Assembly (NCBI RefSeq): GCF_022606355.1
Contig: NZ_JAHHZQ010000001.1
Coordinates: 496,001 to 560,000 of the forward strand
DNA from: Leifsonia shinshuensis
Lineage (GTDB): Bacteria; Actinomycetota; Actinomycetes; Actinomycetales; Microbacteriaceae
Reading direction: 5' to 3'
DNA: 64,000 bases
The translations under genes were made by a program, and so were the position numbers. How positions within the stretch are numbered: position 1 is the first letter of the stretch; each line of letters starts with the position of its first letter. The notes below the pieces were generated by a model. It worked only from the letters and a program-made list of their open reading frames with translations. It had not been told where the DNA came from and ran no database searches. This document shows positions 1 through 64,000 of this stretch, piece after piece.

Positions 1-1
1 T

Positions 2-406
2 GCGATGGGCGCCGCGCGCTCCTGCCTGGAGGTGTCCATCGAGCGTGCGACGACGCGCGAGGTCTTCGGACGGCCGATCGGCGCGACCCAGCTGATCCAG
101 CAGAAGCTGGCGGACATGCTGGTGGAGTACGAGAAGGGGATGCTGCTCGCCCTGCACCTGGGCCGGCTCAAGGAGGCCGGGCGGCTCACGCCGACCCAGA
201 TCAGCGTCGGCAAGCTTAACAGCGTCCGCGAGGCGCTCGCGATCGCCAGGGAGGCCCGCACCATCCTCGGCGGCGACGGCATCACCGACGCGTTCCCGGT
301 GATGCGGCACATGGCCAACCTGGAATCGGTGCGCACGTACGAGGGCACCGACGAGATCCACACGCTCGTCCTCGGGCGCGCGCTGACCGGACTGGCGGCG
401 TTCTGA
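2..406 (+). CDS. Acyl-CoA dehydrogenase, glutaryl-CoA dehydrogenase type (3' part)
   Basis: The last 134 residues of a flavoprotein acyl-CoA dehydrogenase; the gene enters from the left edge, so the first ATG visible (position 5) is probably internal. The four-helix C-terminal domain is present, with GGDGITDAF, RHMANLESV and YEGTDEIH. In this family the Glu of the YEGT motif is the catalytic base, and the ITD(A/E)(F/Y)PV..RHMANLESV..YEGT block is typical of glutaryl-CoA dehydrogenases, which convert glutaryl-CoA to crotonyl-CoA in lysine and related catabolism. The stop TGA overlaps the start of the downstream dehydrogenase by one base (TGATG), so the two are translationally coupled. The exact acyl substrate cannot be settled from the C-terminus alone. 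Confidence 0.85.
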   Translation, partial: AMGAARSCLEVSIERATTREVFGRPIGATQLIQQKLADMLVEYEKGMLLALHLGRLKEAGRLTPTQISVGKLNSVREALAIAREARTILGGDGITDAFPVMRHMANLESVRTYEGTDEIHTLVLGRALTGLAAF

Positions 407-1797
407 TGGGCGACCCCATCGTCGACGCGGCGACCGCCGCCGCCGCGGCCGCGCTCCTGCCGACGACGCGCGACCAGCGGGCGGCCTGGCTCGAACGGCT
501 CGCCGCCGCTCTGGAGGCCGACCGCGCCACCCTCGTCGCCCTCGCGGCCGAGGAGACCCACCTGTCGGAAGCGCGGCTCGACGGAGAGGTCACCCGCACT
601 GCAGCGCAGCTCCGCTTCTTCGCAGGGGTCGCGCGCGAGGGTGCTTATCTCGAGGCCGCGATCGACTCGCCCGACCCCGCCCTCATCCCGCCGCGGCCCG
701 ACCTGCGGCGCATGCTCCGGCCGATCGGACCTGTCGCCGTCTACACCGCGTCCAACTTCCCCTTCGCGTTCTCGGTGCTCGGCAACGACACGGCGTCCGC
801 GCTCGCCGCAGGCTGCCCGGTGATCGTCAAGGCGCACCCGGGACATCCCCGGCTGTCGCGGCGCACCGCGGAGCTCGCGCTCGACGTGCTCCCGAACGGC
901 TGGTTCGCTCTCGTGGAGGGCATGGAGGCCGGCGTCGCGCTCGTGCAGCACCCGGCCGTGCGCGCGGCTGGGTTCACCGGTTCCGAGCGCGGCGGTCGTG
1001 CCCTGTTCGACCTCGCGGCGTCCCGGCCGGACCCGATCCCGTTCTACGGCGAGCTCGGCAGCATCAATCCGGTGATCGTCACGCGCGCAGCGGCCCGCGA
1101 ACGCGGCGCCGACATCGGGGCGGGCCTCGTCGGCTCCTTCACGCGGGACGCCGGTCAGTACTGCACGAAGCCGGGCCTGGTGTTCGCGCCGTCCGGTGAG
1201 GGCGTCGACGACGCCGTGGCCGCTGCCCTCGGCTCAGCTCCGGCCTCGCGCCAGCTGACCGACGGGATGAGTGCCGCGTATGCCGAGGCGATCGAGCTGT
1301 TCGGCGCGGACGACGATGCCACCGTGCTTCTCGGCATCGACCACCCGGGCGCCTCGGTCCCCGCGGTCGTCCTGACGGACGCGGCAGCCTTCATCGCCGG
1401 GCCCGACCGTTTCCTCCAGGAGCGGTTCGGCCCGGTGACGGTCGTGGTCTCCTATCGCGACGAGGAGCTGCCTGCCGTGCTCGCCGCCCTGCAGCCGTCG
1501 CTCACCGCCACGATCCACCGCGGTGCCGGCGAGGATGTCACCGCTCTGGCGGCCGCACTGACGCCGATCGCCGGCCGGTTGCTGTTCGACGGCTGGCCGA
1601 CCGGGGTGGCGATCGGCTGGGCGCAGCACCACGGCGGTTCGTGGCCGGCGACCACGGCCAGCATCCACACCTCGGTGGGTGCCACGGCGATCCGCCGCTG
1701 GCTGACGCCCATCGCCTACCAGGACGCCCCGCAGGACGTGCTTCCTCCGGAGCTGCGCGACGGCAACCCGCTCGCCGTCCCGCGCCGCGAGTCCTGA
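406..1797 (+). CDS. NADP-type aldehyde dehydrogenase, ketoglutarate-semialdehyde dehydrogenase-like
   Basis: 463-residue aldehyde dehydrogenase. The cofactor-binding segment YTASNFPFAFSV, the general-base Glu216 in GELGSINP and the catalytic Cys253 in GQYCTKPG match the family that oxidises 2,5-dioxovalerate (alpha-ketoglutarate semialdehyde) to 2-oxoglutarate. At 463 residues it is shorter than most members of that family (about 500-530). The start overlaps the upstream acyl-CoA dehydrogenase stop by one base, so they form one transcription unit. That partner is not a usual neighbour of sugar-acid or hydroxyproline pathways, so the substrate may differ; aldehyde dehydrogenase is certain, the ketoglutarate-semialdehyde assignment is by motif resemblance. 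Confidence 0.8.
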   Translation: MGDPIVDAATAAAAAALLPTTRDQRAAWLERLAAALEADRATLVALAAEETHLSEARLDGEVTRTAAQLRFFAGVAREGAYLEAAIDSPDPALIPPRPDLRRMLRPIGPVAVYTASNFPFAFSVLGNDTASALAAGCPVIVKAHPGHPRLSRRTAELALDVLPNGWFALVEGMEAGVALVQHPAVRAAGFTGSERGGRALFDLAASRPDPIPFYGELGSINPVIVTRAAARERGADIGAGLVGSFTRDAGQYCTKPGLVFAPSGEGVDDAVAAALGSAPASRQLTDGMSAAYAEAIELFGADDDATVLLGIDHPGASVPAVVLTDAAAFIAGPDRFLQERFGPVTVVVSYRDEELPAVLAALQPSLTATIHRGAGEDVTALAAALTPIAGRLLFDGWPTGVAIGWAQHHGGSWPATTASIHTSVGATAIRRWLTPIAYQDAPQDVLPPELRDGNPLAVPRRES

Positions 1798-1801
1798 CCC
1801 G

Positions 1802-1873
1802 CAGCCATCGCTTCCTCACTTTCTCCCGCTCACACACGGCGTGTCGCGTGAAGAAGTGAGGAAGCGATGGCTG
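1802..1873. repeat. Intergenic palindrome, copy A (bidirectional terminator-like)
   Basis: A perfect 20-bp inverted repeat (1802-1821 with 1854-1873) around a 32-nt loop. It sits 4 nt after the stop of the dehydrogenase and 10 nt beyond the stop of the convergent permease, so it can act as a shared terminator, although there is no T-run. Its reverse complement is nearly identical to the element at 38686-38753, with the stems differing by compensating changes. The loop contains GGCGTGTCGC, seen in other intergenic spaces of this window. Confidence 0.8.
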
Positions 1874-1883
1874 GAGTCGGGGG

Positions 1884-3413
1884 TCAGTCGGCGGCGGGGG
1901 CAGCTTCCTTGGGAGTTTCGCGGCGCGCGCGGAGCAGCTGGGCCACTTGGATGGCGTCACCCTCGGGCGCGGTCGACAGGCGGTCCGGTCGGGCGATGAA
2001 CAGGTAGAGCAGCCCGGCGCCTGCGACGATGCCGAGACCGATGAGAACGATCCAGTCGTTGAACCAGCTCCCGGTGTTCGTCGGCCACGCCAGCAGGATC
2101 ATGGCGAACACCCCGTAAGCCAATGCGAGGACGTTGACGATCAGCCCGGCACCCCGCAACGAGAACGGCCCTGCCGGTCGCCAGCCTTTGAGCCGCTGCC
2201 GCAGCGACGCCAGCACGACGGACTGGAACGCCACGTAGATGCCGAGCACGGCGAACGCCGTCACCTGGGTGATCAGTCCGGACGGGCCCACGTACACGAT
2301 CAGGCTGATCAGCACGGGGATGCTGCACGCCACGATGAGCGCGTTCACCGGCACCTTCGTGCGCGGCGACACTTTGGCCAGCCAGCGATGGGCCGGGATC
2401 ATCCCGTCGCGGGCGAACGAGAACAGCAACCTGCTCGCCGCCGCCTGCAGGCTCAGCACGCACGACAGGAAGGCCGTCACCGCGACCACCAGGAAGATCT
2501 TCGCCCCGACCGTGCCCAGCGTCGACTGCAGGATCTCCGGGATCGGGTCGACATCCTTGCCCGCGACGATCCGCTGCAGGTCGGGCGCGGCGAGCACGTA
2601 GCCGCCGAACGCGAAGAGCGCGGAGACGCCGCCGACGACGATCGTCATCATCATGGCCTTGGGGATGCGACGAGCGGGGTTCGCGACCTCCTCTGCGACG
2701 TCGCCGCAGGCCTCGAACCCGTAGAAGAGGAACAGTCCGGCGAGCGCGGCACCGAGGAAGGCCACCAGATACGATCCGTGACCCTCCACGCCCATGGTGT
2801 CGAAGAACACCGAGAACGGGTGCTTCCGCTGGAAGATCAGCAGGTAGAGCCCGACGGCGATGACGCCGATCAGCTCGGCCGAGAGCCCGATCCGGGCGAC
2901 CGTCGCGAGCGTCTTCGTGCCCGTGAAGTTGAGCCCGAGCGCCACGACGAGCAGCAGCACCGTCAGGCCGAGTGTGACCTCATTGGTGGCCGGGAGGCCG
3001 AACAGGCTGGCGAGGAAGCCGCTGCCGTAGGACGCCACAGCGGTGATCGTCACGATCATGGCCCAGATGTAGACCCACGCGGCCATCCACGCGTACCGCC
3101 GGCCCCACAGCCGCCGCGCCCACGGATAGATGCCACCGTGGATCGGGTACTGCGAGACCACCTCGCCGAAGACCAGGGACACCAGGAACTGGCCGGCACC
3201 CACGATGATGATCCACCAGATCGAAGGCGGACCTCCCGTGGCCATCGCCACCGCGAACAGCGAGTACACGCCGACGAGCGGCGACAGGTACGTGAAGCCC
3301 AGCGCGAAGTTGGCCCACAGGGTCATGGACCTGTTGAAGGAGTCCTCGTATCCCAGGACGGCGAGGTGCTCGCTGTCCTCGAGATGGGCGGAGGACGACG
3401 GTTCTGCAGACAT
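1884..3413 (-). CDS. APC-superfamily amino acid permease
   Basis: 509-residue integral membrane protein with about twelve hydrophobic helices and the consensus amino-acid/polyamine permease features: an N-terminal GFTYLSPLVGVYS segment after a short acidic tail, and FYGFEACGDVAEEV in the middle. It resembles actinobacterial APC permeases that import amino acids or amines by proton symport. The ATG at 3413 is preferred over the one at 3437 because GGAAGG lies seven bases upstream. It lies near a putrescine/GABA degradation locus, so uptake of an amine or GABA is an attractive but unproven role. An 8-bp inverted repeat just upstream is a candidate operator. Confidence 0.85.
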   Translation of the reverse strand: MSAEPSSSAHLEDSEHLAVLGYEDSFNRSMTLWANFALGFTYLSPLVGVYSLFAVAMATGGPPSIWWIIIVGAGQFLVSLVFGEVVSQYPIHGGIYPWARRLWGRRYAWMAAWVYIWAMIVTITAVASYGSGFLASLFGLPATNEVTLGLTVLLLVVALGLNFTGTKTLATVARIGLSAELIGVIAVGLYLLIFQRKHPFSVFFDTMGVEGHGSYLVAFLGAALAGLFLFYGFEACGDVAEEVANPARRIPKAMMMTIVVGGVSALFAFGGYVLAAPDLQRIVAGKDVDPIPEILQSTLGTVGAKIFLVVAVTAFLSCVLSLQAAASRLLFSFARDGMIPAHRWLAKVSPRTKVPVNALIVACSIPVLISLIVYVGPSGLITQVTAFAVLGIYVAFQSVVLASLRQRLKGWRPAGPFSLRGAGLIVNVLALAYGVFAMILLAWPTNTGSWFNDWIVLIGLGIVAGAGLLYLFIARPDRLSTAPEGDAIQVAQLLRARRETPKEAAPAAD

Positions 3414-3431
3414 CGAATGCCTTCCGGTCGA

Positions 3432-3455
3432 CTGCACACGACGATGTGTGTGCAG
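3432..3455. promoter_or_regulatory. Inverted repeat upstream of the permease gene
   Basis: CTGCACAC (3432-3439) and GTGTGCAG (3448-3455) form an 8-bp dyad with an 8-bp spacer, about 20 bp before the permease start. Position and symmetry suggest a binding site for a dimeric repressor; the regulator is unknown. Confidence 0.4.
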
Positions 3456-3523
3456 GCAGCGTAGCGGAGGCGCGGGGATAATACCTATAGGACAGGATGA
3501 TTAAGCGTTGACGGCGTGTCGCG

Positions 3524-3529
3524 TAGTCT
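3524..3529 (+). promoter_or_regulatory. -10 box, probably leaderless, of the MFS gene
   Basis: TAGTCT ends eight bases before the ATG at 3538 and there is no Shine-Dalgarno sequence in front of that ATG. This arrangement would start the mRNA at or next to the start codon. No good -35 box is visible. Confidence 0.4.
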
Positions 3530-3537
3530 GGCCCGCG

Positions 3538-4899
3538 ATGGACTCCGACCGACAGGCACAGCGAATCGGCACTGCGCTCGTCGCCGTCGCACTCGTCGTC
3601 GCCGTGATCGGCAGCCTGGGCGCTCCGCTCATCACGTCGGTCGCCACCACGCTGCACGTCCCCCTCGCCGCCGCGCAGTGGACCCTGACCGTCACACTGT
3701 TCGCCGGGGCGATCGCGGCCCCCGTGCTCGGGAGGCTCGGCTCCGGCGCACGACGCAGAGTCACCGTGCTGAACGCGATGGTGGTGGTCGTGGTGGGCGG
3801 CGCCCTCACGGCGCTGCCGCTGCCGTTCGCGTTCCTGATCGCCGGCCGGGCGCTCCAAGGGCTGGGCCTCGGCGCGGTGGCCCTGCTCATGAGCGTCGCA
3901 CGCACCGAGCTTCCCGAGCCCCGTGCAACCGGGACGATCGCCGCGCTCTCAGTCGCGTCGACGGTCGGCATCGGCGTCGGCTATCCCCTCGTGGGGTTGA
4001 TCGACCAGCTCGCCGGGCTGCGCGCGGCCTACGCGTTCGGCCTGATCCTGTCGGCCGTGGCCCTCGTGATCGCGTGGCGGGCCCTCCCCCGTGATGCGCC
4101 GGGGCCGAACGCACGCTTGGACGTCCCCGGGGCGATCCTTCTCGGGATCGGCACCCTGGGCATCCTCCTCGTCATCGCCGAACCCGCACTCTGGGCCAGC
4201 CCCCTCCTCGGCGCCGCCGTGCTCGGGCTGTCCGTGCTCGTGCTCGCCGCGTGGAGCGTCGTCGAGTTGCGGGTGCCGGCTCCCCTCGCCGACCTCCGGC
4301 TCCTCGGCCGGCCCGCCGTGCTGCGTGCGAACAGCGCGATGCTCGTGTCCGGGATCGGGATGTACCTGCTCTTCAGCCTCCTGACCCGCTACCTCCAGAC
4401 ACCGTCAGGGGCCGGCTACGGCTTCGCATTGCCGGGCGTCGCGGCCGGCGCCGCGCTGATCCCGTTCTCCGCCCTCGGGTTCGTCGCCGGGCGCGTCGTG
4501 CCCCGGCTGGTGCGCGCGATGACGGAGCGTGGAGCCTTCGCACTTTCCGCCTGCGCCGTCGCGGCCGCGGCCGTGCTCCTCGCCGTCGGAACGGGGTCGC
4601 TCGCCGTGGTCCTGGTCGCGATGACCGTGCTGGGCTTCGGGGTGGGCGGCGTCTCCGCCGTCATGCCCCGGCTCGTCCTGGAGGGTGTGCCCGCGCCGGA
4701 GACTGCGAGCGTGCTCTCGATCAACCAGATCGTGCGCAGCGTCGGCTTCAGCATCGGAAGCGCCCTCGCCGGCCTCCTGCTCGCGGCCGCGACGCCCGCC
4801 GGCGCGTTGGTCCCGCCGGCGGGCGGCTACGTCGCCGCCGCGCTGTGGGCGCCGCCGCTCCTCGCGGTCAGCGCCCTGATCGTCGCGCTCCGGCGGTGA
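3538..4899 (+). CDS. MFS transporter, drug-efflux type
   Basis: 453-residue major facilitator superfamily protein with about twelve to fourteen membrane helices. Loop 2-3 carries GRLGSGARRRVTV, a degenerate form of the MFS motif A, and helix 5 carries GIGVGYPLVGLID, reminiscent of the antiporter motif C. These are features of proton-driven exporters in the EmrB/QacA and SatP-like groups. I chose ATG 3538 rather than an upstream in-frame TTG because the extension is not hydrophobic and the -10-like TAGTCT would lie inside it. It is transcribed divergently from the permease and its stop abuts the stop of the next gene. Substrate unknown. Confidence 0.85.
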   Translation: MDSDRQAQRIGTALVAVALVVAVIGSLGAPLITSVATTLHVPLAAAQWTLTVTLFAGAIAAPVLGRLGSGARRRVTVLNAMVVVVVGGALTALPLPFAFLIAGRALQGLGLGAVALLMSVARTELPEPRATGTIAALSVASTVGIGVGYPLVGLIDQLAGLRAAYAFGLILSAVALVIAWRALPRDAPGPNARLDVPGAILLGIGTLGILLVIAEPALWASPLLGAAVLGLSVLVLAAWSVVELRVPAPLADLRLLGRPAVLRANSAMLVSGIGMYLLFSLLTRYLQTPSGAGYGFALPGVAAGAALIPFSALGFVAGRVVPRLVRAMTERGAFALSACAVAAAAVLLAVGTGSLAVVLVAMTVLGFGVGGVSAVMPRLVLEGVPAPETASVLSINQIVRSVGFSIGSALAGLLLAAATPAGALVPPAGGYVAAALWAPPLLAVSALIVALRR

Positions 4900-6357
4900 T
4901 CACTCCCCGATGTACGACATCACGTGCTTGATGCGCGTGTAGTCCTCGAACCCGTACATCGACAGGTCCTTGCCGTAGCCGGAGTGCTTGAAACCGCCGT
5001 GCGGCATCTCGGCCACGATCGGGATGTGGGTGTTGATCCACACGCAGCCGAAGTCGAGGCCCTTCGCGAAGCGCATGGCCCGGCCGTGGTCCTTCGTCCA
5101 GACCGAGGACGCCAGACCGTAGCGCACGCCGTTGGCCCAGCGCATCGCCTCCGCCTCGTCGGTGAACTTCTGCACGGTCTGCACCGGGCCGAAGATCTCG
5201 TTCTGCACCGCGTCGTCGTCCTGGCGCAGGCCGGACACGATCGTGGCCTCCCAGAAGAAGCCGCGGTCGCCCTGGCGACGGCCGCCGAGCTCGACGTTCG
5301 CGTGGTCGGGCAGCCGGTCGACGAAGCCGCTCACCTGCGCGAGCTGGTTCGCGTTGTTGAGCGGGCCGTAGAGGATGCCGTCCTCGCGCGGCGCGCCCGT
5401 GCGGGCGTTGTCGCGGGCGTACTGCGCGAGGGCCGCGACGAACTCGTCGTGCACGCCCTCCTGCACCAGCAGGCGCGTCGCCGCTGTGCAGTCCTGGCCG
5501 GCGTTGAAATAGCCGGCGGCCACGATGCCCTCGACCGCCTTCTCGATGTCGGCGTCGTCGAACACGATCACCGGCGCCTTGCCGCCGAGCTCGAGGTGGA
5601 CGCGCTTGAGGTCGTAGGACGCCGCGCGGGCGACCTCCATGCCGGCGCGCACCGACCCGGTGATCGAGACGAGCTGCGGGGTCGGGTGATCGATCATCGC
5701 CGCTCCGGTCGTCCGGTCCCCCAGCACCACGTTCAGTACGCCCGCCGGGAGGAACTCGCTCGCGACCTCGGCCAGCAGCAGCGTCGAGAGCGGGGTGGTG
5801 TCCGACGGCTTCAGCACCGTCGTGTTTCCGGCCGCCAGCGCCGGGGCGAACTTCCACACCGCCATGTTCAGCGGGTAGTTCCACGGCGTGACCTGGCCGA
5901 CGACGCCGATCGGCTCACGCCGGATGAACGACGTGTGGTCGGGCATGTACTCGCCGGCCGACTTGCCCTCCAGATTGCGGGCGGCCCCGGCGAAGAAGCG
6001 GATCTGGTCGACCGAGAGCAGGATCTCGTCCTCCACGAGCGTGGCGCGCGGCTTGCCGGTGTCCTGCGACTCCGCGTCGGCGAACTCCTCCGCGCGCTGC
6101 TCCATCGCGTCCGCGATGCGGAACAGGGCGAGCTGCCGCTCGGCCGGCGTCGTGTTCCCCCAGACCTCGAACGCGTCCCGCGCCGCGCGGTACGCGTCGG
6201 CCACGTCCTCGGCGGTGGAGACGGGCGCGGTGGCGTAGACGTCCTCCGTCGCCGGGTCGATGAGGGCGATGCTGTCGCTGCCGCGGGCATCCATGCGGGC
6301 GCCGTTCACGAAGTTCGTCAGTTCAGGGGTGGTCGTTGTGCTCATCGGTGAACTCAT
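4900..6357 (-). CDS. Gamma-aminobutyraldehyde dehydrogenase
   Basis: 485-residue NAD-dependent aldehyde dehydrogenase. It contains the substrate/cofactor segment [18 protein letters not shown], general base Glu256 in HLELGGK and catalytic Cys290 in NAGQDCTA. The pattern [13 protein letters not shown] and the C-terminal [17 protein letters not shown] resemble 4-aminobutyraldehyde dehydrogenases (PatD/PuuC-like), which make GABA from aminobutanal. It is transcribed divergently from an Lrp-type regulator and an aminotransferase that would supply that aldehyde from putrescine. An in-frame ATG at 6345 is an alternative start; neither has a clear ribosome-binding site. Its 3' end directly abuts the MFS gene end. 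Confidence 0.85.
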
Positions 6358-6411
6358 GCCCGGGAGTCTACTGATTTCGTCGGTGAATCGGGCAGGAATG
6401 TGCGGATTCGC

Positions 6412-6440
6412 TTGCTAGAGAGCTGCTCCACTGACAGAAT
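6412..6440 (+). promoter_or_regulatory. Promoter of the Lrp-type regulator (leaderless)
   Basis: TTGCTA at 6412-6417 and CAGAAT at 6435-6440 are separated by 17 bp, the standard sigma-70 spacing. CAGAAT lies six bases before the ATG at 6447, so the transcript would begin at the start codon. The same 90-bp space serves the divergent dehydrogenase gene. Confidence 0.5.
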
Positions 6441-6446
6441 CGCTCC

Positions 6447-6929
6447 ATGAGTACCCCTCGGGCAACGAACGGCACGAAGGCTGCGGTCATCGACGACGTC
6501 TCCAAAGCGATCATCGAGCAACTGCAGGTCGACGGCCGCAAGTCGTACGCGGAGATCGGCAAGGCGGTCGGTCTCAGCGAGGCGGCGGTGCGCCAGCGCG
6601 TGCAGAAGCTGACCGAGTCGGGTGTGATGCAGATCGTGGCCGTGACCGACCCGATGCAACTGGGCTTCTACCGCCAGGCGATGATCGGCGTGCGCGTCAC
6701 CGGGGACACCCTGGTGATCGCGGACAAGCTCGCGGCGATGCCCGCTGTGGACTACGTCGTCCTCACGGCGGGGACGTACGACATCCTCGCCGAGGTGGTG
6801 TGCGAGAACGACCTCGACCTCATCACGATGCTCAACTCCGAGATCCGGACGCTCGAGGGAGTGCTCTCCACCGAGACGTTCGTGTACCTCAAACTCCACA
6901 AACAGTTCTACAACTGGGGAACGCGATAA
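6447..6929 (+). CDS. Lrp/AsnC-family transcriptional regulator
   Basis: 160-residue regulator. Residues about 12-65 form an AsnC-type helix-turn-helix (DGRKSYAEIGKAVGLSEAAV), and the remainder forms the RAM/ligand-binding domain with GVRVTGDTL and VLTAGTYDILAEV. It is placed between a divergent aminobutyraldehyde dehydrogenase and, two bases downstream, an aminotransferase, so it probably controls both in response to an amine or amino acid. No Shine-Dalgarno sequence precedes the ATG and a -10-like CAGAAT ends six bases upstream. The ligand is not known from sequence. Confidence 0.88.
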   Translation: MSTPRATNGTKAAVIDDVSKAIIEQLQVDGRKSYAEIGKAVGLSEAAVRQRVQKLTESGVMQIVAVTDPMQLGFYRQAMIGVRVTGDTLVIADKLAAMPAVDYVVLTAGTYDILAEVVCENDLDLITMLNSEIRTLEGVLSTETFVYLKLHKQFYNWGTR

Positions 6930-6931
6930 CC

Positions 6932-8347
6932 ATGACGACAACCGTTGAAACGTTCGGCGAGCCCATCACACCCGATGAGGCAGACCTGCAGGCCAAGGCA
7001 CGCGATCACCTCTGGATGCACTTCGCACGCCAGTCGGTGATGGAGGAGGGGCACGGCGTGCCCATCATCACGCGCGGCGAAGGCCATCACATCTGGGACG
7101 ATCACGGCAAGCGGTACATCGACGGCCTCTCCGGGCTGTTCGTGGTGAACGCCGGCCACGGTCGCAAGCGCCTCGCCGAGGTCGCGGCCAAGCAGGCCGA
7201 GCAGCTCGCCTTCTTCCCGATCTGGTCGTACGCCCACCCGAACGCGATCGAGCTCGCGGATCGCCTCGCGCACTACGCGCCCGGCGACCTCAACCGCGTG
7301 TTCTTCTCCACCGGCGGCGGCGAGGCCGTCGAGACCGCGTTCAAGCTGGCCAAGTACTACTGGAAGCTGCAGGGGCGCCCGACCAAGCACAAGGTGCTGT
7401 CCCGTGCCGTGGCCTACCACGGCACCCCGCAGGGCGCGCTGGCCATCACCGGCATCCCGGCCATGAAGGAGATGTTCGAGCCGCTGACCCCGGGCGGGTT
7501 CCGCGTGCCGAACACCAACTTCTACCGCGCGGGCGAGATGGGCGCGCCGACCGACGATGTCGAGGCCTTCGGCGTCTGGGCGGCGAACCGCATCGAAGAG
7601 ATGATCCAGTTCGAGGGTCCCGAGACCGTCGCCGCGATCTTCCTCGAGCCGGTGCAGAACTCCGGCGGCTGCTTCCCGCCGCCCCCCGGCTACTTCCAGC
7701 GGGTGCGCGAGATCTGCGACAAGTACGACGTGCTCATGGTCAGCGACGAGGTCATCTGCGCCTTCGGCCGCATCGGGCACATGTTCGCGTGCGACCAGTA
7801 CGGCTACGTGCCCGACATGATCACCTGCGCCAAGGGCATGACGTCCGGGTACTCCCCCATCGGCGCGACGATCATCAGCGACAAGATCTACGAGCCCTTC
7901 AAGCACGGCAACACGTCCTTCTACCACGGCTACACGTTCGGCGGGCACCCGGTGTCCTCCGCCGTCGCGCTGGAGAACCTGGACATCTTCGAGGAGGAGC
8001 GCCTCAACGAGCGGGTCCGCGAGAACTCGCCGCTGTTCCGCGCCGAGCTCGAGAAGCTGCTCACCCTCCCGATCGTCGGCGACGTCCGTGGCGACGGCTA
8101 CTTCTTCGGCATCGAGCTGGTGAAGGACAAGTCGACCAAGGAGACGTTCAACGACGACGAGTCGGAGCGCCTGCTGCGGGGCTTCCTCTCCAAGGCGCTC
8201 TACGACGCCGGCCTCTACTGCCGCGCCGACGACCGTGGCGACCCCGTCGTCCAGCTCGCGCCGCCGCTCACGATCGGCCCGGACGAGTTCGTCGAGATCC
8301 GCCAGATCCTCGAGTCGGTGCTCACCGAGGCGTCCAACCACCTGTAA
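6932..8347 (+). CDS. Class-III aminotransferase (putrescine/GABA type)
   Basis: 471-residue PLP-dependent aminotransferase of the omega-amino acid group. STGGGEAVETAFKLAKYY binds the PLP phosphate, SDEVICAFGR holds the Asp that contacts the pyridine nitrogen, and Lys301 in CAKGMTSGYSP is the Schiff-base lysine. With the divergent aminobutyraldehyde dehydrogenase and the FAD amine oxidoreductase downstream, the likely substrates are putrescine or GABA with pyruvate or 2-oxoglutarate as acceptor. The ATG at 6932 lies two bases after the regulator stop, with GGGGA in the end of that gene as a distant ribosome-binding site. Substrate assignment is contextual. Confidence 0.85.
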   Translation: MTTTVETFGEPITPDEADLQAKARDHLWMHFARQSVMEEGHGVPIITRGEGHHIWDDHGKRYIDGLSGLFVVNAGHGRKRLAEVAAKQAEQLAFFPIWSYAHPNAIELADRLAHYAPGDLNRVFFSTGGGEAVETAFKLAKYYWKLQGRPTKHKVLSRAVAYHGTPQGALAITGIPAMKEMFEPLTPGGFRVPNTNFYRAGEMGAPTDDVEAFGVWAANRIEEMIQFEGPETVAAIFLEPVQNSGGCFPPPPGYFQRVREICDKYDVLMVSDEVICAFGRIGHMFACDQYGYVPDMITCAKGMTSGYSPIGATIISDKIYEPFKHGNTSFYHGYTFGGHPVSSAVALENLDIFEEERLNERVRENSPLFRAELEKLLTLPIVGDVRGDGYFFGIELVKDKSTKETFNDDESERLLRGFLSKALYDAGLYCRADDRGDPVVQLAPPLTIGPDEFVEIRQILESVLTEASNHL

Positions 8348-8369
8348 GAGACACCAGCACGACCCGAAG

Positions 8370-8407
8370 GAGTCCGCGCACCGCACCATTCAGCGGCGCG
8401 CGGACTC
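8370..8407 (+). terminator. Hairpin after the aminotransferase gene
   Basis: GAGTCCGCGC (8370-8379) pairs perfectly with GCGCGGACTC (8398-8407) and is followed by TTTCGTCT. It looks like an intrinsic terminator, perhaps leaky, between the aminotransferase and the FAD oxidoreductase. Confidence 0.65.
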
Positions 8408-8420
8408 TTTCGTCTCACCC

Positions 8421-8436
8421 GTCCGAGCACTCGGAC
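8421..8436. promoter_or_regulatory. 16-bp palindrome upstream of the FAD oxidoreductase
   Basis: GTCCGAG and CTCGGAC are separated by two bases, 28 bp before the GTG start. It could be an operator or a small RNA hairpin after the terminator. Confidence 0.4.
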
Positions 8437-8463
8437 GTCAAAACCCAGACTCGAAGGAGTGTC

Positions 8464-9852
8464 GTGGACTACCGCAGTGTCGGCTTCTGGTTCGACTCGA
8501 TCGCCGAGGCGGAGGACGGGTTCCGGCCCCGGCCGGCCCTGGCCGAGGATGCGACGGTCGACGTCGCCATCGTCGGCGCCGGCCTCACCGGCCTCTGGAC
8601 CGCGTACTACCTTCAGGAGGCCGACCCGAGCCTGCGCATCCTGCTGCTCGAACGCGACGTGGCGGGCTTCGGAGCGTCCGGGCGCAACGGCGGCTGGTGC
8701 TCCGCGCTGTTCCCCTGGTCGGCGTCCGCTCTGGCCGCCCGCTACGGGCGGGATGCCGCCGTGGCCCAGCGGCAGGCGATGGTCGACACCGTCGACGAGG
8801 TCGGCCGGGTCGTCGCGGCTGCGGGTGTGGACTGCGACTACGTCCGCGGCGGCACCGTGACGTTCGCGCGCGACCGGGTGCAGCTCGCGGCCGCGCGCGC
8901 GGAGTTCGCCGAGTCGGAGGAGTTCGGCGTCGACCGGGTCACTCTCGCCGGCACCGAGACCGTCCGTGGCCGCTACGGCGTTCCGGACGCCGTGGCGGCG
9001 ACGATCACGCCGGCCTGCGCCCGCGTGCATCCCGGCAAGCTCGTGCGTGGCATCGCCCGCGCGGTCGAGCGGCGGGGCGCCGTGATCGCCGAGCAGACGG
9101 AGGTGCTCGGCTGGAGGGACGGCGTCGTCCGGGTCCGCGCCGCGGGAGTCGAGCGCACGGTGACCGCCGGCACCGTCGTCAACGCCACGGAGGGGTACGG
9201 GTCGCAGCTCGGCCAGGTCGGCCGCCGCATCCTCCCCCTGTACTCGCTGATGATCGCCACCGAGCCGCTCTCCGACGCGGTGTGGGAGCGCATCGGCATC
9301 GAGCACGGCCAGACCTTCGCCGACTTCCGGCACCTGATCGTCTACGGTCAGCGCACCGCCGACAACCGCATCGCGTTCGGCGGGCGCGGAGCGCGCTACC
9401 ACCTCGGCAGCGCCATCCACCCCTCCTACGACCGCTCACCGCGTGTGCGCGACCACCTGGTCCGCACGCTGGGCGAGCTGTTCCCCGCGGCGGCCGGCGT
9501 GCGCATCACCCATCACTGGGGCGGCCCGCTGGGCGTGCCGCGCGACTGGCACGCCGCCGTCGGCCTCGACCGCGACGCGCGCGAGGCCTGGGCCGGCGGC
9601 TATGTCGGCGACGGGCTCAGCACCACGAATCTCGCAGGCCGCACCCTTGCAGACCTGATCGCGGGCCGTCGCACCGACCTCACCGCGCTGCCATGGGTCG
9701 GCCACCGCTCCCCGCGCTGGGAGCCGGAGCCCCTGCGGTTCCTCGGCGCGAACGCGGGCCTCGTCGCCATGGAGGGCGCCGACCTGGAGGAGCGCGCCAC
9801 CGGCCGCCCCTCCCTCGTCGCCCGCGCCATGGCGCCCCTCACCGGCCACTGA
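8464..9852 (+). CDS. FAD-dependent amine oxidoreductase (gamma-glutamylputrescine oxidoreductase-like)
   Basis: 462-residue DAO-superfamily flavoprotein. The dinucleotide-binding fingerprint VAIVGAGLTGLWTAYYL starts near residue 33, followed by ERDVAGFGASGRNGGWCS, the hallmark of PuuB/OrdL-type oxidases of N-substituted amines; the FAD-binding C-terminus is GGYVGDGLSTTNLAGRTLADL. The GTG at 8464 follows AAGGAG by four bases, which fixes the start. It follows the aminotransferase in the same direction after a terminator-like hairpin and probably belongs to polyamine or amino acid catabolism. No PuuA-like glutamylpolyamine synthetase is in the window, so the true substrate is open. Confidence 0.8.
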   Translation: MDYRSVGFWFDSIAEAEDGFRPRPALAEDATVDVAIVGAGLTGLWTAYYLQEADPSLRILLLERDVAGFGASGRNGGWCSALFPWSASALAARYGRDAAVAQRQAMVDTVDEVGRVVAAAGVDCDYVRGGTVTFARDRVQLAAARAEFAESEEFGVDRVTLAGTETVRGRYGVPDAVAATITPACARVHPGKLVRGIARAVERRGAVIAEQTEVLGWRDGVVRVRAAGVERTVTAGTVVNATEGYGSQLGQVGRRILPLYSLMIATEPLSDAVWERIGIEHGQTFADFRHLIVYGQRTADNRIAFGGRGARYHLGSAIHPSYDRSPRVRDHLVRTLGELFPAAAGVRITHHWGGPLGVPRDWHAAVGLDRDAREAWAGGYVGDGLSTTNLAGRTLADLIAGRRTDLTALPWVGHRSPRWEPEPLRFLGANAGLVAMEGADLEERATGRPSLVARAMAPLTGH

Positions 9853-9880
9853 CGCACGTCTCCACCCCTCGCGCGTCAGT
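9848..9880. terminator. Inverted repeat across two convergent stop codons
   Basis: ACTGACGC (9848-9855) and GCGTCAGT (9873-9880) are complementary and contain the stop codons of the FAD oxidoreductase and the AMP nucleosidase. A short bidirectional terminator is likely, though it lacks a T-run. Confidence 0.4.
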
Positions 9881-10655
9881 CGTCTTCGAAGCGGAGGTGG
9901 CGGAGGCTCCGGCCGTTGCGGCGGACGAGGCGGAGGGATTCGACGCCGATCCGGATGTGACGCTCCACGAACTGCGCGGTCACGCCGCGATCGCTCTCCG
10001 CCGTCTTGACGCCCTCCGGGATCATCGGCTGATCCGACACCAGCAGCAGGGCGCCGCTCGGGATGTGGTTGGCGAACCCGGCCGCGAAGACGGTCGCGGT
10101 CTCCATGTCCACGGCCATGCAGCGCGTCTGCCGCAGGTAGGTCTTGAAGGTGTCGTCGTGCTCCCAGACCCGGCGATTGGTCGTGTAGACGGTGCCGGTC
10201 CAGTAGTCGTGGCCGAAGTCGCGGATCGTGGTCGAGACACCCCGCTGGAGCTGGAACGCGGGCAGAGCCGGCACCTCCGGAGGCAGATAGTCGTTCGACG
10301 TGCCCTCGCCGCGGATGGCCGCGATCGGCAGCACCAGGTCGCCGAGCTGGTTCTTCTTCTTGACCCCTCCGCACTTGCCGAGGAAAAGAGCGGCCCGAGG
10401 GCTCACGGCGCTCAGGAGGTCCATGATGGTCGCCGCGTTCGGACTGCCCATGCCGAAGTTGATCATCGTGATGCCGTCGGCCGTGGCGTTCGGCATCGAG
10501 CGGTCGATGCCGCGCACCTCCCCTCCGTACCACTCGGCGAACCGGTAGACATAGTCGCCGAAGTTCGTGAGCAGGATGTGCTCGCCGAACTCCTCCAGGG
10601 GCGTGCCGGTGTAGCGGGGCAGCCAGTCCCGGACGATCTCGACCTTCTCCTTCAT
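9876..10655 (-). CDS. amn: AMP nucleosidase
   Basis: 259-residue nucleoside-phosphorylase-superfamily enzyme that would hydrolyse AMP to adenine and ribose 5-phosphate. The core carries INFGMGSPNAATIMDLL, FLGKCGGVKKKNQLGDLVLP and MAVDMETATVFAAGF (nucleobase and ribose contacts), a set that identifies AMP nucleosidase rather than uridine or purine phosphorylase. It is the short catalytic form; the E. coli enzyme is almost twice as long because of an N-terminal regulatory domain missing here. AGGGGGAG two bases before the ATG supports the start. It stands alone between a flavoprotein and a VIT-family gene. Confidence 0.85.
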   Translation of the reverse strand: MKEKVEIVRDWLPRYTGTPLEEFGEHILLTNFGDYVYRFAEWYGGEVRGIDRSMPNATADGITMINFGMGSPNAATIMDLLSAVSPRAALFLGKCGGVKKKNQLGDLVLPIAAIRGEGTSNDYLPPEVPALPAFQLQRGVSTTIRDFGHDYWTGTVYTTNRRVWEHDDTFKTYLRQTRCMAVDMETATVFAAGFANHIPSGALLLVSDQPMIPEGVKTAESDRGVTAQFVERHIRIGVESLRLVRRNGRSLRHLRFEDD

Positions 10656-10699
10656 CGCTCCCCCTCGTCCCGATCGCTGCCCGGCGCGGACGTCCGCGC

Positions 10700-12921
<2,222 letters not shown>

Positions 12922-12981
12922 GCGGGCCGCGCGCCTCACCCGGCTGGGCGGCCGGTTCGTCCGTTTGTCCGGACGCATCGC

Positions 12982-13151
12982 GCGACACGCCGCCGCGCCG
13001 TCCGTACTTCCGGAGGTTCGGCCGCGTTCTGCGCGGATCTCCGGAGTTACTGGTGACCTGCCCGCCACCGCATCCGCCGCCCGTTCATCCGGAGCCCCGG
13101 CCGGAGCTGAAGCAGATCTCCGGAGTTACGGACCGACGCACGGCGTGTCGC
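12982..13151. repeat. Large imperfect inverted repeat between gdhA and the helicase gene
   Basis: Nested complementary blocks: GCGACACGCC (12982-12991) with GGCGTGTCGC (13142-13151), and 13000-13015 with 13118-13133 (14 of 16 matched). Both sides keep an 8-nt spacer between blocks. The 102-nt loop holds one copy of GATCTCCGGAGTTAC (13036-13050), repeated at 13115-13129. The rest of the 263-bp space has no gene I can support. Confidence 0.65.
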
Positions 13152-13184
13152 GCCGGAGTTCCGAAGTTGCGCGCCGGGCTCGCG

Positions 13185-15059
13185 TCAGGAGCGGCCGATC
13201 CGCTTGCGGAGCCACTCGATGCGGGCCTGCAGCTGCGACACGCTCGCCTGCGCCACGGCCGGGCCGCCGCAGACGCGGCGCAGCTCGGCGTGGATGAGCC
13301 CGTGCGGCTCACCCGAGTTCTTCGAATACAGACCCACGAGGCTGTTCAGCAGCTGACGCTGCTCCTTCAGCGTGCGGTGCAGCGGTGCGGGCGGGTGCCC
13401 GTCGGCCGTGGCCGGCCGGGAACTGTGCCGACGCGCCTGCCGCTGCTGCCGCTGCATCAGGAGGTCGTGCACCTGCTCGGGCTCGAGGATGCCGGGCAAC
13501 CCGATGAAGTCGAGCTCCTCGTCGGAGCCCGGGACGGCGAACCCGCCGAACTCGCGACCGTCGTAGACGACGCGGTCGAAGTTCGCCTCCGAGCCGAGCG
13601 CCTCGAATGCGAACTGCTCGGTCAGGGCCTCCGAGGCCCTCCCCTCGCGGTTCGCCTCGGCCATCATCGCGTCTTCAGGGTTCCAGAGATCGCCTTCGGC
13701 GCCCTCGGCCGAGGGCCGGTCGAGCGCGTGATCCCGTTCGAGCTCCAGGGCGTTCGCGAGCGCCATCAGCGTCGGCACGTTCGGCAGGAAGACCGACGCC
13801 GTCTCGCCCCGGCGCCTCGCCCGCACGAATCGCCCGATCGCCTGGGCGAAGAACAGGGGGGTGGAGGCACTGGTCGCGTAGACGCCGACCGCCAGTCGCG
13901 GCACGTCCACGCCTTCGGACACCATGCGCACGGCGACCATCCAGCGCGACTCCCCCGCCGCGAACTCGGCGATCCGGTCGCTCGCCTCCTTCTCGTCCGA
14001 GAGCACGACCGTCACCGGCTCCCCGCTGATCTGCTGCAGGAGGTCGGCATACGCTCGGGCTGCGTAGTGGTCGGTGGCGATCACCAGTCCCCCGGCGTCC
14101 GGGATCGAGTTGCGCACCTCGCTGAGCCGTCGGTCGGCGGCGCTGAGCACCGCGGGGATCCACTCGCCGCGGGGATCGAGCGCGGTGCGCCAGGCCTGCG
14201 AAGTGATGTCCTTGGTGTTGCCCTCGCCGAGCCGCGCCTCCATCTCGTCGCCGGTCTTGGTGCGCCAGCGCATCTGACCGGCGTAGATCATGAAGATCAC
14301 GGGACGCACGACACCGTCGCTGAGCGCGCGTCCGTAGCCGTAGTTGTAGTCGGTGACCGACGTGCGGATGCCCTGCCGGTCGGGCAGATAGGTGACGAAC
14401 GGAATGGGCGCGGTGTCGGAGCGGAACGGCGTACCGGTGAGGGAGAGCCGACGGGTGGCCCGCTCGAACGCGTCCCGGATGCCGTCGCCCCAGCTGAGGG
14501 CGTCGCCGCCGTGGTGCACCTCGTCGAGGATGACGAGCGTTCGGTACGACTCCGTGATGTCTTTGTGGAGGCTCGGCCGAATCGCCACCTGCGCGTAGGT
14601 GACCGCCACACCCTTGTAATGTCGCGCGTACCGGCCTTCGGCGTTGCGGAAGTCGGGATCGAGATGCAGCCCGACGCGCGCGGCGGCCTCGGCCCACTGC
14701 CGCTTGAGATGCTCGGTGGGGGCGACGACGGTGACGCGCTCGATGACGCGACGCGACAGGAGCTCCGTCGCCAGCCTCAGTGCGAAAGTCGTCTTGCCCG
14801 CGCCCGGGGTCGCGGCGGCGAGGAAGTCGCGCGGTTCGTGCACGAAGTAGGCGTCGAGCGCCTCGGCCTGCCACGCCCGGAGCTTGCCGGCCGTACCCCA
14901 TGCCGCTCTCTCGGGGAAGGACGGCGACAGGTGCTCGGCGGCGAAGCTGCCCGCGCGCGCACCGGCGCTCGCTTCGGGCAGCGCCTCACCGTGCGGGTCT
15001 GCGGGTACGGCGGCGCCGGGCGAGCTCTCGCCGGGCTGGGGTGCTGCTGTCGTCTCCAC
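13185..15059 (-). CDS. DEAD/DEAH-box helicase of superfamily 2
   Basis: 624-residue ATP-dependent helicase. Walker A ATPGAGKT (83-90), motif Ia VVAPTEHLKRQW, DEVHH (179-183), motif III SLTGTPFR, and motif VI QAIGRFVRARR are all present, so both RecA-like domains are intact. The C-terminal 150 residues are basic, with a coiled-coil-like MQRQQRQARRH stretch and a final SVSQLQARIEWLRKRIG. It resembles the conserved actinobacterial DEAD/DEAH helicase of unknown cellular role; nucleic-acid unwinding is inferred. The start is GTG with no Shine-Dalgarno and a TAGATT eight bases upstream, suggesting leaderless translation. Confidence 0.85.
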   Translation of the reverse strand: METTAAPQPGESSPGAAVPADPHGEALPEASAGARAGSFAAEHLSPSFPERAAWGTAGKLRAWQAEALDAYFVHEPRDFLAAATPGAGKTTFALRLATELLSRRVIERVTVVAPTEHLKRQWAEAAARVGLHLDPDFRNAEGRYARHYKGVAVTYAQVAIRPSLHKDITESYRTLVILDEVHHGGDALSWGDGIRDAFERATRRLSLTGTPFRSDTAPIPFVTYLPDRQGIRTSVTDYNYGYGRALSDGVVRPVIFMIYAGQMRWRTKTGDEMEARLGEGNTKDITSQAWRTALDPRGEWIPAVLSAADRRLSEVRNSIPDAGGLVIATDHYAARAYADLLQQISGEPVTVVLSDEKEASDRIAEFAAGESRWMVAVRMVSEGVDVPRLAVGVYATSASTPLFFAQAIGRFVRARRRGETASVFLPNVPTLMALANALELERDHALDRPSAEGAEGDLWNPEDAMMAEANREGRASEALTEQFAFEALGSEANFDRVVYDGREFGGFAVPGSDEELDFIGLPGILEPEQVHDLLMQRQQRQARRHSSRPATADGHPPAPLHRTLKEQRQLLNSLVGLYSKNSGEPHGLIHAELRRVCGGPAVAQASVSQLQARIEWLRKRIGRS

Positions 15060-15067
15060 TTGGACTA

Positions 15068-15073
15068 AATCTA
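15068..15073 (-). promoter_or_regulatory. -10 box of the helicase gene (leaderless)
   Basis: TAGATT on the minus strand, eight bases before the GTG at 15059, in the 56-bp space shared with the divergent SGNH hydrolase gene. Confidence 0.4.
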
Positions 15074-15115
15074 CCCGAGGCGTCTGACACCACGCCCACG
15101 ATGCAGAATGGAGGA

Positions 15116-15913
15116 ATGGTCGAAGCCCAGCACCCGTGGTCCCGCTACGTCGCGATCGGAGATTCGTTCACCGAGGGGATCGGTGACCCCGAGCCGCTGA
15201 GCCCCGGGGGCCACCGCGGGTGGGCCGATCGCGTCGCCGAGGTCCTCAGCGCACAGACGGACGATTTCGCGTACGCGAACCTCGCCGTGCGCGGCAAGCT
15301 CATCAAGCAGATCCTCGACGAGCAGGTGGAGCCGGCGCTCGCGCTCCGGCCCGACCTCATCACGATCTCCGCGGGCGGCAACGACGTCATCCGCCCGGGG
15401 ACCGATCCCGACCAGATCGCGGCGCTCTTCGACCAGGCGGTCAGCCGCCTCAGTGCCGACGGCGCGACGGTGGTCGTCTTCACGGGCGTGGATGTCGGCT
15501 TCTCCCCGGTCTTCCGCGGAATCCGCGGCAAGGTCGCGATCTACAACGAGAACGTGCGGGCAGTAGCGGCTCGCTACGATGCGATCGTGGCCGATCAGTG
15601 GTCGCTCACCGAGATCCAGGATCAGCGCATGTGGGCACCGGATCGCCTCCACCTCGCCCCGCTCGGCCATCACACCGTCGCCCGGATGGTGCTGGCCGCG
15701 CTGAACGTCGAGAACGACCTCCAGCCGCTCGAACCCGAGCCGCTCCCGGCGCGCACCTGGCGACAGGCCCGTGCTGAGGATCTGTCCTGGGCGCGGGAGT
15801 ACCTCGTGCCGTGGGTCGTCCGCCGCATCCGCCACCAGTCGTCCGGCGACCATGTGCTGCCGAAGCGGCCGGACGCAGGGCCGTTCGTCATCGAAGTCGG
15901 TGACCCCGACTGA
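15116..15913 (+). CDS. SGNH/GDSL-family hydrolase
   Basis: 265-residue cytosolic-looking esterase/lipase of the SGNH fold. Block I is VAIGDSFTEG (Ser17 nucleophile), block III is SAGGNDV (oxyanion Asn) and block V is APDRLHLAPLGH (Asp and His). There is no signal peptide. Either the ATG at 15116 or the one at 15101, five codons earlier, could start it; GGAGG lies between them but is too close to 15116 to be ideal. It ends four bases from the end of the convergent acyltransferase gene, whose C-terminus carries related but distinct SGNH domains. Natural substrate unknown. Confidence 0.82.
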   Translation: MVEAQHPWSRYVAIGDSFTEGIGDPEPLSPGGHRGWADRVAEVLSAQTDDFAYANLAVRGKLIKQILDEQVEPALALRPDLITISAGGNDVIRPGTDPDQIAALFDQAVSRLSADGATVVVFTGVDVGFSPVFRGIRGKVAIYNENVRAVAARYDAIVADQWSLTEIQDQRMWAPDRLHLAPLGHHTVARMVLAALNVENDLQPLEPEPLPARTWRQARAEDLSWAREYLVPWVVRRIRHQSSGDHVLPKRPDAGPFVIEVGDPD

Positions 15914-15917
15914 CCGA

Positions 15918-18900
15918 CTAGGAGCCCCCCGATCCGCCGGACAGGTCGACTCCGGCTTGCACGAGGAGTTCGCGAGCCGCTGGAGCGATGTGCCTCGACC
16001 AGGCCTCGGTGATGTGAGTCTTGTCGAACTTGGTCGGGATACCATCTGCGAACGCGGGGCAACTTCCGTTGACGCAGAACAGCGGGCGCGTGTCGACCCA
16101 CACGCCACCGATCGCTGTCACCACCGCGCTATCTGCGGCGTTGAGTTCCTTCCATCGGGTCTGGATTCGCGTCACGCACGCCGCGGGTTCGCTTCGCGGC
16201 GAATAGCACTCACGGATGTCCTTGTCCTCCGGCGGTGTCGCGAACATGACCACCTTTCCGGTGCTCGGCGCGATCTTCTTGAGGTACTCGTCCAAGCCGG
16301 CTTTGTAATCGGCGACCGTCAGGAGTCCACCCTCGACCTTCTTGATCTCCGACGTGAGGTTGGAGACGAAGACGTAGGACGGCTTGGTTGTGCTGATCTC
16401 CTCGATCGCCGCCTCTCTTCGCTTGGGGCACTCGGACCGGTAGGTCTCGTTTCCCGCGGCGATCGAGATGGGGATGAAGGGACAGCCGTACATGCCGAAC
16501 GACGTGATCCGGAGTTTGCCGTTCGAGGAGTCCACGAGCGTACGGAGAAGGGGGAGGTATCCGACGGCCGTCGAATCGCCCACGACCGTGATCGTGACCG
16601 GGGCATCGGCAGCCCCCCAGGTGCACTTCTCGATGCCGGGGTAGACCGGTCCGGCGCACGCGTCGAACTCTGGACTCCGGGCGCCGGCCTCCGGCGAGCC
16701 GAGCGCCGGCGTGGTCTCGGGCCATTCCTTCGCGCCCAGTGCATCGGTCAACGCGGTCTTGATGGCGCCGAGGGCGGCGCCGTCTCCCGGCGGAGCGGCC
16801 GTCGAAGTCGACTCGTCTGCCGGCAGGATGCCTTTCGTCGTGAGGATCTCGCGGACAGCGGGCGCGATGTGTGTCGCGTACTCAGAGGTCAGGTGAACGA
16901 TGTCGGACTTGATGGGAATGCCTCCCGAAAACGCGGGGCAACTCGACTTGACGCAGTACACCACGCGCGTGTCGATCCAGGCGCCGTCGACAGTCTTCGC
17001 CAGTGTCTGGTCGACCTTCGCGCGCGCTTGCCACAGCTCCGGGACCGTCGACAGGCAATCCTGCGGCACAGAGCGAGGCGTGTAGCACTCCTTGACGTCC
17101 TTCTCCACAGGTGGCGGCGGGAGGAAGACGATCGTGCCGACGTTCGGAGCGAGTTGTTCGAGATACGGCTTCATCGCCGCCTCGTACTGCTCCGGAGTCA
17201 CGGCCGCTCCTGTACTGAGCGCCTTGAACGGGAAGTACGTGTTCGTGATGAAGAGCACGTCCGGCTTGAGTGTGCCGATGTTCTCGATCGATGCGAGCTT
17301 TCGCTCCGGACAGGCCTTCTCGAGGTTCTTGTCCGGTGTGGAGGTGGTGATGTCGACGAACGGGCAGCCGAACATTCCCAAAGCTGTGGCTTTCAGTAGA
17401 CCGTTCGAACCCTCCGCCATCGCCCGCAAGGTCGCGACGTACGGGACGGAGGTGGAGTCTCCCACGATCGCCATCGACACCTTGGCGTCGGGAGAGCCCC
17501 AGGTGCACTCGTCCATTCCCGGGTAATCGGGAACGGAACAGGCGGCTGCCGCCTCCGGCGTTTGGTAATCGGTGATGACGCTGTCCATCGATGGGTTGAG
17601 CTCAGGCCACTCCTTCGCACCGACTGCCTTGACGAGTTCGGCCTTGATCGCACTCAGAGCGCCGTTCTGCGGTTGCGAGCTGCCAGAGGTCGGCGAGGCG
17701 GCCTCGGGCGTGTTGTCCCGTGCACCCCGATCCACCACCAGAGCAGCGACGATCGCCACGACAGCGGTGGCGGACACCGCCATCACGGCGATCGACTGAT
17801 ACCGCTGGACTTTGGTTCGCGTCCTGCGACGGTTTCGCTTCGCGGGCTCGAGCCACGAAGAGTGCCGGACCGGCTCTTCGATGAAGCGATACGAGAGCGC
17901 GGCGAGGACGAGCGACAGAGCGATCGACTCCAGCGCGGGGATCGGTGTGTCGTAGCTCGGCGTGCCGCGGGCCAGCTCGGTCACCAGGATGAGCGCGGGA
18001 AAGTGCCACAGATAGAGCGAGTACGAGATGTCCCCGATGTAGCTGAAGAACGGGTTGTCGAGCGGGTTGAGCCAGGTGCGCTTCGGCTTCCAGGGGAAGG
18101 CGATGAATGCGGCGGTGCTGAGCACCGCGAGCGCGGCCCACGGTGCCGGAAAGCCCTGATCGGCCGGGGTGATGACGCTGGCCGTGATCATGCCCGCCAG
18201 TGCGGCCAGTGCGATGAAGGGACGGAGGGCGAGCGGGAGCTTCGAGAACCAGGGCATGCACAGCGCCACCGTCGCTCCCACCGACAGCTCCCAGAGCCGC
18301 GCCGGAGTGATGAAGTACGCCGACCCTTTGTCCGCCTGCGTGAGGTGGAGCGACAGGAAGAACAGCGCCGACGTGATCGCGAAAGTGATGAGACCCGCGA
18401 AAAGGCGCGGCCGTCGTGTTCGCCCGACGAGCAGTGCGATGAGCAGGATCGCCAGCGGCCACACCAGGTAGTACTGCTCCTCCAGGCTCAGCGACCAATA
18501 GTGCTGAAGCGGAGAGGTCTGCGCCCCTTGCGCGAAGTAGTCGGTCGCTTGGGAGGCGAACCGCCAGTTCGAGACGAAGAACAGCGACGCGACCGCATCC
18601 CACACCGTCGACACGAACCGACCGGAGCTGAAGAGCGCCCATGACGCGACCACGGTGGCGATGAGAACCGCCACAGACGCCGGGATCAGTCGACGGATCC
18701 GACGCCGGTAGAAGGCGAGGAACCGGATCCGACCGTTTCGCTCGAACTCGCGATGGAGCACCGACGTCATCAGGAACCCCGAGATGACGAAGAAGATGTC
18801 CACCCCGACGAAGCCGCCCGCCGGCCACTCGAAAGCATGGTTCAGGACCACCAGGCCGACCGCCAGAGCGCGCAGCCCCTGCAGATCGAGGCGCATCGCT

Positions 18901-19013
18901 GTTCGCTGGGCGCCGCCCTTCACAAAGGGCCCACCGTCTGAGTCTCGTCGGACGCGTCGTGCGTCCGCACGGGGCCGACGTTCGGCGTGATGAGATGTTT
19001 CCACAGTGTCCAT
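15918..19013 (-). CDS. Acyltransferase-3 membrane protein with two tandem SGNH domains
   Basis: 1031-residue OafA/YrhL-type protein. Residues about 40-410 form the ten-helix acyltransferase-3 domain (RLDLQGLRALAVGLVVLNHA, FFVISGFLMT, FYRRRIRRLIPAS, HYWSLSLEEQYYLVWP). After a hydrophobic segment and a Ser/Pro-rich linker come two extracytoplasmic SGNH domains about 294 residues apart. Each has GDST (Ser520; Ser814) and a D..H(L/I)T catalytic pair (His707; His1000), plus conserved cysteines. Such enzymes O-acylate cell-surface glycans. Its ATG overlaps the stop of the upstream paralog by one base. The second SGNH domain looks closer to that paralog's domain than to its own first. Family members normally carry one SGNH domain. 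Confidence 0.88.
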   Translation of the reverse strand: MDTVETSHHAERRPRADARRVRRDSDGGPFVKGGAQRTAMRLDLQGLRALAVGLVVLNHAFEWPAGGFVGVDIFFVISGFLMTSVLHREFERNGRIRFLAFYRRRIRRLIPASVAVLIATVVASWALFSSGRFVSTVWDAVASLFFVSNWRFASQATDYFAQGAQTSPLQHYWSLSLEEQYYLVWPLAILLIALLVGRTRRPRLFAGLITFAITSALFFLSLHLTQADKGSAYFITPARLWELSVGATVALCMPWFSKLPLALRPFIALAALAGMITASVITPADQGFPAPWAALAVLSTAAFIAFPWKPKRTWLNPLDNPFFSYIGDISYSLYLWHFPALILVTELARGTPSYDTPIPALESIALSLVLAALSYRFIEEPVRHSSWLEPAKRNRRRTRTKVQRYQSIAVMAVSATAVVAIVAALVVDRGARDNTPEAASPTSGSSQPQNGALSAIKAELVKAVGAKEWPELNPSMDSVITDYQTPEAAAACSVPDYPGMDECTWGSPDAKVSMAIVGDSTSVPYVATLRAMAEGSNGLLKATALGMFGCPFVDITTSTPDKNLEKACPERKLASIENIGTLKPDVLFITNTYFPFKALSTGAAVTPEQYEAAMKPYLEQLAPNVGTIVFLPPPPVEKDVKECYTPRSVPQDCLSTVPELWQARAKVDQTLAKTVDGAWIDTRVVYCVKSSCPAFSGGIPIKSDIVHLTSEYATHIAPAVREILTTKGILPADESTSTAAPPGDGAALGAIKTALTDALGAKEWPETTPALGSPEAGARSPEFDACAGPVYPGIEKCTWGAADAPVTITVVGDSTAVGYLPLLRTLVDSSNGKLRITSFGMYGCPFIPISIAAGNETYRSECPKRREAAIEEISTTKPSYVFVSNLTSEIKKVEGGLLTVADYKAGLDEYLKKIAPSTGKVVMFATPPEDKDIRECYSPRSEPAACVTRIQTRWKELNAADSAVVTAIGGVWVDTRPLFCVNGSCPAFADGIPTKFDKTHITEAWSRHIAPAARELLVQAGVDLSGGSGGS

Positions 19014-21319
19014 CAGCCACGCTCCTGACCGGCGCCGGCGTCGCCCTTCGGGCTCCCGGCGCGGGGCTCGTCGCCATCTGTCGATTCGGGACTCGGCGGG
19101 GGGCTCGCTCCCGCGTCACCGCTCAGGTCGACTCCGGTCTTGGCCAGGAGCTCGACCATGCCGGAGGCCACGTGGCGCGAGTATTCCTCCGTGAGGTGCA
19201 CGACATCGAACTTGGTGGGGATGCCATCGGCGAACGCCGGGCACGAGTTCTTCACGCAGAAGAGCTCTCGAGTGTCGACCCACACCGCGTTCGGTACGGC
19301 TTTCGCCCACTTGGCCTCGGCCGCGGCTCGGAGCTTCCACGTTTCGTCGACGGTCGACACACAATCCTTCGGACTCGATCGGGGCGAGTAGCACTCGCGG
19401 ATGTCCTTGTCGGCCATCGGGGGCGCGACCAGCGCGATCTTGCCTACCGAGGACGAGACTCTCTTGAGGTAGTTGTCCAGTCCCGTCCCGAACTCGCCGA
19501 GCGTCACCCAACCGCCTTCGGGATAATGCGACACTGTGAGATAGGTGTTCGTGACGATGAGCACCGACGGTTTGAGCGCGATGATGTTCTCCACCGCCAG
19601 TTCCTTTCGCTTCGGACAGGCGGCCTGATAGGACGGAATCGCCATCGCGGTCGACACATCGACCCAGGGGCAGCTGTACATGCCCATCGTGGTGACTTTC
19701 AAGCGGCCGTCCGACGCATCGGCCAGTGCACGGAACAGCGGAACGTACGCGATGGAGGTGGAGTCGCCGACGATCGCGACGGAGATCGGCGCATCAGCTG
19801 CACCCCAGGTGCACTGCTCGACTCCCGGATAGACCTCGTTGGCGCAGGCGTCGGTCCCCTTGTCGCGCGAGTATCCGGCAACCACGCTGTCGAATGACGG
19901 GGTCGTCTCCGGCCACTCTTTGGTTTCGAGCGCGGCTCGGAGTTGATCCTGAATCGTCGCGAGCGCGGCGTCGCCACCCGACTCGGAGGTCGCGCCGGGA
20001 GTCGGCCCGGCCTGCGACGGCCCATCCGATCCGGCGTCGGCACCGCCGCGCATCTGCCGGTCGACGACGAAGGTCAGGACCACGGCGACGACGGCGACGA
20101 TCGCCCCAGCGGTGAGCGCGTACGACTGGAGCTTCGAGAGCCGAGCCCCTCGCTTGCGCTTCGTGCTCGGTTCGAGCCACCGTGAGCGTCGGACCGTCTC
20201 CTCGACGAATCGGAACGAGAGCTCCGCCACGACCAGGGTCACCACGATCGAGACCACGGCCGGAACCGGGGTCTTGTCGCCGGGGAGGCCGCGGAAGGCC
20301 TCGGTGATGAGGATCAGCGCGGGGAAGTGCCAGAGGTAGAGCGAGTAGGAGATGTCGCCGAGGTGGGTGAGCACCGGGTTGTCGAGCGGGTTCAGCCAGG
20401 AGCGGCGCGCGGGATGCCATGGGAAGGCGATGAACAGTGCGGTGCTGAGCACGGCGACCAGCGCCCACGGGGCCGGGAAGCCCTGACTGGCGGGGGTGAT
20501 CACCGCTGCCGCGATCATCCCGGCGAGCGAGGCGAGCATGATCATCGGCCGCCAGACTGTGGGGAGGCGGTCGAAGAGCGGCATGCAGAACGCGACCGTC
20601 GCGCCCGCCGAGAGCTCCCAGAGGCGCGCGGGAGTGATGAAGTACGCCGTCGCGATATCGGTCTGCGTGAGCTGCAGGGAGACCAGGAAGAGCCCGGCCG
20701 TGATGACGAGGCTGACCACGGCGGCCGTGACCCGGGGATGGCGGTCCTTGGCGACGAGCAGGGCGATCACCAGGACGGCGAGGGGCCAGACCAGGTAGTA
20801 CTGCTCCTCGAGGCTGAGCGACCAGTAGTGCTGGAGGGGCGACGTCTGCGCGCCCTGCGCGAAGTAGTCCGTCGCCTCGGCCGCGTATCGCCAGTTCGAG
20901 ACGAAGAACAGCGAAGCGATGCCGTCCCAGACCGTCGACACGAACCGGCCGGAGCTGAACAGTGCCCAGGCGCCGATGACGGTGGCGAGGATGACGGTCG
21001 CCGACGCCGGGATGAGGCGACGGATACGACGTCGGTAGAACGCGAAGAAGCGGATGGTCCCCGTGCGTTCGTACTCCCGGTAGAGCAGCGAGGTCATCAG
21101 GAAGCCGGAGATGACGAAGAAGATGTCGACGCCGACGAAGCCGCCGGCCGGCCAGTCGAACGCGTGGTTGAGGATGACCAGCCCGACAGCGAGCGCACGA
21201 AGGCCTTGCAGGTCCATCCGCTTCTTCGTGCGGACGAGCGCTGCGTCGGCGGGGCGCTCGGCCGCTCGGCGGCGCGCACCCGATTCTGCGCGGGTGCGGG
21301 GCTGGGTATCTGACGTCAT
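19013..21319 (-). CDS. Acyltransferase-3 membrane protein with one SGNH domain
   Basis: 768-residue paralog of the following gene. Acyltransferase-3 helices occupy about residues 35-400 (MDLQGLRALAVGLVILNHAF, FFVISGFLMTSLLYREYER, SLSLEEQYYLVWPLAV); one membrane anchor and a low-complexity linker follow; then a single SGNH domain with GDST (Ser520) and DVVHLT (His708). The C-terminus is a Pro/Ser/Asp-rich tail. The predicted role is O-acetylation of an envelope polysaccharide or peptidoglycan, with the membrane domain passing acyl groups outward and the SGNH domain transferring them. GAGG nine bases upstream supports the start. Stop and next start share one base (TGATG). A D,D-carboxypeptidase gene lies upstream in the same direction. 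Confidence 0.88.
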   Translation of the reverse strand: MTSDTQPRTRAESGARRRAAERPADAALVRTKKRMDLQGLRALAVGLVILNHAFDWPAGGFVGVDIFFVISGFLMTSLLYREYERTGTIRFFAFYRRRIRRLIPASATVILATVIGAWALFSSGRFVSTVWDGIASLFFVSNWRYAAEATDYFAQGAQTSPLQHYWSLSLEEQYYLVWPLAVLVIALLVAKDRHPRVTAAVVSLVITAGLFLVSLQLTQTDIATAYFITPARLWELSAGATVAFCMPLFDRLPTVWRPMIMLASLAGMIAAAVITPASQGFPAPWALVAVLSTALFIAFPWHPARRSWLNPLDNPVLTHLGDISYSLYLWHFPALILITEAFRGLPGDKTPVPAVVSIVVTLVVAELSFRFVEETVRRSRWLEPSTKRKRGARLSKLQSYALTAGAIVAVVAVVLTFVVDRQMRGGADAGSDGPSQAGPTPGATSESGGDAALATIQDQLRAALETKEWPETTPSFDSVVAGYSRDKGTDACANEVYPGVEQCTWGAADAPISVAIVGDSTSIAYVPLFRALADASDGRLKVTTMGMYSCPWVDVSTAMAIPSYQAACPKRKELAVENIIALKPSVLIVTNTYLTVSHYPEGGWVTLGEFGTGLDNYLKRVSSSVGKIALVAPPMADKDIRECYSPRSSPKDCVSTVDETWKLRAAAEAKWAKAVPNAVWVDTRELFCVKNSCPAFADGIPTKFDVVHLTEEYSRHVASGMVELLAKTGVDLSGDAGASPPPSPESTDGDEPRAGSPKGDAGAGQERG

Positions 21320-21485
21320 GTATGCGGGCCTCGTCGAGTGCGATGAAGCACCGACGCTAGCGCGGCGATTCGACGTCGATGTGCCCGTCTCAGCCCGCTC
21401 CCGCGGGGCCGTCGGGCGTCACTCCGATGCGGTCACCCCGGCCCTCACCCGCGCAATCATCTGCGCGTGGCGCGCTTCGGGCGTG

Positions 21486-22745
21486 TCAGACTCCGAGCCC
21501 GCCCGGGTGCGCCAGACGCCACCCGAAGCCCGGGTCGGGAACGTCCTTCGCCAGCGCGAGGTCGACCGTCTTCGTCGTCCCGTTGAACGTGAACGTGATG
21601 CGCCCGACCAGGTCGCCCTTGAACCCCGACTGGATCGGGCGCGTCGTGAGGTCCACCTGGATCGGTGTGTCCGACCACACCACGAAGGTCTCACCGCTGG
21701 TGGCGACCAGGTTCGACGAAGCGCCCCACGGCGTCGTGTACGAGCCGAACGCCTGGCCGCTCGTTGCCGCCTCCACCTCGTGGAACCCCGCCTGCATGCT
21801 GGTCAGGAGTCCGGTCACACCGGCCCACAGCGTGTCGTGGTCGGGGGCGCCGAGCACGACGCCGAGCACGCGGACCTTCACCGCGCCGACCGGCACCTCG
21901 GCGGAGAACAGCAGGCAGAAGCCCGCCTCATCGGTGTTGCCGGTCTTGATGCCGTCCACACCGTCCACCCCGAGCAGCGCGTTCGTGTTGTCCTGGGCTC
22001 CCGCGCCGGGCAGCGTCGCGGACTTCTGCGAGACGATGGATGACAGCACCGGAGACGCGAGCACGAGCTTGCCCAGCCCGATCAGGTCTTTGGTCGTGCT
22101 GACGTTGCCGGGGTCGAGCCCGTCCGGCGTGACGACCTTCGTTCCGGAGAATCCCTTGTTCTTGAGCCACGAGTTCGCGGCGGAGACGTACGCGGAGGAC
22201 GACCCGTATGCCCAGTTCGCGAGCGAGATCGCGTAGTTGTTGGCCGACGGCAGCAGCATCGCGGTGAGCGCCTGCTTCTCGGTCATCGAGGTCCCCGCTT
22301 TGACCGGCGCCCAGGATCCGCCGTCGGCGATGACCGTGTTCCAGATGTCGACGTCCTTCTGGGTGAAGGAGATCGAGGGCCCCTCAGAGGAGCCGTCGAG
22401 CGGCTTGGCGTCGAGCACGACGAGGGCGGTGATCGTCTTCGTCATGCTCGCGATCGGCATGCTCGCGTCGCTCCCGTGGTACTCGGTCGCGCCGGGATAG
22501 TCGGGCGCGGTGATCGCCGCCGATCCGTACCCGGGCCAGGCCAGCTGGGCGGCCGCCTGGGTGAGCGCCTTCTCGTGCTGGGTCACCGCGGCCGTGGCGG
22601 GCACCGGCGTGATGATCGAGCCGGCCAGGTAGAGCAGAGCGACGAGCAGCACTCCCCCGACGCCGAAGACCACGAACCGGCGGCGAAGGTAGACCTGCTT
22701 GCGGTTCAGACGGCGCGGCGGATCGGCGAGGACTTGCTGAGCCAC
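21486..22745 (-). CDS. D-alanyl-D-alanine carboxypeptidase (low-molecular-weight PBP)
   Basis: 419-residue serine-type peptidase that would trim the terminal D-Ala from peptidoglycan stem peptides. The penicillin-binding motifs are complete: SMTK (100-103, Ser100 nucleophile), SAN (167-169) and KTG (267-269). A single membrane-spanning segment at residues about 25-45 anchors it facing outward. The start is GTG with no ribosome-binding site and TAGACT six bases upstream, so the mRNA is probably leaderless. The 166 bp to the next gene downstream hold that gene's promoter region and nothing else I can name. Confidence 0.9.
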   Translation of the reverse strand: MAQQVLADPPRRLNRKQVYLRRRFVVFGVGGVLLVALLYLAGSIITPVPATAAVTQHEKALTQAAAQLAWPGYGSAAITAPDYPGATEYHGSDASMPIASMTKTITALVVLDAKPLDGSSEGPSISFTQKDVDIWNTVIADGGSWAPVKAGTSMTEKQALTAMLLPSANNYAISLANWAYGSSSAYVSAANSWLKNKGFSGTKVVTPDGLDPGNVSTTKDLIGLGKLVLASPVLSSIVSQKSATLPGAGAQDNTNALLGVDGVDGIKTGNTDEAGFCLLFSAEVPVGAVKVRVLGVVLGAPDHDTLWAGVTGLLTSMQAGFHEVEAATSGQAFGSYTTPWGASSNLVATSGETFVVWSDTPIQVDLTTRPIQSGFKGDLVGRITFTFNGTTKTVDLALAKDVPDPGFGWRLAHPGGLGV

Positions 22746-22751
22746 CCTCGG

Positions 22752-22757
22752 AGTCTA
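22752..22757 (-). promoter_or_regulatory. -10 box of the carboxypeptidase gene (leaderless)
   Basis: TAGACT on the minus strand, six bases before the GTG at 22745. Confidence 0.45.
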
Positions 22758-22824
22758 CGGAAGATGCTCAGGCATCGCCTGAGAACGCGCCAGCGGCACC
22801 GGACTCGCCCGGACGGCCCGCGCC

Positions 22825-23634
22825 TCAGCCCGGGAGCCGCAGCGCCCACAGCACCACGGCGCTGGCGGAGGCCACGTTGAGCGAGTCGACACCGTGCAGC
22901 ATCGGGATCGTGACGACGGTGTCGGCCGCGGCCAGCGCGCGCCTGCTGAGCCCGTCGCCCTCCGCGCCGAAGACCAGCGCGGCCCGGTCCGGCGCCGCCG
23001 CGGCGTAGGCGTCGAGCGAGACCGCGTCGTCGGCGAGGGCGAGCGCGGCGATCTCGAAGCCCGCGTCGTGCAGCAGCGGTCCGGCCTCTTCCCACTCGGG
23101 CAGCCGCGTCCACGGCACTTGGAGCACGGTTCCCATGCTCACGCGCACGCTGCGCCGGTACAGCGGATCGGCGCAGCGCGGGCTGACGAGCACCGCGTCG
23201 GCGCCGAGACCCGCGACGCTGCGGAAGATCGCCCCGACATTCGTGTGGTCGACGATGTCCTCGAGGACGACGACGCGCCGGGCACCGGCCAGCAGCTCGC
23301 GCGGGTCGGGCAGCTCGGGCCGGTGCATCGCGGCGAGGGCTCCCCGGTGCAGGTGGTAGCCGGTCAGCTGCTCGAGCAGTGCGGGCTCCCCCACGAACAC
23401 CGGCACGTCGGGGAACGGCTCCAGCAGCGGCGCCACGTCGTCGAGCCACTGCTCCTGCAGCAGGACGGAACGCGGTCGGTGGCCGGCCGCCAGTGCCCGC
23501 GTGATGACCTTGGTCGACTCCGCGATGTAGAGACCGCCCTCCGGCTCGGTCACCCGCCGCAGCGCGACGTCGGTGAGGCGGGAGTAGTCGGCGAGGCCGT
23601 CGGCCGTCAAGTCGGTCACACGCTGGATCTGCAC
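22825..23634 (-). CDS. TrmH/SpoU-family RNA 2'-O-methyltransferase
   Basis: 269-residue SPOUT methyltransferase. An N-terminal substrate-binding domain (GGLYIAESTKVITRALAAGH) precedes the knotted catalytic domain with VVLEDIVDHTNVGAIFRSVAGLGA (motif 1), LVFGAEGDGLSRR (motif 2) and IPMLHGVDSLNVASASAVVLW (motif 3). It would methylate a ribose 2'-OH of tRNA or rRNA; the exact nucleotide is unknown. I start at GTG 23634, which follows GGAGG closely; the reading frame stays open much further upstream but that stretch is antisense to the sirtuin gene. Confidence 0.85.
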   Translation of the reverse strand: MQIQRVTDLTADGLADYSRLTDVALRRVTEPEGGLYIAESTKVITRALAAGHRPRSVLLQEQWLDDVAPLLEPFPDVPVFVGEPALLEQLTGYHLHRGALAAMHRPELPDPRELLAGARRVVVLEDIVDHTNVGAIFRSVAGLGADAVLVSPRCADPLYRRSVRVSMGTVLQVPWTRLPEWEEAGPLLHDAGFEIAALALADDAVSLDAYAAAAPDRAALVFGAEGDGLSRRALAAADTVVTIPMLHGVDSLNVASASAVVLWALRLPG

Positions 23635-23682
23635 CCCTCCAGATTGCCAGTCCGTGGAAACAAATCCGAAAAGCGGCCGGTT

Positions 23683-23688
23683 TAGACT
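23683..23688 (+). promoter_or_regulatory. -10 box of the sirtuin gene
   Basis: TAGACT about 28 bases upstream of the GTG at 23716, leaving room for a short leader with GGGAGG. Confidence 0.4.
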
Positions 23689-23715
23689 CCAGTGAGGATC
23701 GACCGGGAGGTGACT

Positions 23716-24579
23716 GTGACCACGGAGACACGCGGGGCCACGCTGACGACGGAGCTCTCGCCCGAGCTCTCCCGCGAAATCGACCACGTGGAGTCGCTGC
23801 TCGCCGGTCGCACGTTCGCGGTGCTCACCGGCGCCGGCGTCTCCACCGACTCCGGCATCCCCGACTACCGCGGCGAGGGCGCCCCCAAGCGCACTCCGAT
23901 GACGTTCCAGCAGTTCCTGGCCGACGACCGTTACCGCAAGCGGTATTGGGCGGGAAGCCACCTCGGCTACCGCAGGTTCGCCGCGGCCCACCCCAACGCC
24001 GGCCACCGGGCGCTCGCCGCTCTGGAGGCATCCGGCGCCGCCAACGGCGTCATCACGCAGAACGTCGACGGACTGCACAAGCAGGCCGGCAGCCGCCGCG
24101 TCGTCGACCTGCACGGCTCGATGGATCGCGTCGTCTGCCTGGTGTGCGGGCAGATCTTCGCGCGTGAGGCGATCACCGCCCGCATCGACAGCGCCAACCC
24201 GTGGCTCGACGCCGAGGGCGCGGTGGAGATCGCTCCGGACGGCGACGCCATCGTCACCGACGTCGACGCGTTCGTGGTCCCCGACTGCACCGTGTGCGGC
24301 GGGCGCCTGAAGCCGGACGTCGTGTTCTTCGGCGAGTTCATCCCCGCAGAGAAGTACCGGGAGGCCAGCGCGCTCGTGCGCGGAGCCGACGCCCTCGTCA
24401 TCGCTGGATCGTCGCTGGTCGTCAACTCGGGCATCCGTCTCCTCGAGGAGGCCAGGCGCAAGCGCCTCCCCATCGTGATCGTCAACCGCGGGGAGACGAA
24501 GGGCGACAGCAGGGCCACCGTTAAGCTGGACGGCGGGACCACCGAGACGCTGGTCGAGCTCGCACACCGACTCGCCTAG
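23716..24579 (+). CDS. Sir2-family NAD-dependent protein deacylase
   Basis: 287-residue sirtuin. The NAD-binding motif GAGVSTDSGIPDYRG (39-53), TQNVDGLH, the catalytic His133 in DLHGSMD and two zinc-binding cysteine pairs (CLVC and CTVC) are intact. GxSTxSGIPDYR and the GSSLVVNSG loop resemble class II (SIRT4-like) sirtuins, so a longer acyl group than acetyl may be the substrate; this is inference. The GTG at 23716 is favoured over 23692 because GGGAGG sits just upstream. The histidine phosphatase gene follows after 32 bases. Confidence 0.88.
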   Translation: MTTETRGATLTTELSPELSREIDHVESLLAGRTFAVLTGAGVSTDSGIPDYRGEGAPKRTPMTFQQFLADDRYRKRYWAGSHLGYRRFAAAHPNAGHRALAALEASGAANGVITQNVDGLHKQAGSRRVVDLHGSMDRVVCLVCGQIFAREAITARIDSANPWLDAEGAVEIAPDGDAIVTDVDAFVVPDCTVCGGRLKPDVVFFGEFIPAEKYREASALVRGADALVIAGSSLVVNSGIRLLEEARRKRLPIVIVNRGETKGDSRATVKLDGGTTETLVELAHRLA

Positions 24580-24611
24580 CTCGACGCGCGTCCTTCGACG
24601 AAAGGACGTGC

Positions 24612-25211
24612 GTGACCCTCATCTCGCTCGTGCGGCACGGCCAGACCGACTGGAACCTGGCCAAGCGCATCCAAGGATCCAGCGACATCCCCCTCAACGA
24701 CACGGGCCGCGAGCAGGCCGACGCGACCGGCCGTGCGCTCGCCGGCGGCCGGTTCGACGCGGTGTTCGCCAGTCCGCTCAGCAGAGCCGTCGACACGGCG
24801 CGCATCATCGCCGCGCATCTCGGCCTCGGCGAACCGCAACGCCTGCCCGCGATCGCCGAGCGACGCTACGGCGAGGCAGAGGGTCTGACGGGTGCGGAGA
24901 TCCTGGAGCGCTGGCCGGAGGGGACCCCCGTGCCGGGCCGGGAGACCAGGGAGGAGGTCGTGGAGCGCGCGCTGCCCGCCCTGCTCGAGCTCGGCGACGC
25001 GCATCCCGGCGAGAGCCTCATCGTCGTCAGCCACGGCGGCGTCATCGGCTCGCTCGTGCGTCACGTGACGGACCACGCCCTCCCCGGCCCCGGCGAGGTG
25101 ATTCCGAACGGCTCGGTGCACCGGTTCCGCTACGGCGACGGCCGGCTCACGCTCGACAGGTTCAATCTCGGTCCGGAGGACCGCGACCTGTTCACCGCGT
25201 CCGTGCTCTGA
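24612..25211 (+). CDS. Histidine phosphatase (phosphoglycerate mutase-like)
   Basis: 199-residue member of the histidine-phosphatase superfamily. The phospho-accepting His9 lies in LVRHGQTDWN, a second catalytic His in VVSHGGVIGSL, and the intermediate ASPLSRAVDTA and ERRYGEAEGLTGAEI blocks are present. These enzymes hydrolyse a range of phosphate esters; the short length and lack of the mutase-specific segments argue against a glycolytic mutase. GTG start with AAGGA six bases upstream. Probably co-transcribed with the sirtuin. Confidence 0.85.
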   Translation: MTLISLVRHGQTDWNLAKRIQGSSDIPLNDTGREQADATGRALAGGRFDAVFASPLSRAVDTARIIAAHLGLGEPQRLPAIAERRYGEAEGLTGAEILERWPEGTPVPGRETREEVVERALPALLELGDAHPGESLIVVSHGGVIGSLVRHVTDHALPGPGEVIPNGSVHRFRYGDGRLTLDRFNLGPEDRDLFTASVL

Positions 25212-25249
25212 CGCAGGCAGCGCTCTGACGCGGCGCCGTGCTCTGACGC
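25205..25249. repeat. Three short direct repeats after the phosphatase gene
   Basis: GCTCTGACGC occurs at 25205, 25222 and 25240, spaced 17-18 bp; the first includes the stop codon of the phosphatase gene. Probably slippage-derived. Confidence 0.5.
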
Positions 25250-25259
25250 GACGCCGTGT

Positions 25260-26354
25260 TCAGCGGCGGCCGCGCCCCTTCGCGCGCGCCGCCGTCGCGG
25301 TGAGCACGGTGAGCAGGCGGTCGGCGGAGGTCGCCCAGGTGTACCGGGCGGCCTCCTCGCGGGATCCGGCCGATCGCTCGGCCCAGACCCCCGGCTCCTC
25401 CAGGTGCCGGATGCGCGCGACCAGCGCGTCCGGATCGTCGGCGGGGAAGTACAGCGCGGCGCGGCCGCCGATCTCGCGGAAGATCGGGATGTCGCTCACC
25501 ACGACCGGTGTGCCCAGGGTCATCGACTCGACGAGCGGGATGCCGAACCCCTCGTCGCGGGAGGCCGTGACGAGCGCCGTGGCACGCGCCAGCGTCTCGG
25601 CGTAGTCCTCGTCGGTCGCCCCGTCGTGGAACACCAGCTGGGTGCCGGGGGCGAGCGCCGACAGCCGGTCGCGTTCGGCGGGGCTCACCCGGCTCATCAG
25701 GTGGAGGCGGTAGTCGGGCAGCTGCGCGATCGCACGCACGAGGGTGTCCACGTTCTTGTACGGCATGAACGACCCCATGTAGACGAGGCTCTTCGACTCG
25801 GGCGTGGTGCGGGCAGCGCGCTTCTCGGGGATCGGCGGCATGTCGGCCGCGTTCGGCACCACCGAGACCGGCCGCCGGGTCAGCTTGTGCTCCGCGATGA
25901 GCGCCTTGGTGGTCTCCGACACGGTCACCACCGCGTCGGACCTGTTGAGCAGCAGGCGCTGCGGCCACCACGCGAGGTGGTACAGCCTCCAGAGCACCCT
26001 CACGAAGGCCGGCAGGTCGCGCGGCGGCGTGGGGTGACGGTAGTAGATGAGGTCGTGGACCGTGAGCACCAGCCGGTAGCGCCGGCCGAAGCCGCCCATC
26101 GTCTGCATGGGGGTGAACACGATGTCGGGCTCGAGCCTGTTGACGCGGCGGGCGATCCACGGCTCGCCGACAGAGGTCGGGGAGGCGATCAGCTCCCACG
26201 GAAGGTCGGGCAGCAGCTCGAGCTGCCGGTGGTCGCTGATCAGCATGGTGACCGCGTGCCGCTCGGCCAGCGCGCCCACCAGTCCCGCCGTGAAGCGGCT
26301 GATCCCGTCGTGGCGCCCGATGCGGGTGTACCGGCAGTCGAAGAGGATCCTCAC
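25260..26354 (-). CDS. Group 1 (GT4-type) glycosyltransferase
   Basis: 364-residue GT-B-fold glycosyltransferase. The N-terminal acceptor domain opens with MRILFDCRYTRIGRHDGISRF, and the C-terminal donor domain includes YMGSFMPYKNVDTLVRAI and ASRDEGFGIPLVESMTLGTPVV, the E-x7-E motif region of GT4 enzymes. It would transfer a nucleotide-activated sugar to a glycolipid or polysaccharide. Its start overlaps the end of the hydrolase gene by four bases, so the two are co-translated. No other polysaccharide gene is near, so the acceptor is not deducible. The C-terminus is Arg/Lys-rich. Confidence 0.85.
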   Translation of the reverse strand: MRILFDCRYTRIGRHDGISRFTAGLVGALAERHAVTMLISDHRQLELLPDLPWELIASPTSVGEPWIARRVNRLEPDIVFTPMQTMGGFGRRYRLVLTVHDLIYYRHPTPPRDLPAFVRVLWRLYHLAWWPQRLLLNRSDAVVTVSETTKALIAEHKLTRRPVSVVPNAADMPPIPEKRAARTTPESKSLVYMGSFMPYKNVDTLVRAIAQLPDYRLHLMSRVSPAERDRLSALAPGTQLVFHDGATDEDYAETLARATALVTASRDEGFGIPLVESMTLGTPVVVSDIPIFREIGGRAALYFPADDPDALVARIRHLEEPGVWAERSAGSREEAARYTWATSADRLLTVLTATAARAKGRGRR

Positions 26355-27298
26355 GCGGCGCCCTCCGCCCGAGCGGGCGAGACCAGCCCCTGCTCGGTGA
26401 GGAAGGCCTCGATGGCGCGCGCGGCCTCCACCGGCTTCTCGTAGTGGATGAGGTGCCCGACGTCCGGGATCTCGACGAGCCGCGCGTCCGGGAAGATCCC
26501 GCGGAGCCGGCGTTCGGCCGCGATCGGCGTGATGTCGTCGTCGACGGCGGCGACGAGGAGCGTCGGCTCTGCGATGCGCGCCGCGTACTCACTGACGTCG
26601 TGCGCGACGGAGGCGCGGAAGGCCTGCAGCACCACCCTCCGGTCGCTGAAGGCCGAGAAGTAGCTGTCGTGCTGGCCGTGGATCCACGACCGCAGGCCGC
26701 GGTCACGAGTCTTGGCCATCGCCACGCTCATGACCCGCACGATCAGCCGGTTGCGCAGGAGCGCGAAGCCGAGGCGCTCCGGCAGCGCGGCCGCCAGCCA
26801 GTAGTAGAAGATCGCGAGCCGGGTCAGCACGCCGCGCGGGCCGGCCAGCGCGGGCTGGCCGATCGGGTTGACGAGCACGACCGAGCTCGGCCGGGTGACT
26901 CCGGCCTCGGCCAGGGTCGCCGAGACGACGATCGAGCCGAACGAATGGCCGAGCAGGATGACGCGGCCCTCGAGCCCGAGCGCCGCCACGAACGCGCGCA
27001 GCCAGTGTGTGTAGCCGTCGATGTCGTGGTCGCACTCGGTCATCGGTGTGGACTCGCCGAAGCCGGGGAGGTCGGGCGAGATCAGTCGCAGACCACTCAG
27101 CTGGGCCACCACGGGTTCGAGGCCGTGGTGGTCGCCGCGGAAGCCATGCACCAGCACGAGCGTCGTGCCCGCGTCCGCGTCGCCGTAGTCCCAGTACCGC
27201 GTCATCCCGCCGAGCACGGGGAGCTCTGCACGGCGTACCGGGACGCGGCCCAGCGCCTCCTCGTACGGAGAGGCGGCGTACCGTGTCGTGGGAGTCAT
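26351..27298 (-). CDS. Alpha/beta-hydrolase
   Basis: 315-residue alpha/beta-hydrolase. LVLVHGFRGDHHG is the oxyanion strand, GHSFGSIV the nucleophile elbow (Ser), with a late acidic residue in VAAVDDDITP and the catalytic His in PDVGHLIHYEKP. The order and spacing fit small epoxide-hydrolase/esterase-like enzymes. It precedes a glycosyltransferase with a four-base overlap. There is no ribosome-binding site; TAGACT lies eight bases upstream of the ATG. Substrate unknown. Confidence 0.85.
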   Translation of the reverse strand: MTPTTRYAASPYEEALGRVPVRRAELPVLGGMTRYWDYGDADAGTTLVLVHGFRGDHHGLEPVVAQLSGLRLISPDLPGFGESTPMTECDHDIDGYTHWLRAFVAALGLEGRVILLGHSFGSIVVSATLAEAGVTRPSSVVLVNPIGQPALAGPRGVLTRLAIFYYWLAAALPERLGFALLRNRLIVRVMSVAMAKTRDRGLRSWIHGQHDSYFSAFSDRRVVLQAFRASVAHDVSEYAARIAEPTLLVAAVDDDITPIAAERRLRGIFPDARLVEIPDVGHLIHYEKPVEAARAIEAFLTEQGLVSPARAEGAA

Positions 27299-27306
27299 CG
27301 CCGTCC

Positions 27307-27312
27307 AGTCTA
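27307..27312 (-). promoter_or_regulatory. -10 box of the hydrolase-glycosyltransferase operon (leaderless)
   Basis: TAGACT on the minus strand, eight bases before the ATG at 27298. Confidence 0.4.
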
Positions 27313-27352
27313 GGCGGCGCCTCCCCGCCCACCGTGAATGCGTCGTCAGGAC

Positions 27353-27383
27353 TGGACAGTGCCCGCTACGAAGGTCCTAGACT
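27353..27383 (+). promoter_or_regulatory. Candidate promoter of treS
   Basis: TGGACA (27353-27358) and TAGACT (27378-27383) with a 19-bp spacer, upstream of a LacI-type operator. The spacer is slightly long. Confidence 0.4.
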
Positions 27384-27391
27384 TCTCTGGA

Positions 27392-27405
27392 TGTAATCGC
27401 TTGCA
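27392..27405. promoter_or_regulatory. LacI-family operator upstream of treS
   Basis: TGTAATCGCTTGCA fits the LacI/GalR consensus TGNAANCGNTTNCA with the central CG. It lies just downstream of the candidate -10 box and about 50 bp before the treS start, the position expected for a repressor. No LacI-type gene is within the window. Confidence 0.7.
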
Positions 27406-27453
27406 TGCCCCACGTGCACGACCCCCGGGCCACCCCGCCCGAGAAGGAGAACC

Positions 27454-29163
27454 GTGAGCTTCACCGCTCCCATCACGCTGCCCGGGCTGACGCTCGACCC
27501 CCAGTGGTACCGCCGCGCGGTGTTCTACGAGGTCATGGTCCGCTCGTTCGTCGACAGCAACGGCGACGGCTCCGGCGACATCGCCGGGCTCACCTCCAAG
27601 CTCGACTATCTGCAGTGGCTCGGCATCGACGCTCTCTGGCTGCCGCCGTTCTTCCAGTCCCCGCTGCGCGACGGCGGCTACGACGTCTCGGACTTCAAGT
27701 CGATCCTGCCCGAGTTCGGGACCATCGACGAGTTCCGCGACCTGGTCACGAAGGCTCACGAGCGCAACATGCGCATCATCATCGACCTGCCGATGAACCA
27801 CACCTCCGACCAGCACGAGTGGTTCCAGCAGTCGCGCAGCGACCCGGAGGGGCCGTACGGCGACTTCTACGTGTGGAACGACACCGACGACAAGTGGCCC
27901 GACATCCGCATCATCTTCGTAGACACCGAGGACTCCAACTGGGCCTTCGACGAGGCGCGCAGGCAGTACTTCTTCCACCGGTTCTTCTCGCACCAGCCCG
28001 ACCTCAACTTCGAGAACCCGGCCGTGCACGACGCGATGTTCGACGTGGTGCGGTTCTGGCTCGACCTCGGCGTCGACGGGTTCCGGCTCGACGCGATCCC
28101 CTACCTCTACGAGTCGGACGAGGGCAACGGCGAAGGCGAGCCGCCCACGCACGAGTTCATCAAGAAGCTGCGGATCATGGTCGACAGGGAGTACCCCGGC
28201 CGCATGATGATCGCAGAGGCCAACCAGTGGCCCCGCGAGGTCGCGGCGTTCTTCGGCACCGAGGACGAGCCGGAGTGTCACATGGCCTTCGACTTCCCGG
28301 TCATGCCGCGCATCTTCTACGCGCTGCGCAGCCAGCAGGCGAGCGAGCTGATCAGAGTGCTGTCCGAGACCACCGACGTGCCCGACGGCTCGGCGTGGGG
28401 CGTGTTCCTGCGCAACCACGACGAGCTGACGCTCGAGATGGTCAGCGAGGAGTACCGCCAGGCGATGTACGGGTGGTACGCCTACGACCCGCGGATGCGC
28501 GCGAACATCGGCATCCGGCGCAGGCTCGCCCCTCTGCTCGACAACTCGCGTGCAGAGCTCGAGCTCGCCCACGCGCTGCTGTTCTCACTCGCGGGCAGCC
28601 CGTTCCTCTATTACGGCGACGAGATCGGGATGGGCGACAACATCTGGCTGCCCGACCGGGACAGCTCGCGCACCCCCATGCAGTGGACCCCCGACCGCAA
28701 TGCCGGATTCTCCACGGCCGACCCGGGCAAACTGTTCCTCCCGATCGTGCAGTCGCTCGTCTACCACTACAACCAGGTCAACGTGGAGGCGCAGCTCGCG
28801 CAGTCCCGTTCGCTGCTGCACTGGATCCGCAACGTCATCCACGTGCGCAAGGCGCACCCGGTGTTCGGACTCGGCGACATGCGTGTGCTCCCGACCGACC
28901 ACGAGTCGGTGCTGGCGTTCGTGCGCAGCTACGAAGGGAGCGGAACACACTTCGGCGACCAGCCGGAGGACGTGCTCTGCGTCTTCTCGTTCGCGCACAA
29001 CCCGGTCTCCGTGAGCCTGGAGGCACCGGAGTTCGCCGGAGGCGTGCTCTACGACCTCTTCGGCGGTGCGGAGTTCCCGACCGTCGCCGAGGACGGCCGT
29101 TTCACGCTGACGCTTGGAACGCAGAGCTTCTACTGGCTGCACATCGAGCCGCGCCGGGCTTAA
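27454..29163 (+). CDS. treS: Trehalose synthase (maltose alpha-D-glucosyltransferase)
   Basis: 569-residue GH13 enzyme that interconverts maltose and trehalose. AVFYEVMVRSFVDSNGDGSGD at the N-terminus is typical of TreS. Catalytic residues are Asp213 (GFRLDAIPYL), Glu255 (MMIAEANQW) and Asp323 (RNHDELTLE). The length suits a stand-alone TreS without a fused maltokinase domain. GTG start with GAAGGAGA close upstream. An upstream LacI-type operator suggests sugar control. The glycogen genes glgA and glgC lie 3-5 kb downstream, but GlgE and maltokinase are not in this window. Confidence 0.93.
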   Translation: MSFTAPITLPGLTLDPQWYRRAVFYEVMVRSFVDSNGDGSGDIAGLTSKLDYLQWLGIDALWLPPFFQSPLRDGGYDVSDFKSILPEFGTIDEFRDLVTKAHERNMRIIIDLPMNHTSDQHEWFQQSRSDPEGPYGDFYVWNDTDDKWPDIRIIFVDTEDSNWAFDEARRQYFFHRFFSHQPDLNFENPAVHDAMFDVVRFWLDLGVDGFRLDAIPYLYESDEGNGEGEPPTHEFIKKLRIMVDREYPGRMMIAEANQWPREVAAFFGTEDEPECHMAFDFPVMPRIFYALRSQQASELIRVLSETTDVPDGSAWGVFLRNHDELTLEMVSEEYRQAMYGWYAYDPRMRANIGIRRRLAPLLDNSRAELELAHALLFSLAGSPFLYYGDEIGMGDNIWLPDRDSSRTPMQWTPDRNAGFSTADPGKLFLPIVQSLVYHYNQVNVEAQLAQSRSLLHWIRNVIHVRKAHPVFGLGDMRVLPTDHESVLAFVRSYEGSGTHFGDQPEDVLCVFSFAHNPVSVSLEAPEFAGGVLYDLFGGAEFPTVAEDGRFTLTLGTQSFYWLHIEPRRA

Positions 29164-29188
29164 TCCCGGCGGTGACGGCGGTCGTTCC

Positions 29189-29194
29189 TACGCT
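29189..29194 (+). promoter_or_regulatory. -10 box of the exonuclease gene (leaderless)
   Basis: TACGCT six bases before the ATG at 29201; no ribosome-binding site precedes that ATG. Confidence 0.45.
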
Positions 29195-29200
29195 GGCTGC

Positions 29201-29887
29201 ATGAGCACCTGGCATCACGAACTCGGCGTCTTCGATCTCGAGACCACGGGCGTGGATGTCGAATCGGCGCGGATCGTGACGGCCCATGTCGGCCTGCTCG
29301 GGGCGAACGGTGAGGTGAAGCACGGTCGCTACTGGCTCCTCGACCCCGGTGTCGAGATCCCTGCGGAGGCGACAGGCGTGCACGGCATCACCACCGAACT
29401 CGCACGCGAGAAGGGGATGGACGCCGGAGCGGGTGTTGCGGCGATCGTCGACCAGCTGCGCCGCCTGTTCGACCGCGGCATCCCGGTCGTGGCGTACAAC
29501 GCCCCGTACGACTTCACGCTGCTCGACCGCGAGGCACGCCGCCACGGGATCGAACCGCTCGACTCCCCCGGCCCCATCATCGATCCGCTGGTCATCGATC
29601 GGGCGGTGGACCGGTACCGCCCGGGCAAACGCACGCTGACCGTCACGGCCACCCACTACGGCGTCGAGCTCGACGCCGCCCACGACGCCGCCGCCGACGC
29701 GATCGCCGCCGGTCGTCTCGCCCAGGCGCTCGCCCGGCAGCACGGCGAAGTCCTCGCCATCGCGGCCGCAGAGCTGCACACGAAGCAGATCGACTGGTGC
29801 CGGGAGCAGGCCGCCGACTTCCAGGAGTACATGCGCCGAGCCCGCGACCCGGAGTTCACCGCGTCCGGGCTGTGGCCGATCCGCTGA
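29201..29887 (+). CDS. DnaQ-like 3'-5' exonuclease
   Basis: 228-residue DEDDh exonuclease. ExoI motif FDLETTG (Asp12, Glu14), ExoII VAYNAPYDFTLL, and the ExoIII His/Asp in LDAAHDAAADAIAAGRLA are all visible. It is the single-domain type related to the epsilon proofreading subunit of DNA polymerase III, but chromosomal proofreading in actinobacteria is often supplied elsewhere, so a repair or RNA-processing role is equally possible. It follows treS by 37 bases but seems to have its own leaderless promoter. C-terminal 50 residues are Gln/Glu-rich without a known domain. Confidence 0.82.
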   Translation: MSTWHHELGVFDLETTGVDVESARIVTAHVGLLGANGEVKHGRYWLLDPGVEIPAEATGVHGITTELAREKGMDAGAGVAAIVDQLRRLFDRGIPVVAYNAPYDFTLLDREARRHGIEPLDSPGPIIDPLVIDRAVDRYRPGKRTLTVTATHYGVELDAAHDAAADAIAAGRLAQALARQHGEVLAIAAAELHTKQIDWCREQAADFQEYMRRARDPEFTASGLWPIR

Positions 29888-29941
29888 GTCACGTGGCTGG
29901 AGCGCAGAGGCTGGGGCCTTCCTGCGCGTCTCCTGGGCCGC

Positions 29942-29947
29942 TACTCT
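29942..29947 (+). promoter_or_regulatory. -10 box of the DUF4190 gene (leaderless)
   Basis: TACTCT seven bases before the ATG at 29955. Confidence 0.45.
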
Positions 29948-29954
29948 CAGTGCC

Positions 29955-30281
29955 ATGAGCGATCCGAATCTGAACCCGCAGCCGCTGCCTCCGCAGCAGC
30001 CGCAGCAACCCCAATACGGCGCCTACCAGCAGCCGCAGCCGGCCGGTTACAACACGATGTCGATCGTCGCGTTCATCCTGGCGTTCTTCGTGAGCATCGT
30101 CGGCATCATCCTGGGCTTCGTCGCCCTCTCCCAGATCAAGCGCACCGGTGAGCAGGGCCGCGGCCTCGCTCTCGCCGCTGTCATCATCGGCTTCGTGGAG
30201 GTCGCCATCGGCATCCTCGTCACCATCTTCGTGCTGATCGCGATCGGCATCGCGGCGTCGCAGGGGCACACGACCTACTGA
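29955..30281 (+). CDS. Small DUF4190-type membrane protein
   Basis: 108 residues. The first 35 are Pro/Gln-rich (repeated PQ and QPQ units) and presumably cytoplasmic; two membrane helices follow (TMSIVAFILAFFVSIVGIIL and LALAAVIIGFVEVAIGILV), joined by a loop with SQIKRTGEQGRG, the DUF4190 signature. The function of the family is unknown; members are common in actinobacterial envelopes. No Shine-Dalgarno; probably leaderless. It ends facing rpmE2 with a repeat and a terminator between them. Confidence 0.8.
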   Translation: MSDPNLNPQPLPPQQPQQPQYGAYQQPQPAGYNTMSIVAFILAFFVSIVGIILGFVALSQIKRTGEQGRGLALAAVIIGFVEVAIGILVTIFVLIAIGIAASQGHTTY

Positions 30282-30283
30282 GC

Positions 30284-30348
30284 GCCGGATTCGTCACGAA
30301 TCGCGAGATTCGTGGCACGAAAGCGGCGATTCGTGACGAATCTCCGGC
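30284..30348. repeat. Nested TTCGT palindromes after the DUF4190 gene
   Basis: The arms 30284-30304 and 30326-30348 are complementary except for a two-base insertion. Each arm contains TTCGT(C/G)ACGAA, itself a dyad, and the loop contains a third dyad, TTCGTGGCACGAA (30309-30321). It starts three bases after a stop codon and stands just before a separate terminator. Confidence 0.65.
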
Positions 30349-30357
30349 CGCCCAACA

Positions 30358-30404
30358 CGAAAGACCCCGCGCGGCGTCCTGAGGACGCGGCGCGGGGTCT
30401 TTCG
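30358..30404. terminator. Bidirectional terminator between the DUF4190 gene and rpmE2
   Basis: CGAAAGACCCCGCGC (30358-30372) pairs with GCGCGGGGTCTTTCG (30390-30404), with an inner GCGTCC/GGACGC hairpin. Both outer arms carry A/T-runs, so it can terminate in either direction. Confidence 0.85.
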
Positions 30405-30411
30405 TTGCGGC

Positions 30412-30663
30412 CTACTTGCCGAAGTTCTTGTAGCGCGTGTTGAACTTCTCGACGCGGCCGGCCGAGTCGAGGATGCGCTGCTTGCCCGTGTAGAACGGGT
30501 GCGACTCGGACGAGATCTCGACGTCGATGACGGGGTACGTGTTGCCGTCCTCCCACTCGATCGTCTTCTCGCTGGTCACGGTGGAGCGGGTCAGGAACGT
30601 CGCACCCGAGGCCAGGTCGCGGAAAACCACGGGGGCGTAGTCGGGGTGGATGCCAGTCTTCAT
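30412..30663 (-). CDS. rpmE2: 50S ribosomal protein L31, type B
   Basis: 83-residue bL31 of the large subunit. [20 protein letters not shown], the conserved [12 protein letters not shown] block and [10 protein letters not shown] identify it. It has no CxxC zinc ribbon, so it is the zinc-independent B type, which in many bacteria is expressed when zinc is scarce and replaces the zinc-binding copy. AAGGAAG five bases before the ATG at 30663 sets the start. I saw no clear Zur box. A long upstream space (about 120 bp) includes a hairpin that may sit in the leader. Confidence 0.95.
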
Positions 30664-30704
30664 GAGGACTTCCTTGTTGCGTAGTGTTCGGTCGGTCGTG
30701 TCTG

Positions 30705-30790
30705 CGCGCGAAAGCGCGTCGACGGGAAGCTTTTCGGTTCTCACCTGCCGCAGAGCGGACACGATGAAGGAGAACCAGCTATCGAGTTTA
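30705..30790 (-). promoter_or_regulatory. Leader and -10 box of rpmE2
   Basis: TAAACT (30785-30790, minus strand) is a candidate -10 and would give a leader of about 115 nt. The leader contains a five-pair hairpin with a TTTC loop on the transcript (30705-30718). Leaders of ribosomal protein genes often carry autoregulatory elements, but no known one is recognisable. Confidence 0.35.
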
Positions 30791-30799
30791 GCAGATGTG

Positions 30800-31600
<801 letters not shown>

Positions 31601-31607
31601 GCCGTCT

Positions 31608-31613
31608 AGCCTA
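31608..31613 (-). promoter_or_regulatory. -10 box of the ABC ATPase gene (leaderless)
   Basis: TAGGCT on the minus strand, seven bases before the ATG at 31600, in the 19-bp space after glgA. Confidence 0.45.
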
Positions 31614-31619
31614 GCGGCG

Positions 31620-32807
31620 TCAGGAGGAGGTCAACGACCGGTAGACGGCCCTGGTCTGCTCGGCGATCGCCGTCCAGCTGAACTCGGTCTCCGCCCGGTC
31701 GCGGCCGGCAGCGCCCATGAGCGCCGCCCGCTCGGGGTCGCTCACGACCTCCGTCAGCGCCGCCGCCAGGTCGCGGACGAACGCCTCGGGATCCGTCGGC
31801 GTCCCCGTGCCGTCCTGCAACTGCTCGATCGGCACCAGACGCCCGGTGACGCCGTCGACGATGACCTCGGGGATGCCTCCCGTCGCCGTGCCGACGACAG
31901 GCAGTCCGCACGCCATGGCCTCCAGGTTCACGATCCCGAGCGGCTCGTAGATCGACGGGCAGACGAACACGGTGGCGGCGGTCAGGGCGGCGCGCAGCTC
32001 GTCGTTGGGCAGCAGCCGGTCGATCCACACCACGCCGTGGCGCTCCGCCTTCAGCCCGTCGACCAGGCCGGTGACCTCCGCGAGGATCTCCGGCGTGTCC
32101 GGGGCGCCGGCGCAGAGGATTACCTGTACCTCCGGCGGCAGCAAACGCGCCGCCCGCAGCAGGTAGGGCAGGCCCTTCTGCCGGGTGATCCGGCCGACGA
32201 AGATGACGGAGGGCCGGTCGGGATCGATGCCGAGCGCGCGAGCCAGGTCGCCGTCGTGCAGGGGCTTCCAGCGCTCGAGGTCGATGCCGTTGTAGACCAC
32301 GGTGACCTTCTGCGGGTCGAGCGACGGGTAGGAGGCGAGGATGTCGCGCCGCATCCCGTCGGAGACGGCGATCACGGTGTCCGCCGCCTCGAAGGCGGTC
32401 TTCTCGATCCAGCTGGAGACGCGGTACCCGCCGCCGAGCTGCTCGGCCTTCCACGGCCGCAGCGGCTCCAGGCTGTGCGCGGTGACCACGTGCGGGACGC
32501 CGTGCAGGAGCTTCGCGAGATGGCCTCCGGCGTTGGCGTACCAGGTGTGCGAGTGCACGACGTCGGCGCCGCCGCAGTCCTGCGCCATCTGGAGGTCGAC
32601 ACCGAGCGTGGTGATCGACCCGTTGGCCGCGGCGAGCTCGGCGGGCACCCGGTAGGCGAAGGTGTCGACCTCGTCGCGCGGCTCGCCGAAGCAGCGTACG
32701 CGCACTTCAGTATCCGTTCTGAGGGCCCGGACCAGCTCGGTCACGTGCACCCCGGCACCGCCGTAGATGTCCGGCGGGTACTCCTTGGTCAGAAGATCAA
32801 CGCGCAT
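31620..32807 (-). CDS. glgA: Glycogen synthase, actinobacterial GlgA/GlgM type
   Basis: 395-residue GT4 enzyme. MRVDLLTKEYPPDIYGGAGVHV, the basic active-site segment VIFVGRITRQKGLPYLLRAA and the donor-binding SIYEPLGIVNLEAMACGLPVV are characteristic of the corynebacterial-type glycogen synthase family. Members use ADP-glucose either to extend alpha-1,4-glucan or, as in mycobacterial GlgM, to form maltose 1-phosphate; the sequence alone does not decide. It is transcribed divergently from glgC, which makes its ADP-glucose substrate, across a 47-bp space. No Shine-Dalgarno; TAGCGT seven bases upstream suggests a leaderless mRNA. Confidence 0.9.
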   Translation of the reverse strand: MRVDLLTKEYPPDIYGGAGVHVTELVRALRTDTEVRVRCFGEPRDEVDTFAYRVPAELAAANGSITTLGVDLQMAQDCGGADVVHSHTWYANAGGHLAKLLHGVPHVVTAHSLEPLRPWKAEQLGGGYRVSSWIEKTAFEAADTVIAVSDGMRRDILASYPSLDPQKVTVVYNGIDLERWKPLHDGDLARALGIDPDRPSVIFVGRITRQKGLPYLLRAARLLPPEVQVILCAGAPDTPEILAEVTGLVDGLKAERHGVVWIDRLLPNDELRAALTAATVFVCPSIYEPLGIVNLEAMACGLPVVGTATGGIPEVIVDGVTGRLVPIEQLQDGTGTPTDPEAFVRDLAAALTEVVSDPERAALMGAAGRDRAETEFSWTAIAEQTRAVYRSLTSS

Positions 32808-32814
32808 GTCGAGA

Positions 32815-32847
32815 ACGCTAGTACAGCCCTCCGGTTGCCTCTACTGT
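32815..32847. promoter_or_regulatory. Divergent leaderless promoters of glgA and glgC
   Basis: TAGCGT on the minus strand (32815-32820) lies seven bases before the glgA ATG, and TACTGT on the plus strand (32842-32847) seven bases before the glgC ATG. The whole space between the start codons is 47 bp, so the two promoters overlap. Confidence 0.5.
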
Positions 32848-32854
32848 GGTGCCT

Positions 32855-34099
32855 ATGGCAGCAGGCAAGAAGATCTTCGGCATCGTCCTCGCGGGTGGGG
32901 AGGGCAAGCGGCTGATGCCGTTGACCGCCGACCGCGCCAAGCCGGCGGTGCCGTTCGGCGGACAGTACCGCCTCATCGACTTCGCCCTGTCGAACCTGAT
33001 CAACTCGCAGCTGCGCCAGATCGTCGTCCTCACCCAGTACAAGTCGCACAGCCTCGACCGCCACGTCTCGCAGACCTGGCGCCTCGACGGGATGCTCAAC
33101 TCGTACATCGCTTCGGTGCCGGCCCAGCAGCGGCTCGGCAAGCGCTGGTTCAGCGGCTCGGCCGACGCGATCCTCCAGAGCCTCAACCTGCTGCGCGACG
33201 AGCGGCCGGACATCGTCGTCGTGGTCGGCGCCGACCACGTCTACCGGATGGACTTCGGTCAGATGCTGCAGGCGCACATCGATTCGGGCGCCGCGGCGAC
33301 CGTCGCGGCGATCCGCCAGCCGATCTCGCTGGCCGACCAGTTCGGCGTCATCGAAGTGGACGGGCACGACACGTCGCGCATCGCGGCCTTCCGCGAGAAG
33401 CCGAACGATCCGGTCGGGCTGCCCGACTCCCCCGGCGAGGTGCTGGCCTCGATGGGCAACTACGTCTTCGACGCCGACGCCCTCATCGACGCGGTGGTGC
33501 GCGACGGCGACCGGCCCGACTCCAACCATGACATGGGCGGCGACATCATCCCCGACTTCGTGTCGCGGGGGGAGGCCGGCGTCTACGATTTCAACAACAA
33601 CGACGTGCCCGGGTCGACCGACCGCGACCGCTACTACTGGCGCGACGTCGGGACGATCGACTCGTTCTTCGAGGCCCACACCGACCTGATCTCCGCCCTC
33701 CCCGTCTTCAACCTCTACAACCGGGAGTGGCCGATCTTCAGCCAGGTGCTCAACTCGCCCCCGGCGAAGATCGTGCGCGACGGCCGCGGGGCGCTCGGCA
33801 CGACGATCGACTCGATCGTGTCGCTCGGCTCCGTGATCTCGGGCGCCCACCTGGAGCGCAGCGTGCTCGGCCCGTGGGCCACCGTGGACTCCGGCGCCAA
33901 GGTGGTGGACTCCGTAGTGTTCGAGCGAGCCGTCATCGAGCCGAACGCGTTCGTCGGCCGGGCGATCCTCGACAAGGACGTGGTGGTGGCCGAGGGCGCC
34001 CGCATCGGCGTCGACCCCGACCGCGACCGCGCGCGGGGATTCACGGTCACCGAGTCCGGCATCACGGTCGTCGGCAAGGGTGTGCACGTCGTCCCATGA
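32855..34099 (+). CDS. glgC: Glucose-1-phosphate adenylyltransferase
   Basis: 414-residue ADP-glucose pyrophosphorylase, the committed step of glycogen synthesis. The nucleotidyltransferase motif [27 protein letters not shown] opens the catalytic domain, GADHVYRMD holds the metal-binding Asp, FREKP and the C-terminal beta-helix domain (hexapeptide-like repeats near [17 protein letters not shown]) follow. The ATG at 32855 is chosen because TACTGT sits seven bases before it and the protein then opens in the family's usual way. Its stop overlaps serB by four bases (ATGA), an unusual partner. Confidence 0.95.
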
Positions 34100-34779
34100 G
34101 CACCGGCTACCCTCACGACGGCTCCCGTCCCTCCGAGCGGGCCGCCCGGTTCCTCGTCGTCCTCGACGCGGACTCCACCCTCATCCATGACGAGGTCATC
34201 GAGCTTCTGGCCGAGGAGGCCGGCTCGCGCACCGAAGTCGCCGACATCACCGAACGCGCCATGCGCGGCGAGCTTGACTTCGAGGAGAGCCTCCGCGAGC
34301 GTGTGCGAACCCTCGCCGGGCTGCCGGTGGAGGTCTTCGAGCGCGTGGGCGAGCGCATCCGCGTGACCGACGGCGTGCCGGAGCTGATCGCGGGCGTCCA
34401 AGCCGCCGGAGGCGAGGTGGGCGTGGTCTCCGGGGGCTTCCACGAGCTCCTCGACCCGCTCGGCGAACGGCTCGGCCTCGACCACTGGCGCGCCAACCGG
34501 CTGGCCGTGAGCGACGGCGTGCTGACCGGCGAGGTCGACGGCCCGGTCGTCGATGCCGCCGCGAAAGCCCAGGCGCTGCTGTTCTGGGCCGCCGAATGCG
34601 GCGTTCACCTGCGGCAGACGATCGCGATCGGCGACGGCGCCAACGACCTCCGCATGATGGCGGAGGCCGGCCTGGCGGTGGCGTTCAACGCCAAGCCGCG
34701 CGTGCGCGCCGAGGCCGACCTGGTGATCGACCGGCAGGACCTCGCCCAGGTCCTCCCGCTACTCGGCCTCCGTGGCTGA
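34096..34779 (+). CDS. serB: Phosphoserine phosphatase
   Basis: 227-residue HAD-family enzyme for the last step of serine synthesis. The nucleophile motif is DADST (Asp24, Asp26), motif II is VVSGGFHEL, a Lys sits in AAAKAQAL, and motif III is [11 protein letters not shown]. The cap segment [18 protein letters not shown] is typical of SerB. It lacks the N-terminal ACT domains of some actinobacterial SerB2 proteins. The start overlaps glgC by four bases, so the two are translationally coupled. Confidence 0.9.
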
Positions 34780-34810
34780 CCGCCCTGAACGCGCTGACCC
34801 CCTCGACGCG

Positions 34811-35521
34811 TCAGTGACCCATGCCGAGGCCGCCGTCGACCGGGATGACCGCGCCGGAGACATAGCCCGCGTCGTCCCCCGCGACCCACGTGACGACGCG
34901 AGCGACCTCGTTCGGCGACGCGAAGCGGCCGGCCGGGATGTTCTTCTTGTACTCGGCCTGCTGGGCCTCGGGCAGCGCGGCCGTCATGTCGGTCTCGATG
35001 AACCCGGGAGCGACCACGTTGGCGGTGATGCCGCGTGCGCCGAGTTCGCGCGTGATCGAGCGCGCCATGCCGACGAGGCCGGACTTGCTGGCCGCGTAGT
35101 TCACCTGACCCGCGGAGCCGTACAGGCCGACGACGCTCGAGATGAGCACGATGCGACCCCAGCGGGCCTTCAGCATGCCCTTGGACGCGCGCTTCACCAC
35201 GCGGAACGCACCGCCGAGGTTCGTCTCGACGACCGAGTCGAACTCCTCGTCGCTCATCCGCATGAGCAGGGTGTCCTTGGTGATACCCGCGTTGGCCACG
35301 ACCACCTCGACCGGACCGAGCTCGGCCTCCACCTGGCTGAATGCCGCATCGACCGACGCGGCGTCGGTGACGTCCGCCCGCACGGTGAGCGCGCCGGCCG
35401 GGCCCTCGCCGGAACGGGCCGTGACGGCCACGCGGTGCCCCTGCGCCAGGAACTCCTCGGCGATGGCGTAGCCGATGCCGCGGTTGCCTCCGGTGACGAG
35501 AACGGTGCGTGGCGTGGTCAT
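34811..35521 (-). CDS. fabG: 3-oxoacyl-ACP reductase
   Basis: 236-residue short-chain dehydrogenase. The NADP-binding TGGNRGIG (10-17), NAG motif, Asn101, Ser129, Tyr142 and Lys146 form the full catalytic set. The sequence RMSDEEFDSVVETNLGGAF and APGFIETDMTAALP resemble mycobacterial FabG1 (MabA), so reduction of 3-oxoacyl-ACP in fatty acid elongation is the likely role; InhA-type enoyl reductase is not adjacent. AAGGA precedes the ATG. It is divergent from the DUF3099 gene. Confidence 0.88.
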   Translation of the reverse strand: MTTPRTVLVTGGNRGIGYAIAEEFLAQGHRVAVTARSGEGPAGALTVRADVTDAASVDAAFSQVEAELGPVEVVVANAGITKDTLLMRMSDEEFDSVVETNLGGAFRVVKRASKGMLKARWGRIVLISSVVGLYGSAGQVNYAASKSGLVGMARSITRELGARGITANVVAPGFIETDMTAALPEAQQAEYKKNIPAGRFASPNEVARVVTWVAGDDAGYVSGAVIPVDGGLGMGH

Positions 35522-35597
35522 GGAGGCGGTCCTTTCGACGAATCGGCCCCGTGCGGGCCGGGTACCAGTTTATGGACGTACGCTTGAGGCAACGCAC

Positions 35598-35903
35598 ATG
35601 AAGCAGCCACGCCCGTCCATCACGAATCTTCCGCTCTCGCCGGACGAAGAGCGCAAGCGCCGGATGATCAAATACTCCGTCGCCATGGGGGTTCGCATCG
35701 TCTGCGTCATCGCTGCGCTCTTCATCGGCTGGCCGTGGGCCGCGATCCCCCTGGTCGGCGCCATCTTCCTGCCGTACTTCGCGGTCGTCGTCGCCAACGT
35801 CGGCGCCGAGCCGCGTCAAGGAGAAGCACAGCGTCCGGGCAATATCCTTCCCCTGACGCCTCCTCCGTCCGGAGAGCACGGCGACCGACAGGAGGACGAG
35901 TGA
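35598..35903 (+). CDS. DUF3099 membrane protein
   Basis: 101 residues, with a cytoplasmic N-terminus (LPLSPDEERKRRMIKYSVAMG), two membrane helices (IVCVIAALFIGWPWAAIPLV and the following AIFLPYFAVVVANVG) and a polar tail. The pattern matches DUF3099, a family restricted mostly to actinobacteria and of unknown function. GAGG nine bases upstream fits the ATG at 35598. Its stop overlaps the next small gene (GTGA), and that gene overlaps SURF1, so the three form one operon. Confidence 0.82.
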   Translation: MKQPRPSITNLPLSPDEERKRRMIKYSVAMGVRIVCVIAALFIGWPWAAIPLVGAIFLPYFAVVVANVGAEPRQGEAQRPGNILPLTPPPSGEHGDRQEDE

Positions 35904-36133
35904 TCGCACTGGGCGAACCGGCACCGCTCACGTGCTCGCGTGCCGGCTGCCGCGAAACCGCGTCGTGGCGCATCGAGTGGCGCAACCCGCGCATCCACTC
36001 GGCCGACCGCGTGAAGGTGTGGCTGGCGTGCGCCGAGCATGTGGACTTCCTGCGCGAGTTCCTCGCCGCCCGCGAGTTCCCGGTGGCCGTCGTCGGCCTG
36101 GCGGACGACGAGGGCGAACGGACCAGCGCGTGA
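35900..36133 (+). CDS. Small Cys-rich protein upstream of SURF1
   Basis: 77-residue protein with LTCSRAGCRETASWRIEW and, 30 residues later, LACAEHVDFLREFL: two cysteines four apart followed by a Cys-x-x-His. The arrangement could bind one zinc ion. I do not recognise a named family; comparable small proteins occur beside SURF1 in related genomes. GTG start with GGAGG four bases upstream, overlapping DUF3099 by four bases and SURF1 by four bases. Operon position suggests a link with cytochrome oxidase assembly; that is inference. Confidence 0.75.
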   Translation: MIALGEPAPLTCSRAGCRETASWRIEWRNPRIHSADRVKVWLACAEHVDFLREFLAAREFPVAVVGLADDEGERTSA

Positions 36134-37056
36134 CGGCCACCGAGCGCCCGGAGCGGCACGGTGTCGACGCTCCCGAGCCGGACGGTGTCGAGAACGTCCC
36201 GCAGCCGGCCGGCGGATGGGGTTTCGCCTTCTCTCGCCGCTGGCTGGGCTACCTCGCGTTCGCGATCGTGTTCGCCATCGCCTGCGGTTTCCTCTCCAAC
36301 TGGCAGCTCGCCCGCAGCAAGGAAGCCGCTGCCGCAAACGCCCTGATCTCGCAGAACTTCTACTCGCACCCCGTCCCGCTCTCCGACGAGCTTCCGTCAC
36401 TCACGGCGTACTCGCCGAGCCAGGAGTGGACCCGCGTCACGGTGACCGGCACCTACGAGAAGGACAAGGAGCTGCTCGCGCGCAACCGCCCGTTCAACGG
36501 CAGCCCCGGCTTCGAGGTGCTCACTCCCCTGCGCACTCCCGACGGCTCGCTCTTCATCGTCGACCGCGGTTGGGTGCCGACCGGCGCCAACACCGACGCG
36601 CCCGACCACGTCCCGCCCGCACCCTCCGGCATCGTCACGGTCGTCGCGCGGCTGAAGGCCAGCGAGCCCGCCATCCAGGGCCGCACGGGCGTGGGGATGC
36701 AGGTGGGCACCATCCAGCTCTCGGTCGTCAAGCAGAAGCTCGCCGGCGCCGATGTCTACACCGGCGCCTACGGGTTGCTCGACTCGCAGAAGCCGCATCC
36801 CGCCACCGCGCCGACCCCGACCGTCACCGGCCCGCCGACGCAGGACGAGGGGCTGCACTGGTCGTACATGATCCAGTGGATCATCTTCGCCCTGATCGGC
36901 TTCTTCGGCCTGGGCTACGCCCTGCGCATCGAGTACCGCAAACGCAACGAGCACGACCCGGCCGAGAAGGCGCGCGCCGCCGAGCGGGCCCGTCGCCGGG
37001 CCGCCAAGCGCACCGACGCCGACGTGGAGGACGAGCTCCTCGACGCCGGCCGCTGA
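36130..37056 (+). CDS. SURF1-family cytochrome oxidase biogenesis protein
   Basis: 308-residue membrane protein. A cytoplasmic N-terminus leads to helix 1 (WLGYLAFAIVFAIACGFLSNWQLARS, the SURF1 signature), a large periplasm-facing domain (LLARNRPFNGSPGFEVLTPL and VDRGWVPTG), and helix 2 (MIQWIIFALIGFFGLGYALRI) with a highly basic tail. SURF1 helps insert heme A into cytochrome aa3 oxidase. GTG start with a four-base overlap. It is about 6 kb from ctaA and 8 kb from ctaB, which make that heme. Convergent with the ABC-F gene, four bases away. Confidence 0.9.
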   Translation: MTATERPERHGVDAPEPDGVENVPQPAGGWGFAFSRRWLGYLAFAIVFAIACGFLSNWQLARSKEAAAANALISQNFYSHPVPLSDELPSLTAYSPSQEWTRVTVTGTYEKDKELLARNRPFNGSPGFEVLTPLRTPDGSLFIVDRGWVPTGANTDAPDHVPPAPSGIVTVVARLKASEPAIQGRTGVGMQVGTIQLSVVKQKLAGADVYTGAYGLLDSQKPHPATAPTPTVTGPPTQDEGLHWSYMIQWIIFALIGFFGLGYALRIEYRKRNEHDPAEKARAAERARRRAAKRTDADVEDELLDAGR

Positions 37057-37060
37057 ACGG

Positions 37061-38659
37061 TCAGGCCAGCGAGATCAGTTCCAGGTAGTCCTTGTTCCAG
37101 TGGTCCTCGACACCGTCGGGGAGGATGAGGACGCGCTCGGGGTTCAACGCCTCCACCGCGCCCTCGTCGTGGCTCACCAGCACGACGGCGCCTTCGTAGT
37201 GCGCCAGCGCGTCCAGGATCTCGTCGCGGCTCGCCGGGTCCAGGTTGTTCGTCGGCTCGTCGAGCAGCAGCACGTTGGCCCCCGACACGACGATCATCGC
37301 CAGCGCCAACCGCGTCTTCTCACCGCCCGAGAGCACCCCGGCCGGCTTGTGCGCGTCGTCGCCCGTGAACAGGAACGAGCCCAGCACCTTGCGGGCCTCG
37401 GTCTCGGTGAGATTCGGCGACGACGACACCATGTTCTGAAGCACGGAGCGCTCGACGTCGATCGTCTCGTGCTCCTGCGCGTAGTAGCCGATCCGGAGGC
37501 CGTGGCCCGGCTCGACCCCGCCCGTGTCGGGCTGGTCCACTCCGGCGAGCATCCGCAGCAGCGTCGTCTTGCCCGCGCCGTTGAGCCCGAGGACGACGAC
37601 CTTCGAGCCGCGGTCGATCGCGAGGTCCACCGCCGTGAAGATCTCCAGCGAACCGTAGCTCTTCGACAGATCGGACGCCTGCAGCGGGGTCTTGCCGCAC
37701 GGAGCCGGGGTCGGGAACCGCAGCTTGGCCACCCGGTCGACCTGACGCACCTCGTCGAGGCCCGCGAGCAGCTTCTCCGCGCGCGCCACCATCTGGTGCG
37801 CGGCCGCGGCCTTGGTCGCCTTGGCGCCGAACTTCGCGGCCTGCAGCTGGAGGGCGGTCGCCTTCTTCTCGGCGTTCGCGCGCTCCTTCTTGCGGCGCTC
37901 CTCATCGGCCGCCCGCTGGCGCTGGTAGTTCTTCCAGCCCATGTTGTAGATGTCGATGACCTGACGGTTGGCGTCGAGGTAGAACACCCGGTTGACCGTC
38001 TCGCCGACGAGCTCCACGTCGTGCGAGATCACGATGAAGCCACCGGAGTAGCCCTTGAGGAAGTCGCGAAGCCAGACGACCGAGTCGGCGTCCAGGTGGT
38101 TCGTCGGCTCGTCCAGGATCATCGTGCGCGCGTTGGAGAACAGGATGCGGGCGAGCTCGATGCGGCGGCGCTGGCCGCCCGAGAGCGTCTTCAGCGGCTG
38201 GTCGAGGATGCGGTCGGGCAGGTTCAGGTTGGAGGCGATGGAGGCGGCCTCCGCCTCGGCCGCGTACCCGCCGAGCAGGTGGAAGCGTTCCTCCAGCCGG
38301 CCGTAGGTCTTCATCGCGGCGGCGGAGATCGCAGCGTCGTCGCTGGCCATGTCGTGCGTGGCCTTCTGCATGCCGAGCACGATCGTGCCGAGACCGCGGG
38401 CGTCCAGGATGCGGGTGCGCGCGAGGTCGTCGAGGTTGCCGGATCGCGGGTCCTGTGGAAGGTAGCCGAGCTCACCCGATCGGTCGACCTTGCCCGCCGT
38501 CGGCAGGAGGTCGCCGGCGAGCACCTTGGTGAGCGTCGTCTTTCCCGCGCCGTTACGGCCGACGAGCCCGATCTTGTCGCCGTCGGCGACACGGAAGCTG
38601 ACGTCCTCCATCAGCAGGCGCGCTCCGACGCGGAGTTCGAGCCCTTGCACGGCAAGCAC
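37061..38659 (-). CDS. ABC-F family ATPase
   Basis: 532-residue soluble protein with two ABC domains. Walker A: GRNGAGKTT and GLNGAGKTT; signatures: LSGGQRRRIELAR and LSGGEKTRLALAM; Walker B: MILDEPTNHLD and LLLDEPTNNLD, with a charged linker rich in Lys and Glu between (about residues 250-310). ABC-F proteins act on the ribosome, in translation quality control or antibiotic protection; the sequence alone does not assign a drug. The GTG at 38659 gives the usual length. The reading frame stays open upstream through an intergenic palindrome, which I take as non-coding. Confidence 0.9.
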   Translation of the reverse strand: MLAVQGLELRVGARLLMEDVSFRVADGDKIGLVGRNGAGKTTLTKVLAGDLLPTAGKVDRSGELGYLPQDPRSGNLDDLARTRILDARGLGTIVLGMQKATHDMASDDAAISAAAMKTYGRLEERFHLLGGYAAEAEAASIASNLNLPDRILDQPLKTLSGGQRRRIELARILFSNARTMILDEPTNHLDADSVVWLRDFLKGYSGGFIVISHDVELVGETVNRVFYLDANRQVIDIYNMGWKNYQRQRAADEERRKKERANAEKKATALQLQAAKFGAKATKAAAAHQMVARAEKLLAGLDEVRQVDRVAKLRFPTPAPCGKTPLQASDLSKSYGSLEIFTAVDLAIDRGSKVVVLGLNGAGKTTLLRMLAGVDQPDTGGVEPGHGLRIGYYAQEHETIDVERSVLQNMVSSSPNLTETEARKVLGSFLFTGDDAHKPAGVLSGGEKTRLALAMIVVSGANVLLLDEPTNNLDPASRDEILDALAHYEGAVVLVSHDEGAVEALNPERVLILPDGVEDHWNKDYLELISLA

Positions 38660-38685
38660 AGCAGTAGTCCATTCTTCAGAAACGA

Positions 38686-38753
38686 GCCATCCGTTCCTCA
38701 CTTCTTCTCGCGACACGCCGGGGCGCAGCGGGAGGAAGTGAGGAACGGATGGC
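38686..38753. repeat. Intergenic palindrome, copy B
   Basis: A perfect 19-bp inverted repeat (38686-38704 with 38735-38753) with a 30-nt loop containing GCGACACGCC. It lies between sufT and the ABC-F gene, both on the minus strand, just downstream of the sufT stop codon. Compared with copy A at 1802-1873 (reverse complement), loop and stem are alike, and stem positions that differ do so in pairs. Confidence 0.8.
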
Positions 38754-38766
38754 GAGGGGGATAGTG

Positions 38767-39096
38767 CTAGATGGCGAAGCCGAGGGCGCGCATCATGTCG
38801 CGACCGTCGTCGGTGATCCGCTCCGGACCCCACGGCGGCATCCACACCCAGTTGATGCGGAAGGCTTCGACGATGCCGTCGAGGCTCTCGGCGGTCTGCT
38901 CCTCGAGCACGTCGGTGAGCGGGCAGCCGGCGCTCGTGAGCGTCATCGAGATGATGAGGGCGTTGTTCTCCTCATCCCAGGCCAGATCGTAGATGAGGCC
39001 CAGGTCGACGACATTGATCCCGAGCTCCGGGTCCATGACGTTCTTCAGCGCCTCTTCGACCTCGTCGAAGAGCGCCGGGCTCAGCGTGGCGGGCAT
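38767..39096 (-). CDS. sufT: SufT-like metal-sulfur cluster assembly factor (DUF59/MIP18)
   Basis: 109 residues with the DUF59 core NVMDPELGINVVDLGLIYDL, followed by TSAGCPLTDVLEEQ with the conserved Cys and WVWMPPWGPERITDDGRDMMRALGF. SufT/Cia2-like proteins help deliver Fe-S clusters to target enzymes. It is downstream of sufC in the same direction, but TAGAAT six bases before its ATG suggests it also has its own leaderless promoter. Confidence 0.9.
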   Translation of the reverse strand: MPATLSPALFDEVEEALKNVMDPELGINVVDLGLIYDLAWDEENNALIISMTLTSAGCPLTDVLEEQTAESLDGIVEAFRINWVWMPPWGPERITDDGRDMMRALGFAI

Positions 39097-39102
39097 ATCG
39101 GG

Positions 39103-39108
39103 ATTCTA
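39103..39108 (-). promoter_or_regulatory. -10 box of sufT (leaderless)
   Basis: TAGAAT on the minus strand, six bases before the ATG at 39096; the best match to the TATAAT consensus among the leaderless candidates. Confidence 0.5.
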
Positions 39109-39125
39109 CCTCCGCGGTCCGGCGC

Positions 39126-39920
<795 letters not shown>

Positions 39921-39922
39921 GT

Positions 39923-40252
39923 TTACTGAATCTCTTTCGTGGCGGTCGGGTCGATGTAGACGTCTCCGTCGATGACCTCGACCTGGAAGACGGGAACCGG
40001 CTCGTAGGCCGGGAGGTTGAGCGGCTTGCCGGTGACGAGGGAGAACTGGGAGCCGTGCGCCCAGCATTCGAGCGTCTCCCCCTCGATGAAGCCTTCGGAC
40101 AGCGAGATCTCGCCGTGCGTGCAGGTGTCGCCGATGGCGTGGATGTCGCCGGCCGAGTCCTTCACGACGGCGATGGGGACGCCGTCGACGACCACACGGG
40201 TGGCCTGGTTCTCGACGAGCTCCGCAGCCGCGGCGACACGGGTACCCGCCAT
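39923..40252 (-). CDS. Rieske-type ferredoxin of the SUF operon
   Basis: 109 residues. CTHGEISLSEGFIEGETLECWAH gives the C-x-H and C-x-x-H ligands of a Rieske [2Fe-2S] cluster in a small, single-domain protein like the ferredoxin subunits of non-heme-iron oxygenases. Its start overlaps the sufD stop by one base and sufC follows two bases later, so it is an integral part of the operon. It may supply electrons for cluster assembly; that function is inference. Confidence 0.88.
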   Translation of the reverse strand: MAGTRVAAAAELVENQATRVVVDGVPIAVVKDSAGDIHAIGDTCTHGEISLSEGFIEGETLECWAHGSQFSLVTGKPLNLPAYEPVPVFQVEVIDGDVYIDPTATKEIQ

Positions 40253-41457
40253 CAGCTCGCCGCCGTGACGGACACCGCGAGCTCGGCCTCGATCGCCTGC
40301 TGCAGTCGCTCCTGCAGGGCGGGCGAGCCGATCTGCTGCACGATCTCGAAGAGGAAGCCGCGCACGACCAGGCGGCGCGCCTCCTCTTCGGGGATCCCGC
40401 GCGACTGCAGGTAGAAGAGCTGCTCGTCGTCGAAGCGGCCGGTCGCGCTCGCGTGGCCCGCTCCGACGATGTCGCCGGTCTCGATCTCGAGGTTCGGCAC
40501 CGAATCGGCGCGGGCGCCGTCGGTGAGGACGAGGTTGCGGTTCTGCTCGTAGGTGTCGGTGCCGACGGCCTTCGGGCCGATGAGCACGTCGCCGATCCAC
40601 ACCGTGCGGGCGCCCTCACCCTGCAGAGCGCCCTTGTAGGTGACGCGGCTGCGGGTCTCCGGGCCGTCGTGGTGCACGTACACCTGCTGCTCGAGGTGCT
40701 GCGAGGCGTCGGCGAAGTACGCGCCGAGCAGTTCGGCGTCGGCGCGGGCGCCGGCGAGGTGGGCCGACGGGTTGAGCCGCACGACGCCGCCGCCGAGCGT
40801 GACGGCGACGTGCTTGATGCGCGCGCCCTCGGCGAGCTCGGCGAAGTGGGCGGAGACGTGCAGTGCGTCGTCGTCCCACTCCTGCACCGAGACGACCGTG
40901 AGGTCGGCGCGGGCGCCGAGCAGGAACTCGACGTTCTCGGTGAGGTGGGCGGCGCCGCTGTTCTGCAGGATGAGTGTCGCGTGGGCGCCCGGGGCGACCT
41001 CCACGACCGTGTGCGCTGCGCGCGCGCCGCCGCCGAGGGCCGCGCGGGTGAGCGTGGCCTCCTTGACGTCGTCGCCGGTGATCGAGACGAGCAGCGCCTG
41101 CTCGAAGTTCGTCCAGGCGTTCGCCGAGGCGCGGTCCTCCGGGATGCCGGCGGCGCCGATGCGGGCGTCGTCTCGGGCGACCCAGGAGGCCGTCACGCCG
41201 GGCGCCGCTGTCAGGTCGAACACGTACGGAGAGCCGTCGAGCTCGCCGGAGATCAGTTCGGCGAGGCGGGCGACCGGCGTGTGCTTCCACATGACCTCGC
41301 GGCCGGTGACCTCGGGGAAGTCGGCGACATCGGTCGAGGTGAAGCGCTCGGAGCGGGTCTGCACGGGCACGGGCGCGCGCATGTGGGTAGGAGCCGGCGC
41401 GGCCTCCGTGTTCTGCGGGATCGTGGCAGAGGGCGTCGGGGTACTGGGGGTCGTCAT
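40252..41457 (-). CDS. sufD: Fe-S cluster assembly protein SufD
   Basis: 401-residue scaffold partner of SufB and SufC with the beta-helix SufBD domain over residues about 150-370 (PGAHATLILQNSG, GARIKHVAVTLGG, TYEQNRNLVLTDGARADSVPNLEI, GHASATGRFDDEQLFYLQSRG). The conserved C-terminal His is in VGAGHASA. The first 30 residues are Thr/Pro/Ala-rich. ATG 41457 lies one base after the sufB stop and gives the accepted family start. Weakly related to SufB, as is usual. Confidence 0.93.
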   Translation of the reverse strand: MTTPSTPTPSATIPQNTEAAPAPTHMRAPVPVQTRSERFTSTDVADFPEVTGREVMWKHTPVARLAELISGELDGSPYVFDLTAAPGVTASWVARDDARIGAAGIPEDRASANAWTNFEQALLVSITGDDVKEATLTRAALGGGARAAHTVVEVAPGAHATLILQNSGAAHLTENVEFLLGARADLTVVSVQEWDDDALHVSAHFAELAEGARIKHVAVTLGGGVVRLNPSAHLAGARADAELLGAYFADASQHLEQQVYVHHDGPETRSRVTYKGALQGEGARTVWIGDVLIGPKAVGTDTYEQNRNLVLTDGARADSVPNLEIETGDIVGAGHASATGRFDDEQLFYLQSRGIPEEEARRLVVRGFLFEIVQQIGSPALQERLQQAIEAELAVSVTAAS

Positions 41458-41458
41458 A

Positions 41459-42877
41459 TCAGCCGACAGAGCCTTCCATGCCCATCTCGATGAGCTTGTT
41501 GAGTTCGAGTGCGTATTCCATCGGGAGCTCACGAGCGATCGGCTCGATGAAGCCGCGGACGATCATGGCCATGGCCTCGTCCTCCGGGAGCCCACGGGAC
41601 ATCAGGTAGAAGAGCTGCTCCTCGCTCACGCGCGAGACCGTCGCCTCGTGGCCGAGCTGCACGTCGTCGACGCGGATGTCGATCGCCGGGTACGTGTCGG
41701 AGCGCGAGATCGTGTCGACCAGCAGGGCGTCGCAGCGCACGGTATTGGCCGCGTGGTGCGCGTTCGCGTCCACCCGCACCTCGCCGCGGTAGCCCGCACG
41801 GCCCCCGCCGCGCGCGATCGACTTCGAGACGATCGACGACTGCGTGTACGGCGCCATGTGGATCATCTTCGCGCCGGCGTCCTGGTGCTGGCCCGGGCCG
41901 GCGAAGGCGACGGAGAGGGTCTCGCCCTTGGCGTGCTCCCCCATCAGGTAGATCGACGGGTACTTCATCGTCACCTTGGAGCCGATGTTGCCGTCGATCC
42001 ACTCCATCGTCGCGCCCTCGGCGGCGGTGGCGCGCTTGGTGACCAGGTTGTAGACGTTGTTCGACCAGTTCTGGATGGTCGTGTAGCGCACGCGGGCGTT
42101 CTTCTTGACGATGATCTCGACGACCGCGGAGTGCAGCGAGTCGGACTTGTAGATCGGCGCCGTGCAGCCCTCGATGTAGTGCACGTAGCTGTCTTCGTCG
42201 GCGATGATGAGCGTGCGCTCGAACTGGCCCATGTTCTCCGTGTTGATGCGGAAGTAGGCCTGCAGCGGGATCTCGACGTGGACGCCCTTGGGGACGTAGA
42301 CGAAGGAGCCGCCGGACCAGACGGCCGTGTTCAGCGCGGCGAACTTGTTGTCGCCGGCCGGGATGACGGTGCCGAAGTACTCCTCGAAGATCTCCGGGTG
42401 CTGCTTCAGCGCCGTGTCGGTGTCGAGGAAGATGACACCCTGCTGCTCGAGGTCCTCACGGATCTGGTGGTAGACCACCTCGGACTCGTACTGGGCGGCG
42501 ACGCCGGCGACCAGGCGCTGGCGCTCCGCCTCCGGGATGCCGAGCTTCTCGTAGGTGTTGCGGATGTCCTCCGGCAGGTCTTCCCAGCTCTGGGCCTGCT
42601 TCTCGGTGGAGCGGACGAAGTACTTGATGTTGTCGAAGTCGATGTCCGAGAGGTCGGCACCCCAGGTCGGCATCGGCTTGCGCTCGAAGAGCTGGAGGGC
42701 TTTGAGGCGACGCTGCAGCATCCACTCGGGCTCGTTCTTGAGTGCGGAGATGTCTTTCACCACCTCGGGAGAGAGCCCCCGGCGCGCGGAAGCACCCGCA
42801 GCGTCGGAATCCGCCCAGCCGAACTCGTACTGCCCCAGAGAGGCGAGCTCAGGCCGATCGATCAGGATGTCTGACAT
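41459..42877 (-). CDS. sufB: Fe-S cluster assembly protein SufB
   Basis: 472-residue core scaffold of the SUF system. [62 protein letters not shown] (the conserved Cys) and [35 protein letters not shown] are typical. It begins the operon sufB-sufD-ferredoxin-sufC-sufT. ATG 42877 with GAGG upstream. The cysteine desulfurase sufS, the sulfur relay sufU and the regulator sufR, usually in this operon in actinobacteria, are absent from the window, so they must lie elsewhere. Confidence 0.96.
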
Positions 42878-43002
42878 ATCTACCTCGTTTCCTACCATTC
42901 GTAACCGGCTATCAGTCCGGCTCATTCCACCCGTCGCGCGGCGCGAGAGCGTCGGCGATGAGTGTCGTGATTGTGCGAATGGCGTAACTGCGTACCTAGA
43001 CT

Positions 43003-43066
43003 GTTCGAGGAGGCGGGTCGCGCTGCGCCGCCCGTGGGCGCGCGCACCGAGGCGCGCTCCTCGAAC
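43003..43066. promoter_or_regulatory. Inverted repeat between sufB and ctaA
   Basis: GTTCGAGGAG (43003-43012) pairs with CTCCTCGAAC (43057-43066) around a very GC-rich 44-bp interior. It lies in the 280-bp divergent space; the remainder holds no gene I can support. It could be a leader hairpin or an operator region. Confidence 0.4.
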
Positions 43067-43157
43067 CCACCAATTCTACAGGTGAAGCGCGGTAAAAGTA
43101 GAGGCGCGCCTGCACGTTGGCCGAGTATCGAACGAGATCTGAGGAATCCAGGAACTT

Positions 43158-44099
43158 ATGAAGCGCATCATCGCGTGGCTGCCCGACCGAGTCGAGAGAC
43201 GCACGAAGGTCATCGCCTGGATCTACCTCGCCGCGCAGGTGTTGCTCGTGGCCACCGGCGGAGCCGTGCGCCTCACCTCCAGTGGCCTCGGCTGCCCGAC
43301 CTGGCCGAAGTGCACCGCAGACTCCCTGGTGAACACGCCGGAGATGGGCATCCACGGCGTCATCGAGTTCGGCAACCGCATGCTCGGGGGCGTGCTGGCC
43401 GTGCTCGCGATCCTGGCGTTCCTCTCGGTCGTGAAGCTTCTCCGAACCCGTTCGGACCTGTTCTGGCTCTCCTTCGTCGCGGGCCTCGGAGTACCCTTCC
43501 AGGCCGTGCTCGGCGGTATCACGGTGCTCACCGGTCTGACCTGGTGGGTGGTGGGAATGCACTTCATCGCGTCGATGATCCTGGTCGTCCTGACCACGGT
43601 CTACCTGGTGCGCGTCTACGCCGTCCCCGGACCGCGCCTGCGCGCCGTGCCCGGCTGGTACGCCGCGACCGCGTACGTCACCAGCGTGGTCGTCGGCGTG
43701 ACGATCGTGTTCGGCATCGTCACGACGGGCTCAGGTCCGCACGCGGGTGACGCGAAGACCCCCCGCAACGGGCTGAACCCCGAGATCATCGAGCACGTGC
43801 ACGCCATTCCTGCCTACGTGACGTTCGCGCTCACGCTGGTGCTCGTGGTCGGAGCCTGGCGCATCCGCTCCACGCCGGTCCACCGCTTCACGCTGCTGCT
43901 GCTCGCGGTCGAGCTCGCGCAGATCGCGGTCGGCCTCATCCAGTCGAACACCGGCCTTCCCGGCATCCTCGTCGGCATCCACATGACGCTGGCCGCCACG
44001 CTCGCGTCGGTGATGACCGCGGTCATCCTGTCGCTGAAAGCCCCCGCCCCGCGCGACGAGGTCGCGAACGCCTCCGCCGCGGAGGCGGTCTCGGCCTAG
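43158..44099 (+). CDS. ctaA: Heme A synthase
   Basis: 313-residue COX15/CtaA-family membrane protein with about eight helices. It oxidises heme O to heme A for cytochrome aa3. Recognisable blocks are GGAVRLTSSGLGCPTWPKC (the disulfide-forming cysteine pair in an extracytoplasmic loop), IHGVIEFGNRMLG with a heme-ligand His, and HVHAIPAYV and GIHMTLA in the second half. GAGG upstream of ATG 43158. Divergent from sufB. Its stop overlaps, in a convergent CTAG, that of the acetyltransferase gene. Confidence 0.92.
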   Translation: MKRIIAWLPDRVERRTKVIAWIYLAAQVLLVATGGAVRLTSSGLGCPTWPKCTADSLVNTPEMGIHGVIEFGNRMLGGVLAVLAILAFLSVVKLLRTRSDLFWLSFVAGLGVPFQAVLGGITVLTGLTWWVVGMHFIASMILVVLTTVYLVRVYAVPGPRLRAVPGWYAATAYVTSVVVGVTIVFGIVTTGSGPHAGDAKTPRNGLNPEIIEHVHAIPAYVTFALTLVLVVGAWRIRSTPVHRFTLLLLAVELAQIAVGLIQSNTGLPGILVGIHMTLAATLASVMTAVILSLKAPAPRDEVANASAAEAVSA

Positions 44100-44629
44100 C
44101 CGTCGCGCCGGAGCTCGCCGGTCAGCGCCTGCCGCTGCTCGCCGCGGAAGTCGACCGTGTGCGGCTCTGCTCCGGTGAAGTCGAAGCCCACGGCTTCGGC
44201 GAGCCTCCTGCTCGCCTCGTTGCCCGGCAGGTATTCCCAGCGCAGGCGTTCGAAGCCCAGGCCGTCCGGGTCCAGCGCGTACGCGCACACCGCGGTCAGC
44301 GCCTCGGTCATCACTCCCCGGCGCCGTGCGGCGGGCGTGAGCCAGCAGCCGAGGGAGGCCGCTCCCGCCGCTTCGTCGCGCCGCACTTCGGCCGCCCCGA
44401 TCAGCGGACCGGTCTCGCTCTCGCGGATCGCCCACACGGTGAACCGGCCCCCCGCCAGGCCGTGCGGGGCGTAGGAGCGCACGAAGAACTCCGCGTTCTC
44501 GAGCGTGTACGGCTCCGGGAGCGGGATCCAGCGCAGCAGCTCCGGATCGGCGCAGGCCTCGAGGACGGCCGGGATGTCGGTCTCGCGCGGCGTGTCGAGC
44601 ACGAGCCGCGCCGTCCTCAGCGCCTGCAC
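44096..44629 (-). CDS. GNAT-family N-acetyltransferase
   Basis: 177-residue acetyltransferase of the RimJ/RimL type. LRTARLVLDTPRETD opens the fold; ASLGCWLTPAARRRGVMTEAL is the acetyl-CoA-binding motif A and RLRWEYLPGNEASRRLAEAVGF the conserved C-terminal block. The GTG start lies two bases after the ctaB stop, making it the second gene of that operon. Acceptor unknown (ribosomal protein, peptide or small amine). Confidence 0.85.
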   Translation of the reverse strand: MQALRTARLVLDTPRETDIPAVLEACADPELLRWIPLPEPYTLENAEFFVRSYAPHGLAGGRFTVWAIRESETGPLIGAAEVRRDEAAGAASLGCWLTPAARRRGVMTEALTAVCAYALDPDGLGFERLRWEYLPGNEASRRLAEAVGFDFTGAEPHTVDFRGEQRQALTGELRRDG

Positions 44630-44631
44630 GC

Positions 44632-45555
44632 TCAGAACGGTAGCAGCGGATCGATCGCGACGGCGAGGAAGATCAGTGTCAGGTAGGCGATCGAGCCGTG
44701 GAAGACGCGCATCGGCGAGACGCGCTCGTGCCGGATCGCGAGGTTGTACAGCCGGTGCGATTCGTACAGGAACCAGCCGCCGGCGCCGATCGCTACCGCC
44801 GAGTAGACCAGTCCCATGTGGCCGACCGGGATGAGCAGCAGCGAGCAGGCGACCATCGCCCACCCGTAGAGGATGACCTGCAGGCCGACGACCGTGCGTC
44901 CGCGCACGACGGCCAGCATGGGCACGCCGGCCTCCTTGTAGTCCTCCCGGTACTTCATCGAGAGCGGCCAGTAGTGCGGCGGCGTCCAGAGGAAGATGAT
45001 GCCGAAGAGGATGACCGGCGGCCAGGCGAGCGAACCGGTGACCGCGGCCCAGCCGATCAGCACCGGCATGCAGCCGGCGACTCCGCCCCAGACGATGTTC
45101 TGGGCGGTGCGGCGCTTGAGGATCAGCGTGTAGAAGACCACGTAAAGCAGGATGGCGCCGACCGACAGCGCGGCGGCCAGCCAGTTCGTGAAGAGGCCGA
45201 GCACCAGCACGGAGGCCACGCCGAGCGCCCACGCGAAGACGAGGGCCTCACGGTCGCTCAGCTCGCCGGTGACGAGCGGGCGGTTCTTCGTGCGCCGCAT
45301 CACGCGGTCGATGTCGCGGTCGATGTAGCAGTTGAACGCTCCCGCCGAGCCCGCGGACATGTAGCCGCCGACGACGGTGGCCAGCACGAGCCAGAGGTTC
45401 GGGATGCCGTGCGCGGCGAGGATCATCGTCGGGACGGTGGTCACCAGGAGCAGTTCGACGACCCGCGGCTTGGTGAGGGCGAAGTACGCCTTGACCTTGC
45501 GTGCGAGACCGATGCGGCTCGCCGGCTCGACACGACTCTCTACGGCGACGTCCAT
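44632..45555 (-). CDS. ctaB: Protoheme IX farnesyltransferase (heme O synthase)
   Basis: 307-residue UbiA-superfamily prenyltransferase with nine predicted helices. The Asp-rich motif [20 protein letters not shown] and the second [23 protein letters not shown] binding motif are both present. It transfers a farnesyl group to heme b, giving heme O, the substrate of CtaA encoded about 0.5 kb away. GAGGAG two bases before ATG 45555. Its promoter faces that of tkt. Confidence 0.95.
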
Positions 45556-45603
45556 TGCTCCTCGTGCGGTTCGGTTGCGGGATGACAGGCCTGAAGAAAC
45601 GGA

Positions 45604-45633
45604 TTGTTACAGCCCTGCACAAGTCTACGACAA
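45604..45633 (-). promoter_or_regulatory. Promoter of ctaB
   Basis: On the minus strand, TTGTCG (45628-45633) and TAACAA (45604-45609) with an 18-bp spacer, giving a leader of about 40 nt before the ATG at 45555. Confidence 0.6.
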
Positions 45634-45719
45634 CCGCGGCTCGCGTGGCTTTCCGCGGCCGGGCGCCGCCGGGTAGCGCACCGACCTGCAGGAACACCCC
45701 GTGTTTCGTGCGTGTTACC

Positions 45720-45886
45720 TATACTTGGAGGTGCTCGCCAGCCGGAGCCCCTTCCGCACGGCCTCCATTCGTAGGACTGTGACGGAGGACGCGACCGGCG
45801 CCGATGACGTCCACGGCGCGCACTACCTCAACCGGTGCGGGTTCCACAGACGGCCCTCACCACTTCTACGAAGGGTCAGTTTTCAC
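45720..45886 (+). promoter_or_regulatory. -10 box and long leader of the tkt operon
   Basis: TATACT (45720-45725) is a strong -10 hexamer without a clear -35. It implies a leader of about 155 nt before the tkt start. The 331-bp space between ctaB and tkt holds the two divergent promoters and this leader; I recognise no riboswitch. Confidence 0.5.
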
Positions 45887-47980
45887 GTGGCAGCTCTGCA
45901 GTGGGATCCCATTGACAACAAGGCAGTAGACACGGTGCGCGTCCTCGCGGCCGACGCGGTCGAGAAGGTGGGCAACGGGCATCCCGGCACCGCGATGAGC
46001 CTCGCGCCCGCCGCGTACCTGCTGTTCCAGAAGGTGATGCGCCGCGACCCGCACGACCAGCACTGGCTCGGACGCGACCGCTTCATCCTGTCGGCCGGCC
46101 ACAGCTCCCTGAGCCAGTACATCCAGCTCTACCTCGGCGGCTACGGCCTCGAGCTCGACGACCTCAAGGCGCTGCGCACCTGGGGCTCACTCACCCCCGG
46201 CCACCCGGAGTACCGCCACACCAAGGGCGTCGAGATCACCACCGGCCCGCTCGGCCAGGGCATCTCCTCCTCGGTCGGCTTCGCCTACGCGCAGCGCTTC
46301 GAGCGCGGCCTGTTCGACCCGGACGCCGCCCCCGGCACCAGCCCGTTCGACCACTTCGTCTACGTGATCGCCAGCGACGGCGACCTGGAGGAGGGCATCA
46401 GCTCCGAGGCCTCCAGCCTCGCCGGCCACCAGCAGCTCGGCAACCTGATCGCGATCTATGACGCCAACCAGATCTCCATCGAGGACGACACCAACATCGC
46501 CTTCACCGAGGACGTCAAGGCGCGCTACGAGGCCTACCACTGGCACGTGCAGGTCGTCGACTGGAAGAAGACCGGCGTCTACGAGGAAGACGTGCAGGAG
46601 CTGCACCAGGCCATCATCAACGCCCAGGAGGTCACCGACAAGCCCTCGCTCATCGTCCTCAAGACGATCATCGGCTGGCCGGCGCCCAAGAAGCAGAACA
46701 CGGGCAAGATCCACGGGTCCGCGCTCGGCGCCGACGAGCTCCGCGCGGTCAAGGAGGTGCTCGGCTTCGACCCCGAGCAGACCTTCGAGGTCGCCGAGGA
46801 CGTCATCGAGCACACCCGCAAGGCCGTCGAGCGCGGCGCGCAGGAGCACGCGGAGTGGCAGAAGGGCTTCGACGCCTGGGCCGCCGCCAACCCCGAGCGC
46901 AAGCAGCTCCTGGACCGCCTGCTCTCCGGCGAGGTCCCCGAGGGCCTCGCCGACGCGCTGCCGGTCTTCGAGGCGGGCAAGGACGTCTCCACCCGCGCCG
47001 CCAGCGGCAAGGTGATCAACGCGATCGCCGGCGTCATGCCCGAGCTGTGGGGCGGCTCCGCCGACCTGGCCGAGTCCAACAACACCACGATCGAGGGCGC
47101 GGCGTCGTTCGTCCCGACCGAGCACTCCACGCACGAGTGGACCGGCAACCCGTACGGCCGCGTGCTGCACTTCGGTATCCGCGAGCACGCGATGGCCGCG
47201 ATCCTGAACGGAATCGTGCTGCACGGCCCGACCCGCCCGTTCGGCGGCACGTTCCTGATCTTCAGCGACTACCAGCGCCCGGCGATCCGCCTCGCCGCGC
47301 TCATGCAGGTTCCTTCGATCTTCGTCTGGACGCACGACTCCGTCGCGCTCGGCGAGGACGGCCCCACCCACCAGCCGATCGAGCAGCTCTCGACGCTGCG
47401 CGCCATCCCTCACCTCGACGTCGTCCGCCCGGGCGATGCCAACGAGGTCGCGTACGCGTGGAAGACCATCCTCGAGCGCCGCGGCGGCCCCGCCGGCATC
47501 GCTCTGACGCGCCAGAACATCCCGGTGTTCGAGCGCGGCGACGGCGAGGCCACCGGCGACACGCTGGCCTCCGCCGCCAACGTCGCCAAGGGCGCGTACA
47601 TCCTGGCCGAGGCGCCCGGCGGCACGCCGGACGTGCTGTTCATCGCCACCGGCTCCGAGGTGCAGATCGCCCTGGAGGCCCGCGAGGTGCTGCGCGGCGA
47701 GGGGATCAACGCCCGCGTCGTGTCGGCTCCGTGCCTCGAGTGGTTCCACGAACAGGACGCCGCCTACCAGGAGAAGGTGCTGCCGAAGGAGCTCAAGGCC
47801 CGCGTCTCCATCGAGGCCGGCCTGGCGCTCGCCTGGGACAAGATCGTCGGCGACCACGGCCGCAGCGTCTCGATCGAGCACTTCGGTGCGTCGGCCGACT
47901 ACAAGACGCTCTTCCGCGAGTTCGGCATGACCACCGAGCACGCCGTCGCCGCAGCCAAGGAATCGCTCGCGTCGCTCTGA
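45887..47980 (+). CDS. tkt: Transketolase
   Basis: 697-residue thiamine-diphosphate enzyme. [14 protein letters not shown], the TPP motif [32 protein letters not shown] and [14 protein letters not shown], with [19 protein letters not shown], all fit. GTG 45887 gives the standard N-terminus [14 protein letters not shown]; upstream in-frame GTG at 45779 would add 36 residues not seen in the family. It begins the operon tkt-tal-pgi-zwf-opcA-pgl, which covers most of the pentose-phosphate pathway. Confidence 0.96.
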
Positions 47981-48014
47981 GCGCGGGCACGGAAGAAGAG
48001 AAGAAGAAACCACG

Positions 48015-49142
48015 ATGACCGACACCACTTCCACCACCGCCTCCCCCACGGCCGCTCTGTCGGCCGCCGGCGTCAGCATCTGGCTGGACGACCTCTCGCG
48101 CGAGCGCATCGCCACGGGCGGCCTCCAGAAGCTGATCGCCGAGCGCAACGTCGTCGGCGTGACCACCAACCCGACGATCTTCGCCGCGGCGCTCGCCAAG
48201 GGCGAGGCCTACGACGCACAGGTGAAAGAGCTCGCCGCCGCCGGCACGAGCGTCGAGGACGCGATCTTCGAGATCACGACCGACGACGTCGCCGACGCGA
48301 GCGACATCTTCCACGAGGTCTACGAGGCCAGCAACGGCGTCGACGGTCGCGTCTCCATCGAGGTGGAGCCTGGCCTCGCGCACGACGCCGCGGGCACCAT
48401 CGAGCAGGCCAAGAAGCTCGCCGCCAAGGTCGACAAGCCCAACGTGCTCATCAAGATCCCGGCGACGGTCGAGGGCCTGGAGGCCATCACCGAGACCATC
48501 GCGGCCGGCATCAGCGTCAACGTGACCCTGATCTTCAGCCTCGAGCGCTACCGCCAGGTGATCGACGCGTATCTGACCGGCCTCGAGAAGGCCAAGGCCG
48601 CGGGCATCGACCTCGCGGGCATCCAGTCGGTCGCATCGTTCTTCGTGTCCCGCGTGGACACCGAGGTCGACAAGCGCCTGACCGCGATCGGCACCGACGA
48701 GGCGCTCGCGCTCAAGAGCAAGGCCGGCGTCGCGAACGCCCGCCTCGCGTACGAGCTCTACGAGCAGGAGTTCGCCACCGACCGCGCCAAGGCCCTCGTC
48801 GCCGCCGGCGCGAACGAGCAGCGTCCGCTGTGGGCCTCCACGGGCGTCAAGGACCCGAGCCTGCCGGACACGCTGTACGTGACCGAGCTCGTCGCCCCCA
48901 ACACCGTCAACACGATGCCGGAGAAGACCCTCGAGGCCACCTTCGACCACGGCGAGATCACCGGCGACACCGTCACCGGCAACTACGCCGACGCCAAGGG
49001 CGTCCTCGACGCGCTGGCCGGCCTCGGCATCTCATACGACGACGTGACCGCCACCCTCGAGCGAGAGGGCGTCGACAAGTTCAACGTCTCGTGGGGCGAG
49101 CTCGTCGAGACCGTCACCAACGCTCTGGAGGCCGCCAAGTGA
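48015..49142 (+). CDS. tal: Transaldolase
   Basis: 375-residue class I aldolase-fold enzyme. [28 protein letters not shown], the Schiff-base Lys in [14 protein letters not shown], and [20 protein letters not shown] identify the actinobacterial type. A purine-rich stretch (GAAGAAGAGAAGAAG) precedes the ATG. Its stop overlaps the pgi start by four bases (GTGA). Confidence 0.95.
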
Positions 49143-50749
49143 CCTTCCGCATCCATGTGACCGGCGCGGCGGCCGAGGCCGTCGCGACGGTCGTGCCGCA
49201 GCTCGTGGCCGACCGGGTCGCCTCCGGCATCACGGCGCAGGACCCCGCCCTGTGGGGCCCCGACGCCGAGGCGGAGGCGTCCAAGCGCCTCGGCTGGACC
49301 GAGGCCGTCGCGATCTCCCGGCCGCTGGTCGCCGAGATCGTCGCCCTCCGCGAGCAGCTGCACGCCAAGGGCGTCAACCACATCGTCCTCGGCGGCATGG
49401 GCGGCTCCTCGCTCGCGCCCGAGGTCATCACGCGCACGGCGGAGGCCGAGCTCACGGTACTGGACTCGACCGATCCCGGTCAGGTCCTCTCCGCGCTCCG
49501 CGACCGCCTGCAGGCCACCGCCGTCGTGATCTCCTCCAAGTCGGGCTCGACGCTGGAGACCGACAGCCAGAAGCGCGTGTACGAGAAGTGGTTCCGCGAC
49601 GCCGGGATCGACCCGACCGAGCGCATCGTCGTCGTCACCGACCCGGGCTCGCCGCTCGACCAGTCGGCGCGCGAGGCGGGCTACCGCGTCTTCAACGCCG
49701 ACCCCAACGTGGGCGGCCGCTACTCGGCGCTCACCGCGTTCGGGCTCGTCCCGTCCGGCCTCGCCGGCGTGGACATCTCCGAGCTCCTCGACGAGGCGGA
49801 GGCGACGCTCATCGAGCTCGCCGTCGACAACGACGCGAACCCGGGCCTGGTGCTCGGCGCGGCGATCGCCGGCACCAACCCGCTCAAGGACAAGCTGGGC
49901 ATCGTCGCGGACGGGACCCACATCGTCGGGTTCGCCGACTGGGCCGAGCAGCTCATCGCCGAGTCGACGGGCAAGCAGGGCACCGGCCTCCTCCCCGTCG
50001 TCCTCGACACGCTCGCCCCCGAGCTGACCTCGAAGCCGGCCGACCTCCAGGTCGTCCGGCTCGTCGCCAACGCGGAGGCCCACCACCTCTTTCCCGCCGA
50101 CCGGCACCAGGGCGAGATCCTCGTCTCCGGCAGCCTGGGCGCGCAGCTGATCGTCTGGGAGTACGCGACCGCGGTCGCGGGCCGTCTGCTCGGCATCAAC
50201 CCGTTCGACCAGCCCGACGTGGAGGCCGCCAAGGTCGCCGCACGCGCGCTGCTCGACAACCGGCCGGAGCCCGCCGCACCGGCGTTCACCGTCGGCGGCA
50301 TCGAGGTGCGCACCACGGGGAGCTTCCTCGGAGCGGCATCGACGCTCGATGGCGCTGTCGACGCCCTCCTCGCCCAGCTCGGGCCGGACGGCTACGTCGC
50401 TGTGCAGGCCTACGTCGACCGGCTCGCGCTCCCGCAGCTCGCCGGCATCCGCGACCTGCTCGCCGCCAAGGCCGGGCGTCCCGTCACCTTCGGCTGGGGC
50501 CCGCGCTTCCTGCACTCGACCGGGCAGTTCCACAAGGGCGGCCCCGCCGTCGGCGTGTTCCTGCAGATCACGGCCGCCGCACCGGAAGACCTGGAGATCC
50601 CCGACCGTCCGTTCACGTTCGGCCAGCTCATCCAGGCCCAGGCCGCCGGCGACGCGAGCGTGCTCGGCGAGCACGGCCGCCCGGTGCTGACCCTGACCCT
50701 GTCGAACCCCGAGGCGGATGTCGTCTCGCTGTTCGAGGCCGTCAACTAG
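49139..50749 (+). CDS. pgi: Glucose-6-phosphate isomerase
   Basis: 536-residue SIS-fold isomerase. [27 protein letters not shown] (phosphate loop), [20 protein letters not shown] and the late [16 protein letters not shown] match the actinobacterial family. GTG start with GGAGG seven bases upstream, overlapping the tal stop by four bases. It links the pentose-phosphate operon to upper glycolysis. Confidence 0.93.
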
Positions 50750-50758
50750 AGGAGCCAG

Positions 50759-52300
50759 ATGTCACCGGTGGAGATCACTCCGGAGTTCAACCCGCTGCGG
50801 TTGCCCTCCGACCGCCGCCTCAACCGCATCGCGGGGCCGAGCAGCCTCATCATCTTCGGAGTGACGGGTGACCTGTCGCGCAAGAAGCTGATGCCGGCCG
50901 TGTACGACCTCGCGAACCGCGGCCTCCTGCCCCCCGGGTTCTCGCTCGTCGGGTTCGCGCGGCGCGATTGGGAGGACCAGGACTTCGAGAAGGTCGTCTA
51001 CGACGCGGTCAAGCAGTACGCCCGCACGCCGTTCGACGACGACGTGTGGAAGCAGCTCGCCCAGGGCGTGCGCTTCGTCTCCGGCGAGTTCGACGACGCC
51101 GAGGCGTTCCAGCGCCTCAAGGAGACGGTCGAGAAGCTGGACGTCGAGCGGGGGACGATGGGCAACCACGCGTTCTACCTGTCGATCCCACCGAAGGCCT
51201 TCCCGCTCGTCACCGAGCAGCTGAAGAAGTCGGGGCTCGCCGACCAGTCGGGAACCGGCTGGCGACGCGTCGTCATCGAGAAGCCGTTCGGCAGCGACCT
51301 GAAGACGGCGCGCGAGCTCAACCACGTCGTCGAGTCGGTCTTCCCTCCCGACTCGGTGTTCCGCATCGACCACTACCTCGGCAAGGAGACCGTCCAGAAC
51401 ATCCTGGCGCTCCGCTTCGCCAACGAGTTGTACGAGCCGATCTGGAACGCCAACTACGTCGATCACGTGCAGATCACGATGGCCGAGGACATCGGCGTCG
51501 GCGGCCGTGCAGGCTACTACGACGGGATCGGCGCCGCGCGCGACGTCATCCAGAACCACCTCCTGCAGCTGCTCGCCCTCACGGCGATGGAGGAGCCCAT
51601 CTCGTTCGACGCCGGCGATCTGCGCGCCGAGAAGGAGAAGGTCCTGGCTGCCGTGCGGCTGCCCGCCGACCTCGCCACCTCGACCGCCCGCGGGCAGTAC
51701 TCGAGCGGTTGGCAGGGCGGCGAGAAGGTCGTGGGCTTCCTGGAGGAGGACGGGATGAACCCGGACTCCACCACCGAGACCTACGCCGCGATCAAGCTGC
51801 AGATCGGCACCCGCCGCTGGGCCGGCGTACCGTTCTACCTGCGCGCGGGCAAGCGGCTCGGGCGGCGTGTCACCGAGATCGCCGTGGTGTTCAAGCGCGC
51901 GCCGCAGCAGCTGTTCGCCGAGTCGCAGACCAGCGCTCTCGGCCAGAACGCACTCGTGATCCGCGTGCAGCCCGACGAGGGTGTGACGATCCGCTTCGGC
52001 TCCAAGGTGCCGGGCGCCGGCATGCAGGTGCGCGACGTCAGCATGGACTTCGGCTACGGCCACGCCTTCACCGAGGCGAGCCCCGAGGCCTACGAGCGGC
52101 TCATCCTCGACGTGCTGCTCGGCGACCCGCCGCTGTTCCCGCGTCACGAGGAGGTCGAGCTCTCCTGGAAGATCCTCGACCCCATCGAGGAGTTCTGGAC
52201 CACGCAAGGCCAGCCCGAACAGTATCGCCCCGGAACCTGGGGCCCGAAGTCCGCCGATGAGCTCCTCGCCCGCGACGGCCGCGTCTGGAGGCGCCCATGA
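50759..52300 (+). CDS. zwf: Glucose-6-phosphate 1-dehydrogenase
   Basis: 513-residue enzyme catalysing the first oxidative step of the pentose-phosphate pathway. The NADP-binding IIFGVTGDLSRKKL is near residue 30 and the active-site segment RIDHYLGKETVQN is intact, together with VVIEKPFGSDL. GGAGCC precedes the ATG. Its stop overlaps opcA by four bases (ATGA), reflecting the known need of actinobacterial Zwf for OpcA. Confidence 0.97.
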   Translation: MSPVEITPEFNPLRLPSDRRLNRIAGPSSLIIFGVTGDLSRKKLMPAVYDLANRGLLPPGFSLVGFARRDWEDQDFEKVVYDAVKQYARTPFDDDVWKQLAQGVRFVSGEFDDAEAFQRLKETVEKLDVERGTMGNHAFYLSIPPKAFPLVTEQLKKSGLADQSGTGWRRVVIEKPFGSDLKTARELNHVVESVFPPDSVFRIDHYLGKETVQNILALRFANELYEPIWNANYVDHVQITMAEDIGVGGRAGYYDGIGAARDVIQNHLLQLLALTAMEEPISFDAGDLRAEKEKVLAAVRLPADLATSTARGQYSSGWQGGEKVVGFLEEDGMNPDSTTETYAAIKLQIGTRRWAGVPFYLRAGKRLGRRVTEIAVVFKRAPQQLFAESQTSALGQNALVIRVQPDEGVTIRFGSKVPGAGMQVRDVSMDFGYGHAFTEASPEAYERLILDVLLGDPPLFPRHEEVELSWKILDPIEEFWTTQGQPEQYRPGTWGPKSADELLARDGRVWRRP

Positions 52301-53259
52301 TCGTCGATCTGCCCGACACCACGACGAGCAACATCTCGAAGGCGCTCGTCAAGATCCGCGAGGAGGGCGGCGCCGTCGCCCTCGGCCGGGTGCTGACACT
52401 GATCATCGCCACCCACCTCGGCCAGGAGGAGGAGGCCATCGAGGCCGCCAACGATGCCTCCCGCGAGCACCCGATGCGCGTCATCGTGGTGTCCACCGAG
52501 GAGGAGCGCAGCCACACGGACTCGGGACGTCTCGACGCGCAGATCCGCGTCGGCGGCGACGCCGGCGCCAGTGAGGTGATCGTGCTCCGCGCCTACGGCG
52601 AGACCGCCAGCGACGAGGAGGGGCTGGTCACCGGCCTGCTGCTCCCCGACGCCCCGGTCGTCGTCTGGTGGCCGGGGATCGCGCCCGCCCGGGCGTCGCA
52701 CTCCCCCCTCGGCCGCATCGCCACCATCCGCATCACGGATGCCTCGGCGCAGCCGAACCCGCAGGAGGCGCTGTTCCACCTCTCCCAGACGTACACCCCG
52801 GGCGACACGGACTTCGCCTGGACGCGCCTGACACTGTGGCGCGCGCAGCTCGCCGCTGTGCTCGACCAGCCGCCGTACGAGCCGATCACCGCGGTGGAGG
52901 TGGCCGGTGCGGCGGACTCGCCCTCCACTCTCCTGCTCGCCGCGTGGCTCCGCCTGCAGCTCCAGGTACCCGTCCAGTACGACCTCGCCTCGCGCGCGAT
53001 CGGCTCCGGCGGCATCCACGGCGTGAAGATGGAGCGCGCTTCCGGCACGATCGAGCTCGAGCGCGAAGTGCCGAACGTGGCGCGGCTCTCGCAGCCGGGT
53101 CAGCCGACGCACGACCTCTCGCTGCCCCGCCGCAGCCTGCGCGACTGCCTGGCGGAGGAACTGCGTAGGCTGGACCCGGACGACCTGTACGGTGAGGTCA
53201 TCACGAAGGGTCTCGCACTGCTCGAGACCTCCGACGAAGGAGCGGTCACGACAGCATGA
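52297..53259 (+). CDS. opcA: Glucose-6-phosphate dehydrogenase assembly protein OpcA
   Basis: 320-residue OpcA, which binds to and activates Zwf. MIVDLPDTTTSNISKAL at the N-terminus, RVLTLIIATHLG, LVTGLLLPDAPVVVWWPG and DLASRAIGSGGIHGVKMER identify it. It lies between zwf and pgl with four-base overlaps on both sides, the arrangement typical of actinobacteria. Confidence 0.95.
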   Translation: MIVDLPDTTTSNISKALVKIREEGGAVALGRVLTLIIATHLGQEEEAIEAANDASREHPMRVIVVSTEEERSHTDSGRLDAQIRVGGDAGASEVIVLRAYGETASDEEGLVTGLLLPDAPVVVWWPGIAPARASHSPLGRIATIRITDASAQPNPQEALFHLSQTYTPGDTDFAWTRLTLWRAQLAAVLDQPPYEPITAVEVAGAADSPSTLLLAAWLRLQLQVPVQYDLASRAIGSGGIHGVKMERASGTIELEREVPNVARLSQPGQPTHDLSLPRRSLRDCLAEELRRLDPDDLYGEVITKGLALLETSDEGAVTTA

Positions 53260-54026
53260 CGAACGAACGGCGGGTGCTCGTCCACCCCGACAAGGAAGCA
53301 CTCGCCGCGTCGGTGGCCGCGCGCTTCCTCACCAAGACGATCGACATCCTCGACGACCTGGGCGGGGCGAACATCGCGCTCACGGGCGGGACGATGGGCA
53401 ACGCCGTCCTGGAGGCGGTCAACGCCTCCCCTGCGCGCGACACCATCGACTGGTCGAAGGTGCACTTCTGGTGGGGCGACGAGCGGTTCGTCGAGAAGTC
53501 GAGCGAGGAGCGCAACGAGCGCCAGGCGCGCGAGGCGCTCCTCGATCACCTCCCTGTGCCGCCGCAGAACATCCACCCGTTCCCGGCGTCTGACGAGATC
53601 GCGGACCTCGACGAGGCCGCAAGCGTCTACGCCGCCGAACTGGCGGCGTTCGCCCCGGACGGCCAGGAGTTCCCCCGCTTCGACATCACGTTCCTCGGTG
53701 TCGGCCCCGACGGGCACATCGCCTCGCTGTTCCCCGACCGCTCCGGCATCCGCGAGACCGAGGCGACGGTGGTCGCGGTGCGTGATTCGCCCAAGCCGCC
53801 GCCCGAGCGGCTGAGCCTCACCCGGCCGGTGCTGAACGCCTCCGACCGCATCTGGCTGGTGCTCGCCGGCAGCGACAAGGCCAGCGCCCTCGGCCTGGCG
53901 CTCGCCGGTGCGAGCTACACCGAGGTGCCGGTCGCCGGCGCCAAGGGCCGCAAGCGCACGGTGTTCTTCGTCGACAAAGACGCGGCCGTCGATGTGCCGG
54001 AGACCCTCATCGCTCCCAGCTACTGA
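53256..54026 (+). CDS. pgl: 6-phosphogluconolactonase
   Basis: 256-residue DevB-type lactonase. IALTGGTMGNAVLEAV, KVHFWWGDERFV and FLGVGPDGHIASLFPDR are the family motifs. It completes conversion of glucose 6-phosphate to 6-phosphogluconate. Four-base overlap with opcA. 6-phosphogluconate dehydrogenase (gnd) is not encoded here. Confidence 0.95.
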   Translation: MTNERRVLVHPDKEALAASVAARFLTKTIDILDDLGGANIALTGGTMGNAVLEAVNASPARDTIDWSKVHFWWGDERFVEKSSEERNERQAREALLDHLPVPPQNIHPFPASDEIADLDEAASVYAAELAAFAPDGQEFPRFDITFLGVGPDGHIASLFPDRSGIRETEATVVAVRDSPKPPPERLSLTRPVLNASDRIWLVLAGSDKASALGLALAGASYTEVPVAGAKGRKRTVFFVDKDAAVDVPETLIAPSY

Positions 54027-54088
54027 GTCGCCCGGCGATCATCCTCAGGACGGACGATCTCCACTCGGATATCTGATGTCATGAGAGG

Positions 54089-54523
54089 ATGACGATTCAG
54101 ACGCCGCTGAGCCCTCGATCCACGCTGCGACGTGCGGCCGCGGATGCCGCCCTCGTCGTGCCGGTCGGCGCGATCCTGTTCGTGATCCTCGCTCCGGTGA
54201 CCCGGGACGTCCTCGTCGGCGCCCTCCTGGCAGCGGGTGCGGCCGTCGCCGTGCAGGCGATGCTGCACCGAGGCGCTGTGCGCGCCGCCCGCCGCCTGGG
54301 CTCGGCGCGGCTGCCCTGGTCGTTGTGGGCGGCGACGGCGATCGCCGCCTGGGTGGTCGTGGCGGGGCTGGCGTCCGTCGCCGTGCACATCGGCGCCGCC
54401 GATCTCGGTCGAGACGACTCCGGCTTGATCGTTCCCGCGATCATCGCCGGCGCAATCGGTGTCGCGGCGGCCATCGCCGCGGTCGCCCTGGCCGTCCGCA
54501 TTGCCGTACGGCTGTCACGCTGA
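54089..54523 (+). CDS. Hypothetical membrane protein with four predicted helices
   Basis: 144 residues, Ala/Val-rich, with four predicted helices in about residues 20-140 (ALVVPVGAILFVILAP, LVGALLAAGAAVAVQAML, WSLWAATAIAAWVVVAGLAS, IVPAIIAGAIGVAAAIAAV) and a basic N-terminus. I do not recognise a family. It follows pgl by 62 bases and may be a separate unit; AGAGG directly abuts the ATG, so the ribosome-binding context is poor. Confidence 0.65.
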   Translation: MTIQTPLSPRSTLRRAAADAALVVPVGAILFVILAPVTRDVLVGALLAAGAAVAVQAMLHRGAVRAARRLGSARLPWSLWAATAIAAWVVVAGLASVAVHIGAADLGRDDSGLIVPAIIAGAIGVAAAIAAVALAVRIAVRLSR

Positions 54524-54566
54524 CGCCTGCCCACATCCGACACGCACAGACGAAACAGAGAGACGA

Positions 54567-54599
54567 CGACGCCCGGCAGGTCTGACCTGCCGGGCGTCG
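54567..54599. terminator. Bidirectional terminator between the membrane protein gene and rbpA
   Basis: CGACGCCCGGCAGGTC (54567-54582) pairs with GACCTGCCGGGCGTCG (54584-54599); the apical pairs open to leave a short loop. On the minus strand it is followed by a T-rich stretch, so it probably terminates rbpA best. Confidence 0.7.
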
Positions 54600-54618
54600 C
54601 TGTGTAGCTGGTGCGCTG

Positions 54619-54984
54619 CTAGTTGCTCGTCGGCTTACCGCGGCGGGCGCGCAGCTGGTTGAGGGCGTCTTCGAGCAGCTGCTCGGCCTCCTCTTCCGAG
54701 CGGCGCTCCTTCACGTAGGCCAGGTGCGTCTTGTAGGGCTCGGTCTTGGCGACCGACGGCGGGTTCTCCTTGTCGCGACCGGCCGGCAGGCCCGTCGACG
54801 GGGAGTCGATCACGTCAGGGATCTCCTCCTCGGGCAGGTTCGCCGCGAAGTATCGCACGGTCTCGTTGCCGAGGGCGTCCCAGTACGAGATGGCCACGCG
54901 CTCGGCGTGGAACCCGCGGTCCTGTTCGCCCATGGGGCCCGCGCCGACGCGCGAGCCGCGGATTGCGCTTCCTCCGGATGCCAT
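54619..54984 (-). CDS. rbpA: RNA polymerase-binding protein RbpA
   Basis: 121 residues. The N-terminal MASGGSAIRGSRVGAG and the C-terminal sigma-interaction helix (KERRSEEEAEQLLEDALNQLRARRG) identify RbpA, which stabilises RNA polymerase-sigma complexes. It has no cysteine at all, whereas Streptomyces RbpA carries zinc-binding cysteines; the core is replaced by LPEEEIPDVIDSPSTGLPAGRD. ATG 54984 with GAGGAG upstream. It is the last gene of the rapZ-to-rbpA minus-strand block. Confidence 0.88.
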   Translation of the reverse strand: MASGGSAIRGSRVGAGPMGEQDRGFHAERVAISYWDALGNETVRYFAANLPEEEIPDVIDSPSTGLPAGRDKENPPSVAKTEPYKTHLAYVKERRSEEEAEQLLEDALNQLRARRGKPTSN

Positions 54985-55010
54985 GCTTCTCCTCTGGTGA
55001 AGGCGCGCCG

Positions 55011-55256
55011 CTAGGCGCTGAACTTGGTGATGAGCCCCAGGACCACGATGCACGTGATCCAGATGAGCCCGAGGATGACGGTGATGCGGTTGAGGTTGCG
55101 CTCCGCGACGCCCGACGCGCCGAGGTTGGAAGTGACCCCGCCGCCGAACATGTCGGAGAGCCCGCCACCGCGTCCCTTGTGCAACAGGATGAGGAGCGTC
55201 AGCAGGAGGCTGGTGATTCCCAGCAGGACCTGCAGGACGACCGTGAGAATCTGCAC
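55011..55256 (-). CDS. secG: Preprotein translocase subunit SecG
   Basis: 81-residue two-helix membrane protein. QILTVVLQVLLGITSLLLTLLILLHKGRGGGLSDMFGGG is the SecG signature (helix 1 and the Gly-rich loop); helix 2 is VILGLIWITCIVVLGLI. It assists SecYE. GTG 55256 follows AAAGG by six bases. Downstream of tpiA, as in many actinobacteria, but the intervening 231 bp contain tandem repeats. Confidence 0.92.
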   Translation of the reverse strand: MQILTVVLQVLLGITSLLLTLLILLHKGRGGGLSDMFGGGVTSNLGASGVAERNLNRITVILGLIWITCIVVLGLITKFSA

Positions 55257-55339
55257 GCTAGACCTTTCAATGCGACCGGGCGGCGCCCGGCGAAACCAAC
55301 GTCCAGTATAACCGGCCGAGGCCGCGGCGGGTTGCGCCA

Positions 55340-55437
55340 CCGCGCGGTGGAGCTGAGGGCAGCGCGGAGCGATGCCGCGACCCCAGCGCCGCGCGGTGGA
55401 GCTGAGGGCAGCGCGCAGCGATGCCGCGACCCCAGCG
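55340..55437. repeat. Tandem 49-bp direct repeat (two copies)
   Basis: Copies at 55340-55388 and 55389-55437 differ by a single base. Each contains GGTGGAGCTGAGGGCAGCGC and GCGATGCCGCGACCCC. They lie between secG and tpiA. Confidence 0.85.
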
Positions 55438-55443
55438 CCGAGG

Positions 55444-55481
55444 GAGCCTGCGACCGAGGGTCGAGCCTGCGACCGAGGGTG
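55444..55481. repeat. Tandem 19-bp direct repeat (two copies)
   Basis: GAGCCTGCGACCGAGGGT followed by C or G, at 55444-55462 and 55463-55481, just downstream of the tpiA stop and next to the 49-bp repeats. Confidence 0.8.
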
Positions 55482-55487
55482 AGTACC

Positions 55488-56291
55488 TCAGAGACCGACG
55501 TGCTTCTGGTAGCGGATGATGGCCGAGAACTCGGCCACGTCGAGGCTGGCACCGCCGACGAGAGCGCCGTCGACGTTCGGCTCGCGCATGAAGCCGGCGA
55601 TGTTCCCCGACTTCACCGAACCGCCGTAGAGGATGCGCGTCTTGGCCGCGACGTCGTCGCCCAGGAGCTCAACGATGACGGCCCGCAGCGCGGCGGCGAC
55701 CTGCTCGGCCTGCTCAGGAGTGGCCGCCTGACCCGACCCGATCGCCCACACCGGCTCGTAGGCGACCACGAAGTCGGCCGCCGAGTCGACAGTGGCGAGG
55801 GCCGCGCGCAGCTGCGCCACCGGCACGGCGCTCGCGCCGTGCGTCTCGAGGTCCTCCGCCGTCTCGCCCACGCAGATGATCGGTGCGATGTTGTGCTTGA
55901 TCGACTGCGCGACCTTCGCCGCGACCTGCTCGTCGGTCTCGTTGTGCAGCGTGCGCCGCTCCGAGTGACCGATGATCACGTACCGCGTCTCGAGCGCCGC
56001 GAGGAAGGAGGCGGCGATCTCGCCCGTGTAGGCACCCGAGTCGTGCTCGGACACGTCCTGACCGCCGAACGCGATCGGGAGCTTGTCGGCGGAGACGAGC
56101 GTCTGCACGCTGCGCAGGTCGGTGAACGGCGGGAAGACGGCGACCTCGACGGCCGAGTAGTCGTGCCCGGCATCCTTGAGCGTCCACGCCAGCTTCTGGA
56201 CGGTCGCGATCGCCTGCAGGTGATCGAGATTCATCTTCCAGTTGCCCGCGATCAGCGGCACGCGCCGCACGGAACCGTTCACTGCTGCCAT
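55488..56291 (-). CDS. tpiA: Triosephosphate isomerase
   Basis: 267-residue TIM-barrel enzyme. [17 protein letters not shown] (Lys active site), IIGHSERR (His), [14 protein letters not shown] (Glu) and [11 protein letters not shown] (phosphate loop) are all intact. ATG 56291 has GGAGG seven bases upstream but lies 13 bases inside the end of pgk; a GTG at 56282 would overlap pgk by the more usual four bases. I keep 56291 because of the ribosome-binding site. Confidence 0.95.
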
Positions 56292-57496
56292 CCGAGGACC
56301 TCCAGACCCGGCAGGTGCTTGCCCTCGAGGAACTCGAGGCTCGCACCGCCACCGGTAGAAATGTGACCGAACTGATCGTCCGAGAAACCGAGGGCGCGCA
56401 CGGCCGCGGCCGAGTCTCCCCCGCCGACGACGCCGAGGCCGTCGACCTCGGTGAGCGCCTGGGCGATCGCCTTGGTACCCGCCGCGAAGGGCGCGAGCTC
56501 GAAGACGCCCATCGGGCCGTTCCAGAACACCGTGTGCGCGCCGCGGATGTACTCCGAGAACAGCTCGCCGGTCTCCGGGCCGATGTCGAGGCCGAGGCCG
56601 GCCGCACCCCACTCGGTGTCCTCGATCGCGTCGATCGGGCGCACCACGTGCTCCGCGTCGGCGCCGAACTTCGAGGCCACGACGACGTCGCGCGGCAGCA
56701 CGATCGTCACGCCGAGCTCCTTCGCCGTGGCGAGGTAGCCCGTGACCGTGTCGATCTGGTCGGCCTCCAGCAGGCTGGAGCCGACCTTGTGGCCGAGCGC
56801 GGCGAGGAAGGTGAAGAGCATCCCGCCGCCGATCAGCAGGGAGTCCACGCGCGGCAGCAGGTGGCCGATCACGCCGAGCTTGTCGGACACCTTGGAGCCG
56901 CCGAGAACGACCGCGTACGGCCGCTCGGGGCTCTCGGTGAGCCGGTCGAGCACGTCGAGCTCGGTCGCGATGAGCGTGCCCGCGGCGCTCGGGAGCGCCT
57001 TCGCGAGCTCGTACACGCTGGCCTGCTTGCGGTGCACGACACCGAACCCGTCCGAGACGAACGCGTCGCCGAACGCGGCAAGCTTGGCCGCGAAGGCCTC
57101 GCGCTCCGCGTCGTCCTTCGCGGTCTCGCCCGGGTTGAAGCGCAGGTTCTCGAGCAGGGCGATGTCGCCGTCGTGCAGGCCGGCGACGGCGGCCTCCGCA
57201 CCGGCACCGACGGTGTCCTGTGCGAAGGTCACCGGCTTGCCCAGAAGCTCGGAGAGCCGCTGGGCCACCGGCGCCAGGCTGTACTTGGCGTCTGGGGCGC
57301 CGTCGGGGCGGCCCAGGTGAGAGATCACGACCACCTTCGCGCCCTGATTGATCAGGGCGTCGAGGGTGGGAATCGACGCTCGCACGCGACCGTCGTCCGT
57401 GATCTTCCCGTCCTGGAGGGGGACGTTCAGATCACAGCGGACGACGACGCGTTTTCCCGCGAGCGAACCGAGTGAGTCGAGGGTGCGGAGCGTCAC
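56279..57496 (-). CDS. pgk: Phosphoglycerate kinase
   Basis: 405-residue glycolytic kinase. [16 protein letters not shown] at the N-terminus, [25 protein letters not shown] and the nucleotide-binding GGGDSAAAV near the C-terminus are diagnostic. GTG start with AGGGAA upstream. It lies between gap and tpiA in a gap-pgk-tpiA operon; its end overlaps the tpiA start. Confidence 0.97.
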
Positions 57497-57511
57497 GTCG
57501 GTTCCCTGGTG

Positions 57512-58618
<1,107 letters not shown>

Positions 58619-59245
58619 CTACGACAGTAGCAGCAGACCCGAGGTCTTCTCGCGGGCCTTCTCGAAGCGATCGTTCACATCCGCCCAGTTGGTGATGTTC
58701 CAGAACGCCTTGACGTAATCCGCCTTCACATTGACGTAGTCGAGGTAGAAGGCGTGCTCCCACATGTCGAGCATGAGCAGCGGGATCGTGGCGGTCGCGA
58801 GGTTGCCCTGGTGGTCGTAGAGCTGCTCGATGATGAGCTTCTGGCCCAGCGAGTCCCAGGCGAGGATCGACCAGCCGGAGCCCTGGATACCGAGCGCCGA
58901 CGCCGTGAAGTGGGCGCGGAACTTGTCGAACGAGCCGAAGAACTCGTCGATGGCGGCGGCCAGCTCTCCGGTCGGCTTGTCCCCGCCCTCGGGCGAGAGG
59001 TTGGTCCAGAACACCGTGTGGTTGACGTGTCCGGCCAGGTTGAACGCGAGGTCCTTCTGGAGCTTGTTGACGTAGGTGAGGTCGTCGGCGTCGCGCGCCT
59101 CCGCCAGCTTCGCCAGAGCGGTGTTCGCACCGTCGACGTAGGCCTTGTGGTGCTTGTCGTGGTGCAGCTCCATGATCCGGCCGCTGATGTTCGGCTCCAG
59201 GGCCGAGTAGTCGTACGGAAGGTCGGCGAGCGTGTAGTCAGCCAT
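58619..59245 (-). CDS. sodA: Superoxide dismutase, Mn/Fe type
   Basis: 208-residue enzyme. Metal ligands are visible in [18 protein letters not shown] (His), GHVNHTVFW (His), and [15 protein letters not shown] (Asp, His). GGSFDKF-like region [10 protein letters not shown] and [10 protein letters not shown] are typical of the family; the metal (Mn or Fe) cannot be assigned with certainty. GGAGA upstream of the ATG. It is inserted between whiA and gap and has its own candidate promoter. Confidence 0.95.
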
Positions 59246-59297
59246 TACTCATCTCCACAGTTGTTCTTCTTCGAGACCCGAATCGGGCGACTTCTTC

Positions 59298-59303
59298 AGT
59301 CTA
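59298..59303 (-). promoter_or_regulatory. -10 box of sodA
   Basis: TAGACT on the minus strand, giving a leader of about 45-50 nt before the ATG at 59245; no convincing -35. Confidence 0.4.
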
Positions 59304-59360
59304 GTGAGGGCAACCCGGCGAGCCGCGGGTTCCTTCCCGCCGGGGACGCCCGTCAGGAAA

Positions 59361-60341
59361 CTACACCTCATCCAGGTCGGCCGGCAGGTTCGCGTCGGTG
59401 CCGGGGATGTCCAGCTCCGAGGCCTTCTTGTCGGCCATCGCGAGCAGCCGGCGGATGCGCCCGGCGACGGCGTCCTTCGTCATGGGCGGATCGGCGTGGT
59501 GGCCCAGCTCGTCGAGGCTCGCGTCGCGGTGCGCCAGACGGAGGTCGCCCGCGTAGCGCAGGTGCTCCGGGACGTCGGGACCGAGGATCTCCAGGGCCCG
59601 CTCGACACGCGCACACGCAGCCACGGCGGCCTGCGCCGAACGGCGGAGGTTGGCGTCGTCGAAGTTGACCAGGCGGTTCGCGGTCGCGCGCACCTCGCGG
59701 CGCTGGCGCAGCTCCTCCCAGTTGGCGACCGTCTCGGCCGCGCCCATCTGCACGAGCATCGCGCTGATGGCCTCGCCGTCGCGGATCACCACCCGATGCA
59801 CGCCGCGGACCTCGCGCGCCTTGGCGGGGACGCCGAGCCTGCCGGCCGCGCCGACGAGGGCCATAGCCGCCTCGTTGCCCGGGCAGGTGACCTCCAGCGC
59901 CGCGGAGCGACCGGGGTCGGTCAGCGAGCCGTGGGCGAGGAACGCCCCGCGCCAGACGGCGGCGAGCTCGTCGCGCGACCCCGTGGTCAGGCGGTTCGGG
60001 AGGCCGCGGATCGGGCGGCGCCTGGCGTCGAGGAGGCCGGTCTGACGCGCGAGCGTCTCGCCGCCCTCCAGCACCCGGACGAGGTACTGGCTGGTGCGTC
60101 GGACGCCCGATGCGGAGATCACCGAGACGTCGCTGCGGACGCCGTAGAGCTCGGCCAGGTCTTTGCGCACGCGGCGCGCGAGCTCTGGCGTGTCCAGCTC
60201 GCTCTCGACCGCGATTCGTCCACCGATCAGGTGGAGACCGCCCGAGAAACGGAGGATGGTGGCCAGCTCGGCGGCGCGGACGGTCGTCTTGCTGACTTCG
60301 ACCTTCGTGAGTTCGTCTTTGACGTCGGCGGTGAGAGCCAA
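59361..60341 (-). CDS. whiA: DNA-binding protein WhiA
   Basis: 326-residue regulator. [32 protein letters not shown] starts the LAGLIDADG-like domain and [18 protein letters not shown] with the C-terminal [30 protein letters not shown] forms the helix-turn-helix. In Streptomyces WhiA controls sporulation septation; in non-sporulating actinobacteria its role is less clear. The start is TTG with AGGAA upstream. rapZ lies 57 bases upstream, without the usual yvcK gene between. Confidence 0.95.
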
Positions 60342-60398
60342 TCGGATTCCTAACTGTGACGGACGGCGCGGGTCACGCCGTGAAGTGGGCGGCCGGCA

Positions 60399-61286
60399 TC
60401 ATTCACGGCCCAGGTCGCGGTGCTTGGTGTTGACCGCGACTCCGGGGAAGCCTCTCAACCGGGTCGCGAGCTCTTCGGCTATCGCGACGGACCGGTGCTT
60501 CCCGCCAGTGCAGCCTATCGCGATCATCGCGTGCCGCTTGTTCTCCCGCTGGTAACCGGCGAAGATCGGGCGCATCGCCGCGACATACGCGGCGATGAAC
60601 TCCTCGGCGCCGTCTTGCTGGAACACGTACTCCTTGACCACGTCGTCCAGACCGGTGTGCGGCCGCAGCTCCGGGTTCCAGAACGGGTTGGGCAGGAAGC
60701 GCGCGTCGGCGACCAGATCGGCGTCCGGCGGCAGGCCGTACTTGAAGCCGAAGCTCATGACGGTCACCTGGACGCCCGCGGTGTCCTCCGCCGCGAAGGT
60801 CTCGGTGATGTTGGTGGCGAGCTGGTGGATGTTGAGGTCGGTCGTGTCGACGATGATGTCGCTCGCCTCGCGGATCTCGCGAAGCCGCGCGCGCTCCGCG
60901 TCGATGCCGTCGAGGATCGTGCCGTTGCCCTGCAGCGGGTGCGGTCGGCGCACCTGCTCGAACCGCCGCACCAGCACGGCGTCGGACGCCTCCAGGAACA
61001 GCACGCGCACCTTCGTGCCCTCGCGGAGGCTCTGGATCATCTCCTGGAGGTCTTCGAAGAAGTTGCGCCCGCGCACGTCGACGACGGCCGCGATCCGCGG
61101 CAGCCCCGACTCGGCCCGGTTGGCGAGCTCGATCAAGGGGCGCAGCATCTGCGGTGGGAGGTTGTCGACGACGTACCAGTCGAGGTCTTCGAGGGCGTTG
61201 GCGACCGTCGACCGGCCCGCACCCGACATCCCGGTGACGATCAGCACTTCCTGCTGCTCGGCGTTCGTGTCGATGTCGGTCGCCAC
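60399..61286 (-). CDS. rapZ: RNase adapter protein RapZ
   Basis: 295-residue P-loop protein. Walker A GMSGAGRST (19-27), the FLEASDAVLVRRFEQVRRPHPL motif and the C-terminal IGCTGGKHRSVAIAEELA domain are typical. In E. coli it adapts an RNase to a small RNA that controls GlmS; in Gram-positives the role is less certain. GTG start with GGAGAG upstream. First of the rapZ-whiA pair. Confidence 0.94.
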   Translation of the reverse strand: MATDIDTNAEQQEVLIVTGMSGAGRSTVANALEDLDWYVVDNLPPQMLRPLIELANRAESGLPRIAAVVDVRGRNFFEDLQEMIQSLREGTKVRVLFLEASDAVLVRRFEQVRRPHPLQGNGTILDGIDAERARLREIREASDIIVDTTDLNIHQLATNITETFAAEDTAGVQVTVMSFGFKYGLPPDADLVADARFLPNPFWNPELRPHTGLDDVVKEYVFQQDGAEEFIAAYVAAMRPIFAGYQRENKRHAMIAIGCTGGKHRSVAIAEELATRLRGFPGVAVNTKHRDLGRE

Positions 61287-61319
61287 GGGCTCTCCTTCTC
61301 TGAACTGCGTGGGTCAAGC

Positions 61320-62645
61320 CTACCGACTGAGCGCGGTCGCGACGCGGCTGCCGCGAGGAATCCGCAGCGCCGCGAAAACGAGCGCGGCGCCCGCGACCCA
61401 TCCGGCGGTCGAGGAACCCGCGAGGAGCACGACCAGGACCCCGCCCGCCCCGCAGGCGGCCGCGGCGGCTGCGCGCAGCGCCGAGACCGTGACGCGCGGC
61501 GTGGCGGCCGCGCTCCCGCGCTCCGCCCGGGCGGCCACGGCGACGAGCCCCGCCACGGCCGCGACGACGACCGCCAGCCACAGGGGACGCGACGCCCACC
61601 AGAGCGCCGACAGCGGCGCGGGGAGTGCCAGCCCGGAGACCAGCAGGAGACCGGCGAGCATGATCAGCGCGAGCATGTGCCAGGAGTAGACCGTCATGGC
61701 ACGACGGTTGACCACATCGACGATCCTGCCGATGACCGGCCGCGCCGACACCGTGCGCAGCCGGTGGCGCAGCAGCAGGAACACGGCGAGCTGAGCGGTG
61801 CCGAGCAGCGCGAGCGCGGTCGCGGGCGGGTTGAGCGCCGCGTACATGTCCGGCGACCAGAGCCCGGACGCCGCGCCGACGACCGCGAGCCCGAGCGCGA
61901 CGGCGACGATCGCTGCGAGCGCGCCACGGCGGAGCGCGTCCAGGCGTCCCGACGCGAGCCAGAAGCCGAGCTGCTGCACGAGCAACCAGACGAAGAGCAG
62001 GTTCACGAAGCCGATCGCGGCGATCCCCGTCGCGGCGCGCAGCACGTCGACGGCCAGAGCGAGAGTGACGAGCGTGGCGAGCGAAGCGACAGGTCGACGG
62101 TCGTGGGCCGCGACCAGGAGCGGCACGGCAGCCGTGCACAGCACGTAGACGCCCAGGAACCACAACGGCTGGGAGAGCCGGAAGCCGGCGACGGCGACGT
62201 CGGCCGCCGGCACACCCAGCAGAGCGAGCGCCGACAGCAGCACGGCGGCGGCGGCGATCGCGGTCAGCGCGGGAGACAGCAGCCGGCGCAGCCGCCCGGC
62301 GAGGTAGTCGCCGTACCCGCCCCCGGCCTCACGCAGCCGAGACCACTGGCCGTACGCGGAGAACCCGCCGAGGATGAAGAAGAGCGGCATCACCTGCACC
62401 AGCCAGCTCGCAGCGGGGAAGAACGCCCAGTGGTCGAGGGCGTTCTCGAGCACCGGGCCGCGCGGACCCACGGAGACGCCGACCATGAGGGCGTGCAGCA
62501 CGACGACGACCGTGAGGCAGACCGCCCGGACGACGTCGACGGCTCCGTCGCGACGGACGGACGCTGAGCCGGCGCCCGCCGGCGGCACGGGCCGGGCGTG
62601 TACGGACCGGGCGTGTACGGGGACGGGTGCGACGGACGTGGACAT
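61320..62645 (-). CDS. Acyltransferase-3 family membrane protein
   Basis: 441-residue protein with about ten helices. VDVVRAVCLTVVVVLHALMV and MPLFFILGGFSAYGQWSRLRE are the first two conserved segments of acyltransferase-3 proteins. There is no SGNH domain, unlike the two genes at 15.9-21.3 kb. The first 35 residues contain a short repeat (VHARSVHARPV). AAGGAG seven bases upstream of ATG 62645. The substrate is unknown. It is downstream of the two-component system in the same direction but separated by palindromes. Confidence 0.82.
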   Translation of the reverse strand: MSTSVAPVPVHARSVHARPVPPAGAGSASVRRDGAVDVVRAVCLTVVVVLHALMVGVSVGPRGPVLENALDHWAFFPAASWLVQVMPLFFILGGFSAYGQWSRLREAGGGYGDYLAGRLRRLLSPALTAIAAAAVLLSALALLGVPAADVAVAGFRLSQPLWFLGVYVLCTAAVPLLVAAHDRRPVASLATLVTLALAVDVLRAATGIAAIGFVNLLFVWLLVQQLGFWLASGRLDALRRGALAAIVAVALGLAVVGAASGLWSPDMYAALNPPATALALLGTAQLAVFLLLRHRLRTVSARPVIGRIVDVVNRRAMTVYSWHMLALIMLAGLLLVSGLALPAPLSALWWASRPLWLAVVVAAVAGLVAVAARAERGSAAATPRVTVSALRAAAAAACGAGGVLVVLLAGSSTAGWVAGAALVFAALRIPRGSRVATALSR

Positions 62646-62729
62646 CGAAGGCTCCTTCCGCGGTCCGGCGGACCGACGGAGGAAGCGTCTCGGGAGGACG
62701 CCCCGCGCCGCGTCACACCGGGGAGCCAA

Positions 62730-62759
62730 ACCCGCCCCGTACCCGGGTACGGGGCGGGT
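62730..62759. promoter_or_regulatory. Perfect 30-bp palindrome upstream of the acyltransferase gene
   Basis: ACCCGCCCCGTACCC followed by its exact reverse complement. It lies 85 bp upstream of the acyltransferase start. Perfect symmetry without a loop is more like an operator than a terminator. Confidence 0.5.
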
Positions 62760-62783
62760 GCGAGGGCCGGACGGGGAAAAGGG

Positions 62784-62821
62784 AGGAGGCCGGGGTTCGG
62801 CGCGCCGAACCCCGGCCTCCT
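62784..62821. terminator. Perfect 38-bp palindrome downstream of the response regulator
   Basis: AGGAGGCCGGGGTTCGGCG followed by its exact complement, about 60 bp after the stop codon of the response regulator gene on the minus strand. Probably a terminator; on the minus strand it is followed by CCCTTTTCCC, a short T-run. Confidence 0.6.
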
Positions 62822-62890
62822 GCTCCCGCCGGATCAGGGTCCGGGGTTCCCACCTCGAACCCCGGCCTCCTGCCCCCGCCGGATTAGGGT
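62807..62890. repeat. 34-bp direct repeats at the end of the response regulator gene
   Basis: Copies at 62807-62840 and 62857-62890 match at 32 of 34 positions; both contain GAACCCCGGCCTCCTGC and CCCGCCGGAT(C/T)AGGGT. The second copy includes the stop codon and last codon of the response regulator gene; the first overlaps the 38-bp palindrome. Confidence 0.8.
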
Positions 62891-63555
62891 GTCGGCTCGA
62901 CCAGGCCCGCGTCGAAGGCGAGGATGACGGCCTGCACGCGGTCGCGCAACCCGAGCTTCGCGAACACGCGGCTCACGTGCGTCTTCACGGTCTGCTCCGC
63001 GATGAAGAGCTCGCCGGCGATCTCCGCGTTGGAGAGTCCGCGGCCGATCAGCACGAGGATCTCGCGCTCGCGCTCCGTCAGATCGGCGAGGCGTTGCGCC
63101 TTGTCACCGCCGGCCGGACGCTGGGCGGCGAAGCGCTCGAGCAGCCGCTTCGTCACGCGCGGGGCGAGCAGCGCCTCCCCCGCCGCGACGACGCGCACGG
63201 CGTGCACCAGGTCCGCTGGCGGCGCGTCCTTGAGCAGGAACCCGCTCGCCCCGGCCTGGAGCGCATCGTAGACGTACTCGTCGGCGTCGAACGTCGTCAG
63301 CACCAGGACGAGCGGTCGGTGCGGATCGCCGCGACTCGGACGCACCAGCTCCCTGGTCGCGTCGATGCCGTTCATGACCGGCATCCGCACATCCATCAGC
63401 ACGACGTCCGGGCGCAGCCGACGGGCGAGCTCCACCGCCTGCGCGCCGTCCTCCGCCTGACCGAGCACCTCGATGCCGTCCTGCGCCGCGAGGATGGCGG
63501 CGAAGCCCGCGCGAACCATGGCCTGGTCGTCGGCGACCAGGACGCGGACGCTCAC
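62884..63555 (-). CDS. NarL/LuxR-family response regulator
   Basis: 223-residue regulator. The receiver domain has the acidic pocket VADDQ, the phospho-accepting Asp55 in VVLMDVRMPV, and the conserved Lys in GFLLKDAPP; the C-terminal LuxR helix-turn-helix is LTEREREILVLIGRGLSNAEIAGEL..QTVKTHVSRVFAKLGLRDR. GTG start overlaps the histidine kinase stop by four bases. It may control the acyltransferase downstream, which is inference. Confidence 0.92.
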   Translation of the reverse strand: MSVRVLVADDQAMVRAGFAAILAAQDGIEVLGQAEDGAQAVELARRLRPDVVLMDVRMPVMNGIDATRELVRPSRGDPHRPLVLVLTTFDADEYVYDALQAGASGFLLKDAPPADLVHAVRVVAAGEALLAPRVTKRLLERFAAQRPAGGDKAQRLADLTEREREILVLIGRGLSNAEIAGELFIAEQTVKTHVSRVFAKLGLRDRVQAVILAFDAGLVEPTP

Positions 63556-64000
63556 CCGGTCACCGTCGGGACGGGCAGCACGGCGACGACGACGAATCCG
63601 TCGTCGACCGCTTCGGCGGTGAGCGTCCCGTCGAGGAGCCCTGCGCGCTCTCGCATCCCGCGGATGCCGTGCCCGCCTCCGATCGGGGCAGGCGCCGACG
63701 CCGGTCGCCCCGGCGCGCGACCGTTGCGCACCTCGACGCGGATGTCGGCAGCCGTCCGTTCGATGCGCACGTGCACGGGTGCGCCGGTCGCGTGCCGGGC
63801 GACGTTGCTCAGCGACTCCTGCACGATGCGGTAGGCCGCGAGCCCGAGCACCGGGTCGCTGCGCGCCGGGTCGTCGTGGGCCAGCTCGGCGTCGAGCACG
63901 ACCTCGCCATGTCGCGAGGCATCGGCCACGAGGGCGGGAACATCGGCGAGGCCGGGCTGCGGCGCGAGGTCCGCCCCGCCCTCGTGCCGGAGCACGCCGA
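63552..64000 (-). CDS. Sensor histidine kinase (C-terminal part)
   Basis: 149 residues of the C-terminal end; the gene continues past the right edge of the window. LGLAAYRIVQESLSNVARHATGAPVHV is the N-box region of the ATP-binding domain and GGGHGIRGMRERAGLLDGTL the G-box, as in NarX/DesK-type kinases (HisKA_3 group) that pair with LuxR-type regulators. The sensor and dimerisation domains are not in the window. Confidence 0.88.
   Translation of the reverse strand, partial: GVLRHEGGADLAPQPGLADVPALVADASRHGEVVLDAELAHDDPARSDPVLGLAAYRIVQESLSNVARHATGAPVHVRIERTAADIRVEVRNGRAPGRPASAPAPIGGGHGIRGMRERAGLLDGTLTAEAVDDGFVVVAVLPVPTVTG

Follow-up and report, generated by a model that had tools for sequence, protein, structure and literature searches.

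A Leifsonia acyltransferase-3 protein with two apparently intact SGNH domains of separate origin

The window analysed here, a stretch of 64,000 nucleotides from Leifsonia shinshuensis (NCBI RefSeq assembly GCF_022606355.1, contig NZ_JAHHZQ010000001.1, positions 496,001 to 560,000), encodes a protein, P0001, that is apparently an acyltransferase-3 (AT3)-SGNH acyltransferase in which a single membrane part bears two intact-looking SGNH domains (SGNH1 and SGNH2), where one is usual. Phylogenetic trees show the two to be of separate origin, most likely different pre-existing cassettes stacked behind one AT3 domain. Double-SGNH AT3 proteins are rare, and undescribed in the literature searched: the architectures set out in the relevant passages of a 2020 mBio paper (PMC7448272) are AT3 only, or AT3 with one extracytoplasmic domain, commonly SGNH, and full-text searches, to which subscription literature and InterPro architecture lists were largely closed, returned no paper on a tandem or two-SGNH acyltransferase. 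The 'additional SGNH domain' mentioned in part of PMC9833829 is the usual single one.

Architecture, active sites and neighbourhood of the double protein

P0001 matched the Pfam model PF01757 once (95.4 bits against a cut-off of 31) and PF19040 twice, in separate stretches (67.2 and 76.1 bits against a cut-off of 27), which bears out its preliminary description as an AT3 protein with two tandem SGNH domains. The AT3 domain contained R48-X10-H59, of the R/K-X10-H type in TMH1, and RxxR at residue 104 and elsewhere, motifs as given in passages of PMC7448272 and PMC9558356. Alignment with relatives identified the catalytic sets Ser520/Asp704/His707 in SGNH1 and Ser814/Asp997/His1000 in SGNH2, confirming the earlier claim that both nucleophiles and both D..H pairs are kept; neither of the outcomes named at that stage as contrary evidence, a single merged domain in structure prediction or an active-site replacement, was observed. 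Blocks II and III, which bear the Gly and Asn of the family and may supply the oxyanion hole, read GMFGC/ITNTY in SGNH1 and GMYGC/VSNLT in SGNH2, at positions that align with those of relatives; OafA and OafB themselves depart from the pattern at these blocks (passage of PMC7448272). Each domain has eight Cys residues. In 69 columns at least 90% conserved among 27 single-SGNH relatives (eight distant and six duplicate or broken rows left out), SGNH1 kept 61 residues and SGNH2 60, against 62–69 in the singles, a comparison favouring the singles, from which the columns were defined. An assembly artefact or recent duplication was ruled out, because the two copies are only ~ 42% identical (dS = 0.97 between them) and the same architecture is present in Leifsonia sp. 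McL0607.

The best NCBIfam model for P0001 was SucT (NF058601; 219.4 bits, best stretch covering model positions 23–609 of 723). Mycobacterial SucT is, like P0001, an actinobacterial AT3 acyltransferase, but the score fell well short of the 1275 bits required of an equivalog.

A Kyte-Doolittle scan of P0001 found a basic stretch ahead of TMH11 and no segment beyond it reaching the hydropathy threshold of 1.6 (maxima of 1.16 and 1.34 in the SGNH regions). No hydrophobic segment follows residues 405–431, so hydropathy predicts that the two SGNH domains share one side of the membrane, the extracytoplasmic one. Within the AT3 domain, the scan merged or missed several of the ten expected helices, and pLDDT was low in the model, which makes any placing of the SGNH domains relative to AT3 tentative. 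SGNH2 modelled alone reached a pLDDT of 94.5 and a pTM of 0.91, with the periplasmic domain of OafB (6SE1) as its closest structure; SGNH1 taken from the full-length model likewise matched 6SE1, with identities of 13–15% between OafB and the P0001 SGNH domains in the aligned fold. Profile and single-sequence searches of the PDB returned nothing useful, the lone match (E = 0.58) being taken as chance, and a weak PADLOC match to PD-T4-6 (18.7 bits, residues 391–452 around TMH11) was also judged to be chance.

Table 1. Features of the double-SGNH gene and its neighbours, in positions of the window
Feature	Position	Strand	Basis or comparison
AT3-SGNH-SGNH protein P0001, 1031 aa	15918..19013	-	ORF
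Acyltransferase-3 domain, residues 43-374	17892..18887	-	Pfam PF01757, motif scan
TMH11, final hydrophobic segment, residues 405-431	17721..17801	-	Kyte-Doolittle scan; model helix 406-430
SGNH1 with N-terminal extension, residues 451-735	16809..17663	-	
Ser520 codon, SGNH1 nucleophile (GDST)	17454..17456	-	
Asp704..His707 codons, SGNH1 block V	16893..16904	-	
Inter-SGNH linker, residues 736-743	16785..16808	-	Domain limits, linker comparison
SGNH2, residues 744-1025, including an N-terminal extension of its own	15939..16784	-	
Ser814 codon, SGNH2 nucleophile (GDST)	16572..16574	-	
Asp997..His1000 codons, SGNH2 block V	16014..16025	-	
P0002, AT3 with one SGNH, 768 aa, upstream paralogue	19013..21319	-	59% identical to P0001 over AT3-SGNH1 (703 columns)
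D-alanyl-D-alanine carboxypeptidase (PF00768), syntenic neighbour	21486..22745	-	Pfam, synteny
GDSL/SGNH hydrolase (PF13472), convergent neighbour	15128..15913 (true start upstream of 15128)	+	Pfam, synteny

The start of P0001 overlaps the stop of the upstream paralogue P0002 by one base (TGATG); this single-SGNH paralogue and the apparent SGNH exchange across the locus are both missing from the preliminary description. Gene order (SIR2, TrmH-like, carboxypeptidase, AT3 genes, GDSL, helicase) was kept in six of seven relatives, the slot being occupied by a single AT3 gene in G007 and G010 and by a pair in the other four (G006, G016, G020 and G023); the 16-kb stretch taken from the seventh (G025) yielded none of these flanking genes. 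The convergent GDSL hydrolase gene, four bases from the double gene, is 93–98% identical in the six syntenic relatives. Between P0002 and the carboxypeptidase gene, a simple scan of positions 21250–21560, a weak test in such DNA, detected neither a promoter nor a terminator. The sole AT3-SGNH gene of the slot in G007 (L143, 7625–9855, and L014) is split over two frames near SGNH block I, reflecting either a degraded copy or a sequencing error.

Occurrence of double-SGNH proteins

The search for further AT3 proteins of about 1,000 residues with two SGNH domains, suggested in the preliminary description, was productive. The same architecture was found in Leifsonia sp. McL0607 (P0004, 77% identical to P0001; SGNH1 70%, SGNH2 73%), a likeness that fits a single double predating the divergence of the two. 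At least five doubles in three lineages were recovered from a database of 5.8 billion proteins, each search of which scored only the ~ 7,990 candidates with the most words in common: the window's own protein (entered as P0003), P0004, P0031, P0034 and P0036. In the last four an AT3 domain is likewise followed by two PF19040 stretches, but only P0004 has the pair of SGNH types seen in P0001.

Matches were obtained in 26 of 28 genomes of the genus, and only that of the window spanned both SGNH domains in one piece; similarly, among 30 loci fetched (out of more matches listed, and with only the AT3 domain seen in about half of them, the distant ones), a two-SGNH ORF was present at the window's own locus only. 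A scan of 90 loci, 80 from genome contigs and ten picked for long frames, gave 85 ORFs with AT3 and one SGNH domain, none with two and 16 with AT3 but no SGNH match, and a very divergent second domain may escape this count because the SGNH profile was built from Leifsonia relatives. Ten long frames from the family scan (879–1328 aa, stop to stop) had no second SGNH domain by profile, the extra length preceding AT3 in the nine listed. Across 396 genomes of the order, with two candidates scored per genome, a single one of the ~ 149 matches listed (E up to 1e-60) aligned past residue 787 of the 1017-residue P0031, and this was again the window's own.

Three long proteins were rejected as doubles. 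Those of Cnuibacter, P0032 (995 aa) and P0033 (921 aa), owe their length to a low-complexity insert, a long stretch rich in Ala, Pro, Ser and Thr between AT3 and the final hydrophobic stretch ahead of SGNH, while P0035 (Curtobacterium sp. MCBD17_028, 1171 aa) continues from AT3-SGNH into glycosyltransferase domains on the same chain. The genome of the window contained seven PF19040 matches in six genes, and nine other genomes of the genus had zero to three among the matches listed. In two genus genomes of 2.6–2.7 Mb (G003 and G027; loci L016 and L018) the AT3-SGNH genes were interrupted by stops and in pieces.

SGNH1 and SGNH2 are different cassettes in an exchanging locus

In SGNH trees (the first with 14 ORFs chosen from the locus scan; a 25-row alignment, A2, that split SGNH1 was left out), the SGNH1 domains of P0001 and P0004 grouped with the single domains of P0007, P0010, P0014, P0015, P0016 and P0019 (support 99/95), the SGNH2 domains with those of P0005 and P0006 (100/100), and the domain of P0002 fell in a third clade. 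Monophyly of the four SGNH domains of the Leifsonia doubles was rejected (p-AU = 1.1e-7 in AU test, on a tree with seven rows left out and 12 locus rows added by locus id), and internal duplication of one SGNH domain in Leifsonia with it; copying of SGNH1 from the neighbour P0002 was not supported either, given the third-clade position of the latter. The Leifsonia double is thus no simple duplication, because its two domains, 41–46% identical to each other in the Leifsonia doubles, belong to different clades and each serves as the sole SGNH domain of related AT3 proteins. The AT3 tree placed the doubles with P0005, P0006, P0014 and P0015 (94/92), which carry SGNH2-type (P0005, P0006) or SGNH1-type (P0014) singles. 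P0014, from a metagenome, is 71% identical to P0001 over the whole alignment, and AT3 identity to P0001 was 73% for P0002, 86% for a G023 gene and 87.5% for a G016 gene, all three with one SGNH domain and from the same locus. The SGNH1 branch was longer in P0001 than in McL0607 (0.31 vs 0.13), which could reflect relaxed constraint.

The four SGNH domains of P0031 and P0034 formed one clade (100/99), pointing to internal duplication, and both active sites are kept in these two proteins, as in both Leifsonia doubles. In the distant AT3 protein P0036, the two SGNH stretches have 34% identity; the Ser and the block V His are missing from the first, which retains its Cys pattern. By the trees, the double architecture would have arisen at least twice; P0036, which lies outside the tree rows, would add a third origin if its distance is taken at face value. 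Loss may also have occurred: P0005 grouped with SGNH2 of P0004 (97/92, and 98/90 in a second tree), its linker shares STSTAAP with the inter-domain linker of P0001, and the P0006 linker resembles the first linker, so that, on these short sequences, the single SGNH2 proteins may descend from a double that lost SGNH1. P0006 (locus L013, 619–2850, in G016, Leifsonia sp. TF02-11) is an SGNH2-type single in which the nucleophile is replaced by Ala (GDAT), with Asp and His kept.

Comparison of the locus with relatives suggests that SGNH cassettes move between AT3 chassis and species. In G016, the genes adjoining the slot had 97.8 and 98.4% protein identity to those of the window (dS = 0.29 and 0.34), while identity to P0002 was 94.8% in AT3 (dS = 0.39) and 75.4% in SGNH (dS = 1.09), and identity to P0001 was 87.5% in AT3 (dS = 0.70) and 68.7% in SGNH2 (dS = 0.93); SGNH1 of P0001 had a best match of 46%. 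Collectively, adjoining genes were 87–98% identical in five relatives, against best matches of 46–75% for the three SGNH domains. DNA identity dropped at each AT3/SGNH border and was regained in the next gene in G016, G023, G020 and G006, while G010, with one AT3 gene, gives no comparison over the second. The roughly threefold step in dS inside one gene, even with values near 1 being imprecise, is not expected from selection on amino acids and points to replacement. Tree conflicts were also seen, as SGNH data rejected three groups supported by AT3: P0023, P0024, P0008, P0018, L010 and L035 (p-AU = 2.7e-5); P0009, L034, P0016 and P0019 (p-AU = 5e-102); and the doubles with P0005, P0006, P0014 and P0015 (p-AU = 0.006), the groups having been picked after both trees were seen and 12 distant, duplicate or broken rows left out. 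As a control, two further AT3-SGNH loci of the window's genome were compared, where SGNH identity was 62–63% against 77–80% for AT3 (G023 and G010) and 72% against 76% (G010). Faster SGNH change, 4 to 18 points below AT3, is therefore partly general, which weakens any claim of hypervariability; exchange is argued instead by the intragenic dS jump, the missing domain and the tree conflicts.

Proposed function of the two domains

We assign a probability of about 45% to the reading, drawn from sequence comparison, that one AT3 channel serves two SGNH transferases with different acceptor preferences, leading to two modifications. By analogy with OafA/OafB and OatA, the AT3 domain would move an acyl group from cytoplasmic acyl-CoA across the membrane, and either SGNH domain, outside the membrane past the last TMH, would take it onto its Ser as an acyl-enzyme. 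The SGNH domain would then pass it to a cell-envelope glycan, presumably a part of the cell wall. SGNH1 and SGNH2, being of different types, would most likely prefer different acceptors or positions, and the two SGNH lids on one AT3 domain would presumably alternate.

Salmonella OafA and OafB are AT3-SGNH O-antigen acetyltransferases with one SGNH domain, as opposed to two in P0001, and their acceptor is the LPS O-antigen, a structure not known from Gram-positive actinobacteria. For OafA, passages of PMC7448272 and PMC9558356 report that the SGNH Ser and His are needed and propose that AT3 carries acetyl across the membrane for transfer by SGNH; for OafB, part of PMC9833829 models the single SGNH domain as a lid that swings on a hinge over AT3, like that of a 'pedal bin', and the AT3-to-SGNH handover is still described as unclear in a passage of PMC9558356. 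The two-acceptor model is preferred because the SGNH extension is said, in a section of PMC7448272, to confer acceptor specificity in OafA/OafB, and each SGNH domain of P0001 has an N-terminal extension of its own. That the domains differ in type, each being the sole SGNH elsewhere, would fit the transfer to two acceptors or positions suggested in the preliminary description. SucT carries one SGNH domain. According to a part of PMC10503756, succinylation of both AG and LAM depends on this single AT3 protein, and two acceptors need not, therefore, mean two SGNH domains.

It is also conceivable, though on the unlikely side, that AT3 supplies only one SGNH domain, the second being a surplus cassette remaining from locus exchange, chemically competent but idle. 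Singles of both types sit on closely related AT3 domains, the P0005 and P0006 linkers look as if SGNH2 singles came from doubles losing SGNH1, and the first domain of P0036 is dead; that domain and the lost Ser of P0006 imply that one active SGNH domain, or none, can persist and that retention is not guaranteed. Preservation of both active sites in the two Leifsonia doubles, P0031 and P0034 speaks against such idleness. If the two domains instead acted identically on a shared acceptor, the second would add reach, capacity or avidity for a wall-distant glycan. The internal duplication in P0031/P0034 indicates that two like domains are tolerated, but the difference in type between the Leifsonia domains, their low mutual identity and the grouping of each with singles make this improbable for P0001.

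A division of labour in which one domain transfers and the other removes the acyl group, as an editing esterase, would draw on the O-acetylesterase activity that SGNH domains of AT3-SGNH proteins are said to have besides their transfer role (in a passage of PMC9558356). We regard it as highly improbable: the trees, which comprised AT3-fused SGNH domains only, gave no support for a transferase/esterase split, both domains nest within AT3-fused clades, an argument weakened by the absence of stand-alone esterases from those trees, and a separate GDSL hydrolase adjoins the double gene. The least probable arrangement weighed is a relay in which the acyl group goes from AT3 to SGNH1 and on to SGNH2, the domain that reaches the acceptor. 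The serial order of the domains on one chain would fit, and part of PMC10302187 proposes that the acetylation of cellulose and alginate runs through an intermediary O-acetyltransferase and then a terminal one, but a type 2 SGNH domain directly follows a closely related AT3 domain in P0005, and the first domain of P0036 lacks a nucleophile.

Returning to the preferred reading of two transferases on one channel, a broader and tentative possibility is that the carboxypeptidase-linked slot in Leifsonia is a surface-diversification locus, in which a conserved AT3 chassis would receive SGNH specificity cassettes exchanged by interspecies recombination. On this view, doubles would have originated on three or more occasions, through cassette stacking and through internal duplication. 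The lineage of the window would have stacked two such cassettes, so that one acyl channel writes two surface marks, possibly under phage or host pressure. That SGNH segments appear to be swapped inside an otherwise conserved neighbourhood points to such a locus in a Gram-positive actinobacterium. P0001, together with singles of each type on related AT3 domains, provides ready-made constructs for the study of AT3-to-SGNH transfer and acceptor specificity.
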